DNA of 64,000 nucleotides from Variovorax sp. WDL1 (GTDB lineage Bacteria; Pseudomonadota; Gammaproteobacteria; Burkholderiales; Burkholderiaceae_C): positions 110,645-174,644 of the forward strand of contig NZ_LMTS01000026.1 of the NCBI RefSeq assembly GCF_001541225.1. Reading direction: 5' to 3'. Within the stretch, counting starts at the first letter, position 1. The number at the start of each line of letters is the position of its first letter. Of this stretch, positions 1-64,000 are shown one piece after another. The position numbers and the translations under genes were made by a program. Under the pieces are notes generated by a model that was given only the letters and a program-made list of their open reading frames with translations, did no database searches and was not told the origin of the DNA.

Positions 1-687
1 ACGCACCCGGTGCGCCTTGCCAGCGCGCTGCGCGGTGGCAATCTTCGACTCGAGGTCGCGATAGAAGCGCTGGGCGTCCACCGAGGTCCCCGCAGAGTCG
101 GTCATATGGCTCTTGAGCCCCAGGTCGGCACCAATGGCCCCTTTGAGGCCCTTGGGCGACGGCTTGGCCTTCGGCTGCACCTTGACCGTGACGTTCAGGA
201 ACCAGCGTCCGCGCACGTCCTCGCTGATGCTGCCCGCGCCGAGCTCGCGGTCGGCGAGACCGTAGCTGTCCCAAAGGCTCAGAAGATGGCCCTGGAAAGC
301 CACCTGCCCGCCCTTGTAGCGCAGCGAGCGAGCCTTGAATGGAATCCACCCCAGGCTCCGGTTCGCGCGCTTAGGGTCGGAGACGCGCCAGCGCAGGCGC
401 GCCTTCTTGAACTGCCGCCGGCGCGTGGCGAACTCCTCGGCAACCTGCTGGAACACCGCAGAGCCCACGAGCAGGCCCGCTTTGCTTGCGCCGTTGAGGT
501 ACTTCTGAAAGTCGAACCCGCTCATGAAGCGGCCCTCGCGGCGCAGCACCTGCTGGCCGAGGTCGTTGCAGTAGTTCCAGACCTGGTTCACGTCGCGCGC
601 CATCGCGCGCAGCACGGCCGCGTGCTTGTCCTTCAGCCGAAGCCGAAGGACACGCGTCGAGAGCGGGGGGCAACTGGGAAGGGACAC
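1..687 (-). CDS. tnpB: TnpB RNA-guided nuclease, N-terminal 229 residues
   Basis: Reads from a GTG start in the same context as the intact copy at 45905 and stays open to the window edge. The protein is almost identical to that copy (for example E/A and G/D single changes) and includes the first RuvC motif, GADLGL. TnpB proteins are RNA-guided DNA nucleases encoded by IS200/IS605 elements; the guide comes from the element's right end. The C-terminal RuvC motifs and zinc finger are missing only because the sequence ends. An antisense reading frame on the plus strand is a shadow. Confidence 0.85.
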   Translation of the reverse strand, partial: MSLPSCPPLSTRVLRLRLKDKHAAVLRAMARDVNQVWNYCNDLGQQVLRREGRFMSGFDFQKYLNGASKAGLLVGSAVFQQVAEEFATRRRQFKKARLRWRVSDPKRANRSLGWIPFKARSLRYKGGQVAFQGHLLSLWDSYGLADRELGAGSISEDVRGRWFLNVTVKVQPKAKPSPKGLKGAIGADLGLKSHMTDSAGTSVDAQRFYRDLESKIATAQRAGKAHRVR

Positions 688-821
688 CGAGGCGTTGTTG
701 TTTCAACTGTTGTTTCATCCAGTGTATCGCTGCATTTTAGATAGAGCAATGCCTTCGGCTGCAAACAACCCGCGATTCACTCCCCGCCCTAAAGGATGGG
801 CTTCTCTCGCGTTGGCTTCTG
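1..821 (-). mobile_element. IS605-family TnpB-only element, copy 1, cut by window edge
   Basis: Nearly identical to the intact element at 45782-47127, in reverse orientation. The left end is at 821, next to TTCAC on the minus strand (822-826), the same pentamer that precedes the other copy. The terminal region has the same GC-rich hairpin with a TTTAG loop. Compared with the other copy it carries about 12 extra bases just before the tnpB start. No tnpA is present, as in IS1341-type elements. The right end and omega-RNA lie outside the window. Confidence 0.9.
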
Positions 822-944
822 GTGAAGCTGACGAACGCGCAAGTTGGCCCTGCGCAGCTTGGTCTGACGACGTTTGCAGCCTTCTTCGGATACGGCTACC
901 TCCTGGTGCTAGTTTGCTGGCGGTTTCGGCACTTCATCGAGTAG
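822..944 (+). pseudogene. C-terminal fragment of an interrupted membrane-protein gene
   Basis: An open frame runs from the outer edge of TnpB element copy 1 to a TAG at 942-944. Its end encodes a hydrophobic segment (FAAFFGYGYLLVLVCW) followed by RFRHFIE, typical of a membrane anchor with a basic cytoplasmic tail. The rest of the gene should lie on the other side of the element, outside the window. The family is not recognised. It is the likely target gene of the insertion. Confidence 0.5.
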
Positions 945-1495
945 TCCGCGCGCGGATTTCGTTCGGGGTCAGCCCCAGCATCCGGCCAAAGTAGATGTCG
1001 CCGTAGAGCCCGGGCAGCGCATCGACGAAAGGTTTCGGAAGTTCGAGGTATGCTGCCCTGGCTTGGACACGCTGAAACGCCTGGCCGTTGCTGCTTGGCA
1101 CCCCTGGTCTCGCCTCTTGGCAACATCGGCCAGCAACACAGCTTGCTTGCCGCAAGATTCCAGCACCGCGTCATCTGCACTTTGCGGCCGTGCCGCCTGT
1201 TGACCTCTTGTCCCTTGCGGGCTTGGCTGAGCTGTCGCGGAGCAACGCTCCCAGCTCATCTGGTATGCCGCCTGCCCCGGGCTACCCAGCACCACCCAAG
1301 TCGCTTCAGCTTCGCCATGGTTGCCGTGCGGTCGTCGCAGGCCGCCATCGTCTTTGGGTCGCCGCCGGAGCCCCCACGACACTGACTGTTCTGCCGCTCG
1401 ACCAGCGCCTTCAATTCAGACGCTTCGTCGGCCGCGGAAGCACTAGCAACATGAAATGCAGCCAATGCGCACGCGAGGGTAAGGAGGAGTTTCAT
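934..1495 (-). pseudogene. Secreted cysteine-containing protein gene with two frameshifts
   Basis: Starts MKLLLTLACALAAF with a clear signal peptide, continues with a CRGGSGGDP...ACDDR...GWCW segment, then must change frame twice to stay coding. The joined product is GWCW-GSPGQAAYQMSWERC, then a segment ending DIYFGRMLGLTPNEIRARTTR. This order fits a family of small periplasmic proteins with a Cys-rich GGxGDDP/GWCWG module that I recognise only by pattern. Both shifts are repaired by adding one G, in the GGG near 1290 and in the GGGG near 1090. The end overlaps the convergent fragment 822-944 by 11 bases. It is either decayed or a sequencing-error artefact. Confidence 0.55.
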
Positions 1496-1558
1496 GCCCG
1501 CATTCTGCTGCATGCCCGCGATTGAACAGACCTGCGTCTGGCCATCACGAGGGAATAG

Positions 1559-2779
1559 TCAGCGCGTGGCGGGGTCGTAGTAGATGGCATCCAGCAACGC
1601 GGCACGCCCGGCCCAAATCCGCTTCTCCAGCGGGTCCGTGGGCTCGGGCGCGAGCCACCAGGGCGAGCTGCGAATCCGAAGTACGATTCGCTCCCAGTAG
1701 TTGTCGAGAGAGGTGTTGTTCGCAACGGCAAAGTGCTCTGCGATGCCCTTCTTGTTTGGCCTGCTGATGCAAACGAACTGGTCCGGCCGCTTCATTGCGA
1801 GCAGGCGCGTTCCGGTTGCGATGCCGCCCGAGGCGCGTAGGTCTTCGCTCAGCGCGCCCATGAACTCTTCTCGGAACAGCTCGTAGTGTTCCAGGTTTAC
1901 GGGGCCGGTTTGCGGGATGAAGTCCAGCGCGCGCGACAGCCCCTCCGGCTTATTGATGACAGTGGTGCTGAACGAGCCACTGGCACCCATCGCGCCAAAC
2001 CAGGCCCACTCATGGCCGTCCTTCTTGGCTTGTGTCCCGCCCATCGTGCCAGCAATGCGCTTGCGGACGTCTACATCGAGCTCGGCGTATGTGGGCTTGG
2101 AACGGAACATTGCGCCCAGTTGTTCCAGCACCTGCAGCCTTCCCTCAAGCGTATGGTCCGAGTTCGGGTTTTCAATTTTGACCCGGGCAACGAATTCCTG
2201 CCACGCCAGGTCCTGTGGTCCGGGAATGTCGTCTTCCGCCTTGGACTTTTTTACAGGCACCCACCGCGCAAGCTCGTCATGCGCGGCCTTGGCGCGGCGG
2301 TGATTGGCCTGGTAGCTGTAAAGCCACTCGGGGGTGACATCGACCCCAGCGCCCCACGACTGGGCAACGAAGGCAAAGAGCTTCTGGAGTCCGGCGTCGG
2401 TCGCGTTGCCGCGCATCAGGGTGCTGGCTTCAATGTTCGTCGTGAAAGCTCGATTCGTCAGGTTGTGACTGCCCACCACGGCGGTCCAGTCCTCCTTGCT
2501 TCGGAACAGGTAGACCTTGGGGTGGAAGAGCGGACCCTCCGGAAGCATGACCTTGAAATTCGGCATCTCCTGGAAGCGTTCAATGACCGACGGCGCGGTC
2601 ACGTATCCGTGCGTGCCGACGACGAGGTGGCGGAATTTGGCGCGGTGCTCAAACGCCGCCTCGAGAACCTGGTTGTCCGTGGCCCAAGCCACCGCCCAAG
2701 CGGCGAGGTCGCATTTTGCCATCAGGTCGACGAGCGTATTCGTCGTTTGTTTGCTGTCCGTCAGTAACTCTACTTGCAT
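1559..2779 (-). CDS. Phospholipase D-fold (HKD) protein, nuclease-like
   Basis: The 406-residue protein has an N-terminal PLD-like domain with HPK at residues 86-88 and GSHNLT at 103-108, the HxK...S/N signature of one catalytic half-site. BfiI-type nucleases and other DNA-acting PLD proteins use one such motif per chain and dimerise. The C-terminal half (about 200-406) is soluble, contains a GTRLLAMKRPDQFVCISRPNKKG stretch split here only by position 330-352, and resembles target-recognition or restriction-like domains rather than lipid-acting enzymes (inference). The start is supported by AAAGAGGAAG upstream. It stands alone, so a defence role is possible but not shown. Confidence 0.7.
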   Translation of the reverse strand: MQVELLTDSKQTTNTLVDLMAKCDLAAWAVAWATDNQVLEAAFEHRAKFRHLVVGTHGYVTAPSVIERFQEMPNFKVMLPEGPLFHPKVYLFRSKEDWTAVVGSHNLTNRAFTTNIEASTLMRGNATDAGLQKLFAFVAQSWGAGVDVTPEWLYSYQANHRRAKAAHDELARWVPVKKSKAEDDIPGPQDLAWQEFVARVKIENPNSDHTLEGRLQVLEQLGAMFRSKPTYAELDVDVRKRIAGTMGGTQAKKDGHEWAWFGAMGASGSFSTTVINKPEGLSRALDFIPQTGPVNLEHYELFREEFMGALSEDLRASGGIATGTRLLAMKRPDQFVCISRPNKKGIAEHFAVANNTSLDNYWERIVLRIRSSPWWLAPEPTDPLEKRIWAGRAALLDAIYYDPATR

Positions 2780-2911
2780 TGGTCTTCCTCTTTCTATTTG
2801 TTGGCCAGCATTATGGGCAGCGAGACGGCGACCAAGCGAGGCAGGATGTCACGGAGCGACTTTTCTCGCACGGCGCGATGCGATGCTGCGCCGGAGCGTA
2901 GTGCCTCGGAC

Positions 2912-2940
2912 TTGCCGACGATTGAATGTGTCTATACAAT
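2912..2940 (+). promoter_or_regulatory. Sigma-70 promoter of gene 2978
   Basis: TTGCCG (2912-2917) and TACAAT (2935-2940) are separated by 17 bases, about 35 bases before the start codon. Confidence 0.55.
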
Positions 2941-2977
2941 ATCAAACATCAAGCACACCTAAAACGAAAGGGAGTCC

Positions 2978-3628
2978 ATGGCGAAGTTCAAAGATGCGCA
3001 CCTGCAGAAGCTGTACGACGGAATGCTCGCCGCGGCTGCCGACAAGAACAGTGAGCTCTATCACGAGGGCCAGCCTCGTCGCGGCGCGGGGCACCGGGCG
3101 GCGTTCTGGGATGGCTTCTCCGGAAAGTACACGCTTAACGGCGCAACTCGGTCGGCCAACGTCGTGCCAGGCACCTTCAGCTCCGCCTGCTTCCAAGCTG
3201 GTCAGGCCTGGGCGCGCAAGCTTGCCGCTGAGAGCAAGCCCGCGTCGAACCGCGGCGGTGCTGGCCGCAATCAGGGTCGCAAGCCGGGGGCACCTGACGG
3301 GCTTCGCAGGAAGGCTCGAGGGGTGCGCTTTTCTGATACCGAATGGGAGGACGCGAAGCTGGTCGGCATCGACGTCGTTCGGGCCTTTGTTGCGCAGCGT
3401 GCCGCTGAACTGCGGGCCCTCCCTGGCGAGGTCCTTCTGCACCTGCAAGCATCACCGGAGCCGCTCGAGGCCTACCAGGTCGCCAAGGCCTTGGGCGGAA
3501 GGTTGACACCAATGGAGGCCGGCCGGGTGCTCGCCGGGCTCGAGCAAGATGGGTTTGTCGCCAGTGACGATGAAACGGGCACCGCTAACGACCTGTATCG
3601 GCGGTTTCGCGCCGCGCCAGGCCGTTAG
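2978..3628 (+). CDS. Hypothetical protein with basic linker and helix-rich C-terminus
   Basis: The family is not recognised. It has 216 residues. The N-terminal 85 residues are helical with aromatic positions (AAFWDGFSGKY). A basic linker near 95-115 (GAGRNQGRKPGAPDGLRRK) resembles an AT-hook-like or nucleic-acid-binding tail. The C-terminal 60 residues (LEAYQVAKALGGRLTPMEAGRVLAGLEQDGFV) look like a winged-helix reader of the kind seen in small regulators. The start follows AAAGGGAG. It is monocistronic, with its own promoter at 2912-2940. Confidence 0.65.
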   Translation: MAKFKDAHLQKLYDGMLAAAADKNSELYHEGQPRRGAGHRAAFWDGFSGKYTLNGATRSANVVPGTFSSACFQAGQAWARKLAAESKPASNRGGAGRNQGRKPGAPDGLRRKARGVRFSDTEWEDAKLVGIDVVRAFVAQRAAELRALPGEVLLHLQASPEPLEAYQVAKALGGRLTPMEAGRVLAGLEQDGFVASDDETGTANDLYRRFRAAPGR

Positions 3629-3778
3629 ACAAGGAGCCTGACCCGTACCGGCGCGCCTGGTTGCGCTTGCGCGGAACGGCGTTTAAACGCAATCCCTGTA
3701 CTGGGCCAATGCCCCGCCATCACTTTAAGCACCGAGCGTCTTTCCACTCTTGCACCTTAGCAAGACTGGAGACCTCGA

Positions 3779-4329
3779 TTGACTTTCCCCACCCCCGCAC
3801 GCCCGCGTAAGGGCACCCCTTACCAACTGGACATCGTCGCTGCCAACGGCAGCACGCAAACCCAGTACTTCGACACGCTCACCGCGCTGTCCCAGGCTCT
3901 GAAAGGCGCCTGGCACAACCACGACGACTGGCTCCGCCGACTCGAGCCCACACCGGGCACACCGTCGCATGGCCGGAGACGCACCTGCGTGCCTACAGCC
4001 CGCGCGGCAAGGCCCTGGACGTGCCTACGCTGTACGCCAATGCACGCCCCGCCTGGTACGACTCCGGCCGGTACCCTTCCCGCGGCTACAGCAACCGGCG
4101 CGGCTCCGTGTACGGCATCCGCAAATGGCGTGGCGGACCGACCTACCGCAACTGCGCGACCATGGCGCAGCGCCGCCAAAACGCAGCCTGGCACCCTGAG
4201 GAAGGCGAGGTGGAATGCCGCGCGACCAGACGCGACGCCTACCTGTTCCACTCCTGGGACGGCCGCCCGCGCGGCGTCGAGCGGTCCTGGAAGTCCCAAC
4301 ACAAGGGCCGAAAGGCCTGGGACCACTGA
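3779..4329 (+). pseudogene. Small basic protein gene with one frameshift
   Basis: The TTG start at 3779 follows CTGGAG. The first frame is coding to about residue 56 (HNHDDWLRRLEP). After 3947 the coding character moves to the frame reading TGHTVAWPETHLRAYS and ends HKGRKAWDH at 4329. One extra C in the CCC at 3947-3949 joins them as LEPHTGHTVAWPE. The C-terminus, rich in Arg, Trp and Lys (RSWKSQHKGRKAWDH), resembles small phage and plasmid proteins ending RSWKxxxKRRxQW. Because of the shift the first frame runs on by chance into gene 4409. Confidence 0.55.
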
Positions 4330-4408
4330 GGAACGCTATCCTTGCCAGGCTGTACTGCGAAATCGCCGCGAGGCTACACGTGGCAGGACACTGAAAACAA
4401 GGAACCAC

Positions 4409-4771
4409 ATGGACTCAGCCCAACACGCCCAGCTCATCCAGACCATCAAAGGCCAACTGGCTGCAGCAGGCTGGAAGAAAGAGAGCGGCACCGGCGTTGC
4501 AAGCAAGGTATTCCAAACCGCCGTCGGGCCCAAGGTCGCTCACGCGTACGTGAGCCGTGGCGACGGGTACAACGTTACGCTCTCAGGCGACTACCAAAGC
4601 GAGGGCCGCAATGCCCTAGAGCCTCACGGCACGCTCATCCCTGAAGGCGCCGATGAAGACGCGGTACGGCTGCTCGCACGGAAATTTGCCGTAAATGCGG
4701 ACCAAGTCATCTCACAGACCTACGCGGCACGGCTGCATCAGGTCAAAGCGGTCACCGTCGCTCGCGACTGA
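4409..4771 (+). CDS. Hypothetical 120-residue protein
   Basis: Not recognised. Starts MDSAQHAQLIQTIKGQLAAAG after a purine-rich AACAAGGAACC, and is acidic toward the C-terminus. It has the compact alpha-plus-beta look of a small soluble protein, with no signal peptide and no cysteines. Only the upstream frameshift makes it appear fused to the gene at 3779. A terminator follows at 4780. Confidence 0.6.
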   Translation: MDSAQHAQLIQTIKGQLAAAGWKKESGTGVASKVFQTAVGPKVAHAYVSRGDGYNVTLSGDYQSEGRNALEPHGTLIPEGADEDAVRLLARKFAVNADQVISQTYAARLHQVKAVTVARD

Positions 4772-4779
4772 AACTCTTC

Positions 4780-4813
4780 GCCCCTCCTGCCCTGCGCAGC
4801 GAGGGGCTTCTTC
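4780..4813 (+). terminator. Rho-independent terminator after 4409
   Basis: GCCCCTC (4780-4786) pairs with GAGGGGC (4801-4807), followed by TTCTTC. Confidence 0.6.
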
Positions 4814-4901
4814 ATGGCGAAGCACTTCGGTCACCGTTCGGCTAGTGCGCATGCGATGATTTGGGCCGTCTCCTACGGAGGAGGCTCTTCATTCGCCAAA
4901 C

Positions 4902-5648
4902 ATGACCCCAACTTTAACTATCGAAGACCTCCTGGAGGCGCTCGGCAATGACTGTGCGAAGCATGGGAGTGCGCTAATACCGGCCACCGCCAGCGACCTC
5001 GATGCGACTCCGAGGTTGCGGTTCGCGTGGGAGGATTTCCTGAAGGCAGTCGCCGCTGAAAAACCAAGCGCCGTCTTTTGGCAAAAACAATGCTTTGTGC
5101 CAGAGGACTACGTCCAGGAATGCATGGAGGAAGAGGGTTGGAAGCCCGTATTTGAGATGAGCCGCAGAGGTCGCTGGCCAACGCCGGCCGAGACTAGTGC
5201 GCACGTCGCCGCAGACCTGGCCTTGGTCGAGCGCTTCAGCGGCCAGCCCTATTTCATCTTGGCGATGTACACAAAGGATGGCGCGTTCCGTACCTCCAGC
5301 GTATTACTGACCTGGGCCAATGAAATCGCGGAGAAGATTTCCGATTTCATCGAACAACGTTTCGATGACGAGGCCGTATTGCAGGAGCAGTTGCACACGC
5401 TGGAGGCAGAGCGAATTGAGCGGCTTAGCTCGGAAATTGCCGCAAGCGCGGAGTTCCAGCAAATCCGCGGGCTACCGAAGCGGCTCCTGTGGGTCCAGGC
5501 GACCTATGGCGGCAAAATTCCCCCTCACAGCCGTGGCAGGATTGAGCGCATCTCCCAAAACGTGGACTACGTGGACGCAAATCTGGCGTATGTAGTAAAG
5601 AAGGCCCACGACAAGACCTGGGTTGCAAGCAACGTCGGAAAGGCATGA
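4902..5648 (+). CDS. Hypothetical 248-residue soluble protein
   Basis: Not recognised. It is a cytoplasmic-looking protein rich in charged residues. Residues 150-200 form a probable coiled coil (DFIEQRFDDEAVLQEQLHTL and onward). The last 60 residues are basic (LPKRLLWVQATYGGKIPP). A GGAGGAGG lies 14 bases before the ATG, a slightly long spacing. The stop is 17 bases from the end of the convergent Mom-like gene. Confidence 0.6.
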   Translation: MTPTLTIEDLLEALGNDCAKHGSALIPATASDLDATPRLRFAWEDFLKAVAAEKPSAVFWQKQCFVPEDYVQECMEEEGWKPVFEMSRRGRWPTPAETSAHVAADLALVERFSGQPYFILAMYTKDGAFRTSSVLLTWANEIAEKISDFIEQRFDDEAVLQEQLHTLEAERIERLSSEIAASAEFQQIRGLPKRLLWVQATYGGKIPPHSRGRIERISQNVDYVDANLAYVVKKAHDKTWVASNVGKA

Positions 5649-5664
5649 GCGGAGAGCCTTTCGC

Positions 5665-6570
5665 TCAGGTGCTCGGTATCAGCGCAACCCGCCGGTGCGA
5701 ATCGGACTGCTTAGGGTACGGCTGCGGAGGCTGAAAGCCCGACATCACAATCGCCTTCTCGCCGGTGCGTCCCAGCGGCCAGGCGTAGACATGATTGCCC
5801 GGATGCTTCACAGGCCGCAGGAGGCCGCTTCGAAGAACTCCGTCGAGCCACTGGGCTGGCTCCTGGCCGAACGGCCGTGCCGGTGCACCAAGGTGAACCA
5901 GCGCGCGCTCGGCCGCCTCGTGTCCCGACTCCAGAAGACGAATCTTTGAGAGCGAGCGGGGACTGACCACGCGCCCAGACGCCGTGACGTGATGCGTTCG
6001 AGGGGTCCCTCGCCCCAGGTACCGCCCGTTGAATGCCTGGTAGCAAATGCCGACATGCCCAGGCATCGTCAGTCCCCCGTCCTCGTCTCGCCTGGGCACT
6101 GGGTCGGAGTACGAGACGACGGCCTTCATCGCCGGCTTCACCTTCTTGAGCAGGTCGAACGCGCGACCCAGGAAATAGGTCTCGCTGCAGTAGGGAGCGG
6201 CGTCAAGCAGCACCAGGCGGCCTAGCTCCAAGCCTTCGCTCGGGGGCACAGAGCAGTACTTCGGAATCACCCGTTGGTTCATGGGCACGGAGAACACCGC
6301 GACGCCCATCAGCTCCGCTTTGGGACCAAACAGGCCCACGCGTACGACGGACGCTACGAACGACCGGCTGTAGTGGTGGGCCTCCACGAACTTTCTTGCG
6401 ACGCCCTCCGTGATGAGGTCCACAGCGAAGTCCCCCTTCCTAAATCCTTCGTCCCTGTCGACACGGAAGGACGACTTGCCGTCCCGCCACCGTTGCGTAG
6501 GAATTGGTTTTCCAGAGGAAGCGGGGGCGCACAGGCCTCTGGCGACTTGTAGTTTAGATTGCATGTGCAT
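5665..6570 (-). CDS. Mom-like acyltransferase (GNAT fold), putative DNA-base modification
   Basis: The 301-residue protein has EAHHYSRSF at 64-72, a conserved LELGRLVLLD near 115-124, YSDP near 154-157 and GICYQAFNGRYLGR near 172-185. This order matches proteins related to phage Mu Mom, which converts adenine in DNA to a carbamoylmethyl form and so blocks restriction. Related GNAT proteins also occur in huge phages and plasmids. No dam-like or com gene lies beside it. The role as a DNA modifier is inferred from family resemblance only. The precise start (6570 or 6564) is uncertain. Confidence 0.6.
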   Translation of the reverse strand: MHMQSKLQVARGLCAPASSGKPIPTQRWRDGKSSFRVDRDEGFRKGDFAVDLITEGVARKFVEAHHYSRSFVASVVRVGLFGPKAELMGVAVFSVPMNQRVIPKYCSVPPSEGLELGRLVLLDAAPYCSETYFLGRAFDLLKKVKPAMKAVVSYSDPVPRRDEDGGLTMPGHVGICYQAFNGRYLGRGTPRTHHVTASGRVVSPRSLSKIRLLESGHEAAERALVHLGAPARPFGQEPAQWLDGVLRSGLLRPVKHPGNHVYAWPLGRTGEKAIVMSGFQPPQPYPKQSDSHRRVALIPST

Positions 6571-6622
6571 TTAGTTTATACGGTTTCCGCGGTCCGTAAA
6601 TCAACCTTGCTCCCACGTTCTT

Positions 6623-6628
6623 CTATAG
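6623..6628 (+). promoter_or_regulatory. CTATAG -10 element of the five-gene operon
   Basis: CTATAG lies 62 bases before the first start codon, with no good -35. It belongs to the recurrent CTATAC/CTATAG group seen across the window. The hexamer is palindromic, so it could also face the divergent gene. Confidence 0.4.
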
Positions 6629-6689
6629 GTGCCATAAACCGTGTCGCTTTTCTGTCTTGACCGCAGCGCTGCTGCCAAGGACGACCGCG

Positions 6690-7862
6690 ATGGCATCTAC
6701 CTACTTCTCGACTGCGCAACTGCGCCCCTACCTTGACCGCACCAGCATCGGAGCGACGGCCCTCGTGGTCGCCATCCTGAGCGGCGCGCCGCATGACCGC
6801 AGTGGCGCACCGACCCGCTGGCCCGTGCTCGAACGCCTGACAGTTGGGCAGCTGCTCTGCGACTTCATGGTCCGAGTCGAAGCGCTCGGCGGAGAAATCG
6901 TTACGCCCGAAACGGTAGCCGGCCGGGCCTGCATGGACGCCATCGCACCCCTGCTTTGGCACGAAGGCCTGGTCGATGACAACTGGGAGCCCCCCGGCCG
7001 GCAGCTGGACGCGTGCATCGCGCTTGCGACGCCGCTGCTGGCACCCGTCCTGGGCACGAGCGTCACGGAGCTTCTGCAGTACCGGCCGGGCGCGACCGGA
7101 TTCATCGGCGGGTACGCGAGCATGGTGTCCGACGAGCTCGACGTGACCCTTCAGAACTACTTCGGGGGAAGGGTCGACAAGAACGGGGTCGCCCGCCTCG
7201 CCGACAACCTGCCTCTGGCGGCGGGGGAAGGCCTCGTGCTGTCGATGTGGCGTGCCGGCCTGCACCGCTATGCCGAGGACGGCGAGAAGCTCTACGACAT
7301 CGCTGCCTTGGTCTCTGATGCCAAGGGCCGGCCCGTGGCCACCTTCGACGCTCGAATCGTCTACCTTCGACGCGGCCAATCTGCCGCCAAGGCGCTGTGG
7401 ACGCTCGACGCCTATGACGAAGCTGGCCTCAAGCTTGGGACCAGCCTCCATGTGCTCGAGCAGCATCAGCGGCTCCCTGATAGCTTTTATGACGGCAAGG
7501 GCCTCCTGTTCCTGGAAGCATTCGAGGTCCGGCACGACCTGCGCGGTCAGGGGCTCGGGGCCGAGCTGCTGAAGGAGTTGCTCCCGCTGGCTCTGGGTGG
7601 TTTGCGCCGTCGTGTCAGCAAAATTGCCATGGCGCCCTTCCCGCTCCAGTACGACTATCCGGTCTCCGAGAAGCTGCCGCCGCAGCTGGTGATGGACGCC
7701 GTGGACGCCGTCGAGTCGCTGCGAGCGCACATCGACCGCGTCCGGCCGCAGGACCTGCACCCGTGGACCGCGGGCAGCGACATCATCTTCCTGGGGCAGG
7801 ACCCCCGCGCGACCGGGACGCACGACGAGCAGCTCTACCTGCTTTCAGAGCATGCGAGCTGA
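6690..7862 (+). CDS. GNAT-like protein, first gene of the operon
   Basis: About 390 residues from the ATG at 6690; an earlier ATG at 6657 is possible but less likely. The N-terminal part is not recognised. The C-terminal third contains FLEAFEVRHDLRGQGLGAEL, the acetyl-CoA-binding signature (R/QxxGxG/A) of GCN5-related N-acetyltransferases, so acyl transfer is the best guess. No substrate can be named. The stop overlaps the next gene by 11 bases, which points to translational coupling. Confidence 0.65.
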   Translation: MASTYFSTAQLRPYLDRTSIGATALVVAILSGAPHDRSGAPTRWPVLERLTVGQLLCDFMVRVEALGGEIVTPETVAGRACMDAIAPLLWHEGLVDDNWEPPGRQLDACIALATPLLAPVLGTSVTELLQYRPGATGFIGGYASMVSDELDVTLQNYFGGRVDKNGVARLADNLPLAAGEGLVLSMWRAGLHRYAEDGEKLYDIAALVSDAKGRPVATFDARIVYLRRGQSAAKALWTLDAYDEAGLKLGTSLHVLEQHQRLPDSFYDGKGLLFLEAFEVRHDLRGQGLGAELLKELLPLALGGLRRRVSKIAMAPFPLQYDYPVSEKLPPQLVMDAVDAVESLRAHIDRVRPQDLHPWTAGSDIIFLGQDPRATGTHDEQLYLLSEHAS

Positions 7863-8559
7863 GACAGCACCGGCCCGCATCGGCATCTTGGGCGGCGCGG
7901 GGCCCTTCGCGAGTGCGGTGTTCCAGGTTCGGCTGGTCCAGGCCTGGGCGCGTCAGATGTCCGGCGCGTGCCTCCAAGACGAGCACTACCCCGCAATCAT
8001 CCACCTCAGTGAGGCCTTGCAAGGACTCGGCGCCGACGGCGTGGAATGCCGCCGTAGGGCCGCCGCTTCGCTTGCGCGCGGTGTGTCGCTGTTGAAAGAA
8101 GCGGGTGCCGCCTTCGTCGCTGCGCCTTGCAACAGCCTGGGCGAGGTCCTGACCAACTGCACGGGCACCCTCGGTCTTGAGGTGTTCACCCCATGGAACT
8201 CGGCACCCGCCATGCGACAGCCCGCGTCCACGGCGGTGCTGTGTTCCAAGAGCATGAGGGCGTATCTCTCCGCGCGCTACCCAGAATTGATTTTCCCGAG
8301 CGACGCCGCCCAAGCCGCAGTTCAACTGCTCATCGAGCAGGGGATGGCGGGTCAGGCTCCCTCAGCTTGCCTACTGCAGGCGCTCATCTCCGAGCAGCTG
8401 CGCCGCGGCGTCGCCGAGGTGCGCATTGCCTGCACAGAACTGTCGTGCGCGCAGCTCGAACCCGATGAACGGGTGCTCGACACCATGAATTGCCTGGTGC
8501 GCGCCACGGCTGACCGTGCGCAGGCGCTATTTCGGGCCTCCTTCCAAGCCTCAACATGA
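7852..8559 (+). CDS. Aspartate/glutamate racemase superfamily protein
   Basis: The 235-residue protein has GILGGAGPFAS at 11-21, APCNS near 90-94 and ACTELS near 189-194. The two cysteines in these motifs are the acid/base pair of cofactor-independent Asp/Glu racemases, the RacX/YgeA group and related isomerases. All key residues are present, so it should be active on a small acidic or amino-acid-like substrate. It overlaps its neighbours by 11 and 4 bases. Placement beside NAD synthase suggests it supplies or edits a substrate of the same pathway (inference). Confidence 0.75.
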   Translation: MRAETAPARIGILGGAGPFASAVFQVRLVQAWARQMSGACLQDEHYPAIIHLSEALQGLGADGVECRRRAAASLARGVSLLKEAGAAFVAAPCNSLGEVLTNCTGTLGLEVFTPWNSAPAMRQPASTAVLCSKSMRAYLSARYPELIFPSDAAQAAVQLLIEQGMAGQAPSACLLQALISEQLRRGVAEVRIACTELSCAQLEPDERVLDTMNCLVRATADRAQALFRASFQAST

Positions 8560-9542
8560 ATCACTATCCCCCTCCTGCCAAGCACGCCCTTCCGAGCGGC
8601 CTCACCGAGCTGCTTGCCCAGCTTCGTCTGGAGGATGCGTTTTCCGCACCTGACTACGTTTGGCGTAAGGGCAATGCGCTGAACGCCTACCTTCGCGCAT
8701 CGGGGCTCCGGGCCGCCGTGGTGGCCGTGAGCGGGGGCGTGGACTCCGCCTTGGTGCTGGCGCTGGTCAAGGCGGCCAGCCAACAGCCCGGCTCGCCGAT
8801 TCAGCGCATCGTTCCCGTGCTCCTGCCGGTCTTCACCGATGGCGCTGCCACCAACCAGGACCTTGCAACGTCACGCGGCGTGGAGCTCTGCGGCGCGCTT
8901 GAACTGCTGCCTGTCGTTATCGACCTGTCGAAGGCGCACCTGGCGACGAAGACGCTCGTCGACAACGCGTTGTCGACGTTAGGCGAAGGCTGGGCCTCGG
9001 GCCAGCTGGTGGCTTATCAGCGAACTCCGGCGCTTTACTACGTCACCAGCCTTCTGACCCAGGCCGGCACGCCCGGCATGTTGATTGGCACGACGAATCG
9101 CGACGAGGGTGCGTACCTGGGCTACTTCGGCAAAGCCTCGGACGGCCTCGTGGACGCACAGCTCATCTCGGACCTGTACAAGTCCCAGGTCTATGAGGTT
9201 GCCCGGCACCTGGGGGTGCCGTCCTCCATCCTCGAGGCGACGCCGACCGGAGACATGTACGACGGCCGCACGGACGAAGAAGTCTTTGGCGCCAGCTATG
9301 ACGCTGTGGAGCTCTTCCTTCGCGAGAAGGCCTGTACCGATGTCGCCCGGCGAATTGCGGCAGTTGGTATGGCAGATGGCCGGAGCGACCGATTTGCGAG
9401 CCAGCGCGCGGCGTTGGAGGACCTTCACCGCTACAACCACCATAAGTATCTGGGTAAGTCGCCGGCGGTGCACTTCGACCTTTGGGATTGCCGAATCGAG
9501 GGTGGGTGGGACTACCACGTGGCCAGGGAAGCCAGGCAATGA
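8556..9542 (+). CDS. nadE: NAD synthase, ammonia-dependent type
   Basis: The 328-residue protein has the ATP-pyrophosphatase loop SGGVDSAL at 59-66, GTTNRDEGAYLG near 178-189, and the TPTGDMYDGRTDEE segment typical of NadE, which binds the adenylate and the deamido-NAD. There is no N-terminal glutaminase domain, so ammonia is the expected nitrogen source. NadE converts nicotinic acid adenine dinucleotide to NAD. In this operon it could instead amidate an NAD-like or other acyl-adenylate. It starts in an ATGA overlap with the racemase-like gene. Confidence 0.85.
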   Translation: MNHYPPPAKHALPSGLTELLAQLRLEDAFSAPDYVWRKGNALNAYLRASGLRAAVVAVSGGVDSALVLALVKAASQQPGSPIQRIVPVLLPVFTDGAATNQDLATSRGVELCGALELLPVVIDLSKAHLATKTLVDNALSTLGEGWASGQLVAYQRTPALYYVTSLLTQAGTPGMLIGTTNRDEGAYLGYFGKASDGLVDAQLISDLYKSQVYEVARHLGVPSSILEATPTGDMYDGRTDEEVFGASYDAVELFLREKACTDVARRIAAVGMADGRSDRFASQRAALEDLHRYNHHKYLGKSPAVHFDLWDCRIEGGWDYHVAREARQ

Positions 9543-10294
9543 AGACCGAGGCAAGCGCCCCCATTGCCTCCTTGTTCACGATGAGCGCCCTGCCGTCCGC
9601 GCGCGGGCCCGGCGCTCGCGCACGAAGGCTCCCCGTGCCGGGCGAAGCTTGGCATATCCGGGGCCTGATTCAACCCGAGCTTGTCGAGGCCATGCGCCGA
9701 GAGGTCCTGTCGGCGCCGAGCGTGCCAGTCGGGCCTGACGGCATCCTCAGCAACTTCAAGCCTGGAACCCACCCAGCCTCCTGGCGTAGCAGCAGCTTCA
9801 GCGCGGAGTTGGCGAGCCATCTCTGGTCCTGCCTTCCCTCCTCCCTGCTCGAGCCACGCGCGTTCAGTGAGCACGACCGAGCAGACCACGACGGCCATTC
9901 GCTCTGGAACCCGGTTGGCGTCAACGCCTTGCATCGATTCATTCGTTACGAGCCCGGCAGTGGCCATCTGGTGGGTCACTACGACGCTCCGTACATCGAG
10001 AGCGAAGCTCGCAGGACGCTTTTCAGCCTGGTCGTGTACCTGAGCGACAACGAAAGCGGTGAGACGAGGTTTCTGCGTGACGCGCAGGACCCGCTCCCCT
10101 TCGCAGCCCGAGATTTCAGTGACTGGTCCCGAAATGCCAATGCCGACGAGGTGCTGCTGGCAGTGACGCCCCTAAAGGGCGATGCCCTGTTGTTCGAGCA
10201 CCGAATGCTTCATGACGGAGCTCCGGTCCTCGGGCAGGAGAAGCTGATTTTGAGAACAGACCTGGTCTTCGAGCGAACGGGGGCGCCCACTTGA
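9539..10294 (+). CDS. 2-oxoglutarate/Fe(II) oxygenase, prolyl-hydroxylase type
   Basis: The 251-residue protein has GHYDAPY near 146-152 (the HxD iron ligands), a distal histidine in HRMLHDG (221 or 225), and ILRTDLVF supplying the arginine that binds 2-oxoglutarate. The spacing is normal for the P4H-like branch of the superfamily. It starts in an ATGA overlap with nadE, and its own stop overlaps the next start as TTGA. Hydroxylation of a peptide, amino acid or small-molecule intermediate is expected; the substrate is unknown. Confidence 0.75.
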   Translation: MKTEASAPIASLFTMSALPSARGPGARARRLPVPGEAWHIRGLIQPELVEAMRREVLSAPSVPVGPDGILSNFKPGTHPASWRSSSFSAELASHLWSCLPSSLLEPRAFSEHDRADHDGHSLWNPVGVNALHRFIRYEPGSGHLVGHYDAPYIESEARRTLFSLVVYLSDNESGETRFLRDAQDPLPFAARDFSDWSRNANADEVLLAVTPLKGDALLFEHRMLHDGAPVLGQEKLILRTDLVFERTGAPT

Positions 10295-11997
10295 CGGAAC
10301 GCCACCCCCGCCCTGACCGCTTTGTCGCCAAGGCGCTATTGGACCCCTACTATGCGCCGCTCGCCGCCGCCGGCGCGAGCCACGAGACGCTCCGAGCCGC
10401 CGGTTTCATTGACGACCTCCTGGACGGCAGCGTTCGGGCGCACCCTTGCTGGTCGCCGGCGATGCTCACGACGCCCTTGATGAAGGTGCGACGAGCACTC
10501 GCCCAGTCGCCGGAAGACGCCCGAAAACTCGTTCTCCTGTCGACGGGCAGCTACTCCCCGATGCACGAAGGGCACATCGCCCTCATGGAGCGAGCCCGGA
10601 CGCACGCGCAGGAGCTCGGATACACGGTCGTAGGCGGCTATATGTCCCCTTCCCATGACGCCTACGTCAGCGTGAAGAACGGCGGTACGGCGGCGCTGCA
10701 TGCAGAGCAACGAATCGCGCTCGCCGAGGAGGCCGTCCGCCACAGCGACTGGCTCTCCATCTGCCCGTGGGAGGCACGGCATGCGCCGGAAGCCCTCAAC
10801 TTCACGGATGTGCTCGACCGCCTAGCGGCCTACCTGGCCAGGCACGTTGACGCAATTGAGTTGGGATACGTCTTTGGCAGCGACAACCTGGGGTTCCTGG
10901 CGGCTTTCGCAGAACGCGGCCTGGCGTTTTGCGGTGTTCGAGGCGAAATGACCACTGAAGCGCTGCGCGAAACCCATGCGCTCCTTGGCGGCCGTGAGCA
11001 TCGCCTTCACATGATGCCCGCTACGCGCGCGACGCGGGCCGAGACCGCATCGTCTACCAAGGTGCGTAGCGGCAACCTCTCCCTTATCCCCGAGGCAGCG
11101 CGTGCGCGGTACCGGGCGCTCGTGCAGCCGCCGAGCCAGGCCCCGACGATGACACCGGCATACCTCGTTCGTCGCGACCTGGCCCATGCGACGTCCAACT
11201 GGGGGGTCGACGCTGCGGCCCAGGCCGAGTTCGAGGAGTCGCTCATGGACGTTCTCGCTTCGAGCCTCGGCGCCGCCGGCGTGGTTCACGGCATCCCGCT
11301 GGCGGCGCAAATCGAGTTGGCAACTGCAGCGCGCGAACCCGAGACGTCGATGCTGAGCCTGGACGCGTGCGTTCTGGGCGATGCGCAGCTGCGTGTGAGC
11401 CGGCTCTTTGACGTCGGAGGTGGCCAAGTGTTCTCGTCACAGCGCGTACCGAGACCCGGGGCCGCGGCCCTCGCGCTGCAACTGGCCAGCCTCGACCGGT
11501 CCCGGAAGTGGCGTGTGCTGGATGATGACAAGGCCACGGGGGACACGGAGCATTCCGTGCACGCCCTCCTGACGGCAGAAGGCGTCCAGGTGGCCGGCTT
11601 CACCTACCTGAATGAGGCCTACCTGCGGGGAACCGAGCTGGCGGAGCGCGAAGTGCTCGACATCGTGGATGCGAGGGACTTTCTGCTGGGAGCGAGGGAC
11701 GGCGGGCTCGTCATCGAATTGCCAACAGGGGAGACAGCCCGCGCGCCCTACATGCTTCCTTTCGTCAACCTGGTCTTTAGGGCCAAGATTCCCGCTGAGG
11801 CATGCAACCGCCTCTCGCGCCAACTGTGGGAGCTGAACGTCGCGTGGCTGGAGGCCTACGCGCCGCGGCTCACCGTTTCAGACGCGGACCCCGCTTCAGG
11901 CGCCCTGCTGACATACCTGGGCTTTGCCTCGACGACAACGCTGGGTGACTGCTGCAACGCGTTGTCCGCGTGGTCGGGCGACCTCAGCCTTCGCTAG
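10291..11997 (+). CDS. NMN adenylyltransferase-like domain fused to PRTase-like domain
   Basis: The 568-residue protein starts with TTG inside TTGA. Residues about 80-270 are a nucleotidyltransferase: TGSYSPMHEGH (85-95) holds the HxGH motif, and SSTKVRSG near 253-260 is the ISTxxR-type motif of NadD/NMNAT enzymes. The second half contains VLDDDKATGDT near 409-419, which fits the PRPP-binding signature of type I phosphoribosyltransferases (DDxxATGxT). I know of no standard family with this order. Together the halves could make a nucleotide from PRPP and adenylylate it. A terminator hairpin follows. Confidence 0.65.
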   Translation: MTERHPRPDRFVAKALLDPYYAPLAAAGASHETLRAAGFIDDLLDGSVRAHPCWSPAMLTTPLMKVRRALAQSPEDARKLVLLSTGSYSPMHEGHIALMERARTHAQELGYTVVGGYMSPSHDAYVSVKNGGTAALHAEQRIALAEEAVRHSDWLSICPWEARHAPEALNFTDVLDRLAAYLARHVDAIELGYVFGSDNLGFLAAFAERGLAFCGVRGEMTTEALRETHALLGGREHRLHMMPATRATRAETASSTKVRSGNLSLIPEAARARYRALVQPPSQAPTMTPAYLVRRDLAHATSNWGVDAAAQAEFEESLMDVLASSLGAAGVVHGIPLAAQIELATAAREPETSMLSLDACVLGDAQLRVSRLFDVGGGQVFSSQRVPRPGAAALALQLASLDRSRKWRVLDDDKATGDTEHSVHALLTAEGVQVAGFTYLNEAYLRGTELAEREVLDIVDARDFLLGARDGGLVIELPTGETARAPYMLPFVNLVFRAKIPAEACNRLSRQLWELNVAWLEAYAPRLTVSDADPASGALLTYLGFASTTTLGDCCNALSAWSGDLSLR

Positions 11998-12024
11998 TGC
12001 CGGCCGGGAGCTCAAGAAAAGGAA

Positions 12025-12051
12025 AGGCCTCCTCCAAATTGGAAGAGGCCT
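12025..12051. terminator. Bidirectional terminator between convergent genes
   Basis: AGGCCTC (12025-12031) pairs with GAGGCCT (12045-12051); it sits between the operon end and the gene at 12076. Confidence 0.5.
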
Positions 12052-12075
12052 GAAGGAGGTCAGCGGAGCCGAGCG

Positions 12076-12501
12076 TTACGCCGGTTCGAGCTCGCGTTCG
12101 CGGAACGCAACGCCGGAAATGGCCATGTCGAGGCCCTTCCTGAGCTTCTCGCAGAGGTCGTCGTAGCCGTGCGCCACGTAGGTGGCCTTGCGGAAATGGT
12201 GGGGGTTCACGTTGCCGCCAAAGATAGCCGGGCTCAGCGTGTCATCCGATTCGAGGTCCATGTGCCAGGAGAGCACGTAGACGTCCGGTTGGCTGGAGTA
12301 GCCGTTGAAGTAGACGGTCACCTGCAGGCCGCGAGGCGTGTCGATTTCAACGTGAATTCCACGCGGGCCGGGGTACTCGCCGCCTTCGCGCCGGGTGGAG
12401 GTTGCGCCGCAGTCGCGAACGAGTTTTTCAACGCCTTTTGCCATCAGCTCGCGGTCGCCTTTGCGGAGCACGGTGAGCCCGAGCGTCTTGGTCTTCTTCA
12501 T
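12076..12501 (-). CDS. Hypothetical 141-residue protein
   Basis: Not recognised. A soluble protein with alternating beta-strand patterns (GIHVEIDTPRGLQVTVYFNG) and a conserved-looking PHHFRKATYVAHGYDDL segment. It could be a nucleic-acid- or ligand-binding alpha/beta protein, but nothing decides this. ACAGGACACTCAC before the ATG gives a weak ribosome site. It is monocistronic and convergent with the preceding operon. Confidence 0.6.
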   Translation of the reverse strand: MKKTKTLGLTVLRKGDRELMAKGVEKLVRDCGATSTRREGGEYPGPRGIHVEIDTPRGLQVTVYFNGYSSQPDVYVLSWHMDLESDDTLSPAIFGGNVNPHHFRKATYVAHGYDDLCEKLRKGLDMAISGVAFRERELEPA

Positions 12502-12794
12502 GTGAGTGTCCTGTGTGAAGTGGTCCTCCCTCGTGTAGGAACGGACCTGGCACCAAGGGGCGAGGCACGCGCCCCGCTAAAATGAAAGCCGCGCTCGACG
12601 GGCGGCAGGTTCATCCTGTTGCGACGCTGGCAGCAGGCGACGACTCGCCAAAATATGGGCTTGAGACCGCGACGACCCACGCCGCGTGCGCGAGCTCTTG
12701 GCTGCCAATAGCGTTCCGCGCCCTAGCGCTCTGACTTGGTCGCGTCGCCTATATGCTGAACCAACGAAACGTCGAGTTTAAAAGCCTCAGCTGC

Positions 12795-12823
12795 TTGCTG
12801 CGCTTGTGGCGATGTGCTATACT
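12795..12823 (+). promoter_or_regulatory. Sigma-70 promoter of ssrA
   Basis: TTGCTG (12795-12800), a 17-base spacer, and TATACT (12818-12823). This is one of the few well-formed housekeeping promoters in the window. Transcription should start near 12830. Confidence 0.75.
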
Positions 12824-12829
12824 GACGAC

Positions 12830-13125
12830 ATCGTTGTATATCCTCTGAATCGGAAACGTGTCTAAATGGGGTTCGATTCCCCACACTTCCACCAAGAAAC
12901 GCTTTAGATGAGGCGTTTGTTGATGGGGGTGACCTGGATTCGAAGACGGGCGGAAGTGCAGGCGGCAACGCGGGTTGGGACTACCCGGCAAGGCTTAGGT
13001 CTTGTAGAACAGAACGACATGACAATTGCCAACGAAAGCAATTTCCGCCTCGCTGCTTAAGCAGGCCGGGGTCTAAAGGCACCCTGTAACCTAAGCCTTT
13101 GTGAGCCGCAGCAATGCGGCTTGCC
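12830..13125 (+). ncRNA. ssrA: Permuted two-piece tmRNA
   Basis: The T-arm and 3' acceptor end (TTCGATTCC ... CCACCA, ending 12894) come before the 5' acceptor strand GGGGGTG (12925-12931) and D-loop ACCTGGATTCGA. The two strands GGGGGTG and CACTTCC form a 7-bp tRNA-Ala-like stem with a G3-U pair. The tag frame at 13029-13061 reads ANESNFRLAA followed by TAA, so stalled proteins would receive AANESNFRLAA. The 30-base spacer between the pieces forms a small hairpin and must be cut out. tmRNA with SmpB rescues ribosomes stalled on broken mRNA. Permuted genes are known in alphaproteobacteria, cyanobacteria and some betaproteobacteria. The 3' boundary is approximate. Confidence 0.88.
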
Positions 13126-13207
13126 GGCGCCTCGATGTACTCACGTGCATCGGGGCGTTTGACCCTCTGGCGCGCTCACGCGCCGCCCTCCTCTCAAGGA
13201 TTCCATC

Positions 13208-13708
13208 GTGACTGCACCAAACCCCGCACAAAGCGGACCTCGACAGCGCGAAACTCGGACGGTCGTGGACAACCGCCAGGCGCGACACCTCTACTTCATC
13301 GAAGACACCTTCGAAGCCGGCCTCATGCTGCGCGGCTGGGAGGTCAAGGCCATCCTGGCCGGCCAGGCCACGTTCAATGGCGGCTCCGCCTTCATCCGCC
13401 TCAAGGACGGAGAGGCCTTCGTCGAGTCGCTCACCATCACCCCCCTGGCACAAGCACGCAAGGGTCTGCTGGAAGAGCTGGAACCCACCCGCCCTCGGCA
13501 GCTGTTGCTCAACAAGGCTGAGCTGCGCAAGCTCGAGCGCCGCGTGGACGAGCGCGGCTACACCGTTGTGCCGCTCGCCCTGACGTACACACGCAAGCTG
13601 AAGCTGAACATCGGCTTGGCCAAGGGCAAGAAGCTGCACGACAAGCGCGATACGGTTCGTCAACGTGACCAACAGCGTGACCTCGCACGCGAGCTGAAGG
13701 CGGCATAG
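13208..13708 (+). CDS. smpB: SsrA-binding protein SmpB
   Basis: The 166-residue protein contains NRQARHLYFIEDTFEAGLML, GWEVKAI, a central PTRPRQLLLNKAELRKL, GYTVVPLALTYTRKLKLNIG and the C-terminal GLAKGKKLHDKRDT, all hallmarks of SmpB. The GLAKGKKxHDKR region enters the ribosomal decoding centre. The GTG start follows AAGGATTCC. It lies just downstream of ssrA in the same direction, giving a complete trans-translation module that can work on its own partner RNA. Confidence 0.93.
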   Translation: MTAPNPAQSGPRQRETRTVVDNRQARHLYFIEDTFEAGLMLRGWEVKAILAGQATFNGGSAFIRLKDGEAFVESLTITPLAQARKGLLEELEPTRPRQLLLNKAELRKLERRVDERGYTVVPLALTYTRKLKLNIGLAKGKKLHDKRDTVRQRDQQRDLARELKAA

Positions 13709-13799
13709 CCGAAAACGGAACGCGGGAGATAGGGCCAACGGCTTTGCGAGCCCGGGGGCCCTCTGGTACACAAGCGCGCACGGGAGCGAGATTGGCTGG

Positions 13800-13805
13800 C
13801 TATAC
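13800..13805 (+). promoter_or_regulatory. CTATAC -10 element
   Basis: Thirty bases before the small lipoprotein gene at 13835; no convincing -35. Confidence 0.4.
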
Positions 13806-13834
13806 GCAGGAGGACAACCAACCCGCTCCCAACT

Positions 13835-14068
13835 ATGTGCCAACCATCTGCTCTGCCTACCCGGACCATCGCAATCGCGTCGGCCGTTGCTGCCTGCGCC
13901 GTCGCAGGTTCGTGCGCCAAGACCTGTTCCACTCCGCCTGCAGACTGCTCCGCGAAACCTGGCGGCCTGACTTCTCGCGCAGAGTCGCCGCAAGCTGCGC
14001 CTGAAGAAGTCGCGCCAGACGGACGCCCGTCCGGTGACCAAGTCGACGGCGCGGACCCCCAGAGCTAG
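13835..14068 (+). CDS. Small putative lipoprotein
   Basis: The 77-residue product begins MCQPSALPTRTIAIASAVAAC and could be processed at the VAAC lipobox. The rest is Pro-, Ala- and Asp-rich with three more cysteines (SCAKTCSTPPADC). The AGGAGG lies about 21 bases before this ATG, too far for a normal site, so the start is doubtful. A terminator follows. Confidence 0.45.
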   Translation: MCQPSALPTRTIAIASAVAACAVAGSCAKTCSTPPADCSAKPGGLTSRAESPQAAPEEVAPDGRPSGDQVDGADPQS

Positions 14069-14085
14069 TCCCTCCCCTCCCTCGA

Positions 14086-14110
14086 GACCCGCCTTGTGCG
14101 GGTCTTTCTT
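14086..14110 (+). terminator. Rho-independent terminator
   Basis: GACCCGC (14086-14092) and GCGGGTC (14098-14104), followed by TTTCTT. Confidence 0.7.
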
Positions 14111-14286
14111 CCCTGCGCCAGAACCCTGGACGCGGGCGCAGCCACAAGGGGTCCGTTGGCGGAAATCCGTCGGATGGGGAAGGCGAAGCCGCTTCCTGCT
14201 GACCAGGCTTGTGAGCAGAGGCCTTCGGGTTCTAAGAGCGCAGCACACTCACTTCGCCACGCGGGGTGGCGGCACGGGGGCTGGTT

Positions 14287-14306
14287 CTACACGAGGTAGG
14301 TCAACT
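14287..14306 (+). promoter_or_regulatory. Promoter-leader block shared with 48901-48920
   Basis: The 20 bases CTACACGAGGTAGGTCAACT match 18 of 20 positions at 48901-48920. Both lie 15-25 bases before an AT-rich ribosome site and a start codon. CTACAC sits where a -10 hexamer would be. Confidence 0.5.
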
Positions 14307-14322
14307 CTTATAGGAGCCATCC

Positions 14323-14988
14323 ATGGCACTCTCTTCTCGTTCCAATCTGCTCTTCGAGGTCGCTGGCGTCGTTCGCGAGGCCTACAAGCTTCTTGATAAC
14401 AAGCAAGGCAACAACGGTCGCGCGATTCGCCGGTTCATCCGACGGCACGGCGGCTGCGTCAACGGACAAATCGTCTTCGTGCAATCTTTCTGCTTCGAAG
14501 ACGGCTACTCCCCTGAGCAACTCGCGGCCGTCGAGCGCTACGCCAAAACAATCGACGAGCTGAATGCGACGTTTTTCCCCGCGGACGTCGTGATTCAGAA
14601 AGTCGGCTGCGCCCGTGACGACGACTTCGGTTCGGTCGCGAACGTGTACATCGTGCAGCTGGACATTGACACTGCCTCAGTGCGTGAGATGCGCCACCTG
14701 GTGCATCTGGTGCTGGTCCTCAACGACACGCTCCAAGAGTTCGCAGTGTCTCGCAACGCCACGGCGTTGTTCGACTACCCAGACTACGTGTACCGAGGGC
14801 TGGGCTGCGATTGTGCCTCGGCGACATGGGCTGTCGAGGGAAAGGACAAGCAAGGCAGCAGCGGTGTGCTCGAGTGGTGCATCGATGAAGTCGACGCTCT
14901 AGAGCGTCTCGCTCTGATGCAGGCCCACCCGCATCGCTTCCCCGAGCTGAGCGTGGCGAGTCCAGCAATGCTGGGCATAACTGCCTGA
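14323..14988 (+). CDS. Hypothetical 221-residue protein
   Basis: Not recognised. A soluble protein with a basic N-terminal third (NGRAIRRFIRRHGGC) and an acidic remainder. It has several cysteines near 35, 58, 97, 159 and 188, without a zinc-finger spacing. The leader is shared with gene 48943, and TATAGGAGCCATCC precedes the ATG. A strong terminator follows, so it is monocistronic. Confidence 0.65.
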   Translation: MALSSRSNLLFEVAGVVREAYKLLDNKQGNNGRAIRRFIRRHGGCVNGQIVFVQSFCFEDGYSPEQLAAVERYAKTIDELNATFFPADVVIQKVGCARDDDFGSVANVYIVQLDIDTASVREMRHLVHLVLVLNDTLQEFAVSRNATALFDYPDYVYRGLGCDCASATWAVEGKDKQGSSGVLEWCIDEVDALERLALMQAHPHRFPELSVASPAMLGITA

Positions 14989-15007
14989 GCGGATATCCGC
15001 TGATTCC

Positions 15008-15040
15008 CGCCTGGAGCTAACACTCCAGGCGGTTCTTTTT
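15008..15040 (+). terminator. Rho-independent terminator
   Basis: CGCCTGGAG and CTCCAGGCG around a 6-base loop, followed by GTTCTTTTT. Confidence 0.8.
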
Positions 15041-15222
15041 GCCCCTCGGCGGTGCCCGGTAAGAAAGAGCGTGGCTCCTCGGCGAAGCCCTGATGTCCTG
15101 GCCGAAGCGGCCACGGCTGCGCTGTTGTGGAATCTACAGCGGCTGCTGTGCAATGTACAACGGTCGGAGATGAGCTTGACGGCAGATGGCTACACCCATC
15201 AGGCCAACCGACATTTCATCTC

Positions 15223-15924
15223 ATGCAAACCTTGACTTCAGCACACCCGTCCTTCCGCTACCTCTGGAGCAGCAACAGGTCGGATACCTCCACGCCCAAG
15301 TACCTTGCCGCCAGAAACGTCCTGGTCGGAGAGGCTCCGCCGTCACTCGTTGGCAACTGGGCAAACGGGCGCGCCGCACGGCTCGTCCAGAAGCTCGGCT
15401 TGAGCAAGGTCAGCGAGTTCGAACTGGAGGACCTCGGCGAAACCAACAGCCTTGTCATCCGCAACCTCTTGCGTTCGGTGCTCCAACCAGTCCTCGGCGA
15501 GCGCAGCATCCGTTACCTGTCAACAGACTACGGGGCTATCGTCGGCGGCGGCTTGCCCTACCACCACGACATGCCCTACTCGAACGGTATCTTCGGCGCC
15601 TGGTGCATCGAAGGACCGCCCGAGCGGACGGTGCGTTTTGGCGAGATGGACATCGAGGTGCCATTTAAGCCAGGCACCGTGGTTGTGTTCGACCCGGCAC
15701 AGCCACATGCGTTGCTCAACGGCAAGCGCCAGTTCGAAGAAACGGACTACGCACCAACCGACCTTGTCGGCATGGTGGGGTTCGTGGCCCTGAGGACGCC
15801 AAAGGCTTGTGCCGCTCTCGGCATCGAGGCCTACGGACCCAAGAAGCACAAGGGCATCCGCACCACCCCGAACCAGTTCGAGGCGTGCCCCCGCACGGGA
15901 CGTATCCCTGGGCTGGCACGTTAA
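15223..15924 (+). CDS. Jelly-roll protein resembling 2OG-Fe(II) oxygenases
   Basis: About 233 residues from the ATG at 15223. GLPYHHDMPYSNGIFGAWC near 109-127 carries an HxD-like motif (HHD). PFKPGTVVVFDPAQPHALLNG near 147-167 supplies a distal histidine and the typical PGxxxxFxxxxxH strand of double-stranded beta-helix enzymes. A basic residue for 2-oxoglutarate is not obvious, so a cupin role is an alternative. It is distinct from the oxygenase at 9539. No Shine-Dalgarno is visible; an upstream GTG at 15127 is possible. Confidence 0.55.
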   Translation: MQTLTSAHPSFRYLWSSNRSDTSTPKYLAARNVLVGEAPPSLVGNWANGRAARLVQKLGLSKVSEFELEDLGETNSLVIRNLLRSVLQPVLGERSIRYLSTDYGAIVGGGLPYHHDMPYSNGIFGAWCIEGPPERTVRFGEMDIEVPFKPGTVVVFDPAQPHALLNGKRQFEETDYAPTDLVGMVGFVALRTPKACAALGIEAYGPKKHKGIRTTPNQFEACPRTGRIPGLAR

Positions 15925-15936
15925 AAACTACTTCTG

Positions 15937-15967
15937 AAGACCGCCCTCGCCGGCGGTCTTTTTTTTT
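15937..15967 (+). terminator. Strong rho-independent terminator
   Basis: AAGACCGCC and GGCGGTCTT around a 6-base loop, followed by a run of seven further T. Confidence 0.9.
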
Positions 15968-15999
15968 CCTTGTGCCGTTGACCCGACCGGCGAAGAGAA

Positions 16000-16023
16000 A
16001 GCCCCGTCCAAATGGACGGGGCT
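16000..16023 (-). terminator. Terminator of gene 16050
   Basis: AGCCCCGTCC and GGACGGGGCT with a 4-base loop; on the minus strand TTCTCTT follows. Confidence 0.65.
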
Positions 16024-16049
16024 GGTGAAATCAGAGATGCGCGGTGAGC

Positions 16050-16403
16050 CTAGGCGGAAACCAGGCCTTCGGCGACAGCGTCGACGTGGGCACTGCGCCA
16101 GGCGATGTCTTCGCTCGGGTAGCTGTAGTTCGACTGCCACTGGGCGTCGCCGAGGCGCATCCAGGTGTAGCCGTTGGCGCCGAGCTGCACTCGGTAGCCT
16201 TGAACACTGAGCGCCTCGTGGCTGAAGTCGTCTGGAACCAGGGCGATGTTGACTTGCTCCAGAACGTAGGCGGAGAACCGGTCCATGGCTTCGGGGTCCT
16301 GGTGGAGAAAAGCCAGTGCGACCTGGCCCTGCAGCTCGGCGGACCAGTTGTTGTCAGTTGCGAGCTCGCTGAAGAGGCGCTGAGATTTGGTAGGTGTTGG
16401 CAT
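16050..16403 (-). CDS. Hypothetical 117-residue protein
   Basis: Not recognised. N-terminal helices (SQRLFSELATDNNWSAELQG) are followed by a part rich in Trp and Tyr (GYTWMRLGDAQWQSNYSYPS). It has no signal peptide. AACAGGAGCGAC before the ATG is a good ribosome site. Its own terminator lies downstream. Confidence 0.65.
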   Translation of the reverse strand: MPTPTKSQRLFSELATDNNWSAELQGQVALAFLHQDPEAMDRFSAYVLEQVNIALVPDDFSHEALSVQGYRVQLGANGYTWMRLGDAQWQSNYSYPSEDIAWRSAHVDAVAEGLVSA

Positions 16404-16608
16404 GTCGCTCCTGTTGCGTGGTGAGGTCCTAAGCCGTCTAGCGAATCCCGTGGACGGCCAGGACGCGGCCTACTTTCGCGCGTTCGGGTTGCCGGTTCGT
16501 TGGTCGGTCCCACTGGGCAAGAAAGCGCAATGAAATCAACGGCTTGATGCCGACTGGAGCCTCGCCCGTGCCGCCAAACCTTCCGGTTCGTTTGCCGTTC
16601 GCTGTGCG

Positions 16609-16914
16609 CTACTCGACGACGGCGCAGACCTTGCCGAGAACGCGTTCTCGGGCCGTCCAGCCGTTCTCGTGCCCATGGGCATTGGCAATGAGCACCTGCC
16701 CGTCCCGCACGGCGCCGATGAAATGCAGGTAGTCGGCCCCGCGTACACGCGCGAGCACGATGTCCCCAACGCCAGGCGCGCTGCCCGCTAGGATGGGCTC
16801 GAGGGTGACGAGCTGGCCACTTCGCATGTGGGGCCGCATCGAGTGGCCGCGCGGCCGGAAAGATACGACCTCGCCTGCTCGAAGCTTCTCGATGTAAGGC
16901 GCGGCCCAGCCCAT
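16609..16914 (-). CDS. S24-like fold protein lacking HTH and catalytic lysine
   Basis: The 101-residue protein has FRPRGHSMRPHMRSGQLVTLEP (18-39), with the nucleophile-like Ser of the GxSM motif, then GDIVLARVRGADYLHFIGAV. This matches the C-terminal domain of LexA/phage-repressor-like S24 proteins. In related stand-alone proteins the last stretch reads YLHLVKA; here the lysine position is Gly. There is no DNA-binding domain. It may therefore be a non-proteolytic or anti-repressor-like derivative (inference). Confidence 0.6.
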   Translation of the reverse strand: MGWAAPYIEKLRAGEVVSFRPRGHSMRPHMRSGQLVTLEPILAGSAPGVGDIVLARVRGADYLHFIGAVRDGQVLIANAHGHENGWTARERVLGKVCAVVE

Positions 16915-17004
16915 GGTGCTATCGGGCGGGCGGCGGCGTCACCGCCACAACCCGCAACGCGATGTCGGCAACATTAAATAGGGCTGCAGCCCACCGCAGG
17001 CTAC

Positions 17005-17010
17005 CTATAC
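17005..17010 (+). promoter_or_regulatory. CTATAC -10 element of gene 17214
   Basis: Sits 200 bases before the start codon, implying a long leader; a good -35 is not visible. Confidence 0.4.
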
Positions 17011-17017
17011 GCGTTCT

Positions 17018-17213
17018 AGGCCACCTTGCGCCTATCTCTCCGCGCCCACAACGGGTCGCCCTCACCGGCGGGAGAAGACAAGGCGTTGCTTCGGCAACGA
17101 ACTTTCGAACCACGTTTCCTAAGGCTCGCGCCAAAGGACGTCGAAGGACAAAGCGGAAATCAGGTCTCTTCGGAGACTTTCGGCGCCCAGGCGCAAATCC
17201 AAAGGAAATCGCA
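17018..17213 (+). other. Long structured mRNA leader
   Basis: Between the promoter and gene 17214 there are UUCG-capped hairpins: CGTTGC-TTCG-GCAACG near 17082-17097 and GTCTC-TTCG-GAGAC near 17163-17176, plus a short GCGCC-rich stem. There is no open frame of substance. It does not match a riboswitch class I know. It could be a cis-regulatory RNA or a protein-binding leader. Confidence 0.4.
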
Positions 17214-18176
17214 ATGACGACAGACAACCAACAAGTGACCCAAGTGGTCCAGGCAATCAAGCGCGCGCTCGACGTGGACCATGGCATCAAGGTGCCCCAT
17301 GCAGCGCTGCGCGCCAGCTACCTGAAGGCGCAGGGCAAGCACCCGCACGCTTTCGCCAAGTCGCAGAAGAGCGAGGCATCGCAACAGGCTCCGGCGGCAC
17401 CGGTCACCACGAAGTGGGCGACGCGGACGCTGTACCTGGTCGAGGACGACATCGGATGCCTCGAACGACTTGCACTGGACGAGGCCGGCGAATATCAGCT
17501 GCCCAACAGCTTCGACTTCGCGCCGAGCGCTGAACTCGTCTCCCAGAAGGCCCGCATTCCTCGCATCCAGAAGTACGGCATCCCCGTGTACCTCCAGGAG
17601 CCCGAAGTGTTCTACCGCAACCGCTTCCTCCTGAGCCAAGCCAAGGCCTACTCCGCTGAGACGGTCGATACGCGCGACGACTCTGGCGACACCTGTGAGC
17701 TCGGCGTGCGGATGCCAGATGTGGAATGGCACCGCTTGGTGCTGGCGGTTATCGACGATAACCCAGGGGTCTGGGACACCATCGCCGAATGGGTGGGGCA
17801 ACACTACGGAGCGAACATGCAGGCGATGTCGCGTGCTCATCAGGCTGACTGGTGCATGCGGTTCATCCAGCAGGGCGTCGAGTCGGAAACAACCGCCGCG
17901 GAAGGCAAGGCCACTTCGGCCTGGGTCACCCTCAGCTGGGTCTATCCAGACGAAGACGGCGACTCGGTCGAAGCGGCCGTGAACCTCTCCACCGGCTTGG
18001 TAAAGGCCATCGGCGAGGTGCCAGCCGACGTAGGAAGCGCCACAGTCCGAGTTCGCATCGAAAGCGAGCTTCTTGACTCCGAATGGCTTGAGGTGCGCCA
18101 GGTGAAGGCCAACGACGTGACGGCTTGGCAGGTACTTGACGACGACCTCGAGGAGCTTCGAGGGAACCTTGGCTGA
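17214..18176 (+). CDS. Hypothetical 320-residue acidic protein
   Basis: The start is chosen at 17214 because AAAGGAAATCGCA precedes it and coding character begins there. Residues 1-45 (IKRALDVDHGIKVPHAALRASYLKAQGKHPHAFA) resemble the short N-terminal module of glyoxalase-superfamily-related plasmid proteins (pattern only). After an Ala/Pro linker the remaining 250 residues are acidic with many Trp, probably globular and cytoplasmic. No catalytic motif is seen. Confidence 0.6.
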   Translation: MTTDNQQVTQVVQAIKRALDVDHGIKVPHAALRASYLKAQGKHPHAFAKSQKSEASQQAPAAPVTTKWATRTLYLVEDDIGCLERLALDEAGEYQLPNSFDFAPSAELVSQKARIPRIQKYGIPVYLQEPEVFYRNRFLLSQAKAYSAETVDTRDDSGDTCELGVRMPDVEWHRLVLAVIDDNPGVWDTIAEWVGQHYGANMQAMSRAHQADWCMRFIQQGVESETTAAEGKATSAWVTLSWVYPDEDGDSVEAAVNLSTGLVKAIGEVPADVGSATVRVRIESELLDSEWLEVRQVKANDVTAWQVLDDDLEELRGNLG

Positions 18177-18230
18177 AGCCGACCTTTCGGCCTCAGGCCT
18201 AAAGCTCTGAGACCCTGACAATCTTCTTTC

Positions 18231-18265
18231 GAGCCCGCATTCTTCGGAACGCGGGCTCCTCTTTT
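18231..18265 (+). terminator. Rho-independent terminator of 17214
   Basis: GAGCCCGC (18231-18238) and GCGGGCTC (18251-18258), followed by CTCTTTT. Confidence 0.8.
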
Positions 18266-18285
18266 GGCCAGGCGTTGCCGGCCCT

Positions 18286-18318
18286 CCAAAAAAGAAGCCC
18301 CCGAAGGGGCCTTTTTCT
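18286..18318. terminator. Bidirectional terminator, mainly for gene 18338
   Basis: GCCCC-CGAA-GGGGC with T runs on both strands. Confidence 0.7.
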
Positions 18319-18337
18319 GCTGGCGGCGAGCTCGCGC

Positions 18338-18562
18338 CTACCGTCGAAGCGCGGCTGCCGCTTGTCCGGAGAGCGTGAGAAGCGACCGCACCTCGTACCC
18401 GTCTCGAAAGACGATGTCGATTTGCCCGGCAACGGGCTCGGTTGACCTCGCCGCGGCGTACTTGTTTTCAGGCGTTTTGTAGACGACGACTACGCAGCGC
18501 GCTGTCTTGCTGAAATTGCGAGCCACGCCTGTCGCCTGCCTGCGGGTGGGGTAGATATTCAT
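18338..18562 (-). CDS. Hypothetical 74-residue basic protein
   Basis: Not recognised. Starts MNIYPTRRQATGVARNFSK after GGAGGTGCACC, an excellent ribosome site. The middle (ARCVVVVYKTPENKYAAARS) is beta-rich. It could be a small nucleic-acid- or protein-binding factor. It has a dedicated terminator. Confidence 0.6.
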   Translation of the reverse strand: MNIYPTRRQATGVARNFSKTARCVVVVYKTPENKYAAARSTEPVAGQIDIVFRDGYEVRSLLTLSGQAAAALRR

Positions 18563-18699
18563 GGTGCACCTCCGACTTATAAGCGAATGGTAACCCGAAC
18601 GTACTCATTCGCATGGCCAGGCGCCCTAAAAGAAGCGGGTCGCGTGCACTTTACACAACGCACCTGGTCTGCGCTTAAGACCTTCGCGCCGTCAGAGGG

Positions 18700-18705
18700 C
18701 TATAC
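18700..18705 (+). promoter_or_regulatory. CTATAC -10 element of gene 18744
   Basis: Located 39 bases before the GTG start; no clear -35. Confidence 0.45.
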
Positions 18706-18743
18706 CGAATAGTCCAACTGCGCACAGCGCCAACAGGAGAACC

Positions 18744-18998
18744 GTGCCTGGCTTCATTCGCTTCAGCCTCCCCGCCTCGCTCAGCAAGGGCGCCATAGCA
18801 CCTGGTAGCTTCGTCCGCGACCTAGCGGCCGCCGCCGGCGTCAAGCTCATCTTCGGAGACTACCACGGAGACGACTATCTTGTGCTTCCGGACGAAGAGA
18901 GCGAGCAAAACGCCATCAAGGAACTCCTCGGCGGAAGCAACAGGTACTGGGAAGCCGTAGAGGCGTTGCCTCACCACCTTCGGTATCACATCGCCTAG
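18744..18998 (+). CDS. Hypothetical 84-residue protein
   Basis: Not recognised. Starts with GTG after CAACAGGAGAACC. The compact acidic protein (MPGFIRFSLPASLSKGAIAP) is probably alpha/beta, without cysteine or signal peptide. It is monocistronic, with terminator 19011-19040. Confidence 0.6.
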   Translation: MPGFIRFSLPASLSKGAIAPGSFVRDLAAAAGVKLIFGDYHGDDYLVLPDEESEQNAIKELLGGSNRYWEAVEALPHHLRYHIA

Positions 18999-19010
18999 CC
19001 TGATTTCACA

Positions 19011-19040
19011 ACGCCCCGGTTACCTCGGGGCGTTTTCATT
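19011..19040 (+). terminator. Rho-independent terminator
   Basis: ACGCCCC and GGGGCGT around a 9-base loop, then TTTCATT. Confidence 0.75.
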
Positions 19041-19231
19041 GAGACCCCAGGCCGGCGACGCAGCTGCCAGCAGGGACGCGCGCTCTTGGAACGACGTCCC
19101 ACGCCCCGCGTGCCGTGTGGGGAGGAGGGCGCGCCTTCCGCTGTCGCCAACACCGAGATTCTTGGCATCGGCCCGTGTTCTGCAGCCCCTTCGCGGCAGG
19201 TGCGCACACGCCTAAACCCGGCACTTTCTAC

Positions 19232-19237
19232 CTATAC
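19232..19237 (+). promoter_or_regulatory. CTATAC -10 element of the GGDEF-EAL gene
   Basis: Lies 95 bases before the chosen start at 19332. The stretch 19041-19331 has no other gene that I can support. Confidence 0.45.
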
Positions 19238-19331
19238 GCTAATAAAACGTGGCTCTTCACTACAGGTCTTGACCGCCACCAGAGTGCCTCCCGCGCCTTG
19301 GGGCGACTTGAGTACAGGACACAAGACCTCT

Positions 19332-21143
19332 ATGCACAGAAGCAAAAAGAACCCGATGTTTTTGGATATCGAAGCCGCCTTATCGGCGAACTTCGGCCGC
19401 GTTGTCGCGCCTGAGCCCGAACCTCAGGCAGAGTGCGACGCGCGAGACCTGAAAGCAATTCTGAACGCCTCAGGGGCGCTAGCCATCTACATCGATTCGG
19501 GTGGGCGCATCCTCCATGCGAGCGACGCCTCGGCCGAACTGCTCGCCTATCCGAAAGAGCACCTGCTGCGCGCGTCGCTTTCGGACATCGTGGCGCCTGA
19601 CCACCGAGACATCTTGTCGGGCTTGCTGCGAAACGCCTGGGCGCGCTCGACGGATGAGCACGCACGGCTTCGGTTCACCGGCGGATTGCCCGAGAGCGTC
19701 TGGCTCGAGGTCACCATACGCCCGGACCCCACGCCGGACGGCCTCAAGCGCTTCATTCTGTTCGGCTACAACGTTTCGGGATGGGTTTTGGCCGAGGAGA
19801 GCCTCAAGGAGGAGTCCATGGCGGACCCGCTCACCGGCCTCGGTAATCGGGCGCTGATGCGCAAGGCCATCTCTGAGCACATCCTGACGGCGGTTCGAAA
19901 CAGGAGCCAGTTCGCCGTTGCCATTCTCGGCCTGGATGGGTTCAAGAAAATCAACGACTCGCTGGGGCACGACGTGGGCGACGGCCTGCTGAGGGAAGTC
20001 GCGACGCGACTGAAGGCGGCAGTCCGCACCTCGGACATCGTGGCACGCCTGGGCGGAGATGAGTTCGTCCTGTTGTTGCCTGGCGCCGGCGAGGCCAAGG
20101 TCGCTATCGAGCTCGCGGAGCGCGTCGTCGCTACGCTGCGCAAGCCATTTCACTTGGCCGGCTGCCAGCTGCGGGTGACCACGAGCCTGGGGTTGACCCT
20201 CTCCGGCGACGACCCGGACCTGACAGAGTCCTCGCTCATGAAACGCGCGGACATCGCGATGTACCAGGCGAAGGCCCAGGGGAAGAACCGGGTCGCAGTG
20301 TTCACCCCTGAGATGGACCGGAAGCAGCAGGTGCAGTTCGCGCTCGAGCAAAACATGTTCGACGCCGTACAGAACGGCGAATTTTCGCTGCAGTACCAGC
20401 CTATCTGTGCGCCGTCCACCGGCGAGGTCTGGGGCCTCGAAGCCCTGATGCGCTGGGAGCGACCCGATGGCTTGATTCCGCCGTCGACGTTCATTCCACT
20501 GGCGGAACACAACGGCCTCATCAATTTCCTGGGTGACTGGGCGCTTCGGTGCGCCTGCGCCCAGCTTGTCCACTGGGACTCGATGGGCCTGCACTTCAAG
20601 TACATCTCGGTCAACGTGTCCCCAGTGCAGTTTCAGCATCCCGCGTTCGTCGAAAGCGTCAAACGTGCCATCGCGCTGTCGGGCGTCGATGCCCGGCGGC
20701 TGGTCATTGAAATCACGGAGGGCGCGCTCATGGCCGACCCGGAGCATGCCGGGCGGCTGCTAAGCGAACTTCGGCAGGCCGGGGTGCGGTTTGCGGTCGA
20801 CGACTTCGGCACGGGCTACTCGAGCCTGGCCTACCTGCAGCAGTTTCCGCTGCAGGCCCTCAAGATTGACCGAAGCTTCGTCGCCGAGATGCTCCAGTCG
20901 GGCCCCAGCAGGACCATCGTCTTCGCCATTCTGTCGCTCGCCCGGGAGCTCGGGCTCATGTCGGTCGCAGAAGGCGTTGAGACGGCCCAACAGTGCGCGC
21001 TGCTCTCGGAACACGGATGCGACTTCAGCCAAGGCTGGCACCACTCCAAGGCCCTGCCGGCCGCGCAACTCGAACAAGCCATCACATCGGGCGCATTAAA
21101 GCTCCACGCTTGCCGTCAGGATTCGAAGGACCACCAAGCATGA
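19332..21143 (+). CDS. PAS-GGDEF-EAL cyclic di-GMP enzyme
   Basis: About 603 residues. Residues 45-150 are PAS-like (GALAIYIDSGGRILHASDAS). A GGDEF domain follows, with DPLTGLGNR at its start and RLGGDEFVLLL near 235-245, the intact diguanylate cyclase site. The EAL domain has EALMRW near 369-374 and VDDFGTGYSSLAYL, the intact phosphodiesterase metal-binding motifs. Both activities are therefore possible. It has no membrane segments, so it is cytoplasmic. Its stop overlaps the next start by four bases, pairing it with an HDOD-GAF protein. Confidence 0.9.
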   Translation: MHRSKKNPMFLDIEAALSANFGRVVAPEPEPQAECDARDLKAILNASGALAIYIDSGGRILHASDASAELLAYPKEHLLRASLSDIVAPDHRDILSGLLRNAWARSTDEHARLRFTGGLPESVWLEVTIRPDPTPDGLKRFILFGYNVSGWVLAEESLKEESMADPLTGLGNRALMRKAISEHILTAVRNRSQFAVAILGLDGFKKINDSLGHDVGDGLLREVATRLKAAVRTSDIVARLGGDEFVLLLPGAGEAKVAIELAERVVATLRKPFHLAGCQLRVTTSLGLTLSGDDPDLTESSLMKRADIAMYQAKAQGKNRVAVFTPEMDRKQQVQFALEQNMFDAVQNGEFSLQYQPICAPSTGEVWGLEALMRWERPDGLIPPSTFIPLAEHNGLINFLGDWALRCACAQLVHWDSMGLHFKYISVNVSPVQFQHPAFVESVKRAIALSGVDARRLVIEITEGALMADPEHAGRLLSELRQAGVRFAVDDFGTGYSSLAYLQQFPLQALKIDRSFVAEMLQSGPSRTIVFAILSLARELGLMSVAEGVETAQQCALLSEHGCDFSQGWHHSKALPAAQLEQAITSGALKLHACRQDSKDHQA

Positions 21144-22576
21144 CAAAACTCACCAAGGCGCGTTTCTTCGAGACGCTTTGGGCCCGCATGCAGCAGCAGG
21201 GCGACTTTCCGACCCTTCAGGTTTCGCTCGACAACCTGCTTCCAGCGCTGGGCGCCGACGCCAACGTCGGCACGTTGGCAGAGAGCGTGCTGACCGATTT
21301 CTCGCTGGCGCAGAAGGTCATTCGGCTGGCAAATTCCGCCATGTATGCGCCATTCGGTGGCGGGGTGACGACGGTGTCCCGCGCCATCATGGTGTTGGGA
21401 GTCGATGCCGTCGGGCACCTGGCCCTGGGCCTTCAGCTGCTCGACAACTTCGCCGGCGCTGCGGCTCGGCGTCCAGACACCGCGCAGGAGCTCGAGCGGG
21501 CGATTCTCGCGGGCGAGTTCGCGCGCACCCTCAGCGCCTCACAAGGCATCAACCAAGGCGAAGAGCTCGTCGTGTGCACGCTCATGCATCACCTCAGCCG
21601 GCTGTTGCTCGTCTTCTATTACCCGGAGGAATGGGCGCGCATTCAGGCCATGTCCGGTGGGGTCTCCGAGAGCGAGAGCATGGCATGCCATCACGTGCTG
21701 GGCGTGACGCTCGAGGAGATTGCGCGCGCCGCGGCGCAGAAGTGGCGCATGCCACCGCTCATCACGGCCACCATGACGCAAAACGCCACGGACGCTGAGA
21801 CGGTGTCTCGGTCCCACACGAATTGGCTCGGCGCGATGGCTGAGGTGTCGGCGCAGGCCGCCGCGCTGGTGACCCGTGGCGGGGACGCGGACGAGGTGGC
21901 GGAGCTGCTCGGGCGGCACGCGGAAGCCCTCGGCCTCCAGGAGCAGGCCGTCGAGGCAGCAAGGCTCAAGGTAGAAAACTTGAGGGAGGCGCGTCACGAG
22001 GACGAGGCTGCAGCGGAAGTCGAGCGACGCCACGCGCCGGGCAAGCCGCTCGACGCGCACTGCCGGCTACTGCGGAACCTCAAGGAAGTCCAGGCTGCGG
22101 CCACGGACCATCCGGTCTCCGAACTGGTGCCGCTCGTCATTGAATCGACCATGGGGGCAATGAACTTCACGCACTGCTTTCTGATGCTCCTGAACCCCCA
22201 GGCGAAGCGCTTCAGCGCGCGCATCGGTTTCGGGCCGGGCATGCGGGAGCGGCTCGCTGGCTTGTCCTTCGAGGAAGGCTTTGTGCCGGACGTTTTCCAC
22301 TTTGCGACGACCGCCCAGCGACCGACGCACCTGGAGGACTCACATCGCCCTGAGATTGCTCACCGCGTCCCGCGCTGGTACCGCGAGGCCTTCCCTGACA
22401 CCAAGTCTCTGGTTCTTGTCCCGGTGTTCATCAAGAATCGCTGCGTCGCGGTGGTCTGCGGTGACTGGGGTTCTGCAGCCTGCGGTATCCCCTTCATCGG
22501 CGAGGAGTTGTCTACGCTGTACGACCTTGTCGGAGAAATCGGAAGGGGATTTCAGCGCAGCCAGCAGCCTGCTTGA
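21140..22576 (+). CDS. HDOD-GAF signalling protein
   Basis: About 478 residues starting in ATGA. The N-terminal 230 residues are an HDOD domain: LTDFSLAQKVIRLANSAMY, VSRAIMVLGVDAVG, and a helix-rich body lacking the HD metal ligands. A coiled region near 260-310 is followed by a GAF-like domain (ESTMGAMNFTHCFLMLLNPQ, VPVFIKNRCVAVVCGDWG). HDOD proteins act as scaffolds in c-di-GMP and stress signalling. Tight coupling with the GGDEF-EAL gene suggests a two-protein signalling unit. Confidence 0.85.
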   Translation: MTKLTKARFFETLWARMQQQGDFPTLQVSLDNLLPALGADANVGTLAESVLTDFSLAQKVIRLANSAMYAPFGGGVTTVSRAIMVLGVDAVGHLALGLQLLDNFAGAAARRPDTAQELERAILAGEFARTLSASQGINQGEELVVCTLMHHLSRLLLVFYYPEEWARIQAMSGGVSESESMACHHVLGVTLEEIARAAAQKWRMPPLITATMTQNATDAETVSRSHTNWLGAMAEVSAQAAALVTRGGDADEVAELLGRHAEALGLQEQAVEAARLKVENLREARHEDEAAAEVERRHAPGKPLDAHCRLLRNLKEVQAAATDHPVSELVPLVIESTMGAMNFTHCFLMLLNPQAKRFSARIGFGPGMRERLAGLSFEEGFVPDVFHFATTAQRPTHLEDSHRPEIAHRVPRWYREAFPDTKSLVLVPVFIKNRCVAVVCGDWGSAACGIPFIGEELSTLYDLVGEIGRGFQRSQQPA

Positions 22577-22642
22577 AGCGCGGGCGGCTTCTTGAAGCTC
22601 CGCGGGTCGCCACTCGCGGAGCCAGGCGGAACAACAGGTCCC

Positions 22643-22675
22643 CTATAGTGCTAGGTGACGCTACGTTCGCTATAG
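22643..22675 (+). promoter_or_regulatory. Two CTATAG elements before gene 22694
   Basis: CTATAG at 22643-22648 and again at 22670-22675, the latter merging into GGAGGCAGG, the ribosome site. Only the first leaves room for a leader. Confidence 0.4.
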
Positions 22676-22693
22676 GAGGCAGGACCACTCAAC

Positions 22694-22927
22694 ATGACAT
22701 CTCTCATGACTCAAGCGACCACCCCCGCATCCCCCGCTCCCGCAGCGACTCGTCAGGGGCCGTATGGCCTCGAGAGCCTCAGCGGCAATCCGATTTGTGA
22801 CGAGTGCGACCTCGAAATGAACCCCTACAGCGGCCGCTCTGGTCGTACGAACGTCGCAGGCTACGCTTGCGCGGGATGCGGCTGGTCGTTCGACACCTCG
22901 AGCTCCGTCGTCTCCACCGGCCTTTGA
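22694..22927 (+). CDS. Small zinc-ribbon protein
   Basis: The 77-residue protein has CDECDLEMNPYSGRSG near 35-50 and CAGCGWSF near 59-66. The two CxxC pairs form a likely zinc ribbon. The N-terminal 25 residues are low-complexity Ala/Pro/Thr. Such proteins often bind nucleic acid or act as adaptor subunits. A ribosome site GGAGGCAGGACC precedes the ATG. A terminator follows. Confidence 0.65.
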   Translation: MTSLMTQATTPASPAPAATRQGPYGLESLSGNPICDECDLEMNPYSGRSGRTNVAGYACAGCGWSFDTSSSVVSTGL

Positions 22928-22953
22928 CTGGCACTGGACCGGCGCATCCTTCC

Positions 22954-22982
22954 GCGCCCGACACAGTCGGGCGCTTTTCTTT
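22954..22982 (+). terminator. Rho-independent terminator
   Basis: GCGCCCGAC and GTCGGGCGC with a 3-base loop, then TTTTCTTT. Confidence 0.85.
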
Positions 22983-23130
22983 GGCGTCAGAGCTTGGGAA
23001 GCCCTCCCGCCCCTCAACACGAGCGATGCCGCGACGAAGGGCTTCATTCGCCCGTATGGCTTCGCCTACTGCCAGCGGCTCGGGCGGGCACTCCTTGTCG
23101 TCAGTTGGGCGCTGCGAGATACTGCCGGGC

Positions 23131-23793
23131 ATGTCCATACGCTCACGGCTCCGCGCAAATTCTGCCGTTGACATCGCACGCTTGAACGACTTCGAGCGGC
23201 GGCTGCTGCGCCGGCTCCCTCGCAACTCCACCGCGCGTCCCTTTACTTGCGACGGAAACCCCGTCGAATGCAAATGGTTCGTCGTTGGCTTCAATCCAGC
23301 GACGTCGATGGCCACGCCGTTCTGGGAGCACTGGAAGTCCGGCCATGGGTTCCTGGAAAGCAAGTGGCTCGAGGACTACCGCGCTTACCGTCGGTCCGCC
23401 GGCAAGCGAACGGCGATGAGCGCGACGCGCAGCCGGATGGAGCCGTTGCTTGAAGTGGTCGGCAAAGGCTGCCTTGTCACCAACCTGCACAACATTCCTT
23501 CCCCTGATGCGCGCCGACTCTCAAGTTCGGACCGGGACACGTCGTTGTTTGAGTTTCTGCTGGATTGCATTCAGCCGGAGGTCATCGTCCCCCATGGGCG
23601 AAAGGCGCGGGAGTATTTTGAGCGACGGGGATGGCCTGGCCTTGTTGTACCAGCGCCGAGCCACTTCTGCCGCATGAGTTTCCTTGCGTCACACCAGTTT
23701 GGAGAAGAGGTGGTCGAGAGATGGGAGGCCAGCAAGGCTGGCGCAGCCGGGCGAACCGGGCAGCGCGCGAACCGTGAGGCACGGCACGAATAG
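23131..23793 (+). CDS. Uracil-DNA glycosylase-superfamily-like protein
   Basis: About 220 residues. CKWFVVGFNPATS near 48-60 matches the first UDG motif region (GxNPxxx). CLVTNLHNIPSPDA lies in the middle, IQPEVIVPHGRKAREYF gives the typical strand-helix unit, and APSHF near 187-191 stands where UDGs have HPS. The strict catalytic residues are not all clear, so it may be a divergent or non-enzymatic member. Similar architecture is seen at 35032 and 40890. The start at 23131 is chosen from the coding pattern. Confidence 0.5.
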   Translation: MSIRSRLRANSAVDIARLNDFERRLLRRLPRNSTARPFTCDGNPVECKWFVVGFNPATSMATPFWEHWKSGHGFLESKWLEDYRAYRRSAGKRTAMSATRSRMEPLLEVVGKGCLVTNLHNIPSPDARRLSSSDRDTSLFEFLLDCIQPEVIVPHGRKAREYFERRGWPGLVVPAPSHFCRMSFLASHQFGEEVVERWEASKAGAAGRTGQRANREARHE

Positions 23794-23912
23794 GGGGAAT
23801 TTTTCGCCGCAAGGGCTTCATGGCGGGCCGCGCGCTGTAGAGTGCACTCGCCCTTTAACAAGAATGGCCGCGCCGCAGAGCCACCGCGGACGGCCGCCAA
23901 CGAGGAGAACCA

Positions 23913-24896
23913 GTGCCCCGCGTCAGACCTTCCCTCGCTGTTGCAGCACAGCTGCTGTGCGCCCTGCTCTTGAGCCCGACTGCCTCTGCGCTCAACATGA
24001 ACGACGAGGCCTCCAAGGGCTTCGGCCGGTCGTATGGCTTCGTGTATGGCCAACGGCTGAGCCTCGAATACATTGACCGAGTGTTTCCCGAGCTGCACCA
24101 GCAGGTACAGCTGGCAGGCTTGAACTTTTCGGCGAAGTTCCCCCGCCTCGAAGAGCGCCTGGAGAAGGCCATGGCCTCGATTGGAAAGCCCGCCGCCTTG
24201 CGTAGCAAGCTCGACCCGATGCTCGCGAAGCAGATTGAAGGCATCACGCGGCAGCAGGCAACCGATTTTCTGGAGCTCGTCAATGACCGCGCCGCAGGTA
24301 AGATTCCAAGCCCGGAGCTCGAGTTCATTTTGGCAGCGCAGTACGAGGAAACGCCAGCTCGTGAGTTCGTAAACGGCTTCAGGCAGTCCTACAGCGCAAC
24401 CGGCCACCCAAAGGCCAAAGGGTTGCGCCTGGACATGCAGATGCCGAAGTCATGGAAGGGCGAGGAGGGCTATCGGCCGAACATCGTTCGGAAATGGACG
24501 AGTGCCAACGGCACCGGCATGGAGACCATCCTCCTGCTGGTGAAAACGATTGGCGGCGAACGCGTGACCAAGGCAGACGTCGCGGAGTCGCTGCGCAACG
24601 GTGAGGTCAAGGCCATGATTCCCGAGGGCGGGACGTTCATCGCCGCGAAGGCTGTCACCGTCGAAGGCCAGCCGGCATTCGTTGTCGAGTACGACTCGGC
24701 TCAGGACCGAGCGGGCATCGACTTGGCCATGCGGGCTGAGATGTACGGCATCTTCTACGGGGACTACTTCATCAGCCTGCAGTGCATGGCCGGTGCGACG
24801 AAGGGCGACGCAAGAAAGGCGGCGAGCGGTTACACCGGCGTGAAGCCCCTCTGCCAGCAAGTTGCCAACAGCATCGTCCTCCCCTCGCGGTACTGA
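23913..24896 (+). CDS. Secreted 327-residue protein of unknown function
   Basis: The GTG start after ACGAGGAGAACCA gives MPRVRPSLAVAAQLLCALLL...ASA, a Sec signal peptide cleaved near 27. The mature part is mainly alpha-helical to residue 160. A beta-rich domain follows (GLRLDMQMPKSWKGEEGYRP, FVVEYDSAQDRAG) that resembles PsbP-like or lipid-binding folds. It should be periplasmic. No partner gene is evident. Confidence 0.65.
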   Translation: MPRVRPSLAVAAQLLCALLLSPTASALNMNDEASKGFGRSYGFVYGQRLSLEYIDRVFPELHQQVQLAGLNFSAKFPRLEERLEKAMASIGKPAALRSKLDPMLAKQIEGITRQQATDFLELVNDRAAGKIPSPELEFILAAQYEETPAREFVNGFRQSYSATGHPKAKGLRLDMQMPKSWKGEEGYRPNIVRKWTSANGTGMETILLLVKTIGGERVTKADVAESLRNGEVKAMIPEGGTFIAAKAVTVEGQPAFVVEYDSAQDRAGIDLAMRAEMYGIFYGDYFISLQCMAGATKGDARKAASGYTGVKPLCQQVANSIVLPSRY

Positions 24897-24920
24897 AGCT
24901 GAGCAGGAAGGGACAGTCCC

Positions 24921-25253
24921 CTATTTTGTGCGGGGCCCTAGCCGGTCGAGTTCGCTGAAAAGTCGACTTCCGCCAATCTGCAGATTACTCAGCGGGTTTT
25001 CTCGGCAGAACTTGTCCATCCAAAGGTTCGCCTGCTCGGGCGATAGGTCCGCGAGTGGGTCGTTCGGAGGCTCGTGCCTCATGCTCAGCCCGGACAGGTA
25101 CCCCAGCAGCCATCCGGACATCGTGTCACGGTAGGCAGGCGACTTGGTTTTGACCCAGAGCCCACAGTCCCCTGGGACGATTACCGTTGGCTTGTCTGCG
25201 AAAGCACTCGCGCAGCACAGCGCGAGCGCAGATGCTGCTGCAATAGTCTTCAC
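24921..25253 (-). CDS. Secreted protein of the Rap1a/Tai immunity-like fold
   Basis: GTG start; 110 residues. Signal peptide MKTIAAASALALCCASAFA, then DCGLWVKTKSPAYRDTMSGW, LLGYLSGLSMR, and WMDKFCRENPLSNL. The CGxW...GYxSG...W...FCxxNPL order is shared by small periplasmic helical proteins that include type VI secretion immunity-like families. An immunity role is only one option. It lies 13 bases after gene 25267, so probably co-transcribed. Confidence 0.6.
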   Translation of the reverse strand: MKTIAAASALALCCASAFADKPTVIVPGDCGLWVKTKSPAYRDTMSGWLLGYLSGLSMRHEPPNDPLADLSPEQANLWMDKFCRENPLSNLQIGGSRLFSELDRLGPRTK

Positions 25254-25266
25254 CCTCAACACTTGG

Positions 25267-25524
25267 TCAGCACCTCGCCGTACCGGCAAGGAGACCATCC
25301 AAGAAGTCCTGTGAGACCTGCTCGGATGCCTCGGCGCCGACCCATTCGGCGATATGCCGCTCGGTCGTCTTGGAGATGACCTGGTCGACACGGACGTAGC
25401 CACGGTCTGGGAGCAGTGCCGCCGCCGGACGCCCGTACGAGAACATCACTTTGGTGTCGGGGGCAAGCTCCAGCTCTGCGCATTTGATTTCTGGCTTGGC
25501 TTCGGAGAGGGATACGAGGTTCAT
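25267..25524 (-). CDS. Hypothetical 85-residue protein
   Basis: The start is taken at the ATG giving MNLVSLSEAKPEIKCAELEL. The sequence DTKVMFSYGRPAAALLPDRG and SKTTERHIAEWVG follows the pattern of a widespread small phage/plasmid family (FSYxTPVA...TTSRHIxxW). The function is unknown. First gene of a two-gene minus-strand operon. Confidence 0.6.
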   Translation of the reverse strand: MNLVSLSEAKPEIKCAELELAPDTKVMFSYGRPAAALLPDRGYVRVDQVISKTTERHIAEWVGAEASEQVSQDFLDGLLAGTARC

Positions 25525-25623
25525 AGCTCTTGGAGTGTGCGTGGTCGCGACTGCAGGCGCAGGGGCTCTCGCGCGGCCGGTGCGACGCACGAGACGTCGC
25601 GCGGTGAGCGCCCGGTCGCTCTT

Positions 25624-26496
25624 TCAGCCCTTGATGGAGTTCTCTTCGTCGATGTCGCGCAGGACGCGGGCCTGTGTCTCCTGCGCTTCCTTCAGCCGTG
25701 CCTGAGCTGGCCCGATGAGTTGCTCATTGTCGGCCGACGCGAAGGCGCCATTTGCCGATTGGAAGTTCATCAGCTTCACCGATGTGATTTCGGTCTCCAG
25801 GTAGTCCTTGGCCTCGCCACCGAAGGCCCCGGCGGATTCCGGCAGTCGGACCTGAACCGTTTGGCCTGCAGGTACTCCAGCAAAGCCCGCTTCGTTGAGG
25901 GCGGACTGCCGCACGAACTTGCCCCCGGCTACACGCTGGGCGGTGGTCCGGACGTACGTCACTTCCCAGGTGGCGCGTTCCACCGCCGAGTCGCTCCCGT
26001 TGAGCACGTCAAAAACCACGAAGGAGCCCATTCCGGCACCGGCTTGTTGAACGGGCTGCTTTGCGTGCGTGACGGTCACCTTGGTGAAGGCAGCCTGGCC
26101 CGCAAGCAAAAGGTCGACCTTGTCCTGAGCCTCCTTCACCAGCCTTGCTGCATCGGACCTCGCGCGCTCCTGCTGCGCCTTCTTGGCAGCAACCTCGGAC
26201 TCGCGCGCCATTGTGAAAATCTGCTCAGCCGTGAGTCCGTCCAGATGCTTTGCGGCCTCATTGAACATCGCATTTCCGACGTTCTTGTCGGCAGTGCCCA
26301 CTATCAGGGCGGCACCGACGGGACGAACCAAATTCTTGATGTACCCGGAGAGTTCAGCCCGCTGGGATTCCGGCACAGAGTCCACGACTTTCGGGATGGA
26401 GGCATCGAGCGCCTCGGGGCTGGATGCGTCCAGCTTCGCTTGGCACCCAGCCAAGGCCATCAGAAATCCTGCGCAGAGCGCGATACGGAAACGCAT
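25624..26496 (-). CDS. Lipoprotein of the DUF6694 type
   Basis: The 290-residue protein starts MRFRIALCAGFLMALAGC with a clear LAGC lipobox. KLDASSPEALDASIPKVVDS after the cysteine matches DUF6694 lipoproteins. The middle 110-160 is a coiled coil (ARESEVAAKKAQQERARSDA). The C-terminal 120 residues look like an immunoglobulin-like beta domain. It is anchored in the inner or outer membrane. A perfect 12-bp hairpin lies just upstream, at the likely 5' end of the mRNA. Confidence 0.75.
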   Translation of the reverse strand: MRFRIALCAGFLMALAGCQAKLDASSPEALDASIPKVVDSVPESQRAELSGYIKNLVRPVGAALIVGTADKNVGNAMFNEAAKHLDGLTAEQIFTMARESEVAAKKAQQERARSDAARLVKEAQDKVDLLLAGQAAFTKVTVTHAKQPVQQAGAGMGSFVVFDVLNGSDSAVERATWEVTYVRTTAQRVAGGKFVRQSALNEAGFAGVPAGQTVQVRLPESAGAFGGEAKDYLETEITSVKLMNFQSANGAFASADNEQLIGPAQARLKEAQETQARVLRDIDEENSIKG

Positions 26497-26529
26497 TAGA
26501 TGACTGTCCTTCGAATCATTTGTGTTTAT

Positions 26530-26561
26530 GTTCTCCCTTCGTTTTAGGACGAAGGGAGAAC
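26530..26561. repeat. Perfect 12-bp inverted repeat
   Basis: GTTCTCCCTTCG (26530-26541) and CGAAGGGAGAAC (26550-26561), with an 8-base loop TTTTAGGA. It lies 34 bases upstream of the lipoprotein start, without a T run on that strand. It could stabilise the mRNA 5' end or be an operator. Confidence 0.7.
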
Positions 26562-26717
26562 GCCAGTCTATTTTAAATGCTGTTGCATGTCGACACATTT
26601 GTTGGGACTTTGCGAACAATGGCACGGTTGCGCCGTGCATGTGCGTTCGCCGTCGCCTTGCGCCCCCAGGGCACCGTCGAACTGAGGGAGCCGCGTTGCG
26701 AGCGGCGCGGGATTTGG
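26562..26717. other. Non-coding gap after the hairpin
   Basis: Apart from a possible minus-strand -10 (TAAAAT, near 26570) for the lipoprotein gene, I see no gene or RNA signal here. Confidence 0.4.
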
Positions 26718-28370
26718 TTACGCCGTCAGCGCCCCCGGACTACCGCCCAGCTGCTGCTTGATTTCAAGAAACTCAAGGGCAAACCGGGCCAGGTACTTTT
26801 TAAGCCGGTCCGAGTCGTTGCTCTTCGCCTTGCCTTGTCGAGAGACCGAGAACAGATGACGGCCCGCTTCGGCAAGACTGCGGGCGGTGGCAACCGCCCG
26901 CAGCACTGTCTCGAGCTGTGCCAGGTCGAAGGGGTCGTATTGGCTCGCGCGCGACCCCAGCACCCGGTCCACCGCGCCGGTGAGGCTATCGCCCAAGTCG
27001 CCCGCCGGGTGCGGCCGGGTTCGCGCAGGTTCGGAAAACCGGTTCTGCCGAGCGAGGACGGCGCATTCGTCCGTGACGTCGCTCAGACGAATCCGGCCGC
27101 CGGTGCAAAGGGTGGCCATCCGGGCGATTGAAGCCTTGAAGTCCCGGAAGTTGCCAGGCCAGGGTGCCTTGCCGGCAAAGTCGAGATAGGCCTCGCGCGC
27201 CTCGCTGTTCATGGAGACCTTGGTGCCAAGCTCTTCGGTTGCGCACTCAAGCTCGAAGTCCAGGTTCGGCTCGATATCCTCCGGCCGTGCAGCAAGGCCC
27301 GGAAGCTCAAACGTCCACATGTTGATGCGAGCAAGCAGGTCGGCGCGGAACGTGCCCTTCGACACCTCGACGGCCAGGTCCTTGTTGGTACCTGCGAGCA
27401 GCTGAAACCGGCTCTCGACCTCCGTGTCGGCGCCCAGGGGCATGAATCGCTTGTGCTCAAGCGCGCGCAGCAGCATGGCTTGCTCATCGAGCGCCAGCTC
27501 CCCAATCTCGTCGAGGAAGAGGATGCCCCCGTCGGCCGAGCGCAAAAGGCCAGCGCGGTCAGAGGTCGCTCCGGTGTAAGCCCCCTTTTTGTGGCCAAAG
27601 AGCGTGCTCATCGCGTTCTCGCCACGCAGGGTCGCGCAGTTCACCTCCACGAAGGCGCCCTGGGCCATGCGCTTGCGGGCACGCAGCGCGTGGATGCGAG
27701 CTGCCAGCTGGCTCTTGCCGGCACCGGTCGGGCCTGTCAGCAGGATGGGCGCGGTCGACCGCAGGCTCACCTTCTCGATGCGAGCAATCAGTTGGTTGAA
27801 AGCAGCGTTGCGCGTGACGATGCCGCCTTTGAGAAGGCTCAGGTCGTCGTCCTGCTCTCGTCGGAAGCGCGAGGAGAGCTGGTCGTAGGTCGACAGGTCG
27901 AGGTCGATGACCTCCGCCCGGCCTTCCCACGGCTTGCCGTCAGGGGTGCCCTTTCGGGTGCCGAGGAGCTTGCCCGGGAAGTAGCGCGCCTCTGTCAGCA
28001 AGAAGAGGCAGATTTGCGCCACGTGCGTGCCTGTGCTCAGGTGGACGTAGTAGTTGGTGTCCTCCTGGAACTCATAGCCCCGGGCAAACTCGTGCAGCGC
28101 GGCGTAGACGGACGGGAAGTTCCACGGGTCGTTGATGGCGAGGTCGTGCACGGTCACCTGGAGGTCCGGGCTGAGGGTCTCCATGTCGGATTTGACGACT
28201 TCGGCCAAGGCGGATTCAGCGGCCTTGAACGTGAACAGCTCAATGCGGTCGACGGGAATCTCACCTTGCGCGGCCAGGCTCACGGTTGGGCGCCAGCGCT
28301 CCCACCGCTTGGCCGTGAGGCCGGAGTCGAGCTGACTGCCGAGAAAGCCAAGGACAACGGTTCTGCTCAT
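26718..28370 (-). CDS. rtcR: RtcR, CARF-domain sigma-54 activator
   Basis: The 550-residue protein opens MSRTVVLGFLGSQLD...RWERWRPTVSL, the RtcR signature. The N-terminal 180 residues are a CARF-like domain that senses RNA-damage ligands. The AAA+ domain has Walker A GPTGAGKS near 212-219, the sigma-54 contact loop GAYTGA near 260 (usual form GAFTGA) and GGILFLDEIGEL. The C-terminus (LFSVSRQGKAKSNDSDRLKKY) is the RtcR-type helix-turn-helix. E. coli RtcR activates rtcBA; no rtcA or rtcB is in this window. It is the last gene of a four-gene operon, divergent from the RING/TerD gene. Confidence 0.92.
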   Translation of the reverse strand: MSRTVVLGFLGSQLDSGLTAKRWERWRPTVSLAAQGEIPVDRIELFTFKAAESALAEVVKSDMETLSPDLQVTVHDLAINDPWNFPSVYAALHEFARGYEFQEDTNYYVHLSTGTHVAQICLFLLTEARYFPGKLLGTRKGTPDGKPWEGRAEVIDLDLSTYDQLSSRFRREQDDDLSLLKGGIVTRNAAFNQLIARIEKVSLRSTAPILLTGPTGAGKSQLAARIHALRARKRMAQGAFVEVNCATLRGENAMSTLFGHKKGAYTGATSDRAGLLRSADGGILFLDEIGELALDEQAMLLRALEHKRFMPLGADTEVESRFQLLAGTNKDLAVEVSKGTFRADLLARINMWTFELPGLAARPEDIEPNLDFELECATEELGTKVSMNSEAREAYLDFAGKAPWPGNFRDFKASIARMATLCTGGRIRLSDVTDECAVLARQNRFSEPARTRPHPAGDLGDSLTGAVDRVLGSRASQYDPFDLAQLETVLRAVATARSLAEAGRHLFSVSRQGKAKSNDSDRLKKYLARFALEFLEIKQQLGGSPGALTA

Positions 28371-28373
28371 GGC

Positions 28374-28787
28374 TCAGGCCTCCGCCCGCATGAGTTCCGA
28401 GTTTTCCCGCTCGAGCTCGTATCTACGGGCGCCGCCCGCATTGGCGATTCGGTCGAACCAGTCGTCGAGTGCCTCCACCTTCGGAGCCACGTAGCGGCGC
28501 ATCAGGCCGCGGCTGTCCTCGTACCGCACCGGTGCCGGCCGCCCTTCCAGCTTCGCCCTGCGCTCGTCGTAGGCGTGGCGGACTGGGTCGTCAGGCACAC
28601 AGACCATCAAGGCCTCCACGTCGAACCGCTGTCCAAACAGTTCGAACGGACCGTTGTCCGCTTGGAGGGCGGAGACGGCTGCCGGCAGGAGCGTTTCAAG
28701 TAGCGTTTCGGCCGCCTCATGCTCGACGGCGATGAGCTTGCCGGCGTGCTCCGGCGGGCGGTAGGTGACGATGAACTTCTTGGTCAT
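28374..28787 (-). CDS. Hypothetical 137-residue protein in rtcR operon
   Basis: Not recognised. Starts MTKKFIVTYRPPEHAGKLIA and is an acidic alpha/beta protein with a helical C-terminus (DDWFDRIANAGGARRYELER). It ends three bases before rtcR starts, so the two are co-translated. Its constant position with rtcR suggests a part in the same response (inference). Confidence 0.7.
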   Translation of the reverse strand: MTKKFIVTYRPPEHAGKLIAVEHEAAETLLETLLPAAVSALQADNGPFELFGQRFDVEALMVCVPDDPVRHAYDERRAKLEGRPAPVRYEDSRGLMRRYVAPKVEALDDWFDRIANAGGARRYELERENSELMRAEA

Positions 28788-28804
28788 GGGGGCGGAGAAA
28801 TCGT

Positions 28805-29131
28805 TTAGACGTAGCGCCCGAAGAGCGCGTGGTCGCCGTGGATGACAACAGCTTCATCGGGGGCCTCGATGACGAGGGAAGCATCCTGCTCAAATCGCAT
28901 CGGCCAAGCAGGCAGGCGCTTGCCAGCCGAGCCGGCTGCGACGCCAATGGCCCATGTATCGCTGGGCAGCTGCTCGGGGGCAAAGGTGGCGTGCACAATG
29001 AACTCGCCCTCGGGCGACTCAATCCGGTAGTGCGCGAGCCGCTGGCTTGCGTTGACCTGCGCGACATAGCGTCCGTTGATATCCAGGTTGAACTGGTCGT
29101 CGGACTGGCCGTAGAACCGGAGCGTTTTCAC
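28805..29131 (-). CDS. Hypothetical 108-residue protein in rtcR operon
   Basis: Not recognised. MKTLRFYGQSDDQFNLDING followed by beta-rich segments (HYRIESPEGEFIVHATFAPE) suggests a small all-beta protein. It overlaps the DUF6283 gene by 4 bases and precedes gene 28374 by 17. A cytoplasmic location is likely. Confidence 0.7.
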   Translation of the reverse strand: MKTLRFYGQSDDQFNLDINGRYVAQVNASQRLAHYRIESPEGEFIVHATFAPEQLPSDTWAIGVAAGSAGKRLPAWPMRFEQDASLVIEAPDEAVVIHGDHALFGRYV

Positions 29132-29478
29132 TTGGGCGTGTCTTTCGGGAGGGTGTCTTCGAAGGTGGGGTGCTGCTCACCTACGGTCTGTATGCGGTGG
29201 GCGTTCTCGCAATCTCGCAGTCGCATGCGCAGCGGGATGTTGTTGCCAGGGCCGACCTGGTTCGCGAGCCACCCGATGCAGTGCGCGTTCTCCGTCTCAT
29301 GGCATGCCATCATGTGCAGCGGCGCATCCATGCTCGTGAAATCGGCCGGCTTGGCGATGGTTCTCGCCAGGGCGCGGTGCCGTTCCTCCGAGTAGCCATT
29401 GGGGATGTCGCGCGGGTCAACGTCAGTGCGCCAGGGGCACTTTGCGCACTGCCGGGTCCGAGCTAGCTTCCAGGTCAT
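29128..29478 (-). CDS. DUF6283-type cysteine protein
   Basis: The 116-residue protein begins MTWKLARTRQCAKCPWRTDV and has DIPNGYSEERHRAL, MMACHETENAHCIGWLANQVG and GNNIPLRMRL, the conserved pieces of DUF6283. The cysteines and histidine (CxxC...CHE...C) could bind a metal cluster or zinc. The function is unknown. First gene of the rtcR operon, 33 bases downstream of a strong -10. Confidence 0.75.
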   Translation of the reverse strand: MTWKLARTRQCAKCPWRTDVDPRDIPNGYSEERHRALARTIAKPADFTSMDAPLHMMACHETENAHCIGWLANQVGPGNNIPLRMRLRDCENAHRIQTVGEQHPTFEDTLPKDTPK

Positions 29479-29504
29479 GTTTTAGATAGATGTTCAGTCT
29501 GCAT

Positions 29505-29529
29505 GGATAGATTATATCCTAATGGATAG
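29505..29529. promoter_or_regulatory. Palindrome and repeat, likely RtcR enhancer/operator
   Basis: GGATAGATTATATCC (29505-29519) is an inverted repeat, and GGATAG recurs at 29524-29529. It overlaps the -10 of the rtcR operon promoter and lies 90-115 bases upstream of the sigma-54 promoter, the usual distance for an activator site. Confidence 0.55.
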
Positions 29530-29539
29530 TTTTCCACAA
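29511..29539 (-). promoter_or_regulatory. Sigma-70 promoter of the rtcR operon
   Basis: On the minus strand TTGTGG, a 17-base spacer, then TATAAT. Confidence 0.75.
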
Positions 29540-29620
29540 GCATTTTAGATTTAAGGTTTTATAGAGAAAGCGCAATGACATCAAAGGCTTAGTGTTGTTT
29601 AGGCCGTTCGCGGGGCGTGC

Positions 29621-29636
29621 TGGCACGGGCATTGCA
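29621..29636 (+). promoter_or_regulatory. Sigma-54 promoter
   Basis: TGGCACGGGCATTGCA matches the -24/-12 consensus TGGCAC-N5-TTGCA exactly. It drives the gene at 29693. It is the only such site I found, and it stands beside rtcR. Confidence 0.88.
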
Positions 29637-29692
29637 ATGAATCGGATATAGGGCAGCCCTCAGTGCAGCCTTCACAACACACCGAGCAAGCT

Positions 29693-31921
29693 ATGAATTC
29701 CTTTGCCAACAACACTGTCGTCCAATCCTTCCTGCTGCGCGAGAAGCGCAAGGTGTTCCTGTCTGTCGATGCTGCCGCTCTGAACGGCAGCGCGGTTACG
29801 CTCATCCCGGCAGTGCTGGCAGATGTGGGCCAGCTGGGCTTCACCCTGGACGGTGAGCTGTGCGCACTGCTGCGCAAGCTTGATGTCGCAGGCCTGAAGG
29901 CGTTCCATGGTCGCCTGGTGGCTATCCTCCGCGAGGCAGTCGGCGCGCAGGTGAAGTACCGCCCGCTCTTCAAGAACTTCCCGCATGACGTGCCGGACAC
30001 GTTCGACTACTTCGTCCGTCGGTTCATGGGCTACGCCGAGTCGGCCCTGGGCCCGATTCTGGGTGGCCAGTACACGGCGCTCTCTTGCGGTCACCTGGTG
30101 AACCACCGGCTGTTCGACCTGGAGAAGTTCGGTGCGTGCCCGATTTGCCAGCATCAGGTGCCGGAAATCAACGTCGAGCAGACGAACGTCGTGCCGCTGG
30201 ACGAGCTCACCCCGCTGAAGCTCCTCGGCCTGGCTACCGAAGAACACGTTTTCCAGGCGTTCGACAACGTCGTACGGTCGCGCACGTCCCTTTCCGAGTC
30301 GTACAAAGGCTTCGTGTCGGCGGTCATCGAGCTGCAGGCTGACGCCGTCGTACGCCGGTTGCCGGATGAAATGGCATTCAAGGAGACCGCGACCTTCGTG
30401 ACCGCGGGCCTGCTGAAGCAGGGTGTGGAGCGTGCCCACCTGCTGCGCTTGCTGAAGACCCCGACGGACGTGCTCCGCCTGGCGGTCGCGCTGTGCGGGG
30501 GCGACGTGTCGCTCAAGGAAGTGACGCGCTTCAAGCTGAACAACGGTCAGCGCCAGTTCTTGATGGCAGCGTTCAATGCGCTCAAGCAAGCCGATGCGTA
30601 CGTGCTCGAGGAGATGCTCGGCTACCGCGGCCGCTGGCTGCGCCTGGGTGAAGTGCTGCACATCGGCCAGTTCAAGGCGCGTTTCCCGAAGGCGTGGGCG
30701 TGCTTTGACGCCCTGCGCAATCGCGAGGACGACATCACGACTCACGCGTCGCGGGTGGAGAAGCTGCTCGTGCGCTCGAACCTGTACAAGCAGGAGGCGC
30801 GCTTCGCCCTGCTCGAAACGCTGGCGCAGCGCCCGGGTGAGCTTGCTCGCAAGCTTGACGCGCTGCTCAGCCGCGGCCTGCCGTTCGAGGAGGTGCTTGG
30901 CGCACTCCGCGTGGAGTCCGTCAGCACGACCATCCTGTTGACGCTCCTGGCGCACTTCCGCCAGCGTGCGGCCAAGTCGGAGTTCCGGGCCTTCATGCCG
31001 AAGGGCTCCGTGGCCAAGATGTACATCGTCGATGGCGATGGACGCAAGCCGTTGGCCGCGGAGGCGCGCTTCGCCGTGCTGGACCTTGTCGACAAGGAGC
31101 TGCGTCGTCGCTTTGCTGAGCGCAAGGCGCTCGGGAAGGTTTTCGTGGACGAGGCTCTGGAAGCAGTGCTGGTGCCGTTTTCCCAGCGCAGCGCGTCGTC
31201 CGGCATGTCCCCGATGACCCGCGGCTCGCGTATCGCGCTGGATTCGTCCAAGGGAATCGTGCGCCTGTTCATGCACTGGGCGGGCCCGCACATCGACGTC
31301 GACCTGTCCTGCGCGCTCTACGATGAGCACTGGAACAAGAAGGACCACCTGTCCTGGACCAACGTGCGGTCGTACGGCCGTAGCGCCCACTCCGGTGACC
31401 TGCGCTCCGGTTCCGGGCCGGAAGGGGCTTGCGAGTTCATTGACCTGGACCTGGCGGCGCTCAAGGTGCAAGGCGTGCGCTACGCCGCGGTTACGGTGTT
31501 CTCGTACACGGGGCAGAGCTTCGACACCTTCCCGTGCTTCGCCGGGTTCATGGAGCGTGAGGATGCCGCCAAGGGTGCCAACTTCGAGCCGAAGGCTGTG
31601 AAGCACAAGTTTTCCGTGAACGGAGCGATGGTCATCATGGTGCCGATGGTCGTTGACCTGGCGACCTGCCAGGTGGTGTGGGCGGACTTGTCCCTCAAGG
31701 GACGCAACATGTACAACACCGTGGAGTCGGCCGGCGGCCGGGCGGTGAAGCAGCTGAAGGCGGTCATCGCCATGCAGGACCAGCGGGTGAGCCTCAAGGA
31801 GCTCTTCGAACTCCATGGTCAGGCGCGCGGGGAGCTTGTCTCGACGCGCGAAGAGGCCGACCTGGTCCTGGACGAGCGCAAGCTCAATGAGCTCGACGAG
31901 GTCGTGGCGGACTGGCTGTAA
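29693..31921 (+). CDS. RING-like and TerD-domain protein (MXAN_6230/SCO0854 type)
   Basis: About 742 residues from ATG 29693 (a GTG at 29663 is also open). LSCGHLVNHRLFDLEKFG and ACPICQHQVPE near 130-160 form a RING-like zinc motif. A long helical middle (200-480) follows. The C-terminal 250 residues are a TerD-like calcium-binding domain: IALDSSKGIVRLFMHW, SGDLRSGSGPEGACEFIDLD, AAVTVFSYTGQSFDTFPCFAG. This order matches the MXAN_6230/SCO0854 RING family. With the sigma-54 site upstream it is the probable RtcR target. The biochemical role is unknown. Confidence 0.82.
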   Translation: MNSFANNTVVQSFLLREKRKVFLSVDAAALNGSAVTLIPAVLADVGQLGFTLDGELCALLRKLDVAGLKAFHGRLVAILREAVGAQVKYRPLFKNFPHDVPDTFDYFVRRFMGYAESALGPILGGQYTALSCGHLVNHRLFDLEKFGACPICQHQVPEINVEQTNVVPLDELTPLKLLGLATEEHVFQAFDNVVRSRTSLSESYKGFVSAVIELQADAVVRRLPDEMAFKETATFVTAGLLKQGVERAHLLRLLKTPTDVLRLAVALCGGDVSLKEVTRFKLNNGQRQFLMAAFNALKQADAYVLEEMLGYRGRWLRLGEVLHIGQFKARFPKAWACFDALRNREDDITTHASRVEKLLVRSNLYKQEARFALLETLAQRPGELARKLDALLSRGLPFEEVLGALRVESVSTTILLTLLAHFRQRAAKSEFRAFMPKGSVAKMYIVDGDGRKPLAAEARFAVLDLVDKELRRRFAERKALGKVFVDEALEAVLVPFSQRSASSGMSPMTRGSRIALDSSKGIVRLFMHWAGPHIDVDLSCALYDEHWNKKDHLSWTNVRSYGRSAHSGDLRSGSGPEGACEFIDLDLAALKVQGVRYAAVTVFSYTGQSFDTFPCFAGFMEREDAAKGANFEPKAVKHKFSVNGAMVIMVPMVVDLATCQVVWADLSLKGRNMYNTVESAGGRAVKQLKAVIAMQDQRVSLKELFELHGQARGELVSTREEADLVLDERKLNELDEVVADWL

Positions 31922-31973
31922 ACAAATGAGGGCGGCGTGGAAGCATGCCGCCCTCGAGCAAGAGAGAACTACC

Positions 31974-32255
31974 GTGCTAATCGAAGAAGTTTGGGAGCAG
32001 CTGCGGCGCTACGGCGAGGAGACAGGCCTTACGAGCGCCTTGAGCCTGCAGCAACTTATCGACTCCCACCGGTGCTTGCGCGCGGCCGCACTGCAGTCGA
32101 ACGAGGAGCGCCGGCAGGAGATTGTCGATGCGCGCAGCCGCGCCGTAGAATCGGCTAGGCAGGAGGTCCTCCACGGCGAGTTTGTGAGCATGGAGCGGCT
32201 TGGCACCATGACCGTTGGCGAAATCGGTCGCCTTTTGCACGACCATCGAGGCTAA
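31974..32255 (+). CDS. Hypothetical helical protein downstream of RING/TerD gene
   Basis: GTG start after AAGAGAGAACTACC; 93 residues, almost wholly alpha-helical and charged (EEVWEQLRRYGEETGLTSAL), likely a coiled-coil dimer. A GGGCGGC/GCCGCCC hairpin at 31930-31956 sits between the genes without a T run, so read-through from the sigma-54 transcript is likely. Confidence 0.6.
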   Translation: MLIEEVWEQLRRYGEETGLTSALSLQQLIDSHRCLRAAALQSNEERRQEIVDARSRAVESARQEVLHGEFVSMERLGTMTVGEIGRLLHDHRG

Positions 32256-32303
32256 CCCTAAACTATTTCTCGCGCAGGGTCCGAAAAATATAAAACCTGA
32301 TGC

Positions 32304-32309
32304 TATAAT
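32304..32309 (+). promoter_or_regulatory. Consensus TATAAT -10 of candidate small RNA
   Basis: TGCTATAATG, with an exact consensus hexamer; the -35 region (about 32281) is weak. Confidence 0.6.
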
Positions 32310-32315
32310 GCTTGC

Positions 32316-32502
32316 ACGACTGCTACCTGACAGCCTTCCTTCTAAATTCTCTTGGTTGAAACTTAGGCTCCGGAATTCCAGTCTTACCATTCGACAGCCA
32401 TGTGGTCGCCTTCCTTCTAACTCACACTTCGAACTTTAGGCACCGCGATTTCTGTCACCCTCTACCGAAAGCCTGCTGCAGCGATGCGAGCAGGCTTTTT
32501 CC
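32316..32502 (+). ncRNA. Candidate small RNA of about 185 nt
   Basis: It lies between a TATAAT promoter and a strong rho-independent terminator (AAAGCCTGCT 32468-32477 with AGCAGGCTTT 32489-32498, then TT). No credible open frame is present, and base composition is lower in G+C than around it. CCTTCCTTCTAA occurs twice (near 32334 and 32410), each time after a GACAGCC or CGCC context; these C/T-rich patches could pair with ribosome sites. It is next to the RtcR-controlled gene, but its own promoter is sigma-70-like. The family is unknown. Confidence 0.6.
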
Positions 32503-32838
32503 TGTCAGCCTCCACTGGCGTTCTGCGAACTCCCGTGCCGCGGTCGACTCCGGGATGATTGGTACGTCGCCGACCCGTTCGGCTCCGTCACTCCATCAAA
32601 CGGTTTGCCAATGGTCCATGGCTCTGGGCTCGCCGTTCACGGGAACGTGTTCGGGACGAACGGATTGGACTTTTAGGCCTGGCGCGAGGCGCTTCGCCCG
32701 ATGCAGGGTGAGCGCGCGGCCCCCTCGGCCAAGGCCGGCCTATTCAGCTTTGACGGCACGGTCGAGCTCCCGGGCCTGCGACCGTTTCCTATACCGGGTA
32801 CAGGCCTCCCTTAAACTCCGGACCAATACCTTCGACCA
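32503..32838. other. Gap without a supported gene
   Basis: Frames here lack coding character. The only signal is CTATAC at 32789-32794 (plus strand), a likely -10 element for gene 32839. Confidence 0.4.
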
Positions 32839-33120
32839 ATGAAATTCGGCACTACTCCAATCCCCGAGCAGCTCTTCGACCTCGCTCGAGAGCGCCTCCT
32901 CGGGAACGCGACATCTACACCAGATGAAGTGCGACAGCACCTGCTGAAGCACGGCGGCCTATGGCTCCAACGGACGAACCCCCTCCCCGCCAACCATGCC
33001 ATCATCGCCAGTCGAGTGTTGGACGCAGTTCGCCGGGAATTGGTAGCCAAAGGCCAAATCAAGCAGTTCAAGCGCGGCTTGTGGGCAACTACCAAGTTCA
33101 TGGACGCCGCCGAGTCATAG
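32839..33120 (+). CDS. Hypothetical 93-residue HTH-like protein
   Basis: Not recognised. MKFGTTPIPEQLFDLARERL, TPDEVRQHLLKHGGLWLQR and IIASRVLDAVRRELVAKGQI suggest two to three helices in winged-helix order with a basic tail, so a DNA-binding regulator is possible. The terminator 33137-33180 follows. Confidence 0.55.
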   Translation: MKFGTTPIPEQLFDLARERLLGNATSTPDEVRQHLLKHGGLWLQRTNPLPANHAIIASRVLDAVRRELVAKGQIKQFKRGLWATTKFMDAAES

Positions 33121-33136
33121 AGAACTCCTTTTTCGC

Positions 33137-33180
33137 ACGCCCTTCGCGGACCTCTTGGGTCTTCGAAGGGCGTTTCGCTT
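33137..33180 (+). terminator. Rho-independent terminator
   Basis: ACGCCCTTCG and CGAAGGGCGT, then TTCGCTT. Confidence 0.7.
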
Positions 33181-33203
33181 CTCGCGGACCTAAACCAGTC
33201 TAA

Positions 33204-33209
33204 TATAAT
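33204..33209 (+). promoter_or_regulatory. TATAAT -10 of gene 33291
   Basis: Exact consensus hexamer in AATATAATGCTGG, followed by an AT-rich 80-base leader. Confidence 0.55.
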
Positions 33210-33290
33210 GCTGGTGGCCTAAAACAATCTTTGCTAAAATCCGCGTCCCAAATTACTTAAAATAAGCGCCAATTCCGCGCCGACCGCCCA

Positions 33291-34355
33291 ATGAACGACA
33301 AAGAGCTTATCAGGAGCCTCAACGCAATCGCCCAAGGTGCGTCGGCCCTTCGAGGGCCTGTCGGGCGAGAGATTTTCCGGCTCTTGGCTCGCAACGAGAG
33401 CACCAGGATGATGACGCTGGGCGCAGAGGCGGCCCGGCCGGGCAACGACGGTGCGCTCGAAGAGCTCGACGGGATGCTGAGCTCGTCGATGTTCCAGCCG
33501 CTTCGTGGAGGCGGGAACAACTACTCCAGCGGCTACGCGCTGGCCGCCCTGGCCACGGTCTTTGCGCGCCCGCGGGGCGTCACGCTCAATCGCTTGAGCG
33601 ACCCGCGAGCCGTCGCAGCGGACCTTTCGAAGGCGTCGGGCATCTCGCCTGAGCGGCTTGACGTCTTGCCGGGGCACCTGAATGCCGCCAAAGCGTTTGG
33701 CTTGTCGCCCACCCTCGCCTTCCAGATTTGCGCGCAGCTGAAGGACGGCCACGTGCAGGAAGCGGAGCCCAATTGCTGGCGCGAAATCGACGAGACGCCT
33801 TTTTACGACGAGACGATGCTGCTCGTGCGAGTCAAGGACGGCACGCCTGAAGACCTGGAGAAGCTGCAGGCAAGTCCCCTCAGCTTCGCTGCGGAGTACT
33901 CTGACGGTGTGGCCAGCCGGCCGCCGTTGTCTGTTACCCACTCGTGCCTGATGGTTGGCAGCCCCTGGCCCGTGTTGCGCAGCGTCTATCACATCAAGCA
34001 GGCGCACACCCTCTCGGTCGCGATGAAGCGCGTGGCGGACGCGACGTACACCGACGAGTCCGAGCTGAGCGCCTACGTCGCGGTGCTAACCGACCGGGCT
34101 TCTGGCAAGACCTCTACTCGAGCTGCCATCCACCACCCTTCGCGTGGACTGGTTGCTGGCATCTCTGAGCCGGATATCGACGAGCCTGAGCAGTATGTAC
34201 TCGTTGCCAACAAGCTTCTGGGGCGCACAGCGGTCCGGCTCTGCGGTGATGCCTTCGCTGCCGACACCATCGATACCGACGGCCCGTACTCGTTCCTGGT
34301 GCCCGGCCAAGGCTGGCAGCGCGCGGCCATCACCAACACTGGCCGGGCCGTCTAG
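33291..34355 (+). CDS. Hypothetical 354-residue protein
   Basis: Not recognised. The N-terminal 80 residues are helical (MNDKELIRSLNAIAQGASAL). The C-terminal 200 form a mixed fold with many beta strands (SELSAYVAVLTDRASGKTST, SFLVPGQGWQRAAI). There is no signal peptide, membrane segment or known motif. The stop is 32 bases before gene 34388, so the two may be one transcription unit. Confidence 0.6.
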   Translation: MNDKELIRSLNAIAQGASALRGPVGREIFRLLARNESTRMMTLGAEAARPGNDGALEELDGMLSSSMFQPLRGGGNNYSSGYALAALATVFARPRGVTLNRLSDPRAVAADLSKASGISPERLDVLPGHLNAAKAFGLSPTLAFQICAQLKDGHVQEAEPNCWREIDETPFYDETMLLVRVKDGTPEDLEKLQASPLSFAAEYSDGVASRPPLSVTHSCLMVGSPWPVLRSVYHIKQAHTLSVAMKRVADATYTDESELSAYVAVLTDRASGKTSTRAAIHHPSRGLVAGISEPDIDEPEQYVLVANKLLGRTAVRLCGDAFAADTIDTDGPYSFLVPGQGWQRAAITNTGRAV

Positions 34356-34387
34356 CGCCGAAACCCGGTGCAGCAGGCTCCCCGGCG

Positions 34388-34903
34388 ATGACACACTTGC
34401 AACGTTCGCACCAACAGGAGTCCGCCCTGCCCCCTCCGCTCGAGATTGCCGCCACGATGCGTCGACTTCTCGTCCAGACGCTCGATATGACGCTGAAGCA
34501 TCAGCGCACCGATGGCGTCTGCGCGCTCGGGAGCATTTTGCTGCTGGACGCCTTTCACAAGTTCACACCGCACCGCAGTGTCATCCGCGGCGGTGGTGGC
34601 GACAACGATGGCGTTCGAGACGTCTCCGGCAACTGGCGAGGACACTACTGGGTCGAGCTGGAAATCGCCGGCGAGCCGACGGTGGCGGACATCACAGCTG
34701 ACCAGTTCGGCTGGCCAGAAATCATCATCGAGCCTCTCACGTCGCTGCGGGACCGATACCGGGCTGGCGACCAAGCCGAACTGAACCGGCATATCGAATC
34801 GGTCCGAGCGTGGCTTGCAGCGGACGAAGGCGACGAGCAGGCCCTGCGGAGCGGTTCTCCTGACCTCGGGGCGGCGGCGCGGCTGCGAAACCCGCGAATA
34901 TAA
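34388..34903 (+). CDS. Papain/transglutaminase-fold protein
   Basis: The 171-residue protein has GVCALGSILLLDAF (43-56) with Cys45, GHYWVELEI (85-93) with His86, and VADITADQFG (99-108) with Asp101. Cys-His-Asp in this order and the HyWVE...DITADQF motif fit a small NlpC/transglutaminase-like cysteine hydrolase. All three residues are present, so it is probably active, perhaps as a protease or amidase. It has no signal peptide, so it acts inside the cell or is a phage-type effector. It follows gene 33291 closely. Confidence 0.6.
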   Translation: MTHLQRSHQQESALPPPLEIAATMRRLLVQTLDMTLKHQRTDGVCALGSILLLDAFHKFTPHRSVIRGGGGDNDGVRDVSGNWRGHYWVELEIAGEPTVADITADQFGWPEIIIEPLTSLRDRYRAGDQAELNRHIESVRAWLAADEGDEQALRSGSPDLGAAARLRNPRI

Positions 34904-35031
34904 GTCAAGCCCCTGTCCGCGGTCGTGAGACTTGCGCAACGCACCCGGAATTGAGCTTCGCTTTATATCGCTCCTTCCGTACCATTCCCCGAATCGCGCC
35001 AGCGAGCGGGCGCAGCAAGACGGAGTCGAGG

Positions 35032-35814
35032 ATGAGCAAAGGCATTGAGCGTTTCGAACGATTTTGGCGAGAGCTGGACTTGTCACCAAAGTCCTTGTAT
35101 GTCCACCCCAAGGACGAGCCCCATCTCGACCCTACAAAGCATCCGCAGTTCCAGCTCCAGGTCCTGCCGATTCCCGTGCTGGGGAACCTGCGGACGGCGG
35201 AGGCCGTCATCCTGACGCTTAACGCAGGCTATGGCGACAACGATGAAGCTTGGCGCAAGGCTTGGCCGAAAGAACACGAGGCGATGACTGCAGCACAGAG
35301 CGCCAATATCCAGCAGCAGCACACGCCAGGCGGCTATCCGTTCTACGACTTCAATCCGGCCTTTCGCACGCACCCTGGGGTCGCCTATTGGAAGGGTGGC
35401 GCAGAGCTGGCAGTAAAGCAGCGGCAGATGGCCAAGCTTCGTGGTGTGGCCACTGAGCTCGGGCAAAACTGGAAGGTACCACTGGAGGAGGTGCACCGAG
35501 TACTTGCTCACAAAGTCGCCGTGCTCGAGTGGTGTCCCTACCGGTCGAAGGATTTCACCGCGACGCCAAGCCTGAAAAGCTTGCCAAGCGTGCAAGAGGC
35601 TATGGAGCTCGCGCGCAACCTGGTGCTCGAAGGCGAGAAGCTGGTCATCGTGACCAGGCACATCGACGCCTGGGGCTACCAGGGCTCGGCCGATAGCGGA
35701 GAGAACCTCGTGGTGTACGACAAGGCCCAGGGGACCTCTGCTTCGTTAACCATGAACAGCGCCGGCGGAAGAGCGCTTCTCAAGAGATTGTTGCGCGCAG
35801 GCCCGACGCTCTAG
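35032..35814 (+). CDS. UDG-superfamily-like protein
   Basis: The 260-residue protein starts MSKGIERFERFWRELDL after GGAGTCGAGG. AVILTLNAGYGD near 64-75 corresponds to the first glycosylase loop; GGYPFYDFNPAFRTHPG, VLEWCPYRSKDF, and LVIVTRHIDAWG follow at the expected places. It lacks an obvious catalytic Asp/Asn-His pair, so it may recognise rather than excise bases. It shares this layout with 23131 and 40890. Confidence 0.45.
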   Translation: MSKGIERFERFWRELDLSPKSLYVHPKDEPHLDPTKHPQFQLQVLPIPVLGNLRTAEAVILTLNAGYGDNDEAWRKAWPKEHEAMTAAQSANIQQQHTPGGYPFYDFNPAFRTHPGVAYWKGGAELAVKQRQMAKLRGVATELGQNWKVPLEEVHRVLAHKVAVLEWCPYRSKDFTATPSLKSLPSVQEAMELARNLVLEGEKLVIVTRHIDAWGYQGSADSGENLVVYDKAQGTSASLTMNSAGGRALLKRLLRAGPTL

Positions 35815-35929
35815 CTCGCACGAAGCGTGAAGTTTGCCCGCTAAGGGTGGCGAGGAACCGACGTTTCGGGACCGCTCCCTCGCTTTGCCTTCGTTTTGCC
35901 GGTACAACCGCGGGCGAGGAGAAGAATGA

Positions 35930-36430
35930 ATGAAAACTATCGCAGCGCTGGCGCTGCTCCTATGCGGAGCCACCGTGCACGGCCAAACCGTCTATCGATG
36001 CGGCAACACCTTTAGCCAGGTGCCCTGCGGCGAGGGACAAACGTCGGTCTACTCGAAGGCCAATGGCGTGAATTCGAACAGCGGCTACGCAGACATCCTG
36101 GCCAACCTGGACGAGACCAAGCGCAAGCTTGCCGCCAAGATTCCTGACACCAATCCGCCCACGCCGGAGCTGCTGGCTGCCAACAAGGCGAAGTGCAGCG
36201 CGGCCGCGCGCGACATGCTCAAGGACCCAGACAGCGCCCGCATGTCGGAGACGCAGCGGCTTGGCCCCGCCTACGACTACCACGCCGGCAAGACCTATCC
36301 AGGCGTTTCGTATGGGCTCGAAATCAACGCCAAGAACAGCTACGGCGGATACACCGGCAAGAAGCAGTGGTCGTGCGTATTCAGCCCCGACGAGGCGCAG
36401 CTGGTGCGTGTGTATCAGGTCACCTCCTGA
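35930..36430 (+). CDS. Periplasmic DUF4124-like protein
   Basis: The 166-residue protein has signal peptide MKTIAALALLLCGATVHGQ followed by TVYRCGNTFSQVPCGEG, the typical start of DUF4124 proteins (YRCxxxxFSxxPC). The C-terminal part carries two more cysteines (KCSAAARDML, WSCVFS), allowing two disulfides. AGGAGAAGA precedes the start. The function is unknown. Confidence 0.7.
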   Translation: MKTIAALALLLCGATVHGQTVYRCGNTFSQVPCGEGQTSVYSKANGVNSNSGYADILANLDETKRKLAAKIPDTNPPTPELLAANKAKCSAAARDMLKDPDSARMSETQRLGPAYDYHAGKTYPGVSYGLEINAKNSYGGYTGKKQWSCVFSPDEAQLVRVYQVTS

Positions 36431-36513
36431 GCCCGCCCCTTCCCTTAGTTCGAGCCCCTGCCGCCGGGTGCAGCCCTGCGCAGGCAAATCCCTTGTGAAA
36501 GACCGACCTGCAC

Positions 36514-37491
36514 ATGAATTGCACTGACTGCGGAACCCTCAACCCGGGCTACGCGAACTTTTGCGCTGGCTGCGGAAAACCCGTTCCGGCAACCACACCT
36601 GGCCGTCAAGAGCCCTCCCTCGATGTTGGCAAAGGCCCCGAGGGCCCTGCGGCCGCGAAGGCGCAGGCCCTCGAGAACGAAGCCGAGCTGTACGGCCTGG
36701 CCATTGGCGACAAGAATCGAGACTACTACTTGCGCCGCTTTGAAGCTTTCGACCGGGCGGGCACAACCTCGGTCGGTTGGCACTGGCCGGCCTTCTTCTG
36801 TACGTTCTGGTGGCTGCTGTACCGGAAGATGTGGGGCAAGGCGGCACTCTACTTCTTCCTGCCGTACCTCTTGGCCATTGCGCTCGGCGGGCTTGCCGCG
36901 GTTTCGCCGACTGCGGGAGGCCTGGGCTACGTCGTGTACCTCCTTGGAATCTTCATCGTGCCGCCGCTCATCTCAAATGGTGGCTACTACCGACACTGCC
37001 AGCGCCTCGTCGCGAAGGCACGGGCCACGAGCAGCAATCCGCAGGCCCAGGTCGTGCTGGTCGCAAGCAAGGGTGGCACGAGCAACATCGCGCTCATCCT
37101 CGCCGTGGTGATGGGCGTGGTGGCCGGTATTGGCATCCTGGCCGCGATTGCCTTGCCGGCATACCAGGACTACACGACGCGCGCCAAGGCGACGAGTGCC
37201 TTGATGTACGGCAAAACGGTAGCGGCAGAGGTCGGGTCCTTCTACGAAGCACAGGGGCGGCTGCCAGGCAGCCTGGCCGAGGTGCTCTCCGACACGCGCC
37301 CGCCATATGAGCTTAAGGACGTGCAGCTGAACACGTCCAACGGTGTCCTGCAGTTCGTCCTTGCGTCAGGCCCCGCGAATGGGCGCACCTTCCAGCTCAT
37401 CCCGTCGGCGGACGCCGCTGGCCGGGTGACCTGGGTCTGCAAGCCTGTGGACATGAGGCCGAGCTTGCTACCCAGTGAGTGTCGCCGCTGA
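36514..37491 (+). CDS. Zinc ribbon-DUF2628-pilin-like fusion protein
   Basis: The 325-residue protein starts with a double CxxC ribbon (CTDCGTLNPGYANFCAGCG). A DUF2628-like membrane part follows, about 75-150 (WPAFFCTFWWLLYRKMWGKA and two further hydrophobic segments). Near 205-225 a third part begins with GIGILAAIALPAYQDYTTRA, the hydrophobic start of type IV pilins, then a pilin-like globular domain ending WVCKPVDMRPSLLPSEC with a disulfide pair. No prepilin cleavage site is expected inside the chain, so it is probably a membrane protein with a periplasmic pilin-like sensor domain. Confidence 0.75.
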   Translation: MNCTDCGTLNPGYANFCAGCGKPVPATTPGRQEPSLDVGKGPEGPAAAKAQALENEAELYGLAIGDKNRDYYLRRFEAFDRAGTTSVGWHWPAFFCTFWWLLYRKMWGKAALYFFLPYLLAIALGGLAAVSPTAGGLGYVVYLLGIFIVPPLISNGGYYRHCQRLVAKARATSSNPQAQVVLVASKGGTSNIALILAVVMGVVAGIGILAAIALPAYQDYTTRAKATSALMYGKTVAAEVGSFYEAQGRLPGSLAEVLSDTRPPYELKDVQLNTSNGVLQFVLASGPANGRTFQLIPSADAAGRVTWVCKPVDMRPSLLPSECRR

Positions 37492-37521
37492 CCCCGCAGG
37501 TCGGGAGAGCGCCGCAGGTGT

Positions 37522-38109
37522 TCAGGTTGCCGGAACTGCGCAAGCGGTGGCGTCTGGCCTGACTTCGACCAGGTCCTCGAAGCGTAGCGGCTTGGGCGCT
37601 GATTCGGCGATGTTCAAATCAGGAAACGCGAAGGAGTAGTCAACTTCGACCTGCTGCCATTTGCCGTCCCTGAAGGCGTACTTCAGCGCCCAATGTTGGT
37701 CGACGTTGCTGCTCAGCTTGTTTGGAACTGTCAGGGCTTTGACGGCCTGCTCGGAGTTGTCAATGTCCGTCGCCTCAAAGTACCTGACATCGATGTATGC
37801 CACGTACGGGGATACCAAGGAGTCGGTCTTTTTCACGTCGAAGCTTAGCGATTTCGGGATGAACTTGTTGCGAACCCACTTCCCCGTTGGCGCTTGCCAA
37901 ACACGTTCTGCTGAAGCTCCCAGCACTGCCTGGCACGGTCGCAGAATCTCTTGAAACAGGCCCAGCGGGTCCGCAAGCGGACGCGACGCCACGGGCGCGA
38001 TGGGCGGCGCTTTCGCTTTCCGGTCACATCCGGTGAGCACTACCGCAAGGCCGAGGGTCGACAGGGCGGCTAAGACCCCGAGGCGCGTAAGGAGCTGACT
38101 TGTGTGCAT
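37522..38109 (-). CDS. Lipoprotein of unknown function
   Basis: The 195-residue protein starts MHTSQLLTRLGVLAALSTLG and reaches a lipobox at VLTGC. The mature domain has a Cys pair (CQAVLG, TACAV) and beta strands (VAYIDVRYFEATDIDNSEQA, WQQVEVDYSFAF). It is probably anchored in the outer or inner membrane. Other frames continue upstream but lack coding character. Confidence 0.65.
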   Translation of the reverse strand: MHTSQLLTRLGVLAALSTLGLAVVLTGCDRKAKAPPIAPVASRPLADPLGLFQEILRPCQAVLGASAERVWQAPTGKWVRNKFIPKSLSFDVKKTDSLVSPYVAYIDVRYFEATDIDNSEQAVKALTVPNKLSSNVDQHWALKYAFRDGKWQQVEVDYSFAFPDLNIAESAPKPLRFEDLVEVRPDATACAVPAT

Positions 38110-38132
38110 AGGAGCTGATAACGAACGCGTTG

Positions 38133-38168
38133 GACGAAAGAAGGGCCGGAAAAGGTCTCCGGCCCTTT
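38133..38168 (-). terminator. Terminator of 38186 gene
   Basis: AAGGGCCGGA and TCCGGCCCTT with a 7-base loop; on the minus strand CTTTC follows. A near copy occurs at 43511-43536. Confidence 0.6.
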
Positions 38169-38185
38169 GAATAGTGGTTGTGCAA

Positions 38186-38420
38186 TCAGCTCCGCAGGTA
38201 CGCGACGTCCTTGCGCTGATGGAGCTTCCGTGCCCTTCCACAGTCAGGCCCACAAACTCCGCTTCGGTGAAGGCGAGCTCGTCGGGGTAGAACTGGAAAG
38301 GGAAACTTCCTCGCCGGTCGACAACTTCGCCGAAACCTTCGGCATGGGGTCGAACATGCCTTCGGGCATGAGGCGCGGCATGGCACTGATGGAGGCGGAA
38401 AGGATATTTGAAGTGGTCAC
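38186..38420 (-). pseudogene. Small conserved protein gene with two frameshifts
   Basis: A GTG start after GAAAGG gives MTTSNILSASISAMPRLMPE...STGEEVS. Coding character then moves to the next frame (FQFYPDELAFTEAEFVGLTV) and again to a third (ARKLHQRKDVAYLRS). One added base in the CCC or TTT run near 38300 and one added G in the GGG near 38235 restore a single protein of about 78 residues. Its parts match a small Burkholderiales protein type ending RxKDVAYLxS (recognised by pattern). Either decayed or a sequencing artefact. Confidence 0.55.
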
Positions 38421-38640
38421 AAATGGCCTTTCGTTGTTGGGTGCGATTCGTGTAGCCAGGCCCCAGGCTCCCCGACCGTCTGCTGCTATCCCAGCCTGAT
38501 TGTCGCAAACAATCGGCCGATGCCCGGGACGTACGACAGCGGCGAGCGCTGGCGGACGGCTGCCACTAAGGTGCTTCGGTGCGACGCTTGCCCTCTGGCT
38601 CGTTCACTGCCACAGTTCGGTCCATTGCGACGGAGGGACT

Positions 38641-39195
38641 ATGGCGGAACCTTGGCTACCGAAGGAAGAGTACATCGCCCTGCGCAAGGAAGTCGAAGGG
38701 TGCATGGCCGAACTCGCGCTTACGGAGAGGGCCTGCGTCCTGGGCGTCGTAGCCATCTTTGCGTGGCTTGCAAGCGCAGAGTACCGGTTCGGCTTTGGAG
38801 CGCTGGTTTGGATAACGCCCTTCCTTGTCGTAGCCTACGGCATCTGGAAGTCGCACGCCATCTACTCCCATCTTAAGCTGCTTGGCGGCTATCTTCGTCT
38901 CCTCGAACTGGAGGCCTATCCCATGGATAGCGCGAAGATTGCCGAGGCGCCAGCCAAGCCAACAGCCAAGCCGTCAGCCGAGGAGCTTCAGCATGGACGA
39001 TGGGAGTCCTATTTCGAGCGACTAGGCAAAGGCAGGCGCACTCGCGTCACCTTCATCGCTTGGGGCGTGTTCGCTCTCGCTACGATTCTTGCGAGCGGGC
39101 TCGGCCTCTGGCGCGACTGGGGTCGTTGCTCGGGCGTCATGCTCATTGAATGCCCCACGCCGAGCCCGCCCGCCCAGCCGGCACCGCCCCGCTGA
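38641..39195 (+). CDS. Membrane protein with three hydrophobic segments
   Basis: 184 residues from ATG 38641, which follows CGGAGGGACT. The first pair of membrane helices is at 30-50 (ACVLGVVAIFAWLASA) and 55-75. A soluble loop with an Ala/Pro/Lys repeat (EAPAKPTAKPSAEE) follows, then a third helix near 140-160. The C-terminus is proline-rich. Function unknown; a small sensor or immunity protein is possible. Confidence 0.65.
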   Translation: MAEPWLPKEEYIALRKEVEGCMAELALTERACVLGVVAIFAWLASAEYRFGFGALVWITPFLVVAYGIWKSHAIYSHLKLLGGYLRLLELEAYPMDSAKIAEAPAKPTAKPSAEELQHGRWESYFERLGKGRRTRVTFIAWGVFALATILASGLGLWRDWGRCSGVMLIECPTPSPPAQPAPPR

Positions 39196-39237
39196 AATCG
39201 CAGGGGCGGTTCCCTCCCGTGCCCGCCCTGCTGATTT

Positions 39238-39269
39238 CGCCAGACCTTCGGGTCTGGCGTTTTTCTTTT
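39238..39269 (+). terminator. Strong rho-independent terminator
   Basis: CGCCAGACC-TTCG-GGTCTGGCG followed by TTTTTCTTTT. Confidence 0.9.
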
Positions 39270-39367
39270 ACTCGGCCCTGGGAAACTTGCCCGGCACTCG
39301 GCTTAGGCCTGCGAGAGGAAGGCCCCTGAGGTTGAACTCAGAGGCCTTGAAAAATCAAACGTTCACG

Positions 39368-40312
39368 CTATGCGTCGACGCTGATGAGCCGACAGGTGAC
39401 CTGGAGCTCGACGTCGCCGGCGAATTTGTCATCCCAGCCGTCGTACTGCGCACCGACCGCACGGAACTCGGCGTCCGAGACATCGACCTGGCGGTCAAAG
39501 GCCTCGACCAGGTAGTCCTCGAGCGGGGACGGGAAAACCAATGTTTGCAAGGGCACGACCGCGATGAAGGTCACGAGCACGTCCTTGTCCACAAAGGGGC
39601 GCCACAGCTCCTCGCGCAGGGGCCAGGCCGCGGACACGGGCATCGGCGAGTTCTCGTCGTATGCGCACAGCTCCACCGGCTCCGGCACCTTCTGCTCGGT
39701 CGGTTCGACAACCGCGCGGGTGATGGAAGCGAAGCCATCCTTCCCGCCCAAGTCCGGAACGTAGTCCTCAGGGACTTCGAACACAGCAAGCATTTCCACG
39801 AAGCGGAAGTCGTTGACCAGGAAGGCCTCCGCGTTTCGCGCACGGGCTTGCATGCTCGCGAGGGTTTCGCCCTCGGGCATGTTGAAGACCTCGAAGGTCC
39901 GAGCGGTCGCGTCCAGGTTCGGATTGCCCGCGTAGCGCCTCAGCATCAGCAGCGGCTTGTCCTGTTGAAGGCGCGACCTCAGAGGAGGCGGGGGCGTGTA
40001 AGCATAGGCCTCCACCTCTTCCGTGACGGTGCGGCGCACGATTTCCAGGGTGGCTGCCTCGAGTTCGCCGTGGCCCGGGCTGTCGTACGTCGCGTTGTAC
40101 GACGGCGTGTCGGACTGGAGCACACGGTGAAGCTTTCGCGCGGTTGGCTGCTCGTAGACCGGGAGCTCCGAATCCATTTGGCCGCAGGCCAGGAAATGGG
40201 CGACGGGCTCCGATGCGTATGCCCCTTTCTTGTCCTCAACGTAGTAGCGCACCAGCTGGCCGGTGGTCTTGTCGCGGAGGGCGAAGCGGGAGATGGTTTG
40301 TGCAGATTTCAC
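39368..40312 (-). CDS. Hypothetical 314-residue protein
   Basis: Not recognised. An acidic soluble protein starting MKSAQTISRFALRDKTTGQL, with no motif that names a function. The C-terminal half contains strands and a conserved-looking WPLREELWRPFVDKDVLVTF. It is divergent from 40437. The CTATAC element on the minus strand at 40341-40346 is the likely promoter. Confidence 0.6.
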   Translation of the reverse strand: MKSAQTISRFALRDKTTGQLVRYYVEDKKGAYASEPVAHFLACGQMDSELPVYEQPTARKLHRVLQSDTPSYNATYDSPGHGELEAATLEIVRRTVTEEVEAYAYTPPPPLRSRLQQDKPLLMLRRYAGNPNLDATARTFEVFNMPEGETLASMQARARNAEAFLVNDFRFVEMLAVFEVPEDYVPDLGGKDGFASITRAVVEPTEQKVPEPVELCAYDENSPMPVSAAWPLREELWRPFVDKDVLVTFIAVVPLQTLVFPSPLEDYLVEAFDRQVDVSDAEFRAVGAQYDGWDDKFAGDVELQVTCRLISVDA

Positions 40313-40340
40313 GGTTTAGTGTTTTGAGTTGACCTCCTTC

Positions 40341-40346
40341 GTATAG
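40341..40346 (-). promoter_or_regulatory. CTATAC -10 element of gene 39368
   Basis: 29 bases before the start codon, in the group of recurrent -10 hexamers. Confidence 0.45.
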
Positions 40347-40436
40347 GCCCCGGCCCCGACGCTGCCGATACAGCCTAGCCCAGCCTCAGCGTCGTCGGGC
40401 ACAATTGAACCTCGTTGCTTACAAAATGAAGTATCT

Positions 40437-40835
40437 ATGCGCGCCCTCATCGCACCTTTCGTTCTTCTACTTGCTGGCGTTGCGGGCGCAGCCGACAACT
40501 CCGCCAGCATCCTTCAAATGTCCGAGAGCGAGCTGGCCGCCGAGACCAAAGCCGGCGTCGACACTTTCAACAAGGACCTTCCGAGTCGAGTAAACGCGAC
40601 AACCATCTTGCAAAGCGTCTCGTACACCTCCTTCAACAAGGTGTACATGTATCGCTACGAGACCACGTTTCCGATGAACGAGAAGGCCCAGCGCGCGGCG
40701 CTTGTGAAACAGCAGTGCGCATCGCCCAACCTTTCTGCTTTCATGAAGCGGGGCATCACGCTTCGGAGCCTTTACTTCGGTCCGGACCGGAAAATGACAG
40801 ACATCGAAGTGCGGGCCGCTGACTGCGCCAAGTAA
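40437..40835 (+). CDS. Small secreted protein
   Basis: The 132-residue protein has signal peptide MRALIAPFVLLLAGVAGA. The mature part (PSRVNATTILQSVSYTSFNK, MYRYETTFPM, QQCASPNLSAFMKRGITLR, DCAK) fits a common periplasmic pattern in which two cysteines bracket the last third. Role unknown. Confidence 0.65.
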   Translation: MRALIAPFVLLLAGVAGAADNSASILQMSESELAAETKAGVDTFNKDLPSRVNATTILQSVSYTSFNKVYMYRYETTFPMNEKAQRAALVKQQCASPNLSAFMKRGITLRSLYFGPDRKMTDIEVRAADCAK

Positions 40836-40889
40836 CCTCCGCCAAGGCGGCCGAGCGTTGAGCTCCCTCGCCCGGAAAGTGTGCCGACG

Positions 40890-41495
40890 ATGACGAGTGC
40901 AACCTTCGACTTCAGTGCTGACCTTCCCTTCCTAGACGCCTACAACGCGCGCCTTGCGCCGGGGTCTGAGTACCGGCTGCGCTCGGAGGTGGCTCCGCTG
41001 CTGTACGAGGGGCGCCTGGGCGCTCCGGTCACTTGGCTGCTTTCGAACCCAAGCTATGTGACCACCCCTGGCTACGGGTTCAACCACCCTCCCCCCGTGG
41101 TGGACGGCTGGCCTCTGCAGAGCTTGGCGCCAGCGTACCGCAACGGGTATGGCCAATGGACCTGGCAGCGCCTGCGCGAGCTCCGGGAGGCTCTGGGGCC
41201 CGAGCTTGTGAGCAACAACGTGCTGGCGCTGCAGCTGTGCCCGTGGGCCTCGGAGAACTTCGCCCCGAAACTGAAGCTCCCGTCGAGGGCCTACACGCGA
41301 GAGCTCGCCTTGCACCAGCTCGCCGCGGGCAGCCATTTCGTACTTGTTCGCAGCGTGGCGGCTTGGTTCGAACTGGTACCGGAGCTCGCCGGCGCCAAGC
41401 TCGCGCGCACCGCGAGTCAGCGGTCCGCGCACCTCTCCAAAGGCAACCTAAAGAGTTACTGGGAGGGCGTCCTGCGGGCCGTCCGGGGGTGCTGA
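40890..41495 (+). CDS. UDG-superfamily-like protein
   Basis: About 201 residues. VTWLLSNPSYVTTPGYGF near 47-64, LALQLCPWASENF near 112-124 and SHFVLVRSVAAWF near 148-160 match the layout of proteins 23131 and 35032. NP and CPW in the loops are shared features. Catalytic residues are uncertain. The start could be GTG 40881 instead. Confidence 0.45.
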   Translation: MTSATFDFSADLPFLDAYNARLAPGSEYRLRSEVAPLLYEGRLGAPVTWLLSNPSYVTTPGYGFNHPPPVVDGWPLQSLAPAYRNGYGQWTWQRLRELREALGPELVSNNVLALQLCPWASENFAPKLKLPSRAYTRELALHQLAAGSHFVLVRSVAAWFELVPELAGAKLARTASQRSAHLSKGNLKSYWEGVLRAVRGC

Positions 41496-41636
41496 GCCCA
41501 CCTGAGGCCAGGGCCAAATTCCGGCCTAAAGGTTCGGGCTCGGGTTAGCCCGTAAAATCGACCGCGCAGTCCCCGCGGCCTTCAGTCCGCATCGCGCGTC
41601 GACCTTGCGCCGGCGGCCCTCCTCCATCAGTAGCCC

Positions 41637-42107
41637 ATGAGCGACCTTGCCGCCCGCGACCGGTCAAGCGGTCCTGCTTCCAAGCCATCATCAGCTCGGT
41701 CGTCCGTGTCCGGCTACGCCCGCACGTCGAGCAAGAGACTACGTGAAGCCGACGAGCTGGCTGCCGTCAAGGAAGGTGAGCGCGTTGCATGGGGCGTATC
41801 GCAGCAACTGCGCGAGCGCACAGCTGCACTGGGGCTCACCCGCGTGAGCGTGATTAGAAGCTGTCTGGGAGCGAGCGGAGGCACGGTCCATGATGCACGT
41901 GGCGAGTATCGGTTCCTGCGTGCATTTAAGGGCGAGGCCTTGCCGGACCCGTCAGAACTGATGCTCTTGGCGGCCGCACCGCAGTGCTCCGTTCGAGACT
42001 TGTTGGACGGCGTCGACCCCGCCCGAATCGAGGTGCTGCGCCAGGTTCGGGCCCTGAAGCGCGTAGCTCGGATTGCAGAAGAGTTTCCCGACCGGCGGGC
42101 CGCCTAG
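41637..42107 (+). CDS. Hypothetical HTH-like regulator
   Basis: The 156-residue protein has a basic Ser/Arg-rich N-terminus, then SQQLRERTAALGLTRVSVIRSCLGAS, a helix-turn-helix-like segment. An Ala/Leu-rich helical C-terminus follows (VDPARIEVLRQVRALKRVAR). It is possibly a plasmid partition- or repressor-type DNA-binding protein; not assigned to a family. Terminator 42184-42209. Confidence 0.5.
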   Translation: MSDLAARDRSSGPASKPSSARSSVSGYARTSSKRLREADELAAVKEGERVAWGVSQQLRERTAALGLTRVSVIRSCLGASGGTVHDARGEYRFLRAFKGEALPDPSELMLLAAAPQCSVRDLLDGVDPARIEVLRQVRALKRVARIAEEFPDRRAA

Positions 42108-42183
42108 CGCGCGGGGGGCGTGGCACGGGTACGAACGAGCACGACTTCCGGACCTCGTCAGTAAATTCGTCCCGCCCGCGAAC

Positions 42184-42209
42184 CCGCCCACTCTGGGCGG
42201 TCTGCTTCT
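42184..42209 (+). terminator. Rho-independent terminator
   Basis: CCGCCCA-CTCT-GGGCGG then TCTGCTTCT. Confidence 0.6.
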
Positions 42210-42306
42210 CGCCTGGGGCATTTGCAGGGCGGGACGCGGGCGGGAACCGCACGGCAATCAAGTCACGACATGCGCACCAGGCCGGCTACCCAAAATCTTC
42301 GGGCGC

Positions 42307-42861
42307 CTAGTGGGATTTCTTCTTCGCCGGCCCCTTGCGCCGGCGCTTCTTTGGGGTGAACTCAGGCACAACGGCGATGCCGCGTGACCGAAGCGCGCCG
42401 TTGGCCCAAGCGAGGTCCTCATCAGTTGCGACGGCCTTCATGCCGGTGCGCGTGAAGTACTCGACGGGCACGTCGATGACCTCGGCCCAATGCGTCATCC
42501 CATGGCGGCCGTTCTCTTTAACGGTCGCCAGGACGACCTCGTCGAGTTCGAAGAAGTGCTTGAACAGCTCGTCGGGCGTCATTCGTTCCGCGCGGACGAA
42601 CATGGCGGCCGCGCGGTCGATGCGCTTGACGCGATGGGCCCTACGCAATCCGTCGCACGTCCCCTTCGTGCAGAGGTGCTTCAGCGCGTCCATGGTGATG
42701 CCTACTATTGGCCAAGTGTGCTTGCCGACCGCCGCTGCCTCAAACGCGCGCTGCTTGTTTGGCGCCGGGAGGTCACGTACCTCGAATAGCACTTCATAAA
42801 GCCGATAAAGGTCAGCCTGAGCTTGCTTGCTCAAACTTTCGTGCCAAGGAATTGTTGCCAT
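42307..42861 (-). CDS. Hypothetical 184-residue protein with Lys-rich tail
   Basis: Not recognised. Helical throughout (LSKQAQADLYRLYEVLFEVR), with a C-terminal PKKRRRKGPAKKKSH tail that suits nucleic-acid binding. It could be a nucleoid- or plasmid-associated protein (inference). Confidence 0.6.
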   Translation of the reverse strand: MATIPWHESLSKQAQADLYRLYEVLFEVRDLPAPNKQRAFEAAAVGKHTWPIVGITMDALKHLCTKGTCDGLRRAHRVKRIDRAAAMFVRAERMTPDELFKHFFELDEVVLATVKENGRHGMTHWAEVIDVPVEYFTRTGMKAVATDEDLAWANGALRSRGIAVVPEFTPKKRRRKGPAKKKSH

Positions 42862-42981
42862 GCCTGAACTCTAACTCGGCTGGCGGCAGCCAGAGCGGTT
42901 CCGCTTGAGGGCCGAACCCTGCTGCGTGCCGTAGTGCTCGCCTGGCCTATTCGCTTGTGCTTTTCATCGGCAGGTACGGGC

Positions 42982-43506
42982 TCAGGCCGCGCCGCCGCCG
43001 TCCACCGCGCGGGTGCGCCAAGCGCCGTACAACGCGGCAGCGCCTGAGGCAGAAGTGCCCACCATCTGCCACCACGAGTTGTAAGCCCAGGCGTTGTACA
43101 TCCACAGCGCTGCGACCAGCACCATCACCAAGCGCAGGCCGACCCCGCGAAGGTAGAACATGGCCCAAGTGCCCAGCAGCGAACCGGCTGCGGTTGCCAG
43201 CGAGGTCCAGCCCTTCCAGGTCAGCGCGCTGGCGACAACGGTAATGGCGACAAAGCTGAGGCAGGCGAGCAACCTCGTCCTCGAGCTGCGTGTTTGCACC
43301 GCTTCCGCGGAGGCTTGGCGGCCGACGGAGACCGCGCTCAGCGCGGCCGCCGTGTGAGCTCCAAGCAGGAGGTTGTTCACCGCCCAGATGGCGGATGCGA
43401 TGCCCGTGGACTTGCGAAGAATCCTGTCGTTGGTGCCGACCAGGCTGAAAACAGTCAGCGCAAGTGCGACCAAGCCCGTGGCGTTGATGAGGTAAGTGGC
43501 GTTCAT
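42982..43506 (-). CDS. YgjV-family inner membrane protein
   Basis: The 174-residue protein has about five hydrophobic segments (LINATGLVALALTVFSLVG, LACLSFVAITVVASAL, MFYLRGVGLRLVMVLVAAL). The NDRILRKSTGIASAIWAVNN and LLGAHTAAALSAVSVGRQAS stretches match YgjV-like proteins. A GC-rich hairpin (AAGGGCCGGA/TCCGGCCC) directly before the start is unusual and could limit translation. Confidence 0.7.
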   Translation of the reverse strand: MNATYLINATGLVALALTVFSLVGTNDRILRKSTGIASAIWAVNNLLLGAHTAAALSAVSVGRQASAEAVQTRSSRTRLLACLSFVAITVVASALTWKGWTSLATAAGSLLGTWAMFYLRGVGLRLVMVLVAALWMYNAWAYNSWWQMVGTSASGAAALYGAWRTRAVDGGGAA

Positions 43507-43694
43507 AGGAAAGGGCCGGAGTGTTCCGGCCCCTGGAGTACAGGTAGTCTAGCAGACAGGCTAGGGATTACCCTGCAAGGGAGATATAGGCTTGAGGCAT
43601 GCGTGACGGAGTTCCTGCTCCGTAGTTGCGTTTCTCCATAAACTCAACGCTGGGAGCCCCAGAAGGCGTCAACCGCCCCTAAACAACTATTTCT

Positions 43695-44021
43695 ATGAAA
43701 CTTGCACTCGTAGTCGTCCTAAGCCTGCTTGCCTTGCCGGCAGTGGCCCAGACCCGCTCCTACCAACAAATCGGCGACACGACCTATGGCCCCAACGGCC
43801 AGACGTGGCAGCGAATCGGCGACACCACGTACGGGCCGCAGGGGCAGACCTATCAGCAGATAGGCGATACGACATACGGGCCCAATGGCCAGACGTACCA
43901 GCAGATTGGGGACACCACCTACGGGCCGAACGGACAGACCTGGCAGCAGATTGGTGACACCACCTATGGCCCCAACGGGCGGACGTGCCAGCAAATCGGC
44001 GACCAAACTTACTGCAACTAG
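43695..44021 (+). CDS. Secreted protein of tandem 15-residue repeats
   Basis: The signal peptide MKLALVVVLSLLALPAVAQ is followed by five full repeats of IGDTTYGPNGQTxQQ (45 bases each, 43770-43994) and a partial sixth ending DQTYCN. Codons differ between repeats while the protein repeat is kept, so selection acts on the protein. The last two repeats bring the only cysteines. A surface or periplasmic beta-solenoid or adhesin-like role is possible. No neighbour gives more. Confidence 0.8.
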   Translation: MKLALVVVLSLLALPAVAQTRSYQQIGDTTYGPNGQTWQRIGDTTYGPQGQTYQQIGDTTYGPNGQTYQQIGDTTYGPNGQTWQQIGDTTYGPNGRTCQQIGDQTYCN

Positions 44022-44045
44022 AGAGCTGGCGGGGAAAGGGCTGCG

Positions 44046-44963
44046 CTAACCCTTCGGCACACTAAGCGTGATGTCTTTAGTCGAGCCGCCCTCAACCTGC
44101 ACAATGCCATCCACCCGGACCTCGACGTTTTTCTCATCAGTGCCTACAAGCCCGACCTTGTAAGTACCAGGTGCGACGCTCGGGAAGACCACGCTTGAAT
44201 CGACGCCGGTGCGCTTTTCGGTGTGGTCCCCTACGGTGACGACAACCTCGCGTCCCTTTAGACGGTCCGGCGCGCCCGCGAAATTAACCTTTAGGGTTGC
44301 GGGGGACGCGGCTACTGCTGCCTTCCCTGCTGCAGTGATGAGGCTTTGGGTAGCGGTCGTTTGACTGGTAGTGAGCGCCTTTAGCTGGTCGACCGCCTTT
44401 ACAAGCTCACTACTCCATTTCGACGTCTCAGACTCCATGACCGCGCGCGAGTTTGCGACCATGGTCTTGAGCAGAGTCAGCGCCTTCACCTGTTGGTCCG
44501 CGGACGCGTTGCCGTCATTGGCCTCCCAGCCAATCGTGCACAGCCTCCAGTCGAATTGGGCAGCGAGCATCTGTGAGTTCAGCTTCATGGCGGCCTCCGT
44601 ATACCGCACCCAAGTACCCGTAAACATCAGGACTTGGTTCGCAGCCAGAAGGAAGGCCGCTAAAGCCGCAAGTGCCAAGGCGAATTGAGCCGGATTGGCG
44701 AACGTCAGGCCGAGGAAGCTCGGGGTCCAGCTTTGGTCGGTGAAAGCAAGAAAGGCTGCAAAGCCCAGCAATGCGGTCGACCCAACTAGCGTGACCCGCG
44801 AGAGCAAGTAGTAAGCGCGCTTCCTCGGGATGTACCAGTCATGGTCCTTTTGCAGAACCCCTATGACATCACTGTACAACTCGTAGAGGTGCTCCCTTTT
44901 AACCGGTTTTCCCTGTTCCGGGAAACGCAAAGTGACTTCGTTCGTTTTTGCCAAGCCGTTCAT
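44046..44963 (-). CDS. SLATT-domain membrane protein with C-terminal beta domain
   Basis: The 305-residue protein opens with LYELYSDVIGVLQKDHDWYI, the SLATT pattern in which a DWY motif precedes two membrane helices (near 50-75 and 88-112). A helical cytoplasmic segment follows (120-210). Residues 225-305 are a beta sandwich (VVVTVGDHTEKRTGVDSSVV, GTYKVGLVG) of PEGA or carboxypeptidase-regulatory type. SLATT domains are pore-forming effectors in nucleotide-signal defence systems; no cyclase is next to it. Confidence 0.65.
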   Translation of the reverse strand: MNGLAKTNEVTLRFPEQGKPVKREHLYELYSDVIGVLQKDHDWYIPRKRAYYLLSRVTLVGSTALLGFAAFLAFTDQSWTPSFLGLTFANPAQFALALAALAAFLLAANQVLMFTGTWVRYTEAAMKLNSQMLAAQFDWRLCTIGWEANDGNASADQQVKALTLLKTMVANSRAVMESETSKWSSELVKAVDQLKALTTSQTTATQSLITAAGKAAVAASPATLKVNFAGAPDRLKGREVVVTVGDHTEKRTGVDSSVVFPSVAPGTYKVGLVGTDEKNVEVRVDGIVQVEGGSTKDITLSVPKG

Positions 44964-45472
44964 TCGAGCCTCCAGTCAGGTCGACATGCGAAGGCGCGCA
45001 CGCTTTGACCAGTCCCGGCCATTTTCGACGTGCGCTTCCGCGGGACCCGTTTGTTGGAGTTGTCGATTTCAGCGTCCAGGGCGCAGTGTCGATAAGCCGA
45101 ATAGGCTTGTCAAGGTTCTAGGTCGAGGGAGGCCAGCAGCGGCGTTGTCGAAGGTCCGAGCCATGCGGCGAACCGGCGCGACCGGATGTCCGAGCGGCAA
45201 TGCGTTGGCCAGGAAGACCGCAGCCGTGCTGCCGACAGCCAGGAAGGCGTCGCAAGCCACGGCGGCATCGCGTGCCGCTGACAGCAGGTGCGCATCCAGC
45301 GCCTTCCGGCCATACCTTGGGCGGAAGGCGCGGTGCGAGCATCATCGCGGTGAACATGGAGCCAATCGAGCTCGACGAGGTCGCAACGATTGTTCTCCAT
45401 GGAGCTGCCGAGCTCTTGCGGTCGGAACTGTTGGCCCAGCTCCGTACGCTTTCGGCGTGTTAGCCTGGCCCT
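44964..45472. other. Gap with possible gene remnants
   Basis: On the minus strand near 45110-45300 a non-initiated frame reads ALDAHLLSAARDAAVACDAF and LAVGSTAAVFLANALPLG, faintly like the C-terminal strand of sirtuin-type NAD-dependent proteins. A 35-codon frame at 45356-45463 on the plus strand (MEPIELDEVATIVLHG) is also open. Neither is supported enough to call. Confidence 0.3.
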
Positions 45473-45781
45473 CTAGGCGACGCGGCGCTGCCCCGGCTCA
45501 GCTCCCGGGTCATGGGCGGCGAGAAGCTCCAACCCTTTGTACAGAATGCCGAACTTCATCTTCGTCTTGATAAGGCTGATGAGTTCATTGTTCCTTGGGC
45601 AGGCGACCACGAAGCGGCCATTGAATCCTTCGAGCAGCACGGGGACATAGGCGGTGTCAAAGGTGTGCTCGCCGCCGCAGCCGCACTTAAAGCTGTCTCC
45701 GTTGAATGTTGCCATATTTCGTAGCACGGGCATTACCCTTCCGCAGGTGCGCTCAAACGTTTGCCGGTCGACTACTTTCAC
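45473..45781 (-). pseudogene. Small zinc-site protein split from its start codon by TnpB element
   Basis: The remaining frame (VKVVDRQTFERTCGRVMPVL, then FKCGCGGEHTF with a likely metal site) begins exactly at the element's outer edge. Removing the element (45782-47127) joins ATG on the far side (minus strand, 47130-47128) to GTG AAA GTA, giving MVKVVDRQTF and about 103 residues. The insertion separates the native start and upstream region from the gene. The in-frame GTG could act as a weak replacement start. Confidence 0.75.
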
Positions 45782-45904
45782 CAGAAGCCAACGCGAGAGA
45801 AGCCCCGTCCCTTTAGGGCGGGGAGTGAATCGCGGTTGTTTGCAGCCGAAGGCGTTGCTCTATCTAAAACGCGCCGATACACTGTATGAAACAACAGTGC
45901 CGCG

Positions 45905-47110
45905 GTGTCCCTTCCCAGCTCTCCCCCGCTCTCGACCCGTGTCCTTCGGCTTCGGCTGAAGGACAAGCATGCGGCCGTGCTGCGCGCGATGGCGCGCGAC
46001 GTCAACCAGGTCTGGAACTACTGCAACGACCTCGGCCAGCAGGTGCTGCGCCGCGAGGGCCGCTTCATGAGCGGGTTCGACTTTCAGAAGTACCTCAACG
46101 GCGCAAGCAAGGAGGGCCTACTCGTGGGCTCTGCGGTGTTCCAGCAGGTCGCCGAGGAGTTCGCCACGCGCCGGCGGCAGTTCAAGAAGGCGCGCCTGCG
46201 CTGGCGCGTCTCCGACCCTAAGCGCGCGAACCGGAGCCTGGGGTGGATTCCTTTCAAAGCTCGCTCGCTGCGCTACAAGGGCGGGCAGGTGGCCTTCCAG
46301 GGCCATCTTCTGAGTCTTTGGGACAGCTACGGTCTCGCCGGCCACGAACTCGGGGCGGGCAGCATCAGCGAGGACGCGCGCGGGCGCTGGTACCTGAACG
46401 TCACGGTCAAGGTGCAGCCGAAGGCAAAGCCGTCGCCCGAGGGCCTCAAAGGTGCCATTGGTGCCGACCTGGGGCTCAAGAGCCATATGACCGACTCATC
46501 GGGGACCTCGGTGGACGCCCAGCGCTTCTATCGCGACCTTGAGCCGAAGATTGCCAGCGCGCAGCGCGCTGGCAAGAAGCACCGGGTGCGGGCGCTGCAC
46601 GCCAAGGTCGCCAATCGCAGGAAGGATTTCCTGCACAAGCTCTCCACCGCCCAGGCCTGCGGCCATGCGGCGGTCTTCGTCGGCAACGTCAACGCCGCTT
46701 CCCTCGCGAAGACACGACTTGCGAAGTCGGTGCTCGATGCAGGCTGGAGCAGCTACCGAACCATGCTCAAGTACAAGTGCGATGACGCAAGTGCTTGGTT
46801 CGCGGAGGTCGACGAATCCTTCTCCACTCAGGACTGCAACGTCTGCGGCACGCGAGCCGGCCCCAAGGGCCGAGCCGGGCTAGCCGTGCGGCAGTGGACC
46901 TGCCCCTGCTGCAGCACGCATCATGACCGGGACGTGAACGCGGCGCGCAACATCCTTGCGCGCGGGCTGGTGTGGCTTGAGAAGACGTTTTCCGCTGCGG
47001 ATTCGAGCTCGACAAAGAGTGCGGCCGCAGTGAATAAGGCACCTGGCCCTTTAGGGCTAGGTGCCGCGGCCGGGCATGGCCGTCCAGCGGTGGGAATCCC
47101 CGTGCTTTAG
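45905..47110 (+). CDS. tnpB: TnpB RNA-guided nuclease-like protein, altered RuvC II
   Basis: 401 residues, GTG start. GADLGL gives RuvC Asp188, and HDRDVNAARNIL gives Asp343. The second motif, usually with Glu (VxxExL), reads FVGNVNAASL with Gly260-Asn261. Glu304 in EVDESFST, just before the zinc finger CNVC (311-314) and CPCC near 334-337, might take its place, as in rearranged TnpB groups. It overlaps the element's right-end RNA. It is either an active variant or a binding-only protein. Confidence 0.88.
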   Translation: MSLPSSPPLSTRVLRLRLKDKHAAVLRAMARDVNQVWNYCNDLGQQVLRREGRFMSGFDFQKYLNGASKEGLLVGSAVFQQVAEEFATRRRQFKKARLRWRVSDPKRANRSLGWIPFKARSLRYKGGQVAFQGHLLSLWDSYGLAGHELGAGSISEDARGRWYLNVTVKVQPKAKPSPEGLKGAIGADLGLKSHMTDSSGTSVDAQRFYRDLEPKIASAQRAGKKHRVRALHAKVANRRKDFLHKLSTAQACGHAAVFVGNVNAASLAKTRLAKSVLDAGWSSYRTMLKYKCDDASAWFAEVDESFSTQDCNVCGTRAGPKGRAGLAVRQWTCPCCSTHHDRDVNAARNILARGLVWLEKTFSAADSSSTKSAAAVNKAPGPLGLGAAAGHGRPAVGIPVL

Positions 47111-47127
47111 GGCGGGGAGGATGTCAA
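46960..47127 (+). ncRNA. Predicted omega-RNA scaffold
   Basis: The 3' end of tnpB and right end hold three stems: GGCACCT/AGGTGCC near 47038-47065, CGGCC/GGCCG near 47069-47084, and CCCCGTG...GCGGGG near 47099-47117, ending GATGTCAA. By analogy with other TnpB elements the guide would be the flanking bases from 47128 (CATGGGATTCGTATTTCA). The 5' boundary is not visible. Confidence 0.6.
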
Positions 47128-47157
47128 CATGGGATTCGTATTTCAGGTCAGTTTAGG

Positions 47158-47187
47158 AAAAAGGGGGGCCGCAGCCGGGTAGGCTGC
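47158..47187 (-). terminator. Terminator of gene 47205
   Basis: GCAGCC-TACCC-GGCTGC on the minus strand, then GGCCCCCCTTTTT. Between it and 47130 lies the native upstream region of the split gene. Confidence 0.75.
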
Positions 47188-47204
47188 ACGCGTCGAAGAT
47201 TGGG

Positions 47205-48062
47205 CTAGACCCGGTTGGCCATCAAAACGACGGCCTCTCCGACGACTTTGCCGCCGACGTCGATGCGACGGTTTGGAGTTAAAAATCCGTCCGAGGTCAC
47301 CTGGTAGCCGGTGGCGTAGACCGAATGCTTGATGTTGCCGCCAATGGCGAGCACGAGGTCCGGGCCGACCGCAACCACGATGTCCGAATGGCAAGGGGTC
47401 TCAGGGTTCCTGGTCGCAGCCTGGAACTGCTGGAAGCTGAACGGCGTGTTGCGCCAGCTGCCGATGATGTCGCCCACCTGGGGCTTGGCCTTGTCGAGGG
47501 CAACGCCCCAGAAGGGGGCCGCGGTGTCGCCGCTGGCAGCCTTCCGGATGGAATCCCACATGTACTTCGAGTGCCCGATAGATTCAGGAAAGGCCTTGTA
47601 CCCCGGAACGGACTTCGCGGCGTTTCGCACCATCAGGGAGATGGCCACGGCGGACCAGGGCATGCCCTGGTCCTTGCCCGTCAAATTCTTGTTGAACGCC
47701 TTCCACATCTTCCCGACCATGCTGCTGAATGGCTCGACGTTCTCCTTGCCTTCGCCTTTCCTGAAGAGCAGCCACTGCTCCGCGGCCGTCGCGGCCAGGG
47801 TTTCGCGCGCCGGCGACGCGGGGTCCCTCAAGGTAGGCTGTTTGGCCGTGGTCCAGGAGATTCGGCCGTCCGTCAGGCCTTCGACGCAGAAGCCCTCGAC
47901 GTCCTTGCCGTCAACCTGAGTCTTGACCCGATGCCAGCCTGGCTGACCGCCGTCCAGCAGCTCGACCGACTGGCCGAGCGAGAGCTGGCCGATGGGCTCG
48001 TTCCCCTCGGTGCTGGGCGCACTGCGAAGGTTCACGGTTTGGACATTCACAAACTTCTGCAT
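47205..48062 (-). CDS. SH3-DUF2272 protein
   Basis: The 285-residue protein has an SH3-like N-terminus (MQKFVNVQTVNLRSAPSTEG, VELLDGGQPGWHRVKTQVDG). From about 110 a DUF2272 domain follows: GMPWSAVAISLMVRNAAK, FPESIGHSKYMWDSIRKA, WGVALDKAKPQVGDIIG, CHSDIVVAVGPDLVLAIGG. DUF2272 is an NlpC/P60-related fold, so cell-wall or peptide hydrolysis is likely. No signal peptide is present. GGAGGAGCGTTCG precedes the start. Confidence 0.75.
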   Translation of the reverse strand: MQKFVNVQTVNLRSAPSTEGNEPIGQLSLGQSVELLDGGQPGWHRVKTQVDGKDVEGFCVEGLTDGRISWTTAKQPTLRDPASPARETLAATAAEQWLLFRKGEGKENVEPFSSMVGKMWKAFNKNLTGKDQGMPWSAVAISLMVRNAAKSVPGYKAFPESIGHSKYMWDSIRKAASGDTAAPFWGVALDKAKPQVGDIIGSWRNTPFSFQQFQAATRNPETPCHSDIVVAVGPDLVLAIGGNIKHSVYATGYQVTSDGFLTPNRRIDVGGKVVGEAVVLMANRV

Positions 48063-48330
48063 CGAACGCTCCTCCAGCCTTGCCAACAATGGGGTCCAAG
48101 TGGACCAGAAACGTTAACTTTTGGCTACACCAATTTGATGACGACCTGGCGAGCCGCAGACATTTGCCATTCGTCGGCTCTTTTCAATTCAGTCGGCTAG
48201 CACGCCACCTAAATGCAACCCCAGGGGTGGGCCATCCGCTTTAGGCGCGGCCATTTCCTACCGCAGCTTGCTACACCCTGAAGAACTCACTCGCCGGCGC
48301 CTAGCCGGCTTTCTCTTTAGGACATCTGTG

Positions 48331-48816
48331 ATGGAAATGAAAACATGCGGCTGCTGCAAAGTGTGCAAGCCAAAAACTGATTTTTCAGTGAAGAACCGCC
48401 AAACCGGGCTGCTGCAATCCAAGTGCAAGGAATGCACGCGCAACTACTCGAAGAGCCACTACGCCGGCAACAAGCAGGACTACGTCGACCGCTCCGCTGT
48501 CCGCAAGAAGGTCGTTCGCGCCAGCTACGTCGCCCAGCGGGACGCCTACCTGGCAGGCTGCACCTGTTCCAAGTGCGGAGGAACTTCACAGCTCCAGCTT
48601 GTTGGCAAGGGAAGCGGCAAGTCGGTGCACGAGGTCATTGGCGGGGCACTCAGCCAGGAGGCGTTCGAGCTGGCGCTGCGCGACAGCTTCGTGCGATGCC
48701 TGCCGTGCAACGGCTTGGAGTTTGGGGCGGAGCAAGGCGAAGTCGGCGGCATCATAAAGGCAAACCGTCTTCAGCTGGAAGCGCTCATCTCGCTGGAAGA
48801 GGTCGCGGAGGCCTGA
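48331..48816 (+). CDS. Zinc-binding protein, HNH-endonuclease-like
   Basis: 161 residues from ATG 48331. KTCGCCKVCKPKTDFSVKNR and LLQSKCKECTRNYSK form the first zinc motif, typical of phage HNH-type proteins that start CxxCxxxKPxxxF. A second CxxC (CTCSKCGG) and CLPCN follow. The HNH catalytic histidines are not clear, so DNA binding without cleavage is possible. Confidence 0.55.
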   Translation: MEMKTCGCCKVCKPKTDFSVKNRQTGLLQSKCKECTRNYSKSHYAGNKQDYVDRSAVRKKVVRASYVAQRDAYLAGCTCSKCGGTSQLQLVGKGSGKSVHEVIGGALSQEAFELALRDSFVRCLPCNGLEFGAEQGEVGGIIKANRLQLEALISLEEVAEA

Positions 48817-48900
48817 CCCGCGCGGCGCAATTAGGTCCGGAGCAGGGCGGGGCGCCCCGCCGCCGCCTGGCCGTGCCAAGGGGCGGCGTCGCCGACGTCG

Positions 48901-48920
48901 CTACACGGAGTAGGTCAACT
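48901..48920 (+). promoter_or_regulatory. Promoter-leader block shared with 14287-14306
   Basis: CTACACGGAGTAGGTCAACT differs from the other copy at two positions; it lies 23 bases before gene 48943. Confidence 0.5.
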
Positions 48921-48942
48921 TTTTTACGAGGTAACTCTCTCC

Positions 48943-49305
48943 ATGAAAACTGTCAACGCTGCCATCGTCCCCAACAGCTGGGCAAGCTACGAACTGAGCG
49001 GTCGCCGCTCTATGTTCGATGGTGCTGCCCTCACGGCAATGCTGAAGCGCAACGAGCGTCGGAAGTCCCGCCACGCTTTGAACGCCGAACTCGCAAGTCG
49101 TAGCTTGGACGACATCCGTGAGGACTTCCAGCTCCTGAAGATGCCTGCCCCCAAGGCGCGCACGTTCCTCGAGCTGAAAATTCCGCAGTTCCTGCTTGAA
49201 AACGTCCCTGCTCCGACCCGGTTCAAGGAGGTCACCGTCGTTCGCAAGCGCGTCTCCCAACGCCGCCCGTCCGTCGAAACCCTCCGAATTCCGGCCGGCT
49301 GGTAA
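48943..49305 (+). CDS. Hypothetical 120-residue basic protein
   Basis: Not recognised. Starts MKTVNAAIVPNSWASYELSG, with many Arg and Lys (MLKRNERRKSRHALNAELAS). The leader is shared with gene 14323, so the two are likely regulated together. The terminator 49361-49393 follows. Confidence 0.6.
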   Translation: MKTVNAAIVPNSWASYELSGRRSMFDGAALTAMLKRNERRKSRHALNAELASRSLDDIREDFQLLKMPAPKARTFLELKIPQFLLENVPAPTRFKEVTVVRKRVSQRRPSVETLRIPAGW

Positions 49306-49360
49306 CCTGGCCATTGCAGGCAACTGCAAGACGCCCAAGTCGAACTTCTGTTCTGCTTCG

Positions 49361-49393
49361 AAACCACACCCTCACCGGTGTGGTTTTTCTTTG
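49361..49393 (+). terminator. Rho-independent terminator
   Basis: AAACCACACC and GGTGTGGTTT with a 6-base loop, then TTCTTT. Confidence 0.85.
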
Positions 49394-49545
49394 GACGCCT
49401 GAACTTAGCCCCAGCCAGCTAAGGCTCCTTCGGCCCCAGTCACTTCCGAGCCCTGCGTCAACATCGACCCGGGTGTCTTTGGTGTTTTAGGGCGCGGGGG
49501 AGCCAAGCGCTACACACGAGAGGACCACTACATCAAAGGCCATCC

Positions 49546-50052
49546 ATGCCAAAGCAAACCCAATCTACCCTCTCCAAGGTCAAGTCCCTCGTGGAAAAAT
49601 ATGTCACGGGGCGCCATCCGGACCTGGCCGTGGTCGAAGCCGACTTCGAGCACCGCTTCCATCCCAAGGCGGTGATGTTTTACAGCGACGACCCGAACCC
49701 TGATTTCCAGGGGTTCACCAAGAAGCCCGTCTTCGAGACGAACCTCTTGTTCGGCGAAATGGACGATGACCGCAAGTATCGAATCGAGCGCCGGGACGGC
49801 CTGACGTTCTACACGCGCTACGAGACTGGTAGCGGTATGGGCGTTTGCAACGTCTCAGGGCAAGCGCTTGAATGCAAGGAGGGCTCGCCCGCCGAGCGTG
49901 CGTTCCTGGAGCTTGCCCTGGCGGATGCGGTCAACGCCGCAGCAGAGCCCCTGCAATGCATCCTGAGCGATGCGCGCGAGGCCGGCCTGGCACTCAGCCC
50001 AAGAGCGTCGAAAGCGTTGCGAGCCAGCATTTTTCCGCCTGCCACCAAGTAG
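49546..50052 (+). CDS. Hypothetical 168-residue protein
   Basis: Not recognised. A helical start (LSKVKSLVEKYVTGRHPDLA), a beta-rich centre (DGLTFYTRYETGSGMGVCNV) and an Ala-rich helical end. It has no membrane segment. A CTACAC element near 49510 is the probable -10. The terminator follows at 50131. Confidence 0.6.
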   Translation: MPKQTQSTLSKVKSLVEKYVTGRHPDLAVVEADFEHRFHPKAVMFYSDDPNPDFQGFTKKPVFETNLLFGEMDDDRKYRIERRDGLTFYTRYETGSGMGVCNVSGQALECKEGSPAERAFLELALADAVNAAAEPLQCILSDAREAGLALSPRASKALRASIFPPATK

Positions 50053-50130
50053 GACAGCCTGGCGCGCCGCAACGTTCGCGCGCCTCCTCAGGAACATTGG
50101 TGCTCCAGGGCGCCCCCTACACCTCCTTCC

Positions 50131-50157
50131 AGCCGCCCACCCGGGCGGCTTTTTCTT
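50131..50157 (+). terminator. Rho-independent terminator
   Basis: AGCCGCCC and GGGCGGCT, then TTTTCTT. Confidence 0.8.
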
Positions 50158-50196
50158 GGTCGTGTGCGGCGCGCTGCCGATAGGGACATCGCGGTC

Positions 50197-50202
50197 CTAT
50201 AC
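50197..50202 (+). promoter_or_regulatory. CTATAC -10 of a leaderless gene
   Basis: Only six bases separate CTATAC from ATG 50209, so the transcript should begin at or beside the start codon. Confidence 0.45.
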
Positions 50203-50208
50203 CTTCGC

Positions 50209-50415
50209 ATGCTCCCCTACCAAGACCCTCACCACCCCGGAAATTCCGCAGAACACCACACGGGCAAGCTCTGCCTGTGGCGCTGCGGCCGGCCCGCCGG
50301 CACGGCGTGGGGCCCGCTCCTCTGCTTTCACTGCAATGTGCAGCGCATGGACAAGTTGACGGACCGGTTCAAGCTGCTCGAGGAGCATATGGAGCGCATC
50401 GCCGCCGGCCCATGA
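50209..50415 (+). CDS. Small zinc-ribbon protein, probably leaderless
   Basis: 68 residues (MLPYQDPHHPGNSAEHHTGK). CLWRC and CFHCN give two cysteine pairs of a probable zinc ribbon. The C-terminus is helical (MDKLTDRFKLLEEHMERIAA). No ribosome site is seen, and the -10 element directly precedes the ATG. Confidence 0.55.
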   Translation: MLPYQDPHHPGNSAEHHTGKLCLWRCGRPAGTAWGPLLCFHCNVQRMDKLTDRFKLLEEHMERIAAGP

Positions 50416-50646
50416 CCGCGCACCGTCGCTGAAAGTGCCGACTGACGGCATCGCGCCGCGGCGCGACTGGGCCTATGATGTTCTCGCGCGCTCGGTATAG
50501 CCGGGCGTTTGCGTCACCTTCGGGTGTGCCAATGACCAGGACGAGAGCATCTAGCACCATGCATATCGACTGCAGGCAGCAAGCGGCGCTTCGGCGTCGC
50601 TTGTCTTTGGGCTACCGTCCCCCCATGACCAGGCCTTGAGCCCTTA

Positions 50647-52101
50647 TCAGTTGGTTGGACTGACCCTCAACATGAAGAGCTGCTCCGCCACTCGCCCTTC
50701 CGGGCTGCGCTTCGCCACGAAAACGGAAAAGTTCGTCGCAGCCACGAAGCTCGAGGGGCGAACGAAGGCCACCTGAATCGCGCAGCTTTGCCCGGGCTCG
50801 AGGGCAGCCCCACAGGTGCCGAGGTCCACGCTCGTCCCGTTGGTGATGCCCGAGACGCGCACGCCGGCGACCGACACCGCTTCATGCGACGAAGCGGGAT
50901 TCGTCAAGGTCGCGTTGAAGGTGAAGACGTCCGGGTCGCCGGACGTGCGCGACGGTGCCTGGAATAGCAGGGTCATGAGCCCGTCGGTCTGCGGAGAGGT
51001 GAGTGAGATGTTGGTGTAGACCGTGTATGTCAGGGGAGCCGCGTCGACGACCTGGCCATCGAGCTTCAGTTGAAGCGTGCCGGAGTAGGTGCCTCGCTGG
51101 GCAGTGCTGAACTTGTACGTCGCCATGCAGTTGCTGTAGGCCGGAATCATCGCGGCGCAGCCACTGCTGATGTCAGGCATCGGACCTTGGCCGTCCCAGC
51201 CAAAGTCGGCGCGCGGCATTGGAACGCTCGCGGTGTTGCTCGCAAACACGTTCACGTTGAAAGTCGAGCCGGCCGCGCTGTCTCCCTCGGCCGTGGTCGG
51301 CACTGGCGAAGCGAAGTAAACCCCGGGCCGGCGGTTGACCGTGATGTTGATGGACTTGCCGGGGTCGGAGGCCGACCCCTTTGCGGTCACCATGGCAATG
51401 CCCGGGCTGTCCCCTGCCGTCAAGATGTTGGTGGCTTCGCCGTAGCCAGCGGTCCGGCTCGTTGCGGCGCTGAGCGTTCCGCTCGTGCTCTCCCATTGCA
51501 CGGTTGCTCCGTCGCTGACGCCATTCCCGTGCGGGTCGGCAACCAGCGCGCGCAGAGTGGTCTGGCCGCCCGCGGAAATCGTGGAGGGCGCTGCGAAGAC
51601 GTAGAGCACGGTGGCGCGCCCGTAGTCGGGCCGGGCCGCCACCTCGAGAGACGTTGACGCTGCGCTGCTTGGCGTCGTTCCAGTCACGCGAATCGTTTGG
51701 GCCAACGTGGGGGCTTCAAGGGTGACGCGGGCCCTTCCTCCGGCCGTATAGGTGGTTGGCGCGGACAGGAAGCCCACGTCTGCGGCCCATCGGACCTCCA
51801 CACCGTCGGGGGCCTTCGCTCCCTCGGCATCGACGACGTCGGCCACCAGCTCGACAGTGCTTCCGACCGTAAGGGCGCCGGATGCTTGGAGATTCACCAA
51901 CCTCGCGCTTGCCGCCTTGAACGCGGAGTCGCTCGGCGTCTCGGACCGCGGACCGCCGACCGGAGGCGCTCCCAAAACAGTAAGCCCCGTGGCAGGCACC
52001 TTGAAGACAAGGGTTGGTGCGGCGGTTGCGGCGCCGGCGAAGCCCAGCACTGTTGCAAGGACGAGGGCGGCGCCAGAGCGCCGCATGGTAAAAACGTTCA
52101 T
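50647..52101 (-). CDS. Secreted protein with Ig-like domains
   Basis: About 484 residues, with signal peptide in MNVFTMRRSGAALVLATVLG. Beta-rich Ig-like modules follow: VVDAEGAKAPDGVEVRWAAD and ALVADPHGNGVSDGATVQWE, which are Big_1-type invasin-like repeats, then a fibronectin- or choice-of-anchor-like C-terminal part with a Cys pair (SGCAAMIPAYSNC) and TCGAALEPGQSCAIQV. It has no outer-membrane anchor or autotransporter barrel. It is probably exported. Start alternatives at 52125 and 52086 exist. Confidence 0.7.
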   Translation of the reverse strand: MNVFTMRRSGAALVLATVLGFAGAATAAPTLVFKVPATGLTVLGAPPVGGPRSETPSDSAFKAASARLVNLQASGALTVGSTVELVADVVDAEGAKAPDGVEVRWAADVGFLSAPTTYTAGGRARVTLEAPTLAQTIRVTGTTPSSAASTSLEVAARPDYGRATVLYVFAAPSTISAGGQTTLRALVADPHGNGVSDGATVQWESTSGTLSAATSRTAGYGEATNILTAGDSPGIAMVTAKGSASDPGKSINITVNRRPGVYFASPVPTTAEGDSAAGSTFNVNVFASNTASVPMPRADFGWDGQGPMPDISSGCAAMIPAYSNCMATYKFSTAQRGTYSGTLQLKLDGQVVDAAPLTYTVYTNISLTSPQTDGLMTLLFQAPSRTSGDPDVFTFNATLTNPASSHEAVSVAGVRVSGITNGTSVDLGTCGAALEPGQSCAIQVAFVRPSSFVAATNFSVFVAKRSPEGRVAEQLFMLRVSPTN

Positions 52102-52152
52102 CGAGAAGCGAAAAGGAGAGCGCATGGAAGCGCATTGAGACGGGCTTTTCGC

Positions 52153-52158
52153 GTATAG
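52153..52158 (-). promoter_or_regulatory. CTATAC -10 of gene 50647
   Basis: About 50 bases before the chosen start; no clear -35. Confidence 0.4.
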
Positions 52159-52300
52159 CCAACGACCGTTTAAATCCGGCCGGCCATGAGGCCAAGAACG
52201 TGAGCCCGTCGCGGGGCTGGCCGCCCGCCTGGCGTCGAGCCGGCCTAGTCGGGCGTAGCGCTCACCAAGCCTTGACCAGTTGACTCGCGGCGCGACTCGT

Positions 52301-54973
52301 TCAAGGAACGAGTTTTCCGCCGGACAGGTCTTCGAGGAGCATGCGGGCCTGCGCGTAGCCTGGAATCTCCGGCCGCAGGGTGCGGACCAGTTCGTCGAGG
52401 TGCTCCGCCACCTGGCCGCGCACGACCTGCTCGGAGGGGCTACCGACCGGGCGCAGGCGCAGGAACGGGACCCCGGCTGTTGCGAACAACCGGTCCTTCT
52501 TCCCGTCGTTCTTCTGCTGGCGCTCCGTGTCGTGATAGATGCTGTCGACCTCGATGGCGAGCATCGGCATATAGGTTGTCGAATTGACCACAAGCAGGTC
52601 CACGCTTGCCAACAGGTAGTAGTTGAAGTCCTCGGGTGTCACGAGTTCCTTCACCAACTCGTACTTCATGAAGCTCTGCAACGCGCAGTTCGGGAACACC
52701 AGGTGGTTCGGGCACAGCTGTGTCATGATTTGATAGATGCGGAACTCGAGCCCGCTGTTGAAGACCTGCTTGACGGTGCTCGTCCCCTGCGCGCGGATGA
52801 TTCGGCCAACAAGCTTGTGCTGGTCCTCCTGCTCGACGAGCGGAGCGATGTGCGGGTTGATTCGATACTTGCCGGCACTCTCGAAAATCATGCCGGTATC
52901 GACGAGCTTTTCGTAGTGGAATCGAACCCACTTCACCTCCATGTGGGCGTAGTCGGCGAGCTCGTCCATGCTGCTGTAGGTTTGAATCTGGGCGAGGACG
53001 CCCAGGAGCTTTCTGGCGGGAGCTCCGATGGAGGGCCAACGATTGACCGCGGTCTTCTCGTACTGAGCCTCCTTCTTCAGTGCCGCGAGCCGGGCCTTTG
53101 CCAGCTTCAGAAGCTCGCCACGCGCCTCAGCGACGCGTTCAGGCAATGCGGCCTCGGTAAGGCGCGTCACGGCAGCCGCGGCCGCAGCTTCGCTCTTTTC
53201 CTTGTCAAGCAATATCCGCAGGTTGCCGAGCGTGGACTTTTCGAACGACGCCTTCTGCTCATCCGCCAGCACCGAGAGGTAGCTCTCCAGGGACAGGCTG
53301 GAAGAGCCCGCCAGCTGCTCCAGATACCCAAGCCGGAAGCCACCCTCCCCTTTCTCAAGGTCATCCCGGAACTGCCGCGCGAGAGCGAGCACGCCAGCGT
53401 GCTCTTGGGTCTCGAAGCCATTGCACAGAGCCACAAAGGCGGGGCCCACGACCTGCAGCCAGACCTCCCATATGGGTTCGGCCATGTCCGCGACCGCGAG
53501 CTTCCCAAGTAGCGCCCGCACTTCGGCTCGCTCCTCCGCGCTCAACAGGATAGCCTCCAAGTCAGCCCAGACGTGGGTGGTCGGCGGCAACTGCCCCCGC
53601 TTCAGCCAGCCGTGCAGTGCTCGGAGCATCAACAACAGGCGTTGCGCTGGCAGGGCATGGACATGCGCCGCCTGGAATGCGAAGAGCGGCACCTTGTCGC
53701 CAAGCCAAGCGAAGCTGGAATCATCCCCAGGCAGTTCCCTGTCTACGACCGCGTATTGCGCGAGGGCCGTCCAAATCACAGCTGCCAAAGCCAGTTCGTC
53801 ACGCCATTGAAAGCGAATGCGCTCGGCCTCGTCCATGAGCCGGGCAAGGCTTTCACTAAGGCTGGGCGCGAGGAACGAGTTCCAGCCCACGGGCAACACC
53901 TCTACGCTGCCCTTGTGCTGCACGGTGAGGGCCTGGCCGAACATGCCATCCTCCTGGTCCGCCACGCTCGCAAGGAGCGCCATGCCTTCAAAGAAGAGGT
54001 TTTCCTGGTCGCTGCCGTTAGCAGTCAAGCTCGTCACGACCTTGCGCAGCCCATCACACCGCGGCCCCAGGCCTTCGGGGTACCGGCTGAAAACGGAATC
54101 CAAATGCTTGACCGGAGTGTTTTGGAACTCCCACAGAAGGGCCCAGATTTGAGGGGTGAGCGCGTCCCGAGCCGACCTGGACGCACCTTCCTCATACGGA
54201 GCAGTCGCGGGGGTCTCCAGCTTCCCTGCCCACGCGAGAGCGGTTTCAGCCTCCCACGGTTGAGCGACGCGCATGTCCAGGTCGGCTCGCAGAGCGGTGA
54301 CAAGCAACCGACCGTAGTCGTCCAGCTCGGAGGTCCAGGCGCGCTCGAGTGCTTCGCGCAGGATGAGGTCGACCTCTCCGGCCGCGTTCGCGCGGACCTC
54401 CACCTCCTGCGTCCAGGTTTCGTCGTGCTCCTGGTAGTCATCCCGAAGCATGATGCGGAGCACGCGCCCGCGGAGGTTCTCGAGAAGGTCGAGGCGGCTT
54501 GGCTGTGCGCGGCATGCGGTGGTCAGCCATCGCATACCCTCCAAGGCGTCCTTGAGGTCGTAGCCAAGCGTCCGCAGGTACACGTCGAATTCGGGTCGAA
54601 CTGCAAAGTCCGGGTCGTGCTCGCTCAGGCGAGCCAGCGCCGCCGTCAGCCGGGGCTTGTCCGATTGCCTGACGCGGTCGTAGGCGTCCAGAGACTCGTC
54701 ACCGGCAAGCCCGCGAACCTCCTGCAAGGCCAGCCACGCCTGAAGATTGCTGCCCGGCTCTACGTCGATTTCCGCCGGGGGCAACGTACCCAGCGCAAGC
54801 AACGTGTCGAAGTCCTGTGCAGCGCGAGCCTGTTCCGCGCGCGCCCGGAGCTCCGAAAAGGGCCGCCGTCCTGGGGATGGATGCTCGGCAGCGGCAGCGG
54901 CCGCGGCCGTTGGCGCAGACGCGGGCGCCTGCGCGCGGGGGTTACGAGACTTGCGTGATTTCGACTTTGCCAT
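52301..54973 (-). CDS. Large DUF2726 nuclease-like protein
   Basis: 890 residues. The first 30 are low-complexity and basic. Residues 40-640 are helical repeats of no known family. A winged-helix-like segment (SSMDELADYAHMEVKWVRFH) lies near 680-720. The last 150 residues are DUF2726: EFRIYQIMTQLCPNHLVFPN, ASVDLLVV, MLAIEVDSIYHD and KKDRLFATAGVPFLRLRP. The D...ExD...K pattern is the PD-(D/E)XK nuclease core. It may be a nuclease effector of an undescribed defence or quality-control system. It stands alone in its direction. Confidence 0.7.
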   Translation of the reverse strand: MAKSKSRKSRNPRAQAPASAPTAAAAAAAEHPSPGRRPFSELRARAEQARAAQDFDTLLALGTLPPAEIDVEPGSNLQAWLALQEVRGLAGDESLDAYDRVRQSDKPRLTAALARLSEHDPDFAVRPEFDVYLRTLGYDLKDALEGMRWLTTACRAQPSRLDLLENLRGRVLRIMLRDDYQEHDETWTQEVEVRANAAGEVDLILREALERAWTSELDDYGRLLVTALRADLDMRVAQPWEAETALAWAGKLETPATAPYEEGASRSARDALTPQIWALLWEFQNTPVKHLDSVFSRYPEGLGPRCDGLRKVVTSLTANGSDQENLFFEGMALLASVADQEDGMFGQALTVQHKGSVEVLPVGWNSFLAPSLSESLARLMDEAERIRFQWRDELALAAVIWTALAQYAVVDRELPGDDSSFAWLGDKVPLFAFQAAHVHALPAQRLLLMLRALHGWLKRGQLPPTTHVWADLEAILLSAEERAEVRALLGKLAVADMAEPIWEVWLQVVGPAFVALCNGFETQEHAGVLALARQFRDDLEKGEGGFRLGYLEQLAGSSSLSLESYLSVLADEQKASFEKSTLGNLRILLDKEKSEAAAAAAVTRLTEAALPERVAEARGELLKLAKARLAALKKEAQYEKTAVNRWPSIGAPARKLLGVLAQIQTYSSMDELADYAHMEVKWVRFHYEKLVDTGMIFESAGKYRINPHIAPLVEQEDQHKLVGRIIRAQGTSTVKQVFNSGLEFRIYQIMTQLCPNHLVFPNCALQSFMKYELVKELVTPEDFNYYLLASVDLLVVNSTTYMPMLAIEVDSIYHDTERQQKNDGKKDRLFATAGVPFLRLRPVGSPSEQVVRGQVAEHLDELVRTLRPEIPGYAQARMLLEDLSGGKLVP

Positions 54974-55048
54974 TGGAGCGTCTTCTTTTTAGAACTGCGG
55001 CGAGGGATTTATTTTAGGGGGCCCCACTACCAAACGCCGCGGCACTCG

Positions 55049-55054
55049 CTATAG
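55049..55054. promoter_or_regulatory. CTATAG element between divergent genes
   Basis: Palindromic CTATAG between genes 52301 and 55081; GGAGCCAGG follows on the plus strand. Confidence 0.35.
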
Positions 55055-55080
55055 GAGCCAGGAAAACCTACGGAGCAACA

Positions 55081-55722
55081 ATGAGAAATTCCCCAGACGC
55101 ACCTTCGTTCCACCTGCAGGACAGCCGCGGCAACGTTGGCGACAACCTGATGTGGTGGGCCATCGGTGGCGGCTACACCTCGGATTTGTCTAAGGCTGAA
55201 CCCTTCTCCGAGTTCGACGCATTCAAGCAGCACGCGTCACGCGAGTCCGACATCCCATGGCCGACCGGTTACCTGCGCGACCACGCCCGCCCGGTTGTAG
55301 ACATGCAATACCTGCCGCGTCACGAGGAAATCCCCTCCGAGGCGATACAAGCAAGCGGCCTCTTCTACGTGCAGGACGCCAATCGTCGCTACATCGGAAA
55401 CGATATCTGTTTTCGCACGCGTGACGGTAGCTCGACGACCAACTTGGGTCTGGCAGGCCTGTTCCGCGCCGACGAGCTGGACGGCATCCCGGGCGTTGCC
55501 TGGCCCCGAGCTCTGGTCGAAGCCCAGCGTCGCCCAGCGGTGGCTGCAGGTGCGGTTGACCACAAGAAGGCACTCAGCGACCCGTGGCTTCGAGCGCTGT
55601 TGGTCAAGCCCGAGCGGCAGGCGCCTGAGCGCTATCGATGCCACGGCTGCGGCGTCTTCATGACCGTCGGAAACTACTACGGTAGCGCGTGCCAGCGTTG
55701 CGGTAAGGACAACCGCCCCTAA
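55081..55722 (+). CDS. Hypothetical protein with C-terminal zinc ribbon
   Basis: 213 residues. The first 180 are not recognised (FHLQDSRGNVGDNLMWWAIG). The end has CHGCGVFMTVGNYYGSACQRCG, a complete CxxC...CxxC zinc ribbon. The terminator 55733-55764 follows. Confidence 0.65.
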   Translation: MRNSPDAPSFHLQDSRGNVGDNLMWWAIGGGYTSDLSKAEPFSEFDAFKQHASRESDIPWPTGYLRDHARPVVDMQYLPRHEEIPSEAIQASGLFYVQDANRRYIGNDICFRTRDGSSTTNLGLAGLFRADELDGIPGVAWPRALVEAQRRPAVAAGAVDHKKALSDPWLRALLVKPERQAPERYRCHGCGVFMTVGNYYGSACQRCGKDNRP

Positions 55723-55732
55723 CCTCCTTCAG

Positions 55733-55764
55733 AGCCCTGACCACTCTCGGTCGGGGCTTTTTCC
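55733..55764 (+). terminator. Rho-independent terminator
   Basis: AGCCCTGACC and GGTCGGGGCT, then TTTTCC. Confidence 0.8.
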
Positions 55765-55802
55765 GTCATTCAGGGGAAATCGGCACCTGGCTGGAGTGCG
55801 CA

Positions 55803-55843
55803 GAAAAAAGACGCCCACGGCGCGCAGTAGCGCACGGTGGGCG
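55803..55843 (-). terminator. Terminator of gene 55854
   Basis: CGCCCAC/GTGGGCG outer stem; on the minus strand TCTTTTTTC follows. Confidence 0.75.
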
Positions 55844-55853
55844 GGAATGACGG

Positions 55854-56177
55854 TTACTGAAGCTCGATACCGGAAGGCAGGCTGTGGAGCGGTTTTCCAA
55901 TCAGGGCGGCGACGGCCAGGATTTCCCCCAGAGAGGCCGCTTGCAATTTCTCTGACCGGCCCTGCTTGCAGTACGCGTCGACGGACAGGGTTCGCCAATC
56001 GGGGTGGGGCTGGTCGCTGCACAACTGCCAGTTTTGATGGGGGCTGGCTCGGCGATACACGTCAACTCCCGTCGAGCGGTGTAGGCCAGCGCCAAAGTAC
56101 GCCTGCGCCACGAGTTTGACTTCCGACCCATCGCGCCTCGGCATGACCCTAGTGACCTTCGTGACCAAATCTTCCAT
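55854..56177 (-). CDS. Hypothetical 107-residue protein
   Basis: Not recognised. MEDLVTKVTRVMPRRDGSEV and LVAQAYFGAGLHRSTGVDVY suggest a small beta-rich fold. AAGGAGGAAAT before the ATG is the strongest ribosome site in the area. The promoter CTATAC is at 56241-56246 on the minus strand. Confidence 0.65.
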   Translation of the reverse strand: MEDLVTKVTRVMPRRDGSEVKLVAQAYFGAGLHRSTGVDVYRRASPHQNWQLCSDQPHPDWRTLSVDAYCKQGRSEKLQAASLGEILAVAALIGKPLHSLPSGIELQ

Positions 56178-56240
56178 ATTTCCTCCTTTTCGGCCCGCAC
56201 ACTAAGGTGAGCTAGCACGTTCTTGAACGATTGATAGGGC

Positions 56241-56246
56241 GTATAG
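56241..56246 (-). promoter_or_regulatory. CTATAC -10 of gene 55854
   Basis: 64 bases before the start codon; no clear -35. Confidence 0.45.
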
Positions 56247-56401
56247 CCATGAAGCGGGTCTGTGCCTACAGCAAGCGCGAGCTGGCGTTGCGAAACGGAC
56301 AGCCTGCGCTAAGCCCGGCCATCAGAGGCCTGACCTGATTGGCCGAGCACTACGAGCTTACGGCTCGATGTCGCGATGCATTGCTTGCGCCGGAAGCCAG
56401 G

Positions 56402-56890
56402 CTACTCAGTGTCGTGCACGTCGCAGAGCGTCCTAATCCATCCGGAATTGCGAAGTTCGCCCGGCGCGCCGCAAACCTCGCAGGTGCGTGCGCTCATCGC
56501 CTCGGCAAATGCGATGTAGGCGTACTGCACGTCGCTGGCGCCGGAGACGTAGAAGCGCAGGGTGCCGAACTTTTCCTTCACCTGGACCGCGACAGGGACG
56601 CGGTCGGCCGCGGCGGACATGGCCAGGCGTGCACGTTCGACGTCGACCGCGCTCACTCGCTCTGCTCCCTTGTAGGGCACCGTTCCCTCGATACTCCGCT
56701 TGTGCTCATACTCGCGCACGGCAGCCCGATGGTCCGCCTCCAGGAGGCTGCCGAGAGCGTCAAGGAGCGAGTACCAGCCATCTCCCACCTCGAAGCCGAA
56801 GCACATCAGCGTGCGGCTCGGGTCACCGCGTCGGTCCTTGAAGACAAGGGGGTACTTCTCACAAAGGGCTTGGTCGAGTTCGGGTTTCAT
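56402..56890 (-). CDS. Phage-type protein with C-terminal CEVCG zinc motif
   Basis: 162 residues. VQVKEKFGTLRFYVSGASD and CEVCGAPGELRNSGWIRTLCDVH match a common phage/plasmid family (KFGTLRFY...CExCGxPG...GWxxTLCxxH) of unknown function, probably zinc-binding. Last of a three-gene minus-strand unit (57677 to 56402). Confidence 0.65.
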   Translation of the reverse strand: MKPELDQALCEKYPLVFKDRRGDPSRTLMCFGFEVGDGWYSLLDALGSLLEADHRAAVREYEHKRSIEGTVPYKGAERVSAVDVERARLAMSAAADRVPVAVQVKEKFGTLRFYVSGASDVQYAYIAFAEAMSARTCEVCGAPGELRNSGWIRTLCDVHDTE

Positions 56891-56931
56891 GGTGCTGGCG
56901 GGTCAGGGGCTGAGAAAGGGGAATGCACCGT

Positions 56932-57258
56932 CTAGGTCTCAGCACTTATCCCCCGCTGCCACCTTACTGGGAGGTTGAGCTTCCCGAGCACGTCCAGGAA
57001 CGTTGCCGGCGGCACAGCCCGGACGTTCGGGCGTCGGTTGAGGTGCTCGAACACCGCCGCTGCCCGCAACTGCTTGCAGTCCGGGCCGCCTCGGTATCGC
57101 AAAGGGTCGACCTTGAAAGCCGCCCAGTCACTCGCGCCGGCCAGGATGGCGATGCAGTCGAGTTCCTGCAGTCGCCCGAGCGGGAACCCCTGGTCGTCCA
57201 GCAGCTCGCCGAACTCGATGGCGAGTTTCTTGAGCGCTAGGCGGACCTCCGAAGTCAT
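56932..57258 (-). CDS. Hypothetical 108-residue protein
   Basis: Starts in an ATGA overlap with gene 57255. The central LQELDCIAILAGASDWAAFK recalls the short glyoxalase-superfamily-related module also seen near the start of 17214 and in 57779. Beyond that it is not recognised. Confidence 0.55.
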   Translation of the reverse strand: MTSEVRLALKKLAIEFGELLDDQGFPLGRLQELDCIAILAGASDWAAFKVDPLRYRGGPDCKQLRAAAVFEHLNRRPNVRAVPPATFLDVLGKLNLPVRWQRGISAET

Positions 57259-57677
57259 CTAGGCGAAACGCGTTCTTGCGTCTGGTCGACGCTGGCCCGC
57301 CTGATGGCGTGAAGAAAAATGGCCGACAGGGTCACGAAGGCAGCGGCGCCCACGGCGGCACGGAGCGCGGGGCTGAGGAACATGCCTGCCGCGTAGACGA
57401 GACCACGCAGCAGGTCCCACTTGAACGCGATGGCCAAGGCTGCGGCAAGGATGCCACTGGGGGACATGAGCCAGACGGCCAAAGCGCAAGCAAGAACCAG
57501 TGCCAGAAGGGCCAGGATTCGCAGCCGCGGCGCTGCGGTCGACAGCAGGATGCGCACGAGGCGCCAGGGCGCGAGAGCCACATTAAGGCCTACGTCCGCC
57601 AAGTCGCTCAGCCGCGTATGGACTGCGGCGCGCGCGACGCTCGTCGATGTGGGGTCGGGAGGGTGGGCATGCGGCAT
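57255..57677 (-). CDS. Small membrane protein
   Basis: 140 residues. Three hydrophobic helices (LRILALLALVLACALAVWLM, ILAAALAIAF, LRAAVGAAAFVTLSAIFLHA) with basic ends. It could be an inner-membrane anchor. First gene of the unit, overlapping gene 56932 by 4 bases. Confidence 0.6.
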   Translation of the reverse strand: MPHAHPPDPTSTSVARAAVHTRLSDLADVGLNVALAPWRLVRILLSTAAPRLRILALLALVLACALAVWLMSPSGILAAALAIAFKWDLLRGLVYAAGMFLSPALRAAVGAAAFVTLSAIFLHAIRRASVDQTQERVSPR

Positions 57678-57717
57678 GGCAGCCGATGCTAGCAGCGGAC
57701 CGCCACGGCGAACCAAG

Positions 57718-57745
57718 AAAAAAGCGGCCCACCAAGGTGAGCCGC
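57718..57745 (-). terminator. Terminator of gene 57779
   Basis: GCGGC-rich stem (57724-57745); TTTTTTCTTGG follows on the minus strand. Confidence 0.75.
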
Positions 57746-57778
57746 AGGAATGATGTGCGCTATCGCACGACCAGCCGG

Positions 57779-58870
57779 TTATGGTTTCTTGGGAGGGAGG
57801 CCCTCTTGTTCAATCTGGGTAAACGCAGCGTCGCTCTGGTCACCTTGCACAGCACGCACGAACAGGCCGCGAACGTCGTCGGGGTTGACCTTGCTGAGGT
57901 CTGGTGCGCACCGGTACATGAGCGCAGCCACTCTGTCACAGAACTTGACCCGCTCAGCCTGGGTGGCGCTGACTGGGCATGCGGACAAGCACGATTCGGT
58001 GTCTGCCACCGACCGGTCTGCCGTGAGGACCCTCAGGTCTGCCCACAACAGCTCGTCGTCGCAGCCGCCAAGGCTGGTGAGCTCTACGGCGTAGGGGCCG
58101 TAGACGGCGCCGCCAAGGTTCGGGTCCTGACGAGCTGGCTCCGGCTCGTCCACTTGGTAAACCCCGTCCTCGCTCGTATCTGGGCAGTAGTGGTCGGCCA
58201 AGCCGCGGTAGTTGCCGTCGTCGACCTCGAAGCGTGCCTTGCCGTCAGCTGCAAACTGCCGGGCGGCCTCGATGGCGTCCTCCGGGGTATCGCCTCGCGC
58301 CAGCACGATAGCGGTCATGCTCGTGTCGACTGACACCGGAACCCGGTACAAGAAGCCAGTTCCCGGAATCTCCGTCTGCGAATGCGGCGCCTGGTCGGGC
58401 GCGCTGCAGACAGTGGGGGTCCTTTGGTGCACGAGTACTTGCCAGTCCGTCTCGCCGATGCTGGCAGCCACTGCATGCAAAAGCTTGCTGTGAGCAACCT
58501 TGGCGTCCATTTTGGTCAGCTGCCGGCCGATGCGCCGCGACAGCGTTCTCACGCGCTCGCTGGGCTCCTCACACTCGAGCACGGCCGCCGGACCGGAGTC
58601 GCAGACGTCGAACCACTTCGATTGCGCGAGCTCTTGGAACGTCACGGCGCTGACCTCGAGCACCTCTTCCACGCGAACGTTGCGGCCGCGGTCCTCCTTG
58701 AAGGAGAAAGAGCCGTCGGCGCTCACGGTGAACGGCCCCCACCCATAGGTACGAGCGCGGCGAGCGAAGAGCTCCTCGGCTTCGTGCCGGTCCTTTGCGC
58801 TGGCGCAGCAGTTGACTGCGTGGCTGTCATTGGCGTCAGTGACGCGGAGGCGTCCGATAAAAAACTGCAT
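57779..58870 (-). CDS. Hypothetical 363-residue protein with glyoxalase-like module
   Basis: The N-terminal 100 residues are not recognised. KMDAKVAHSKLLHAVAASIG and ETDWQVLVHQR near 118-150 match the short module of glyoxalase-superfamily-related proteins. The C-terminal part contains ADHYCPDTSEDGVYQVDEPE and CDRVAALMYRCAPDL, rich in acids and cysteines. The start region is clear (MQFFIGRLRVTDANDSHAVN). Function unknown. Confidence 0.55.
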   Translation of the reverse strand: MQFFIGRLRVTDANDSHAVNCCASAKDRHEAEELFARRARTYGWGPFTVSADGSFSFKEDRGRNVRVEEVLEVSAVTFQELAQSKWFDVCDSGPAAVLECEEPSERVRTLSRRIGRQLTKMDAKVAHSKLLHAVAASIGETDWQVLVHQRTPTVCSAPDQAPHSQTEIPGTGFLYRVPVSVDTSMTAIVLARGDTPEDAIEAARQFAADGKARFEVDDGNYRGLADHYCPDTSEDGVYQVDEPEPARQDPNLGGAVYGPYAVELTSLGGCDDELLWADLRVLTADRSVADTESCLSACPVSATQAERVKFCDRVAALMYRCAPDLSKVNPDDVRGLFVRAVQGDQSDAAFTQIEQEGLPPKKP

Positions 58871-59032
58871 GGTTTGTCCTTTTGACCTGGAAGGTCGCGT
58901 AGCTTGTTGTCAGTGCCTGCCTTGCTGAGCGCAACCTTCCGGTGAATCGGATGGATGGGCACAGTGCCTTGAAAACATTGCTTTTCCATACCCCGAAGGG
59001 CGCAGGCGGATGGGCAATGGAACCCGTACCGC

Positions 59033-59038
59033 CTATAG
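59033..59038 (-). promoter_or_regulatory. CTATAG element upstream of gene 57779
   Basis: 163 bases before the start; a second promoter may exist closer. The gap 58871-59233 has no supported gene. Confidence 0.35.
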
Positions 59039-59233
59039 CGACTCCTGCGGTCTTGCAGGCTTAAGACCTCCGGCCATTTGTCCAACGGGCCGGGCAAAAG
59101 GGGCCGGAATTGTCCAGAAAGCTGGACATCTGCTCGCCGAACGCAGTCAGGCGACGCGGCGCTTTTAGGCCAACGCCCCTGGCGGCAGCGGCCGCGGTGG
59201 CTACAGGTAAAAGGACAACTCTCAAGGACCTGT

Positions 59234-59536
59234 ATGCAGAAACTCCAATCGCCTCCCGCGGCCGGTCAGCGCCTCACTGCCTGGCTTGCCGTACCCGGCG
59301 CTCATCACTGTTCGATGCGCTGCATCGAAGGAACAGACATCAACGAGGTCGCGAACCGCGTGGCATTCATCGAAAAGACGCCGCGTGTGCGCAATGCGCC
59401 CTTCACCGACCTGCACACCGACTACCGCAACTGGCATCCGGGCTCCAAAGGCGACGACGGCTGGGACGCAGAATCCCAGGCTTGGTGCGATGGCTTGCTG
59501 CTGAACCTGGGCTACGTGCTTCCGCCCTCGGCTTGA
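59234..59536 (+). CDS. Hypothetical 100-residue protein
   Basis: Not recognised. MQKLQSPPAAGQRLTAWLAV and TDLHTDYRNWHPGSKGDDGW; a small soluble protein with many Trp and His. AAGGACCTGT precedes the ATG. The terminator 59612-59638 follows. Confidence 0.6.
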   Translation: MQKLQSPPAAGQRLTAWLAVPGAHHCSMRCIEGTDINEVANRVAFIEKTPRVRNAPFTDLHTDYRNWHPGSKGDDGWDAESQAWCDGLLLNLGYVLPPSA

Positions 59537-59611
59537 ACCGGACGTTGGTCACATGTTCTGCCGCCGCGCCGCCCAGGCCTACTCGGGCAATTAAGCGCAT
59601 CCCCCTTCTTC

Positions 59612-59638
59612 AGCCGCCCCTCCCGGGCGGCTTTTTTC
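59612..59638 (+). terminator. Rho-independent terminator
   Basis: AGCCGCCC and GGGCGGCT, then TTTTT. Confidence 0.8.
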
Positions 59639-59766
59639 GTGCGGAGCCGACGCTTGCGGCCTGCGCCATGGCAAGAGTTCCTTCAGATTTCGGCGTACGA
59701 CCTGGAAATCTCTCCGCCGCTCAAGAAAATGTCCAGAAGGGCCCTCCGGCCCTGGCCCGAGTAGTT

Positions 59767-59789
59767 TAGAATAGATGTACCAAAGTACA
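59767..59789 (+). promoter_or_regulatory. Promoter and palindromic operator of XRE gene
   Basis: TAGAAT -10 (59767-59772) is followed by TGTACCAAAGTACA (59776-59789), a perfect 5-bp inverted repeat over the start site. It fits self-repression. Confidence 0.55.
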
Positions 59790-59804
59790 GTTATTCTTTC
59801 CCTG

Positions 59805-60194
59805 ATGACAATCATTGCACCTTCAAGATTAAGGGAACTGCGTATCGCCGCAGGCCTGACGCAGACTGCGCTCGGCAAGGAGTTAGGCGTCGGCAAGGCC
59901 CGGGTGTCTCAGATGGAGCGAGCGGGGGAAGGGCTCGACAGGCTTTCCACGCTCGAGAAGCTCGCCAGTATTCTGGGCGTGACCATTGAGGACCTCAGGC
60001 AGCCCGAAGGAGCGCCGAGCAAGGTGGGGCACCGCAGACAGGCTCCTGAAGCGTCTGCTGCTGGCACCCCATTGTCCTCGCTGTCTCCGTTGCAACAAGC
60101 CGCGGTACAGGCGCTGGTCGCGGCCTGCGCAAGCAGGCAGCTCTCGGACCGCCGCCTGGTCGAACTGCTTGGCGAATGGCACGGCCTGGCCTGA
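59805..60194 (+). CDS. XRE-family transcriptional regulator
   Basis: 129 residues from ATG 59805. RLRELRIAAGLTQTALGKEL and GVGKARVSQMERAGEGLDRL form the Cro/C1 helix-turn-helix, and LSTLEKLASILGVTIEDL completes the fold. The C-terminal 60 residues are a short helical tail, possibly for dimerisation. It is likely autoregulated through the palindrome upstream. It is convergent with ileS, 15 bases apart. Confidence 0.85.
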   Translation: MTIIAPSRLRELRIAAGLTQTALGKELGVGKARVSQMERAGEGLDRLSTLEKLASILGVTIEDLRQPEGAPSKVGHRRQAPEASAAGTPLSSLSPLQQAAVQALVAACASRQLSDRRLVELLGEWHGLA

Positions 60195-60209
60195 GGCCGG
60201 GTGCTCCGT

Positions 60210-62753
60210 TCAGGCCGCAGCGGCCCCCAGCGCCGCTGCCGTGCCCTCCACGTCATCACAGCGTGCACACAGGTCCAGAAACAGCCCCGTGCGACTGTGC
60301 CTGCGACACCGGGGACACAGCCCGCGTTCGGAGCTGACTGCGCGTACGCCGTACCCATTTCCGCGGCCGAGCCGCACCTCGGCACAGCCGAAGAAGTCGA
60401 CCATCTCCGCCTCGCTGACCAGGAGTGCCGCAGGGGTGTCGGGCACGACCACCGCCAGCTCAAGCGAGCTTGCCGACTTCAGGCCGTCCTGCCGGTGCGC
60501 GTCGACGTACTGGTTGACCTCGCGCTTGAGCGCTTTCAGCTGGTCGTAGGTGGCCAGAAGCTCGTCCGCGGTGTCGACAGAGGGAAGCGCCAGGTCTCCC
60601 AGCGTCAGCAGGAGCACAGATGCCTCCTCACGACGCAGCGCATCACGAACCGACTGGAAGACCTCTTCTGCGGTGAACGGCAAAACGGGGGCCAGCAGGC
60701 GCAGAAGGGTGTTGAGCACGCAGGCCAGGACGTACTGGACCTCGCGCCGGCGCTCCGAGCCTGCAGCTTCGCAGTAAAGCGCATCCTTGACAGCAGTGAA
60801 GTAGTCGCTGGAGACCGCATCCGCATACTTCAAGAGCAGCGCGGTCGCCGCTGCGAAGTCGTACAAGCCGGCGGCCTCCTGCACGCCGGTCACCAGCTCC
60901 CGGAGCTCGAGGACCTGCAGGCGGTTCTGCGAGTGGGTGAGTTCCGCCAGCGCGAAGTCGAAATCGAAGTCGACCAGGTTTTGCAAGCAGAACCGGAGTG
61001 TGTTGCGCACCTTGCGGTAGCGCTCCACCGTCTGGTCCAGCGATTTTGGCGACAGCTTGAGCTCCTTGGTGAAATCCTGCTGTAGGGCCCAGAGGCGTAG
61101 CACGTCGGGGCTGTAACGCTTGAAGAGCTCGTCCAGCGGCAGGTAGTTCTTGCTGGATTTCGAGTACTTGCGGCCATGCTCGTCGACCACCATGCCGTGG
61201 GTGAGCAAGGCCTTGTACGGCGCCGGGCCGCCGGCGGCCACCGCTGTCAACAACGAAGATTGAAACCAGCCTCGGTGCTGGTCAGTACCTTCCAGGTAGA
61301 CGTCCGCTGTCCGCCCGAAGCGCTTCTTCATGACGAGCTCATGCGTGGCGCCGCTGTCGAACCAGACATCGAGGGTACGACGTGGACCTGCAGAATGCCA
61401 TGCCTCGACGCCCTCCCCTGCAACTCGGGCCGCCAGGGCGCGGTCCTCGGGGTCGGACGCGTCGACCAGGGGTGTCCCCCAAAGTCTGGAGCGGGAGAGG
61501 CACCAGGACGTGCGCGAGCGCAGCATGCTGCTGAGCCGCTCCCGCGACCCCTCCGGCACGAAATGAACGTGCTGCAGCGCATCGAGCGCGCGGGGACCGA
61601 CGTCCGCTAACTCCATGAAGAACTCGGACGACGCGCGGAAGAAGACGGGGCGCTTGTGACGCCAGCAATGCGGGTACTCGTGCTGAACGTTCTCGTGCGA
61701 GAAAACGAGCGGTGCGACGCGCTCAAGCACGTGGGCCGTGCCTTCCCGCAGGCTCATCCCGGCCATCTCGCCGTGGAGGAAGCGGCCGCGCTCGTCGACG
61801 TAGTGCTCGACCGCCAGGCCGTGTGCCTCTCCCACCCGGAAGTCGTCCATTCCGAACGCCGGCGCCAGGTGCACCAGGCCGGTGCCGCTGCTCGTCACGT
61901 AGTCCGCAGGCAGCAAGGGAACCAGTTCTCCGGTGTAGGGGCTGTAGGCGCGGCGGCCAGCCAGGTCGAACGTAGGCGTATCAGCGGCGTCTTCCGGAGC
62001 CCGGGCTCGCACCAGGGTGCGCGCGCCGTCCGCCACCGCCACGTAGTCGAGCGCCGGGCTGTAGGCAACGCCTTTGTTGGCAGGCAGGGTGTAGGGCGTC
62101 GTGGTCCAGACCTGCAAGAACGTGTTCTCCAGCCCCTCGACGGGGAACAGCACGACCAGGCTGTCGGAAGCCCGCTCCTTGTACTCCACCTCTGCTTCAG
62201 CCAGGGGCGACGCGCAGTCGGGGCACCAGTGCACCGGCCGCAGCCGCTTGGCGACGTTGGGGAGCTCGCTGAAGAGGCGCGCTGCGCCGGCCTCGAACTC
62301 CGGGTCGAGCGTGCGATACGGCTGCTCCCAGTCGGCAGCGACCCCGAAGGTGCGGAACTCCGCGGTCTGGTTGGCGACCTGGCCTTCCGCGTAGGCTCGG
62401 CAGGCCTCGACGAAGGCTCGGGGGTCGTCCTTTGAGACGCCAAGCTTCTCGACCTCGAGCTCCACGGGCAGGCCGTGGCAGTCGAAGCCAGGAACGAAGG
62501 GCGCGAAGTAGCCGTCCAGGCGCTTGAACTTGACGAGCGCGTCCTTGAGGGTCTTGTTCACAAAGTGGCCGAGGTGCAAGCCGCCGTTGGCGTACGGAGG
62601 TCCGTCGTGCAGCAGGAAGAGCGGTTTGCCAACAGGATTGCGATGCAAGGCGTCCACGGTCGCCGGCGCGCCCCAGAGGGCGAGGTAGGGTGCTTTGTCC
62701 GCATGCAGTTGCGGGAGTTCGAACGAGGACTTGAAGAGATTGAGGTGGTACAT
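60210..62753 (-). CDS. ileS: Isoleucyl-tRNA synthetase, divergent form
   Basis: 847 residues from ATG 62753 (MYHLNLFKSSFELPQL), shorter than the usual 900-940. GGLHLGHFVNK (58-68) carries the HxGH motif, and the KMSKS loop reads KYSKS near 530-534. The editing domain retains TTPYTLPANKGVAYSP and GTGLVHLAPAFGMDD. The C-terminus has the zinc pair CPRC...CARC. It charges tRNA-Ile. A divergent accessory copy suggests resistance to an IleRS inhibitor such as mupirocin-type compounds (inference). The chromosomal copy lies elsewhere. Confidence 0.92.
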   Translation of the reverse strand: MYHLNLFKSSFELPQLHADKAPYLALWGAPATVDALHRNPVGKPLFLLHDGPPYANGGLHLGHFVNKTLKDALVKFKRLDGYFAPFVPGFDCHGLPVELEVEKLGVSKDDPRAFVEACRAYAEGQVANQTAEFRTFGVAADWEQPYRTLDPEFEAGAARLFSELPNVAKRLRPVHWCPDCASPLAEAEVEYKERASDSLVVLFPVEGLENTFLQVWTTTPYTLPANKGVAYSPALDYVAVADGARTLVRARAPEDAADTPTFDLAGRRAYSPYTGELVPLLPADYVTSSGTGLVHLAPAFGMDDFRVGEAHGLAVEHYVDERGRFLHGEMAGMSLREGTAHVLERVAPLVFSHENVQHEYPHCWRHKRPVFFRASSEFFMELADVGPRALDALQHVHFVPEGSRERLSSMLRSRTSWCLSRSRLWGTPLVDASDPEDRALAARVAGEGVEAWHSAGPRRTLDVWFDSGATHELVMKKRFGRTADVYLEGTDQHRGWFQSSLLTAVAAGGPAPYKALLTHGMVVDEHGRKYSKSSKNYLPLDELFKRYSPDVLRLWALQQDFTKELKLSPKSLDQTVERYRKVRNTLRFCLQNLVDFDFDFALAELTHSQNRLQVLELRELVTGVQEAAGLYDFAAATALLLKYADAVSSDYFTAVKDALYCEAAGSERRREVQYVLACVLNTLLRLLAPVLPFTAEEVFQSVRDALRREEASVLLLTLGDLALPSVDTADELLATYDQLKALKREVNQYVDAHRQDGLKSASSLELAVVVPDTPAALLVSEAEMVDFFGCAEVRLGRGNGYGVRAVSSERGLCPRCRRHSRTGLFLDLCARCDDVEGTAAALGAAAA

Positions 62754-62772
62754 GATTCGGGTCCAGAAAAGC

Positions 62773-62800
62773 AAAAAGGCAGCGAGGGTGAGTCGCTGCC
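62773..62800 (-). terminator. Attenuator-like hairpin in the ileS leader
   Basis: GGCAGCGA-CTCACCC-TCGCTGCC then TTTTTGCTTTT on the minus strand, ending about 20 bases before the ileS ATG. No other gene lies upstream on this strand, so it is within the leader. Confidence 0.7.
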
Positions 62801-62826
62801 TTGGGAGGTCGAGGTCGAAGGTGGGG

Positions 62827-62907
62827 CTAATCGCCCAACGTAATTCGCCCCCGGTGCTCTGCGGCAGCGGAGGTGCGAATAATCGAGAAGGACCAGTGCT
62901 TGGACAC
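62827..62907 (-). other. Possible 26-codon leader peptide of ileS
   Basis: A GTG frame in the leader contains tandem isoleucine codons (ATT ATT, in SFSIIRTS) and a third Ile near its end, then stops 27 bases before the hairpin. No ribosome site is visible. Amino-acid-controlled attenuation is possible, not shown. Confidence 0.35.
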
Positions 62908-62934
62908 GATGTGCTTGATTGAGTGTGACGCCTT

Positions 62935-62940
62935 GTATAG
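62935..62940 (-). promoter_or_regulatory. CTATAC -10 of ileS
   Basis: On the minus strand, TTTAAAATGTGAGTGC precedes CTATAC; the leader would be about 175 bases. Confidence 0.5.
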
Positions 62941-63225
62941 GCACTCACATTTTAAACGAACTGCATCTATTCTTTCACGTTTTAGGGCCATTGGCCAAGA
63001 ATAGCTGCACGGAGCAACCGCCAGCGGGCAACCGGTCTGCGCGGGGCCCGTAGTTTCCATACCACCGCTCGCCATCCAAGGAAGCGAAGTGCGCAATGCT
63101 GCACACAAACCACTCCCTCGAGCCGGCGGTACGGGAACTCGCTCGTAGACTGCCCCTGGTGCACGACGTGAGAAATTGGGTCGAACGGCCGGCAGCACAC
63201 TAACAACACTAAGAGGAACTCAGCC

Positions 63226-63564
63226 ATGGCAACTCGAATCGCTCTCCGGCACAAGGACACCGGGCTCATGAAGAATGGCTTTTACGGCTTCTCATGGACG
63301 ACGCTCTTCTTCGGATTCTTCCCAGCGCTCTTCCGGGGCGACTTCCTCACCTTCATCGGCGGCTTCGTCATCGCCGTCATCATCGGCTTGATGACCTTCG
63401 GCATCGGCGCGCTCGCCATCGGCATCATCTGGGCGTTTATGTACAACAAGTACTACACCCGGCGGCTGCTCGAGCGCGGCTATTCGCTCGCAGGTAGCGA
63501 AGGCGAGAACGCCCTCGCCGCGTCGGCGCTCGGCATGGCCATGCCAATTGCGGCCAACGCCTGA
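63226..63564 (+). CDS. Small membrane protein, HrgC-like
   Basis: 112 residues. KNGFYGFSWTTLFFGFFPAL and FRGDFLTFIGGFVIAVIIGL give the first hydrophobic parts, and FGIGALAIGIIWAFMYNKYY the second, with YTRRLLERGY after. The GFSWTxLFFGFxPAxxRGD pattern is shared by HrgC-like proteins. AAGAGGAACTCAGCC precedes the ATG. Confidence 0.65.
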   Translation: MATRIALRHKDTGLMKNGFYGFSWTTLFFGFFPALFRGDFLTFIGGFVIAVIIGLMTFGIGALAIGIIWAFMYNKYYTRRLLERGYSLAGSEGENALAASALGMAMPIAANA

Positions 63565-63571
63565 AGCGCTG

Positions 63572-63841
63572 ATGTCGGAAGACGAACGGCCAGACGACAA
63601 GCCACTTCACCGCCACTGGTGGTTCTGGCTCTTTGTGGTGATGGTCCTGCTCGCACTTTTTAAGCAAATTTCCGGCAGGGACGTCTTCTCGTTCTTCGGA
63701 AAGGTCGACAAAAGCCAGCCGAACCTCATCAAGGCCGCGTGCCAGGTCGTCTTCCCCTGCAATCTCGTCTGGGACCTGTCGGCACCCGAGGACCTGAAGG
63801 ACTCGACGCCGGTGGTCCGTCCGCGGCACCTGGACGACTAG
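63572..63841 (+). CDS. Small single-pass membrane protein
   Basis: 89 residues (MSEDERPDDKPLHRHWWFWL), with a membrane helix near 17-35 and a soluble C-terminus containing two cysteines (AACQVVFPCNLVWDL). It starts 8 bases after gene 63226 and is probably co-translated. Confidence 0.6.
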   Translation: MSEDERPDDKPLHRHWWFWLFVVMVLLALFKQISGRDVFSFFGKVDKSQPNLIKAACQVVFPCNLVWDLSAPEDLKDSTPVVRPRHLDD

Positions 63842-64000
63842 CTCCCTTGGTGTGCTCGCGACGGGCCCCGCTTTGACTTGCGAGAAGCACCTCGGCTCCT
63901 GGCATGATGCGCGAAGGCAATTCGGAGGCCTTAGGCACAGCACCTCTCAGAGGACAGGTGGCGACCTGGGAGACAATGTCGGCAATGACGATTCTGCCGC
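63842..64000. other. Window end, nothing supported
   Basis: No coding frame, terminator or promoter of weight. Confidence 0.4.

Follow-up and report, generated by a model that had tools for sequence, protein, structure and literature searches.

Five overlapping genes surround an NAD synthase gene in the DNA of Variovorax sp. WDL1, and the last of them encodes a nicotinamide-mononucleotide adenylyltransferase (NMNAT)-like domain joined to a domain with a PRPP motif. What does such a set of enzymes make? In an initial sequence-only reading of the window (the whole stretch of 64,000 nucleotides that was analysed) it was proposed that the operon makes or repairs NAD in a new way, or makes an NAD-like or adenylated conjugate. 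The observation is confirmed and its extent is larger than first reported; the interpretation is partly supported.

Operon and protein families

The features of the locus are listed in Table 1. The five open reading frames all lie on the plus strand, with successive overlaps of 11, 4, 4 and 4 bases as first described. The operon had been started at 6623, which is unsupported: the annotation of a matching Variovorax plasmid starts gene 1 at ATG 6690, and the mechanical open reading frame runs from TTG 6657. The 816 kb plasmid of Variovorax sp. WDL1 has the same genes, with a fusion protein 99.8% identical to that of the window. The terminator-like hairpin separates the operon from a convergent gene (12076-12501). 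A repeat search of 5400-12700 returned nothing notable and a promoter scan found none.

Table 1. Positions in the window of the operon genes, protein domains and hairpin
Feature	Position	Strand	Basis
GNAT-like protein, 390 aa	6690..7862	+	Acetyltransf_1 E 0.0061, below cut-off
Asp/Glu racemase superfamily protein (CuyB-like)	7852..8559	+	NF052483 7.3e-16, below cut-off
NadE-type NAD synthase, module's own subfamily	8556..9542	+	PF02540 1.6e-27
2OG-Fe(II) oxygenase	9539..10294	+	PF13640 1.6e-7
NMNAT-PRTase fusion protein, 568 aa, TTG start	10291..11997	+	AlphaFold2 model
Eukaryotic-type NMNAT domain, residues ~57-281	10459..11133	+	VIA-align Z 22.6 to 9iw1
Divergent type I PRTase-like domain, residues ~286-568, PRPP loop ~408-419	11146..11994	+	Model and VIA
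Terminator-like hairpin, 12 pairs	12025..12051	pattern found on -	Pattern match only

The family labels given earlier held for NadE, the 2OG oxygenase and the NMNAT-like domain, and those of the racemase and the GNAT protein were reached only below cut-offs. Gene 1 scored 17.3 bits against the GNAT profile (curated cut-off 20.7). The racemase had a weak Pfam match to Asp_Glu_race (4e-4, under the cut-off) and an NCBIfam match to a CuyB-type family (58.8 bits, cut-off 190). In the last protein CTP_transf_like (Pfam, E 9.5e-9) covers the N half; the protein had no PRTase match at the Pfam or NCBIfam cut-off, the PRPP motif being present nevertheless. None of the five operon proteins had an NAPRT domain (PF04095) in Pfam and NCBIfam scans to E 1, or matched a Nampt-family or NadV-type PRTase in either collection.

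The window's NadE is an NAD synthase by PF02540 and by its conserved residues, and consists of the synthase domain only (Pfam). SGGxDS, Q150, E184, K193 and D196 occur in 42/42 aligned rows and 3fiu is matched as a PDB profile (3.7e-32); from this alignment the catalytic residues look canonical, namely those of NH3-dependent enzymes. The base loop has GQ (this Q being Q150), against GN in the three PDB rows shown, and the short forms in phage X1 and Variovorax phage V45v66 have N rather than Q there (by eye). The idea that a C-terminal NxHKYxxxSPAVHxD motif forms a new amino-acid site was dropped, as the motif aligns by eye with the canonical NadE C terminus. The oxygenase has its metal triad (H147, D149 and H225, as HxD...H) and the 2OG-binding R239 in 34/34 rows.

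The fusion protein was predicted as a whole with AlphaFold2 (pLDDT 92.1, pTM 0.92), and structure comparison bore out the earlier assignment of both halves. The NMNAT domain was matched by VIA-align at Z ~22 to 9iw1 (22.6), 9rpk (22.3) and human 1nup (21.2), and the predicted structure has the adenylyltransferase fold. P90, H92 and H95 are present in 39/39 rows and the Trp of DPWEA in 38/39; the NMNAT motif is lost in the Paenibacillus locus L003. Between GxDN and the next strand the Trp of the 9rpk row is absent in 39/39 rows.

The C-terminal domain (model pLDDT 95.2) has a PRTase fold in the prediction. The best VIA alignment (7f06, Z 8.7) covered 119 residues at 4.1 Å and was followed by the APRT 6fsp (Z 8.4); among the 50 matches listed, all rows titled as enzymes were PRTases, PyrR or PRPP synthetases. 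Foldseek with the C half alone gave nothing under E 0.001 (best E 0.029). The similarity is modest, and the model suggests a divergent type I PRTase fold. The PRPP loop has the two acidic residues and TGxT of type I PRTases, with D/E411, D412, D413 and T/S416 in 39/39 rows, G417 in 38/39 and T419 in 37/39. The third Asp of DDD occupies the place of a hydrophobic residue in the usual motif. Judged from these alignments, NadE, NMNAT and PRTase all differ from their canonical counterparts near the base, and the PRTase lies outside the NAPRT family.

Conserved core and its partners

The conserved unit is a three-gene core of NadE, 2OG-Fe(II) oxygenase and NMNAT-PRTase protein, not the five-gene unit proposed earlier. 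The comparison covered 33 genome loci, collected by way of this NadE subfamily. In 30 of them NadE is found together with the NMNAT-PRTase protein, and the oxygenase is present in 24. All four domains form one polypeptide at nine loci, L030 and L032 among them, and 12 additional loci have a NadE-oxygenase fusion, giving 21/33 with NadE fused to a 2OG domain. Homologues that rarely occur together had been named as evidence against a functional unit; the core genes do co-occur, often fused, and plasmids and giant-phage contigs carry the core set too. As a control, 77 more viral NadE loci were examined, the best among the matches listed; 75 had no module partner in the DNA covered, so the linkage is specific to this NadE subfamily.

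The arrangement is looser in some phage records. In L010-L012 some 8-11 kb separate the fusion gene from the genes for NadE and the 2OG oxygenase, and in L013, in which no NAD synthase was found, it lies ~60 kb from the 2OG gene. Searching the phage collection with the fusion protein gave no match, and short divergent forms turned up there later via NadE. One such form, in Xanthomonas phage X1, has the NadM-Nudix and NadV genes no more than five genes away; a close search of viral contigs with the X1 NadE found nothing. No description of the module was found in the open PMC papers searched (several of the searches being narrow and multi-term), in keeping with the initial statement that no pathway with this set was known. 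Some fusion proteins seemed to have the remnant of a J domain at their N terminus; this is an impression only, and Pfam gave no family for L019:7925-8200.

The racemase is an optional partner: a homologue lies directly upstream of nadE at six other distinct genome loci, seven with the window (near-copy L020 left out). The GNAT-like gene is probably outside the core, being found by tblastn in four records, all Variovorax, in the plasmid collection, the sole collection searched for it. The genes for racemase, ATP-grasp, methyltransferase and GNAT proteins could encode tailoring enzymes for a small nucleotide natural product or an adenylated conjugate. The gene row of Legionella shakespearei (L040) fits this idea, with ATP-grasp, a nicotianamine-synthase-like gene (a label given by eye, the relatives from L025 and L037 having no family match), a four-domain fusion, CN-hydrolase, methyltransferase and PhyH. 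However, the candidate tailoring genes differ from locus to locus and are not found in most, giant phages are seldom known to carry natural-product clusters, and regulators beside the module (see below) point to NAD homeostasis. We regard a product of either kind as improbable.

The oxygenase is partially swapped with a radical SAM enzyme. A RaSEA-like gene was found in six of seven tested genomes or records without the 2OG oxygenase, against two of 24 tested carriers. On the tree the swap amounts to only three independent pairs and is not significant. Two of the six RaSEA-like genes do not adjoin the module, and the matches in the L023 and L029 genomes were read with one in-frame stop. The RaSEA-like neighbour in L019 matched TIGR01210 with E 1.2e-57 and 195.5 bits, below the cut-off of 212.15.

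Proposed product of the pathway

A link of the module to NAD, as first suggested, is supported by NrtR-type regulators at three loci (adjoining L004 and L019, with a homologue adjoining L041) and by the order of the activities. We tentatively propose, at somewhat less than an even chance, that the core is a Preiss-Handler-type assembly line with an oxidative step, and that it yields, alongside the ordinary NAD pool, a base-modified dinucleotide of the NAD type with a part in NAD-centred phage and plasmid conflict. The type I PRTase domain would put the ribose 5-phosphate of PRPP on a carboxylated pyridine-type base, the mononucleotide would be adenylated by the NMNAT domain, and the acid dinucleotide would be amidated by NadE with ATP and NH3. 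The 2OG oxygenase would act on the base, an intermediate or the dinucleotide, and in most tested lineages without it the RaSEA-like enzyme would take its place. The analysis shows the linkage and fusion of the genes, the predicted folds, the conserved catalytic motifs, the partial exchange of oxygenase and radical SAM enzyme and further NAD-synthesis genes in many carriers, whereas the product, the substrates, the order of the steps and the role are what we infer; the modified dinucleotide would perhaps serve in NAD-based phage-host conflict. A modified base is favoured because phage records L010-L012 keep the module despite separate genes for ordinary NAD salvage, namely those for a PncB-family protein and another NAD synthase as well as NadM-like and nicotinamidase-like genes, all away from the module. 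The departures of NadE, NMNAT and PRTase from canonical enzymes near the base also speak for it.

NAD itself would be suited by four of the 14 bacterial genomes checked (L017, L023, L025 and L041), in which the module NadE is the sole strong NAD synthase and the module NMNAT the only TIGR00482 match; a second NAD synthase, in favour of the proposed product, is present in the other 10 and in the window's genome. This argument is weak, because in one such phylum only 28/285 genomes have any NAD synthase at E 1e-15, completeness not being given, and a sole NAD synthase was therefore set aside as proof of NAD making.

The main rival is a route to NAD that would take the amide nitrogen from an amino acid. 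By analogy with the use of lysine by ArcS and RaSEA in making archaeosine, NadE would join the nicotinate carboxylate to an amino acid, whose carbon skeleton the oxygenase or RaSEA-like enzyme would then remove. According to PMC11298593, the ArcS enzymes of three archaea, T. kodakarensis among them, use lysine but not NH4+, Asn or Gln, and preQ0-Lys is converted to archaeosine by RaSEA; in the same paper M. jannaschii ArcS uses NH4+, Asn or Gln, which speaks against the analogy. The route would account for the TIGR01210 match in L019, itself under the family cut-off, and for the racemase beside nadE in seven distinct loci, although most loci have none. Further amino-acid enzymes encoded beside nadE are in its favour: L018 has a LysA-like gene, matched below cut-off at E 2.4e-12, and L023 has an ATP-grasp gene resembling amino-acid ligases, to which genes in L025 and L040 are related. 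The sole strong NAD synthase of the four reduced genomes also favours it. The catalytic residues of NadE are nevertheless those of NH3-dependent enzymes, and the three phage records keep the module with other NAD-synthesis genes. We consider this route unlikely.

Alternatively, the module could be a redundant ordinary salvage pathway from nicotinate to NAD, restoring NAD after an NADase defence, with the oxygenase merely supplying nicotinate from a precursor. The order of activities, the short form near NadM and NadV in phage X1 and the TIR gene adjoining the module on Leptospira plasmid p1 agree with this, as does the suggestion of the X1 authors (PMC13384950) that the phage's NAD genes may counter NAD depletion. 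PncB, NadE and NadM-like genes are, however, already elsewhere in the three phage records, and this reading does not account for a NadE, an NMNAT and a PRTase of the module's own. Ordinary salvage is distinctly improbable.

If the product is NAD, a route from free base to NAD can sit in one polypeptide, the oxidative step being unexplained, and a type I PRTase fills a role that type II enzymes are so far known to have. With an NAD analogue as product, as preferred here, the arms race of phages and bacteria over NAD would gain a new cofactor or decoy. The fullest form of this reading is a mobile pathway with a non-nicotinamide base, a PRTase-NMNAT-NadE line and oxygen-dependent or oxygen-free oxidation; it would yield a redox cofactor, signal or decoy that escapes both cleavage and sensing by NAD-degrading defences, and is rather doubtful. 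In either case the enzymes are open to expression and assay, as there are four-domain fusions as well as short forms from phages whose hosts are named.

Comparison with known systems

The module resembles the Preiss-Handler pathway (PncB, NadD and NadE) in having PRTase, NMNAT and NAD synthase in the same chemical order. It differs by its type I-like PRTase, in place of the NAPRT family, by its eukaryotic-type NMNAT, by the added oxygenase or radical SAM enzyme and by the frequent fusion of its domains. NH3-dependent NadE shares the SGGxDS loop, the catalytic residues and, with the window protein, the single synthase domain, whereas the module NadE forms its own subfamily with GQ for GN and frequent 2OG fusion. 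The modelled NMNAT fold resembles those of human NMNAT1-3 and Arabidopsis NMNAT (Z ~19-23), with GxxxPxHxxH, SS...R and the DPWEA Trp in common; the module lacks the Trp of the Arabidopsis row in the loop after GxDN and adds the C-terminal PRTase domain.

NARP1 (Adps and Namat) and NARP2, the name for the NadV and NadM pair, are likewise NAD-related genes on phages and plasmids, and the annotated NadM and NadV of phage X1 lie close to the module's short form. Unlike these systems, the window operon has no Nampt-family enzyme, and the module has NadE and an oxygenase and occurs in bacterial genome assemblies too. Some loci resemble the archaeosine pair ArcS-RaSEA in that a ligase-type enzyme is encoded close to a RaSEA-like radical SAM gene; the partner in the module is NadE and not ArcS, and the RaSEA-like score falls just below the family cut-off.

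Window operon and linkage of the module genes

The pattern of five genes overlapping successively by 11, 4, 4 and 4 bases, described in the sequence-only reading, was reproduced on the plus strand of the window; the first gene starts not at 6623 but at an ATG at 6690, as annotated in the matching Variovorax plasmid. Of the identities proposed there, Pfam and NCBIfam scans gave clear matches for the NAD synthase (NadE), the 2OG-Fe(II) oxygenase (2OG) and the nucleotidyltransferase domain; the racemase, of the Asp/Glu (CuyB) kind, matched below the cut-off and the GNAT match of gene 1 was sub-threshold. PADLOC returned only a generic 2OG match, labelled CRISPR-Cas-associated, for gene 4. Coordinates are collected in the table.

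Features of the window and of homologous loci (L numbers)
Location	Strand	Feature
Window 5665-6570	-	Mom-like DNA modification protein (PF25680, 2.3e-24), divergent from operon
Window 6690-7862	+	GNAT-like
Window 7852-8559	+	Racemase-like
Window 8556-9542	+	NadE
Window 9539-10294	+	2OG
Window 10291-11997	+	NMNAT-PRTase fusion protein
Window 12802-13151	+	tmRNA gene, on plasmid-type replicon of ~0.8 Mb
Window 13208-13708	+	smpB, same replicon
L003:10268-10891		Conserved protein near module, plasmid
L010:10668-11330		Same protein, phage record; no match in Pfam and NCBIfam scans
L037:914-1666		Same protein, bacterium
L005:8752-10535		Actinobacterial plasmid: NMNAT-half homologue, then phosphotransferase gene; no NAD synthase among annotated genes shown around it
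L006:8785-10529		As L005
L019:7925-8200		N terminus of fusion protein, J-domain remnant by eye (also L010, L027); no match in Pfam scan of the L019 stretch
L028:10516-11355	-	Second 2OG of the module's kind, beside locus with a fused one
L040:4805-12500		Legionella shakespearei: consecutive ATP-grasp, NAS-like (by eye), four-domain fusion, CN-hydrolase, methyltransferase and PhyH genes
L086:6932-9255		Viral: NAD synthase, 2OG, shortened NMNAT protein without PRTase match

Near-identical operons were found on four Variovorax plasmids of ~0.8 Mb. A tblastn search of 72,556 plasmid records with the fusion protein matched 10, among them the four Variovorax records (at least 99% identical). The nadE, 2OG and fusion genes are consecutive on matching Streptomyces, Paenibacillus and Leptospira plasmids, with a small gene interposed in Paenibacillus; in Mycolicibacterium and two Gordonia records the NMNAT half alone matches and a phosphotransferase gene adjoins (one of the two Gordonia records inspected). 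Scanning with a NadE alignment yielded 33 loci in genome contigs and seven in viral contigs, two of the latter contigs being shared with a fusion-alignment scan of viral contigs (eight loci, six on contigs of 169-466 kb). The module is rare. Of 369 genomes from the class to which the window belongs, only the window's own has it; among 41 close relatives it occurs in two, the window's genome and another whose copy is 99% identical, and in one small-genome phylum in two of 285 genomes.

The presence of the three module proteins at each locus was scored with local HMMs. Among the 33 genome loci, found through NadE, the fusion protein was matched in 30, the exceptions being L031, where the contig stops just past the oxygenase gene, L046, on a contig of 4 kb, and L049, whose contig begins with nadE. 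The oxygenase was present in 24 and absent from seven (L018, L019, its near copy L020, L023, L025, L029 and L041), L046 and L049 being scored neither way. Homologues of these three genes do occur together, in keeping with the sequence-only reading. All four domains form a single chain of 1108-1483 aa, read from the open frame, at nine of the 33 loci, and NadE and the oxygenase do so at twelve more. In the DNA examined around each viral NadE locus, the fusion protein was present at six of seven and the oxygenase at five. A control set consisted of 77 additional viral NadE loci, the best among the matches listed and presumably for the most part ordinary NadE. Of these, 75 had no module partner in the surrounding DNA examined; L081 carries the complete module, and in L086 it is shortened. 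Linkage is loose in giant-phage records L010-L012, in which ~8-11 kb separate the fusion gene from those for NadE and 2OG. In L013 the distance between the fusion and 2OG genes is ~60 kb, and no NAD synthase was found.

The NMNAT-PRTase fusion protein

The fusion protein was modelled from 39 aligned sequences (pLDDT 92.1, pTM 0.92). Residues 57-281 matched eukaryotic-type NMNATs with structural Z of ~19-23, and profile matches agreed (Arabidopsis NMNAT 2e-33, human NMNAT 1.5e-22). The C-terminal half modelled by itself (pLDDT 95.2) gave no Foldseek match under E 0.001; in a second look with VIA, every enzyme-titled row of the 50 shown was a PRTase, PyrR or PRPP synthetase (best match Z 8.7, 4.1 Å, 119 residues), so the model is consistent with the PRTase fold proposed for this half. 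In the PRPP loop, DDDxxTGxT, Asp412 and Asp413 are invariant and preceded by Asp or Glu in 39/39 sequences, and the oxygenase metal triad and Arg are kept in 34/34. Among the sequences that depart from these motifs are L036 and L042 (NMNAT Arg absent), L029 (Lys at that position, PRPP-loop Gly absent) and L015 (first Gly absent); the Paenibacillus protein has lost the NMNAT motif. Judged by their motifs, the module enzymes look catalytically intact.

Oxygenase and radical SAM genes

When the oxygenase was sought across twelve genomes or records, none of the seven bacterial ones had it, and four of the five phage records did, L009's being without. On the NadE tree its distribution requires at least four changes; the bacterial rows without it fall inside the oxygenase-bearing group, and L009 belongs to an unresolved fork close to the base. 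A radical SAM gene resembling the archaeosine enzyme RaSEA adjoins four loci without oxygenase: L009, L019 (TIGR01210, 1.2e-57), L025 and L041. It lies ~7 kb from the module in L023 and on another contig in L029, and the reading of each of these two genes passes through one in-frame stop. In L018, nadE is overlapped by a radical SAM gene of a different kind. Among 31 genomes or records (seven of the eight loci without 2OG, L020 being omitted, and 24 but not all of the carriers), the RaSEA-like gene was present in 6/7 without 2OG versus 2/24 with it (Fisher p 2.5e-4); in those two, L030 and L032, it lies on contigs other than the module's. The tree gives only three independent pairs, so the association cannot reach significance on it. 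In the 285-genome sample, searched at E 1e-20, the module and the radical SAM gene occur in the same two genomes, one being the centre of the draw. These data are suggestive of replacement of an oxygen-dependent enzyme by an oxygen-free one at the same step.

Links to NAD metabolism and the possible product

NrtR-type regulators adjoin L004 and L019, and a homologue lies beside L041. The first two match NF050029 at 1.9e-57 and 7e-36, in neither case reaching the cut-off of this model, and both exceed the Pfam cut-off for NrtR_WHD. Away from the module, the phage records of L010-L012 hold PncB-family genes (L063 1.3e-129, L068 2.6e-132; PF04095 match in G044) and another gene for NAD synthase. 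They also have genes resembling NadM and nicotinamidase there, which in L063 and L066 are identified by sub-threshold NCBIfam matches and in L068 by homology. The giant-phage gene groups L063, L066 and L068 comprise NAPRT, NAD synthase, NadM-like, Nudix and nicotinamidase-like genes. In Xanthomonas phage X1, annotated NadM and NadV genes lie within five genes of a divergent short module. Further genes near the module that relate to NAD or ADP-ribose encode a macro domain protein (Paenibacillus), a TIR protein (Leptospira) and, by eye, NADAR-like (L009) and ADP-ribosylglycohydrolase-like (L013) proteins.

No description of the module was found by text searches, subscription papers lying outside them. 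The accessible main text of a review on NAD systems in viruses (PMC9503650), whose phage NAD synthesis section treats NadV, NadM and NadR, does not contain the terms nadE, 2OG, oxygenase, racemase or radical SAM; that on the NAD synthetase family (PMC3376133) covers forms using NH3 and forms using Gln, with no occurrence of 'oxygenase'. The accessible text of the X1 paper (PMC13384950) gives pncB, nadM, nadD, nadE and NAMPT as auxiliary genes, lists an oxoglutarate oxygenase apart and does not describe the module itself.

Four genomes, those of L017, L023, L025 and L041, have no strong NadE and no TIGR00482 match besides those of the module, and a search for a PF04095 gene found none. This favours NAD itself as the product, but weakly, because in one such phylum NAD synthase is lacking from the majority of genomes. 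Another NAD synthase is present in the window's genome, in 10 of 14 bacterial genomes examined and in three phage records; because of the latter two counts, and because the three base-handling enzymes are non-canonical, a product that would carry a non-standard base is favoured. The module's activities come in the same order as in the Preiss-Handler pathway; compared with the canonical NAD enzymes, the PRTase family, the NMNAT loop and the NadE base loop all differ.
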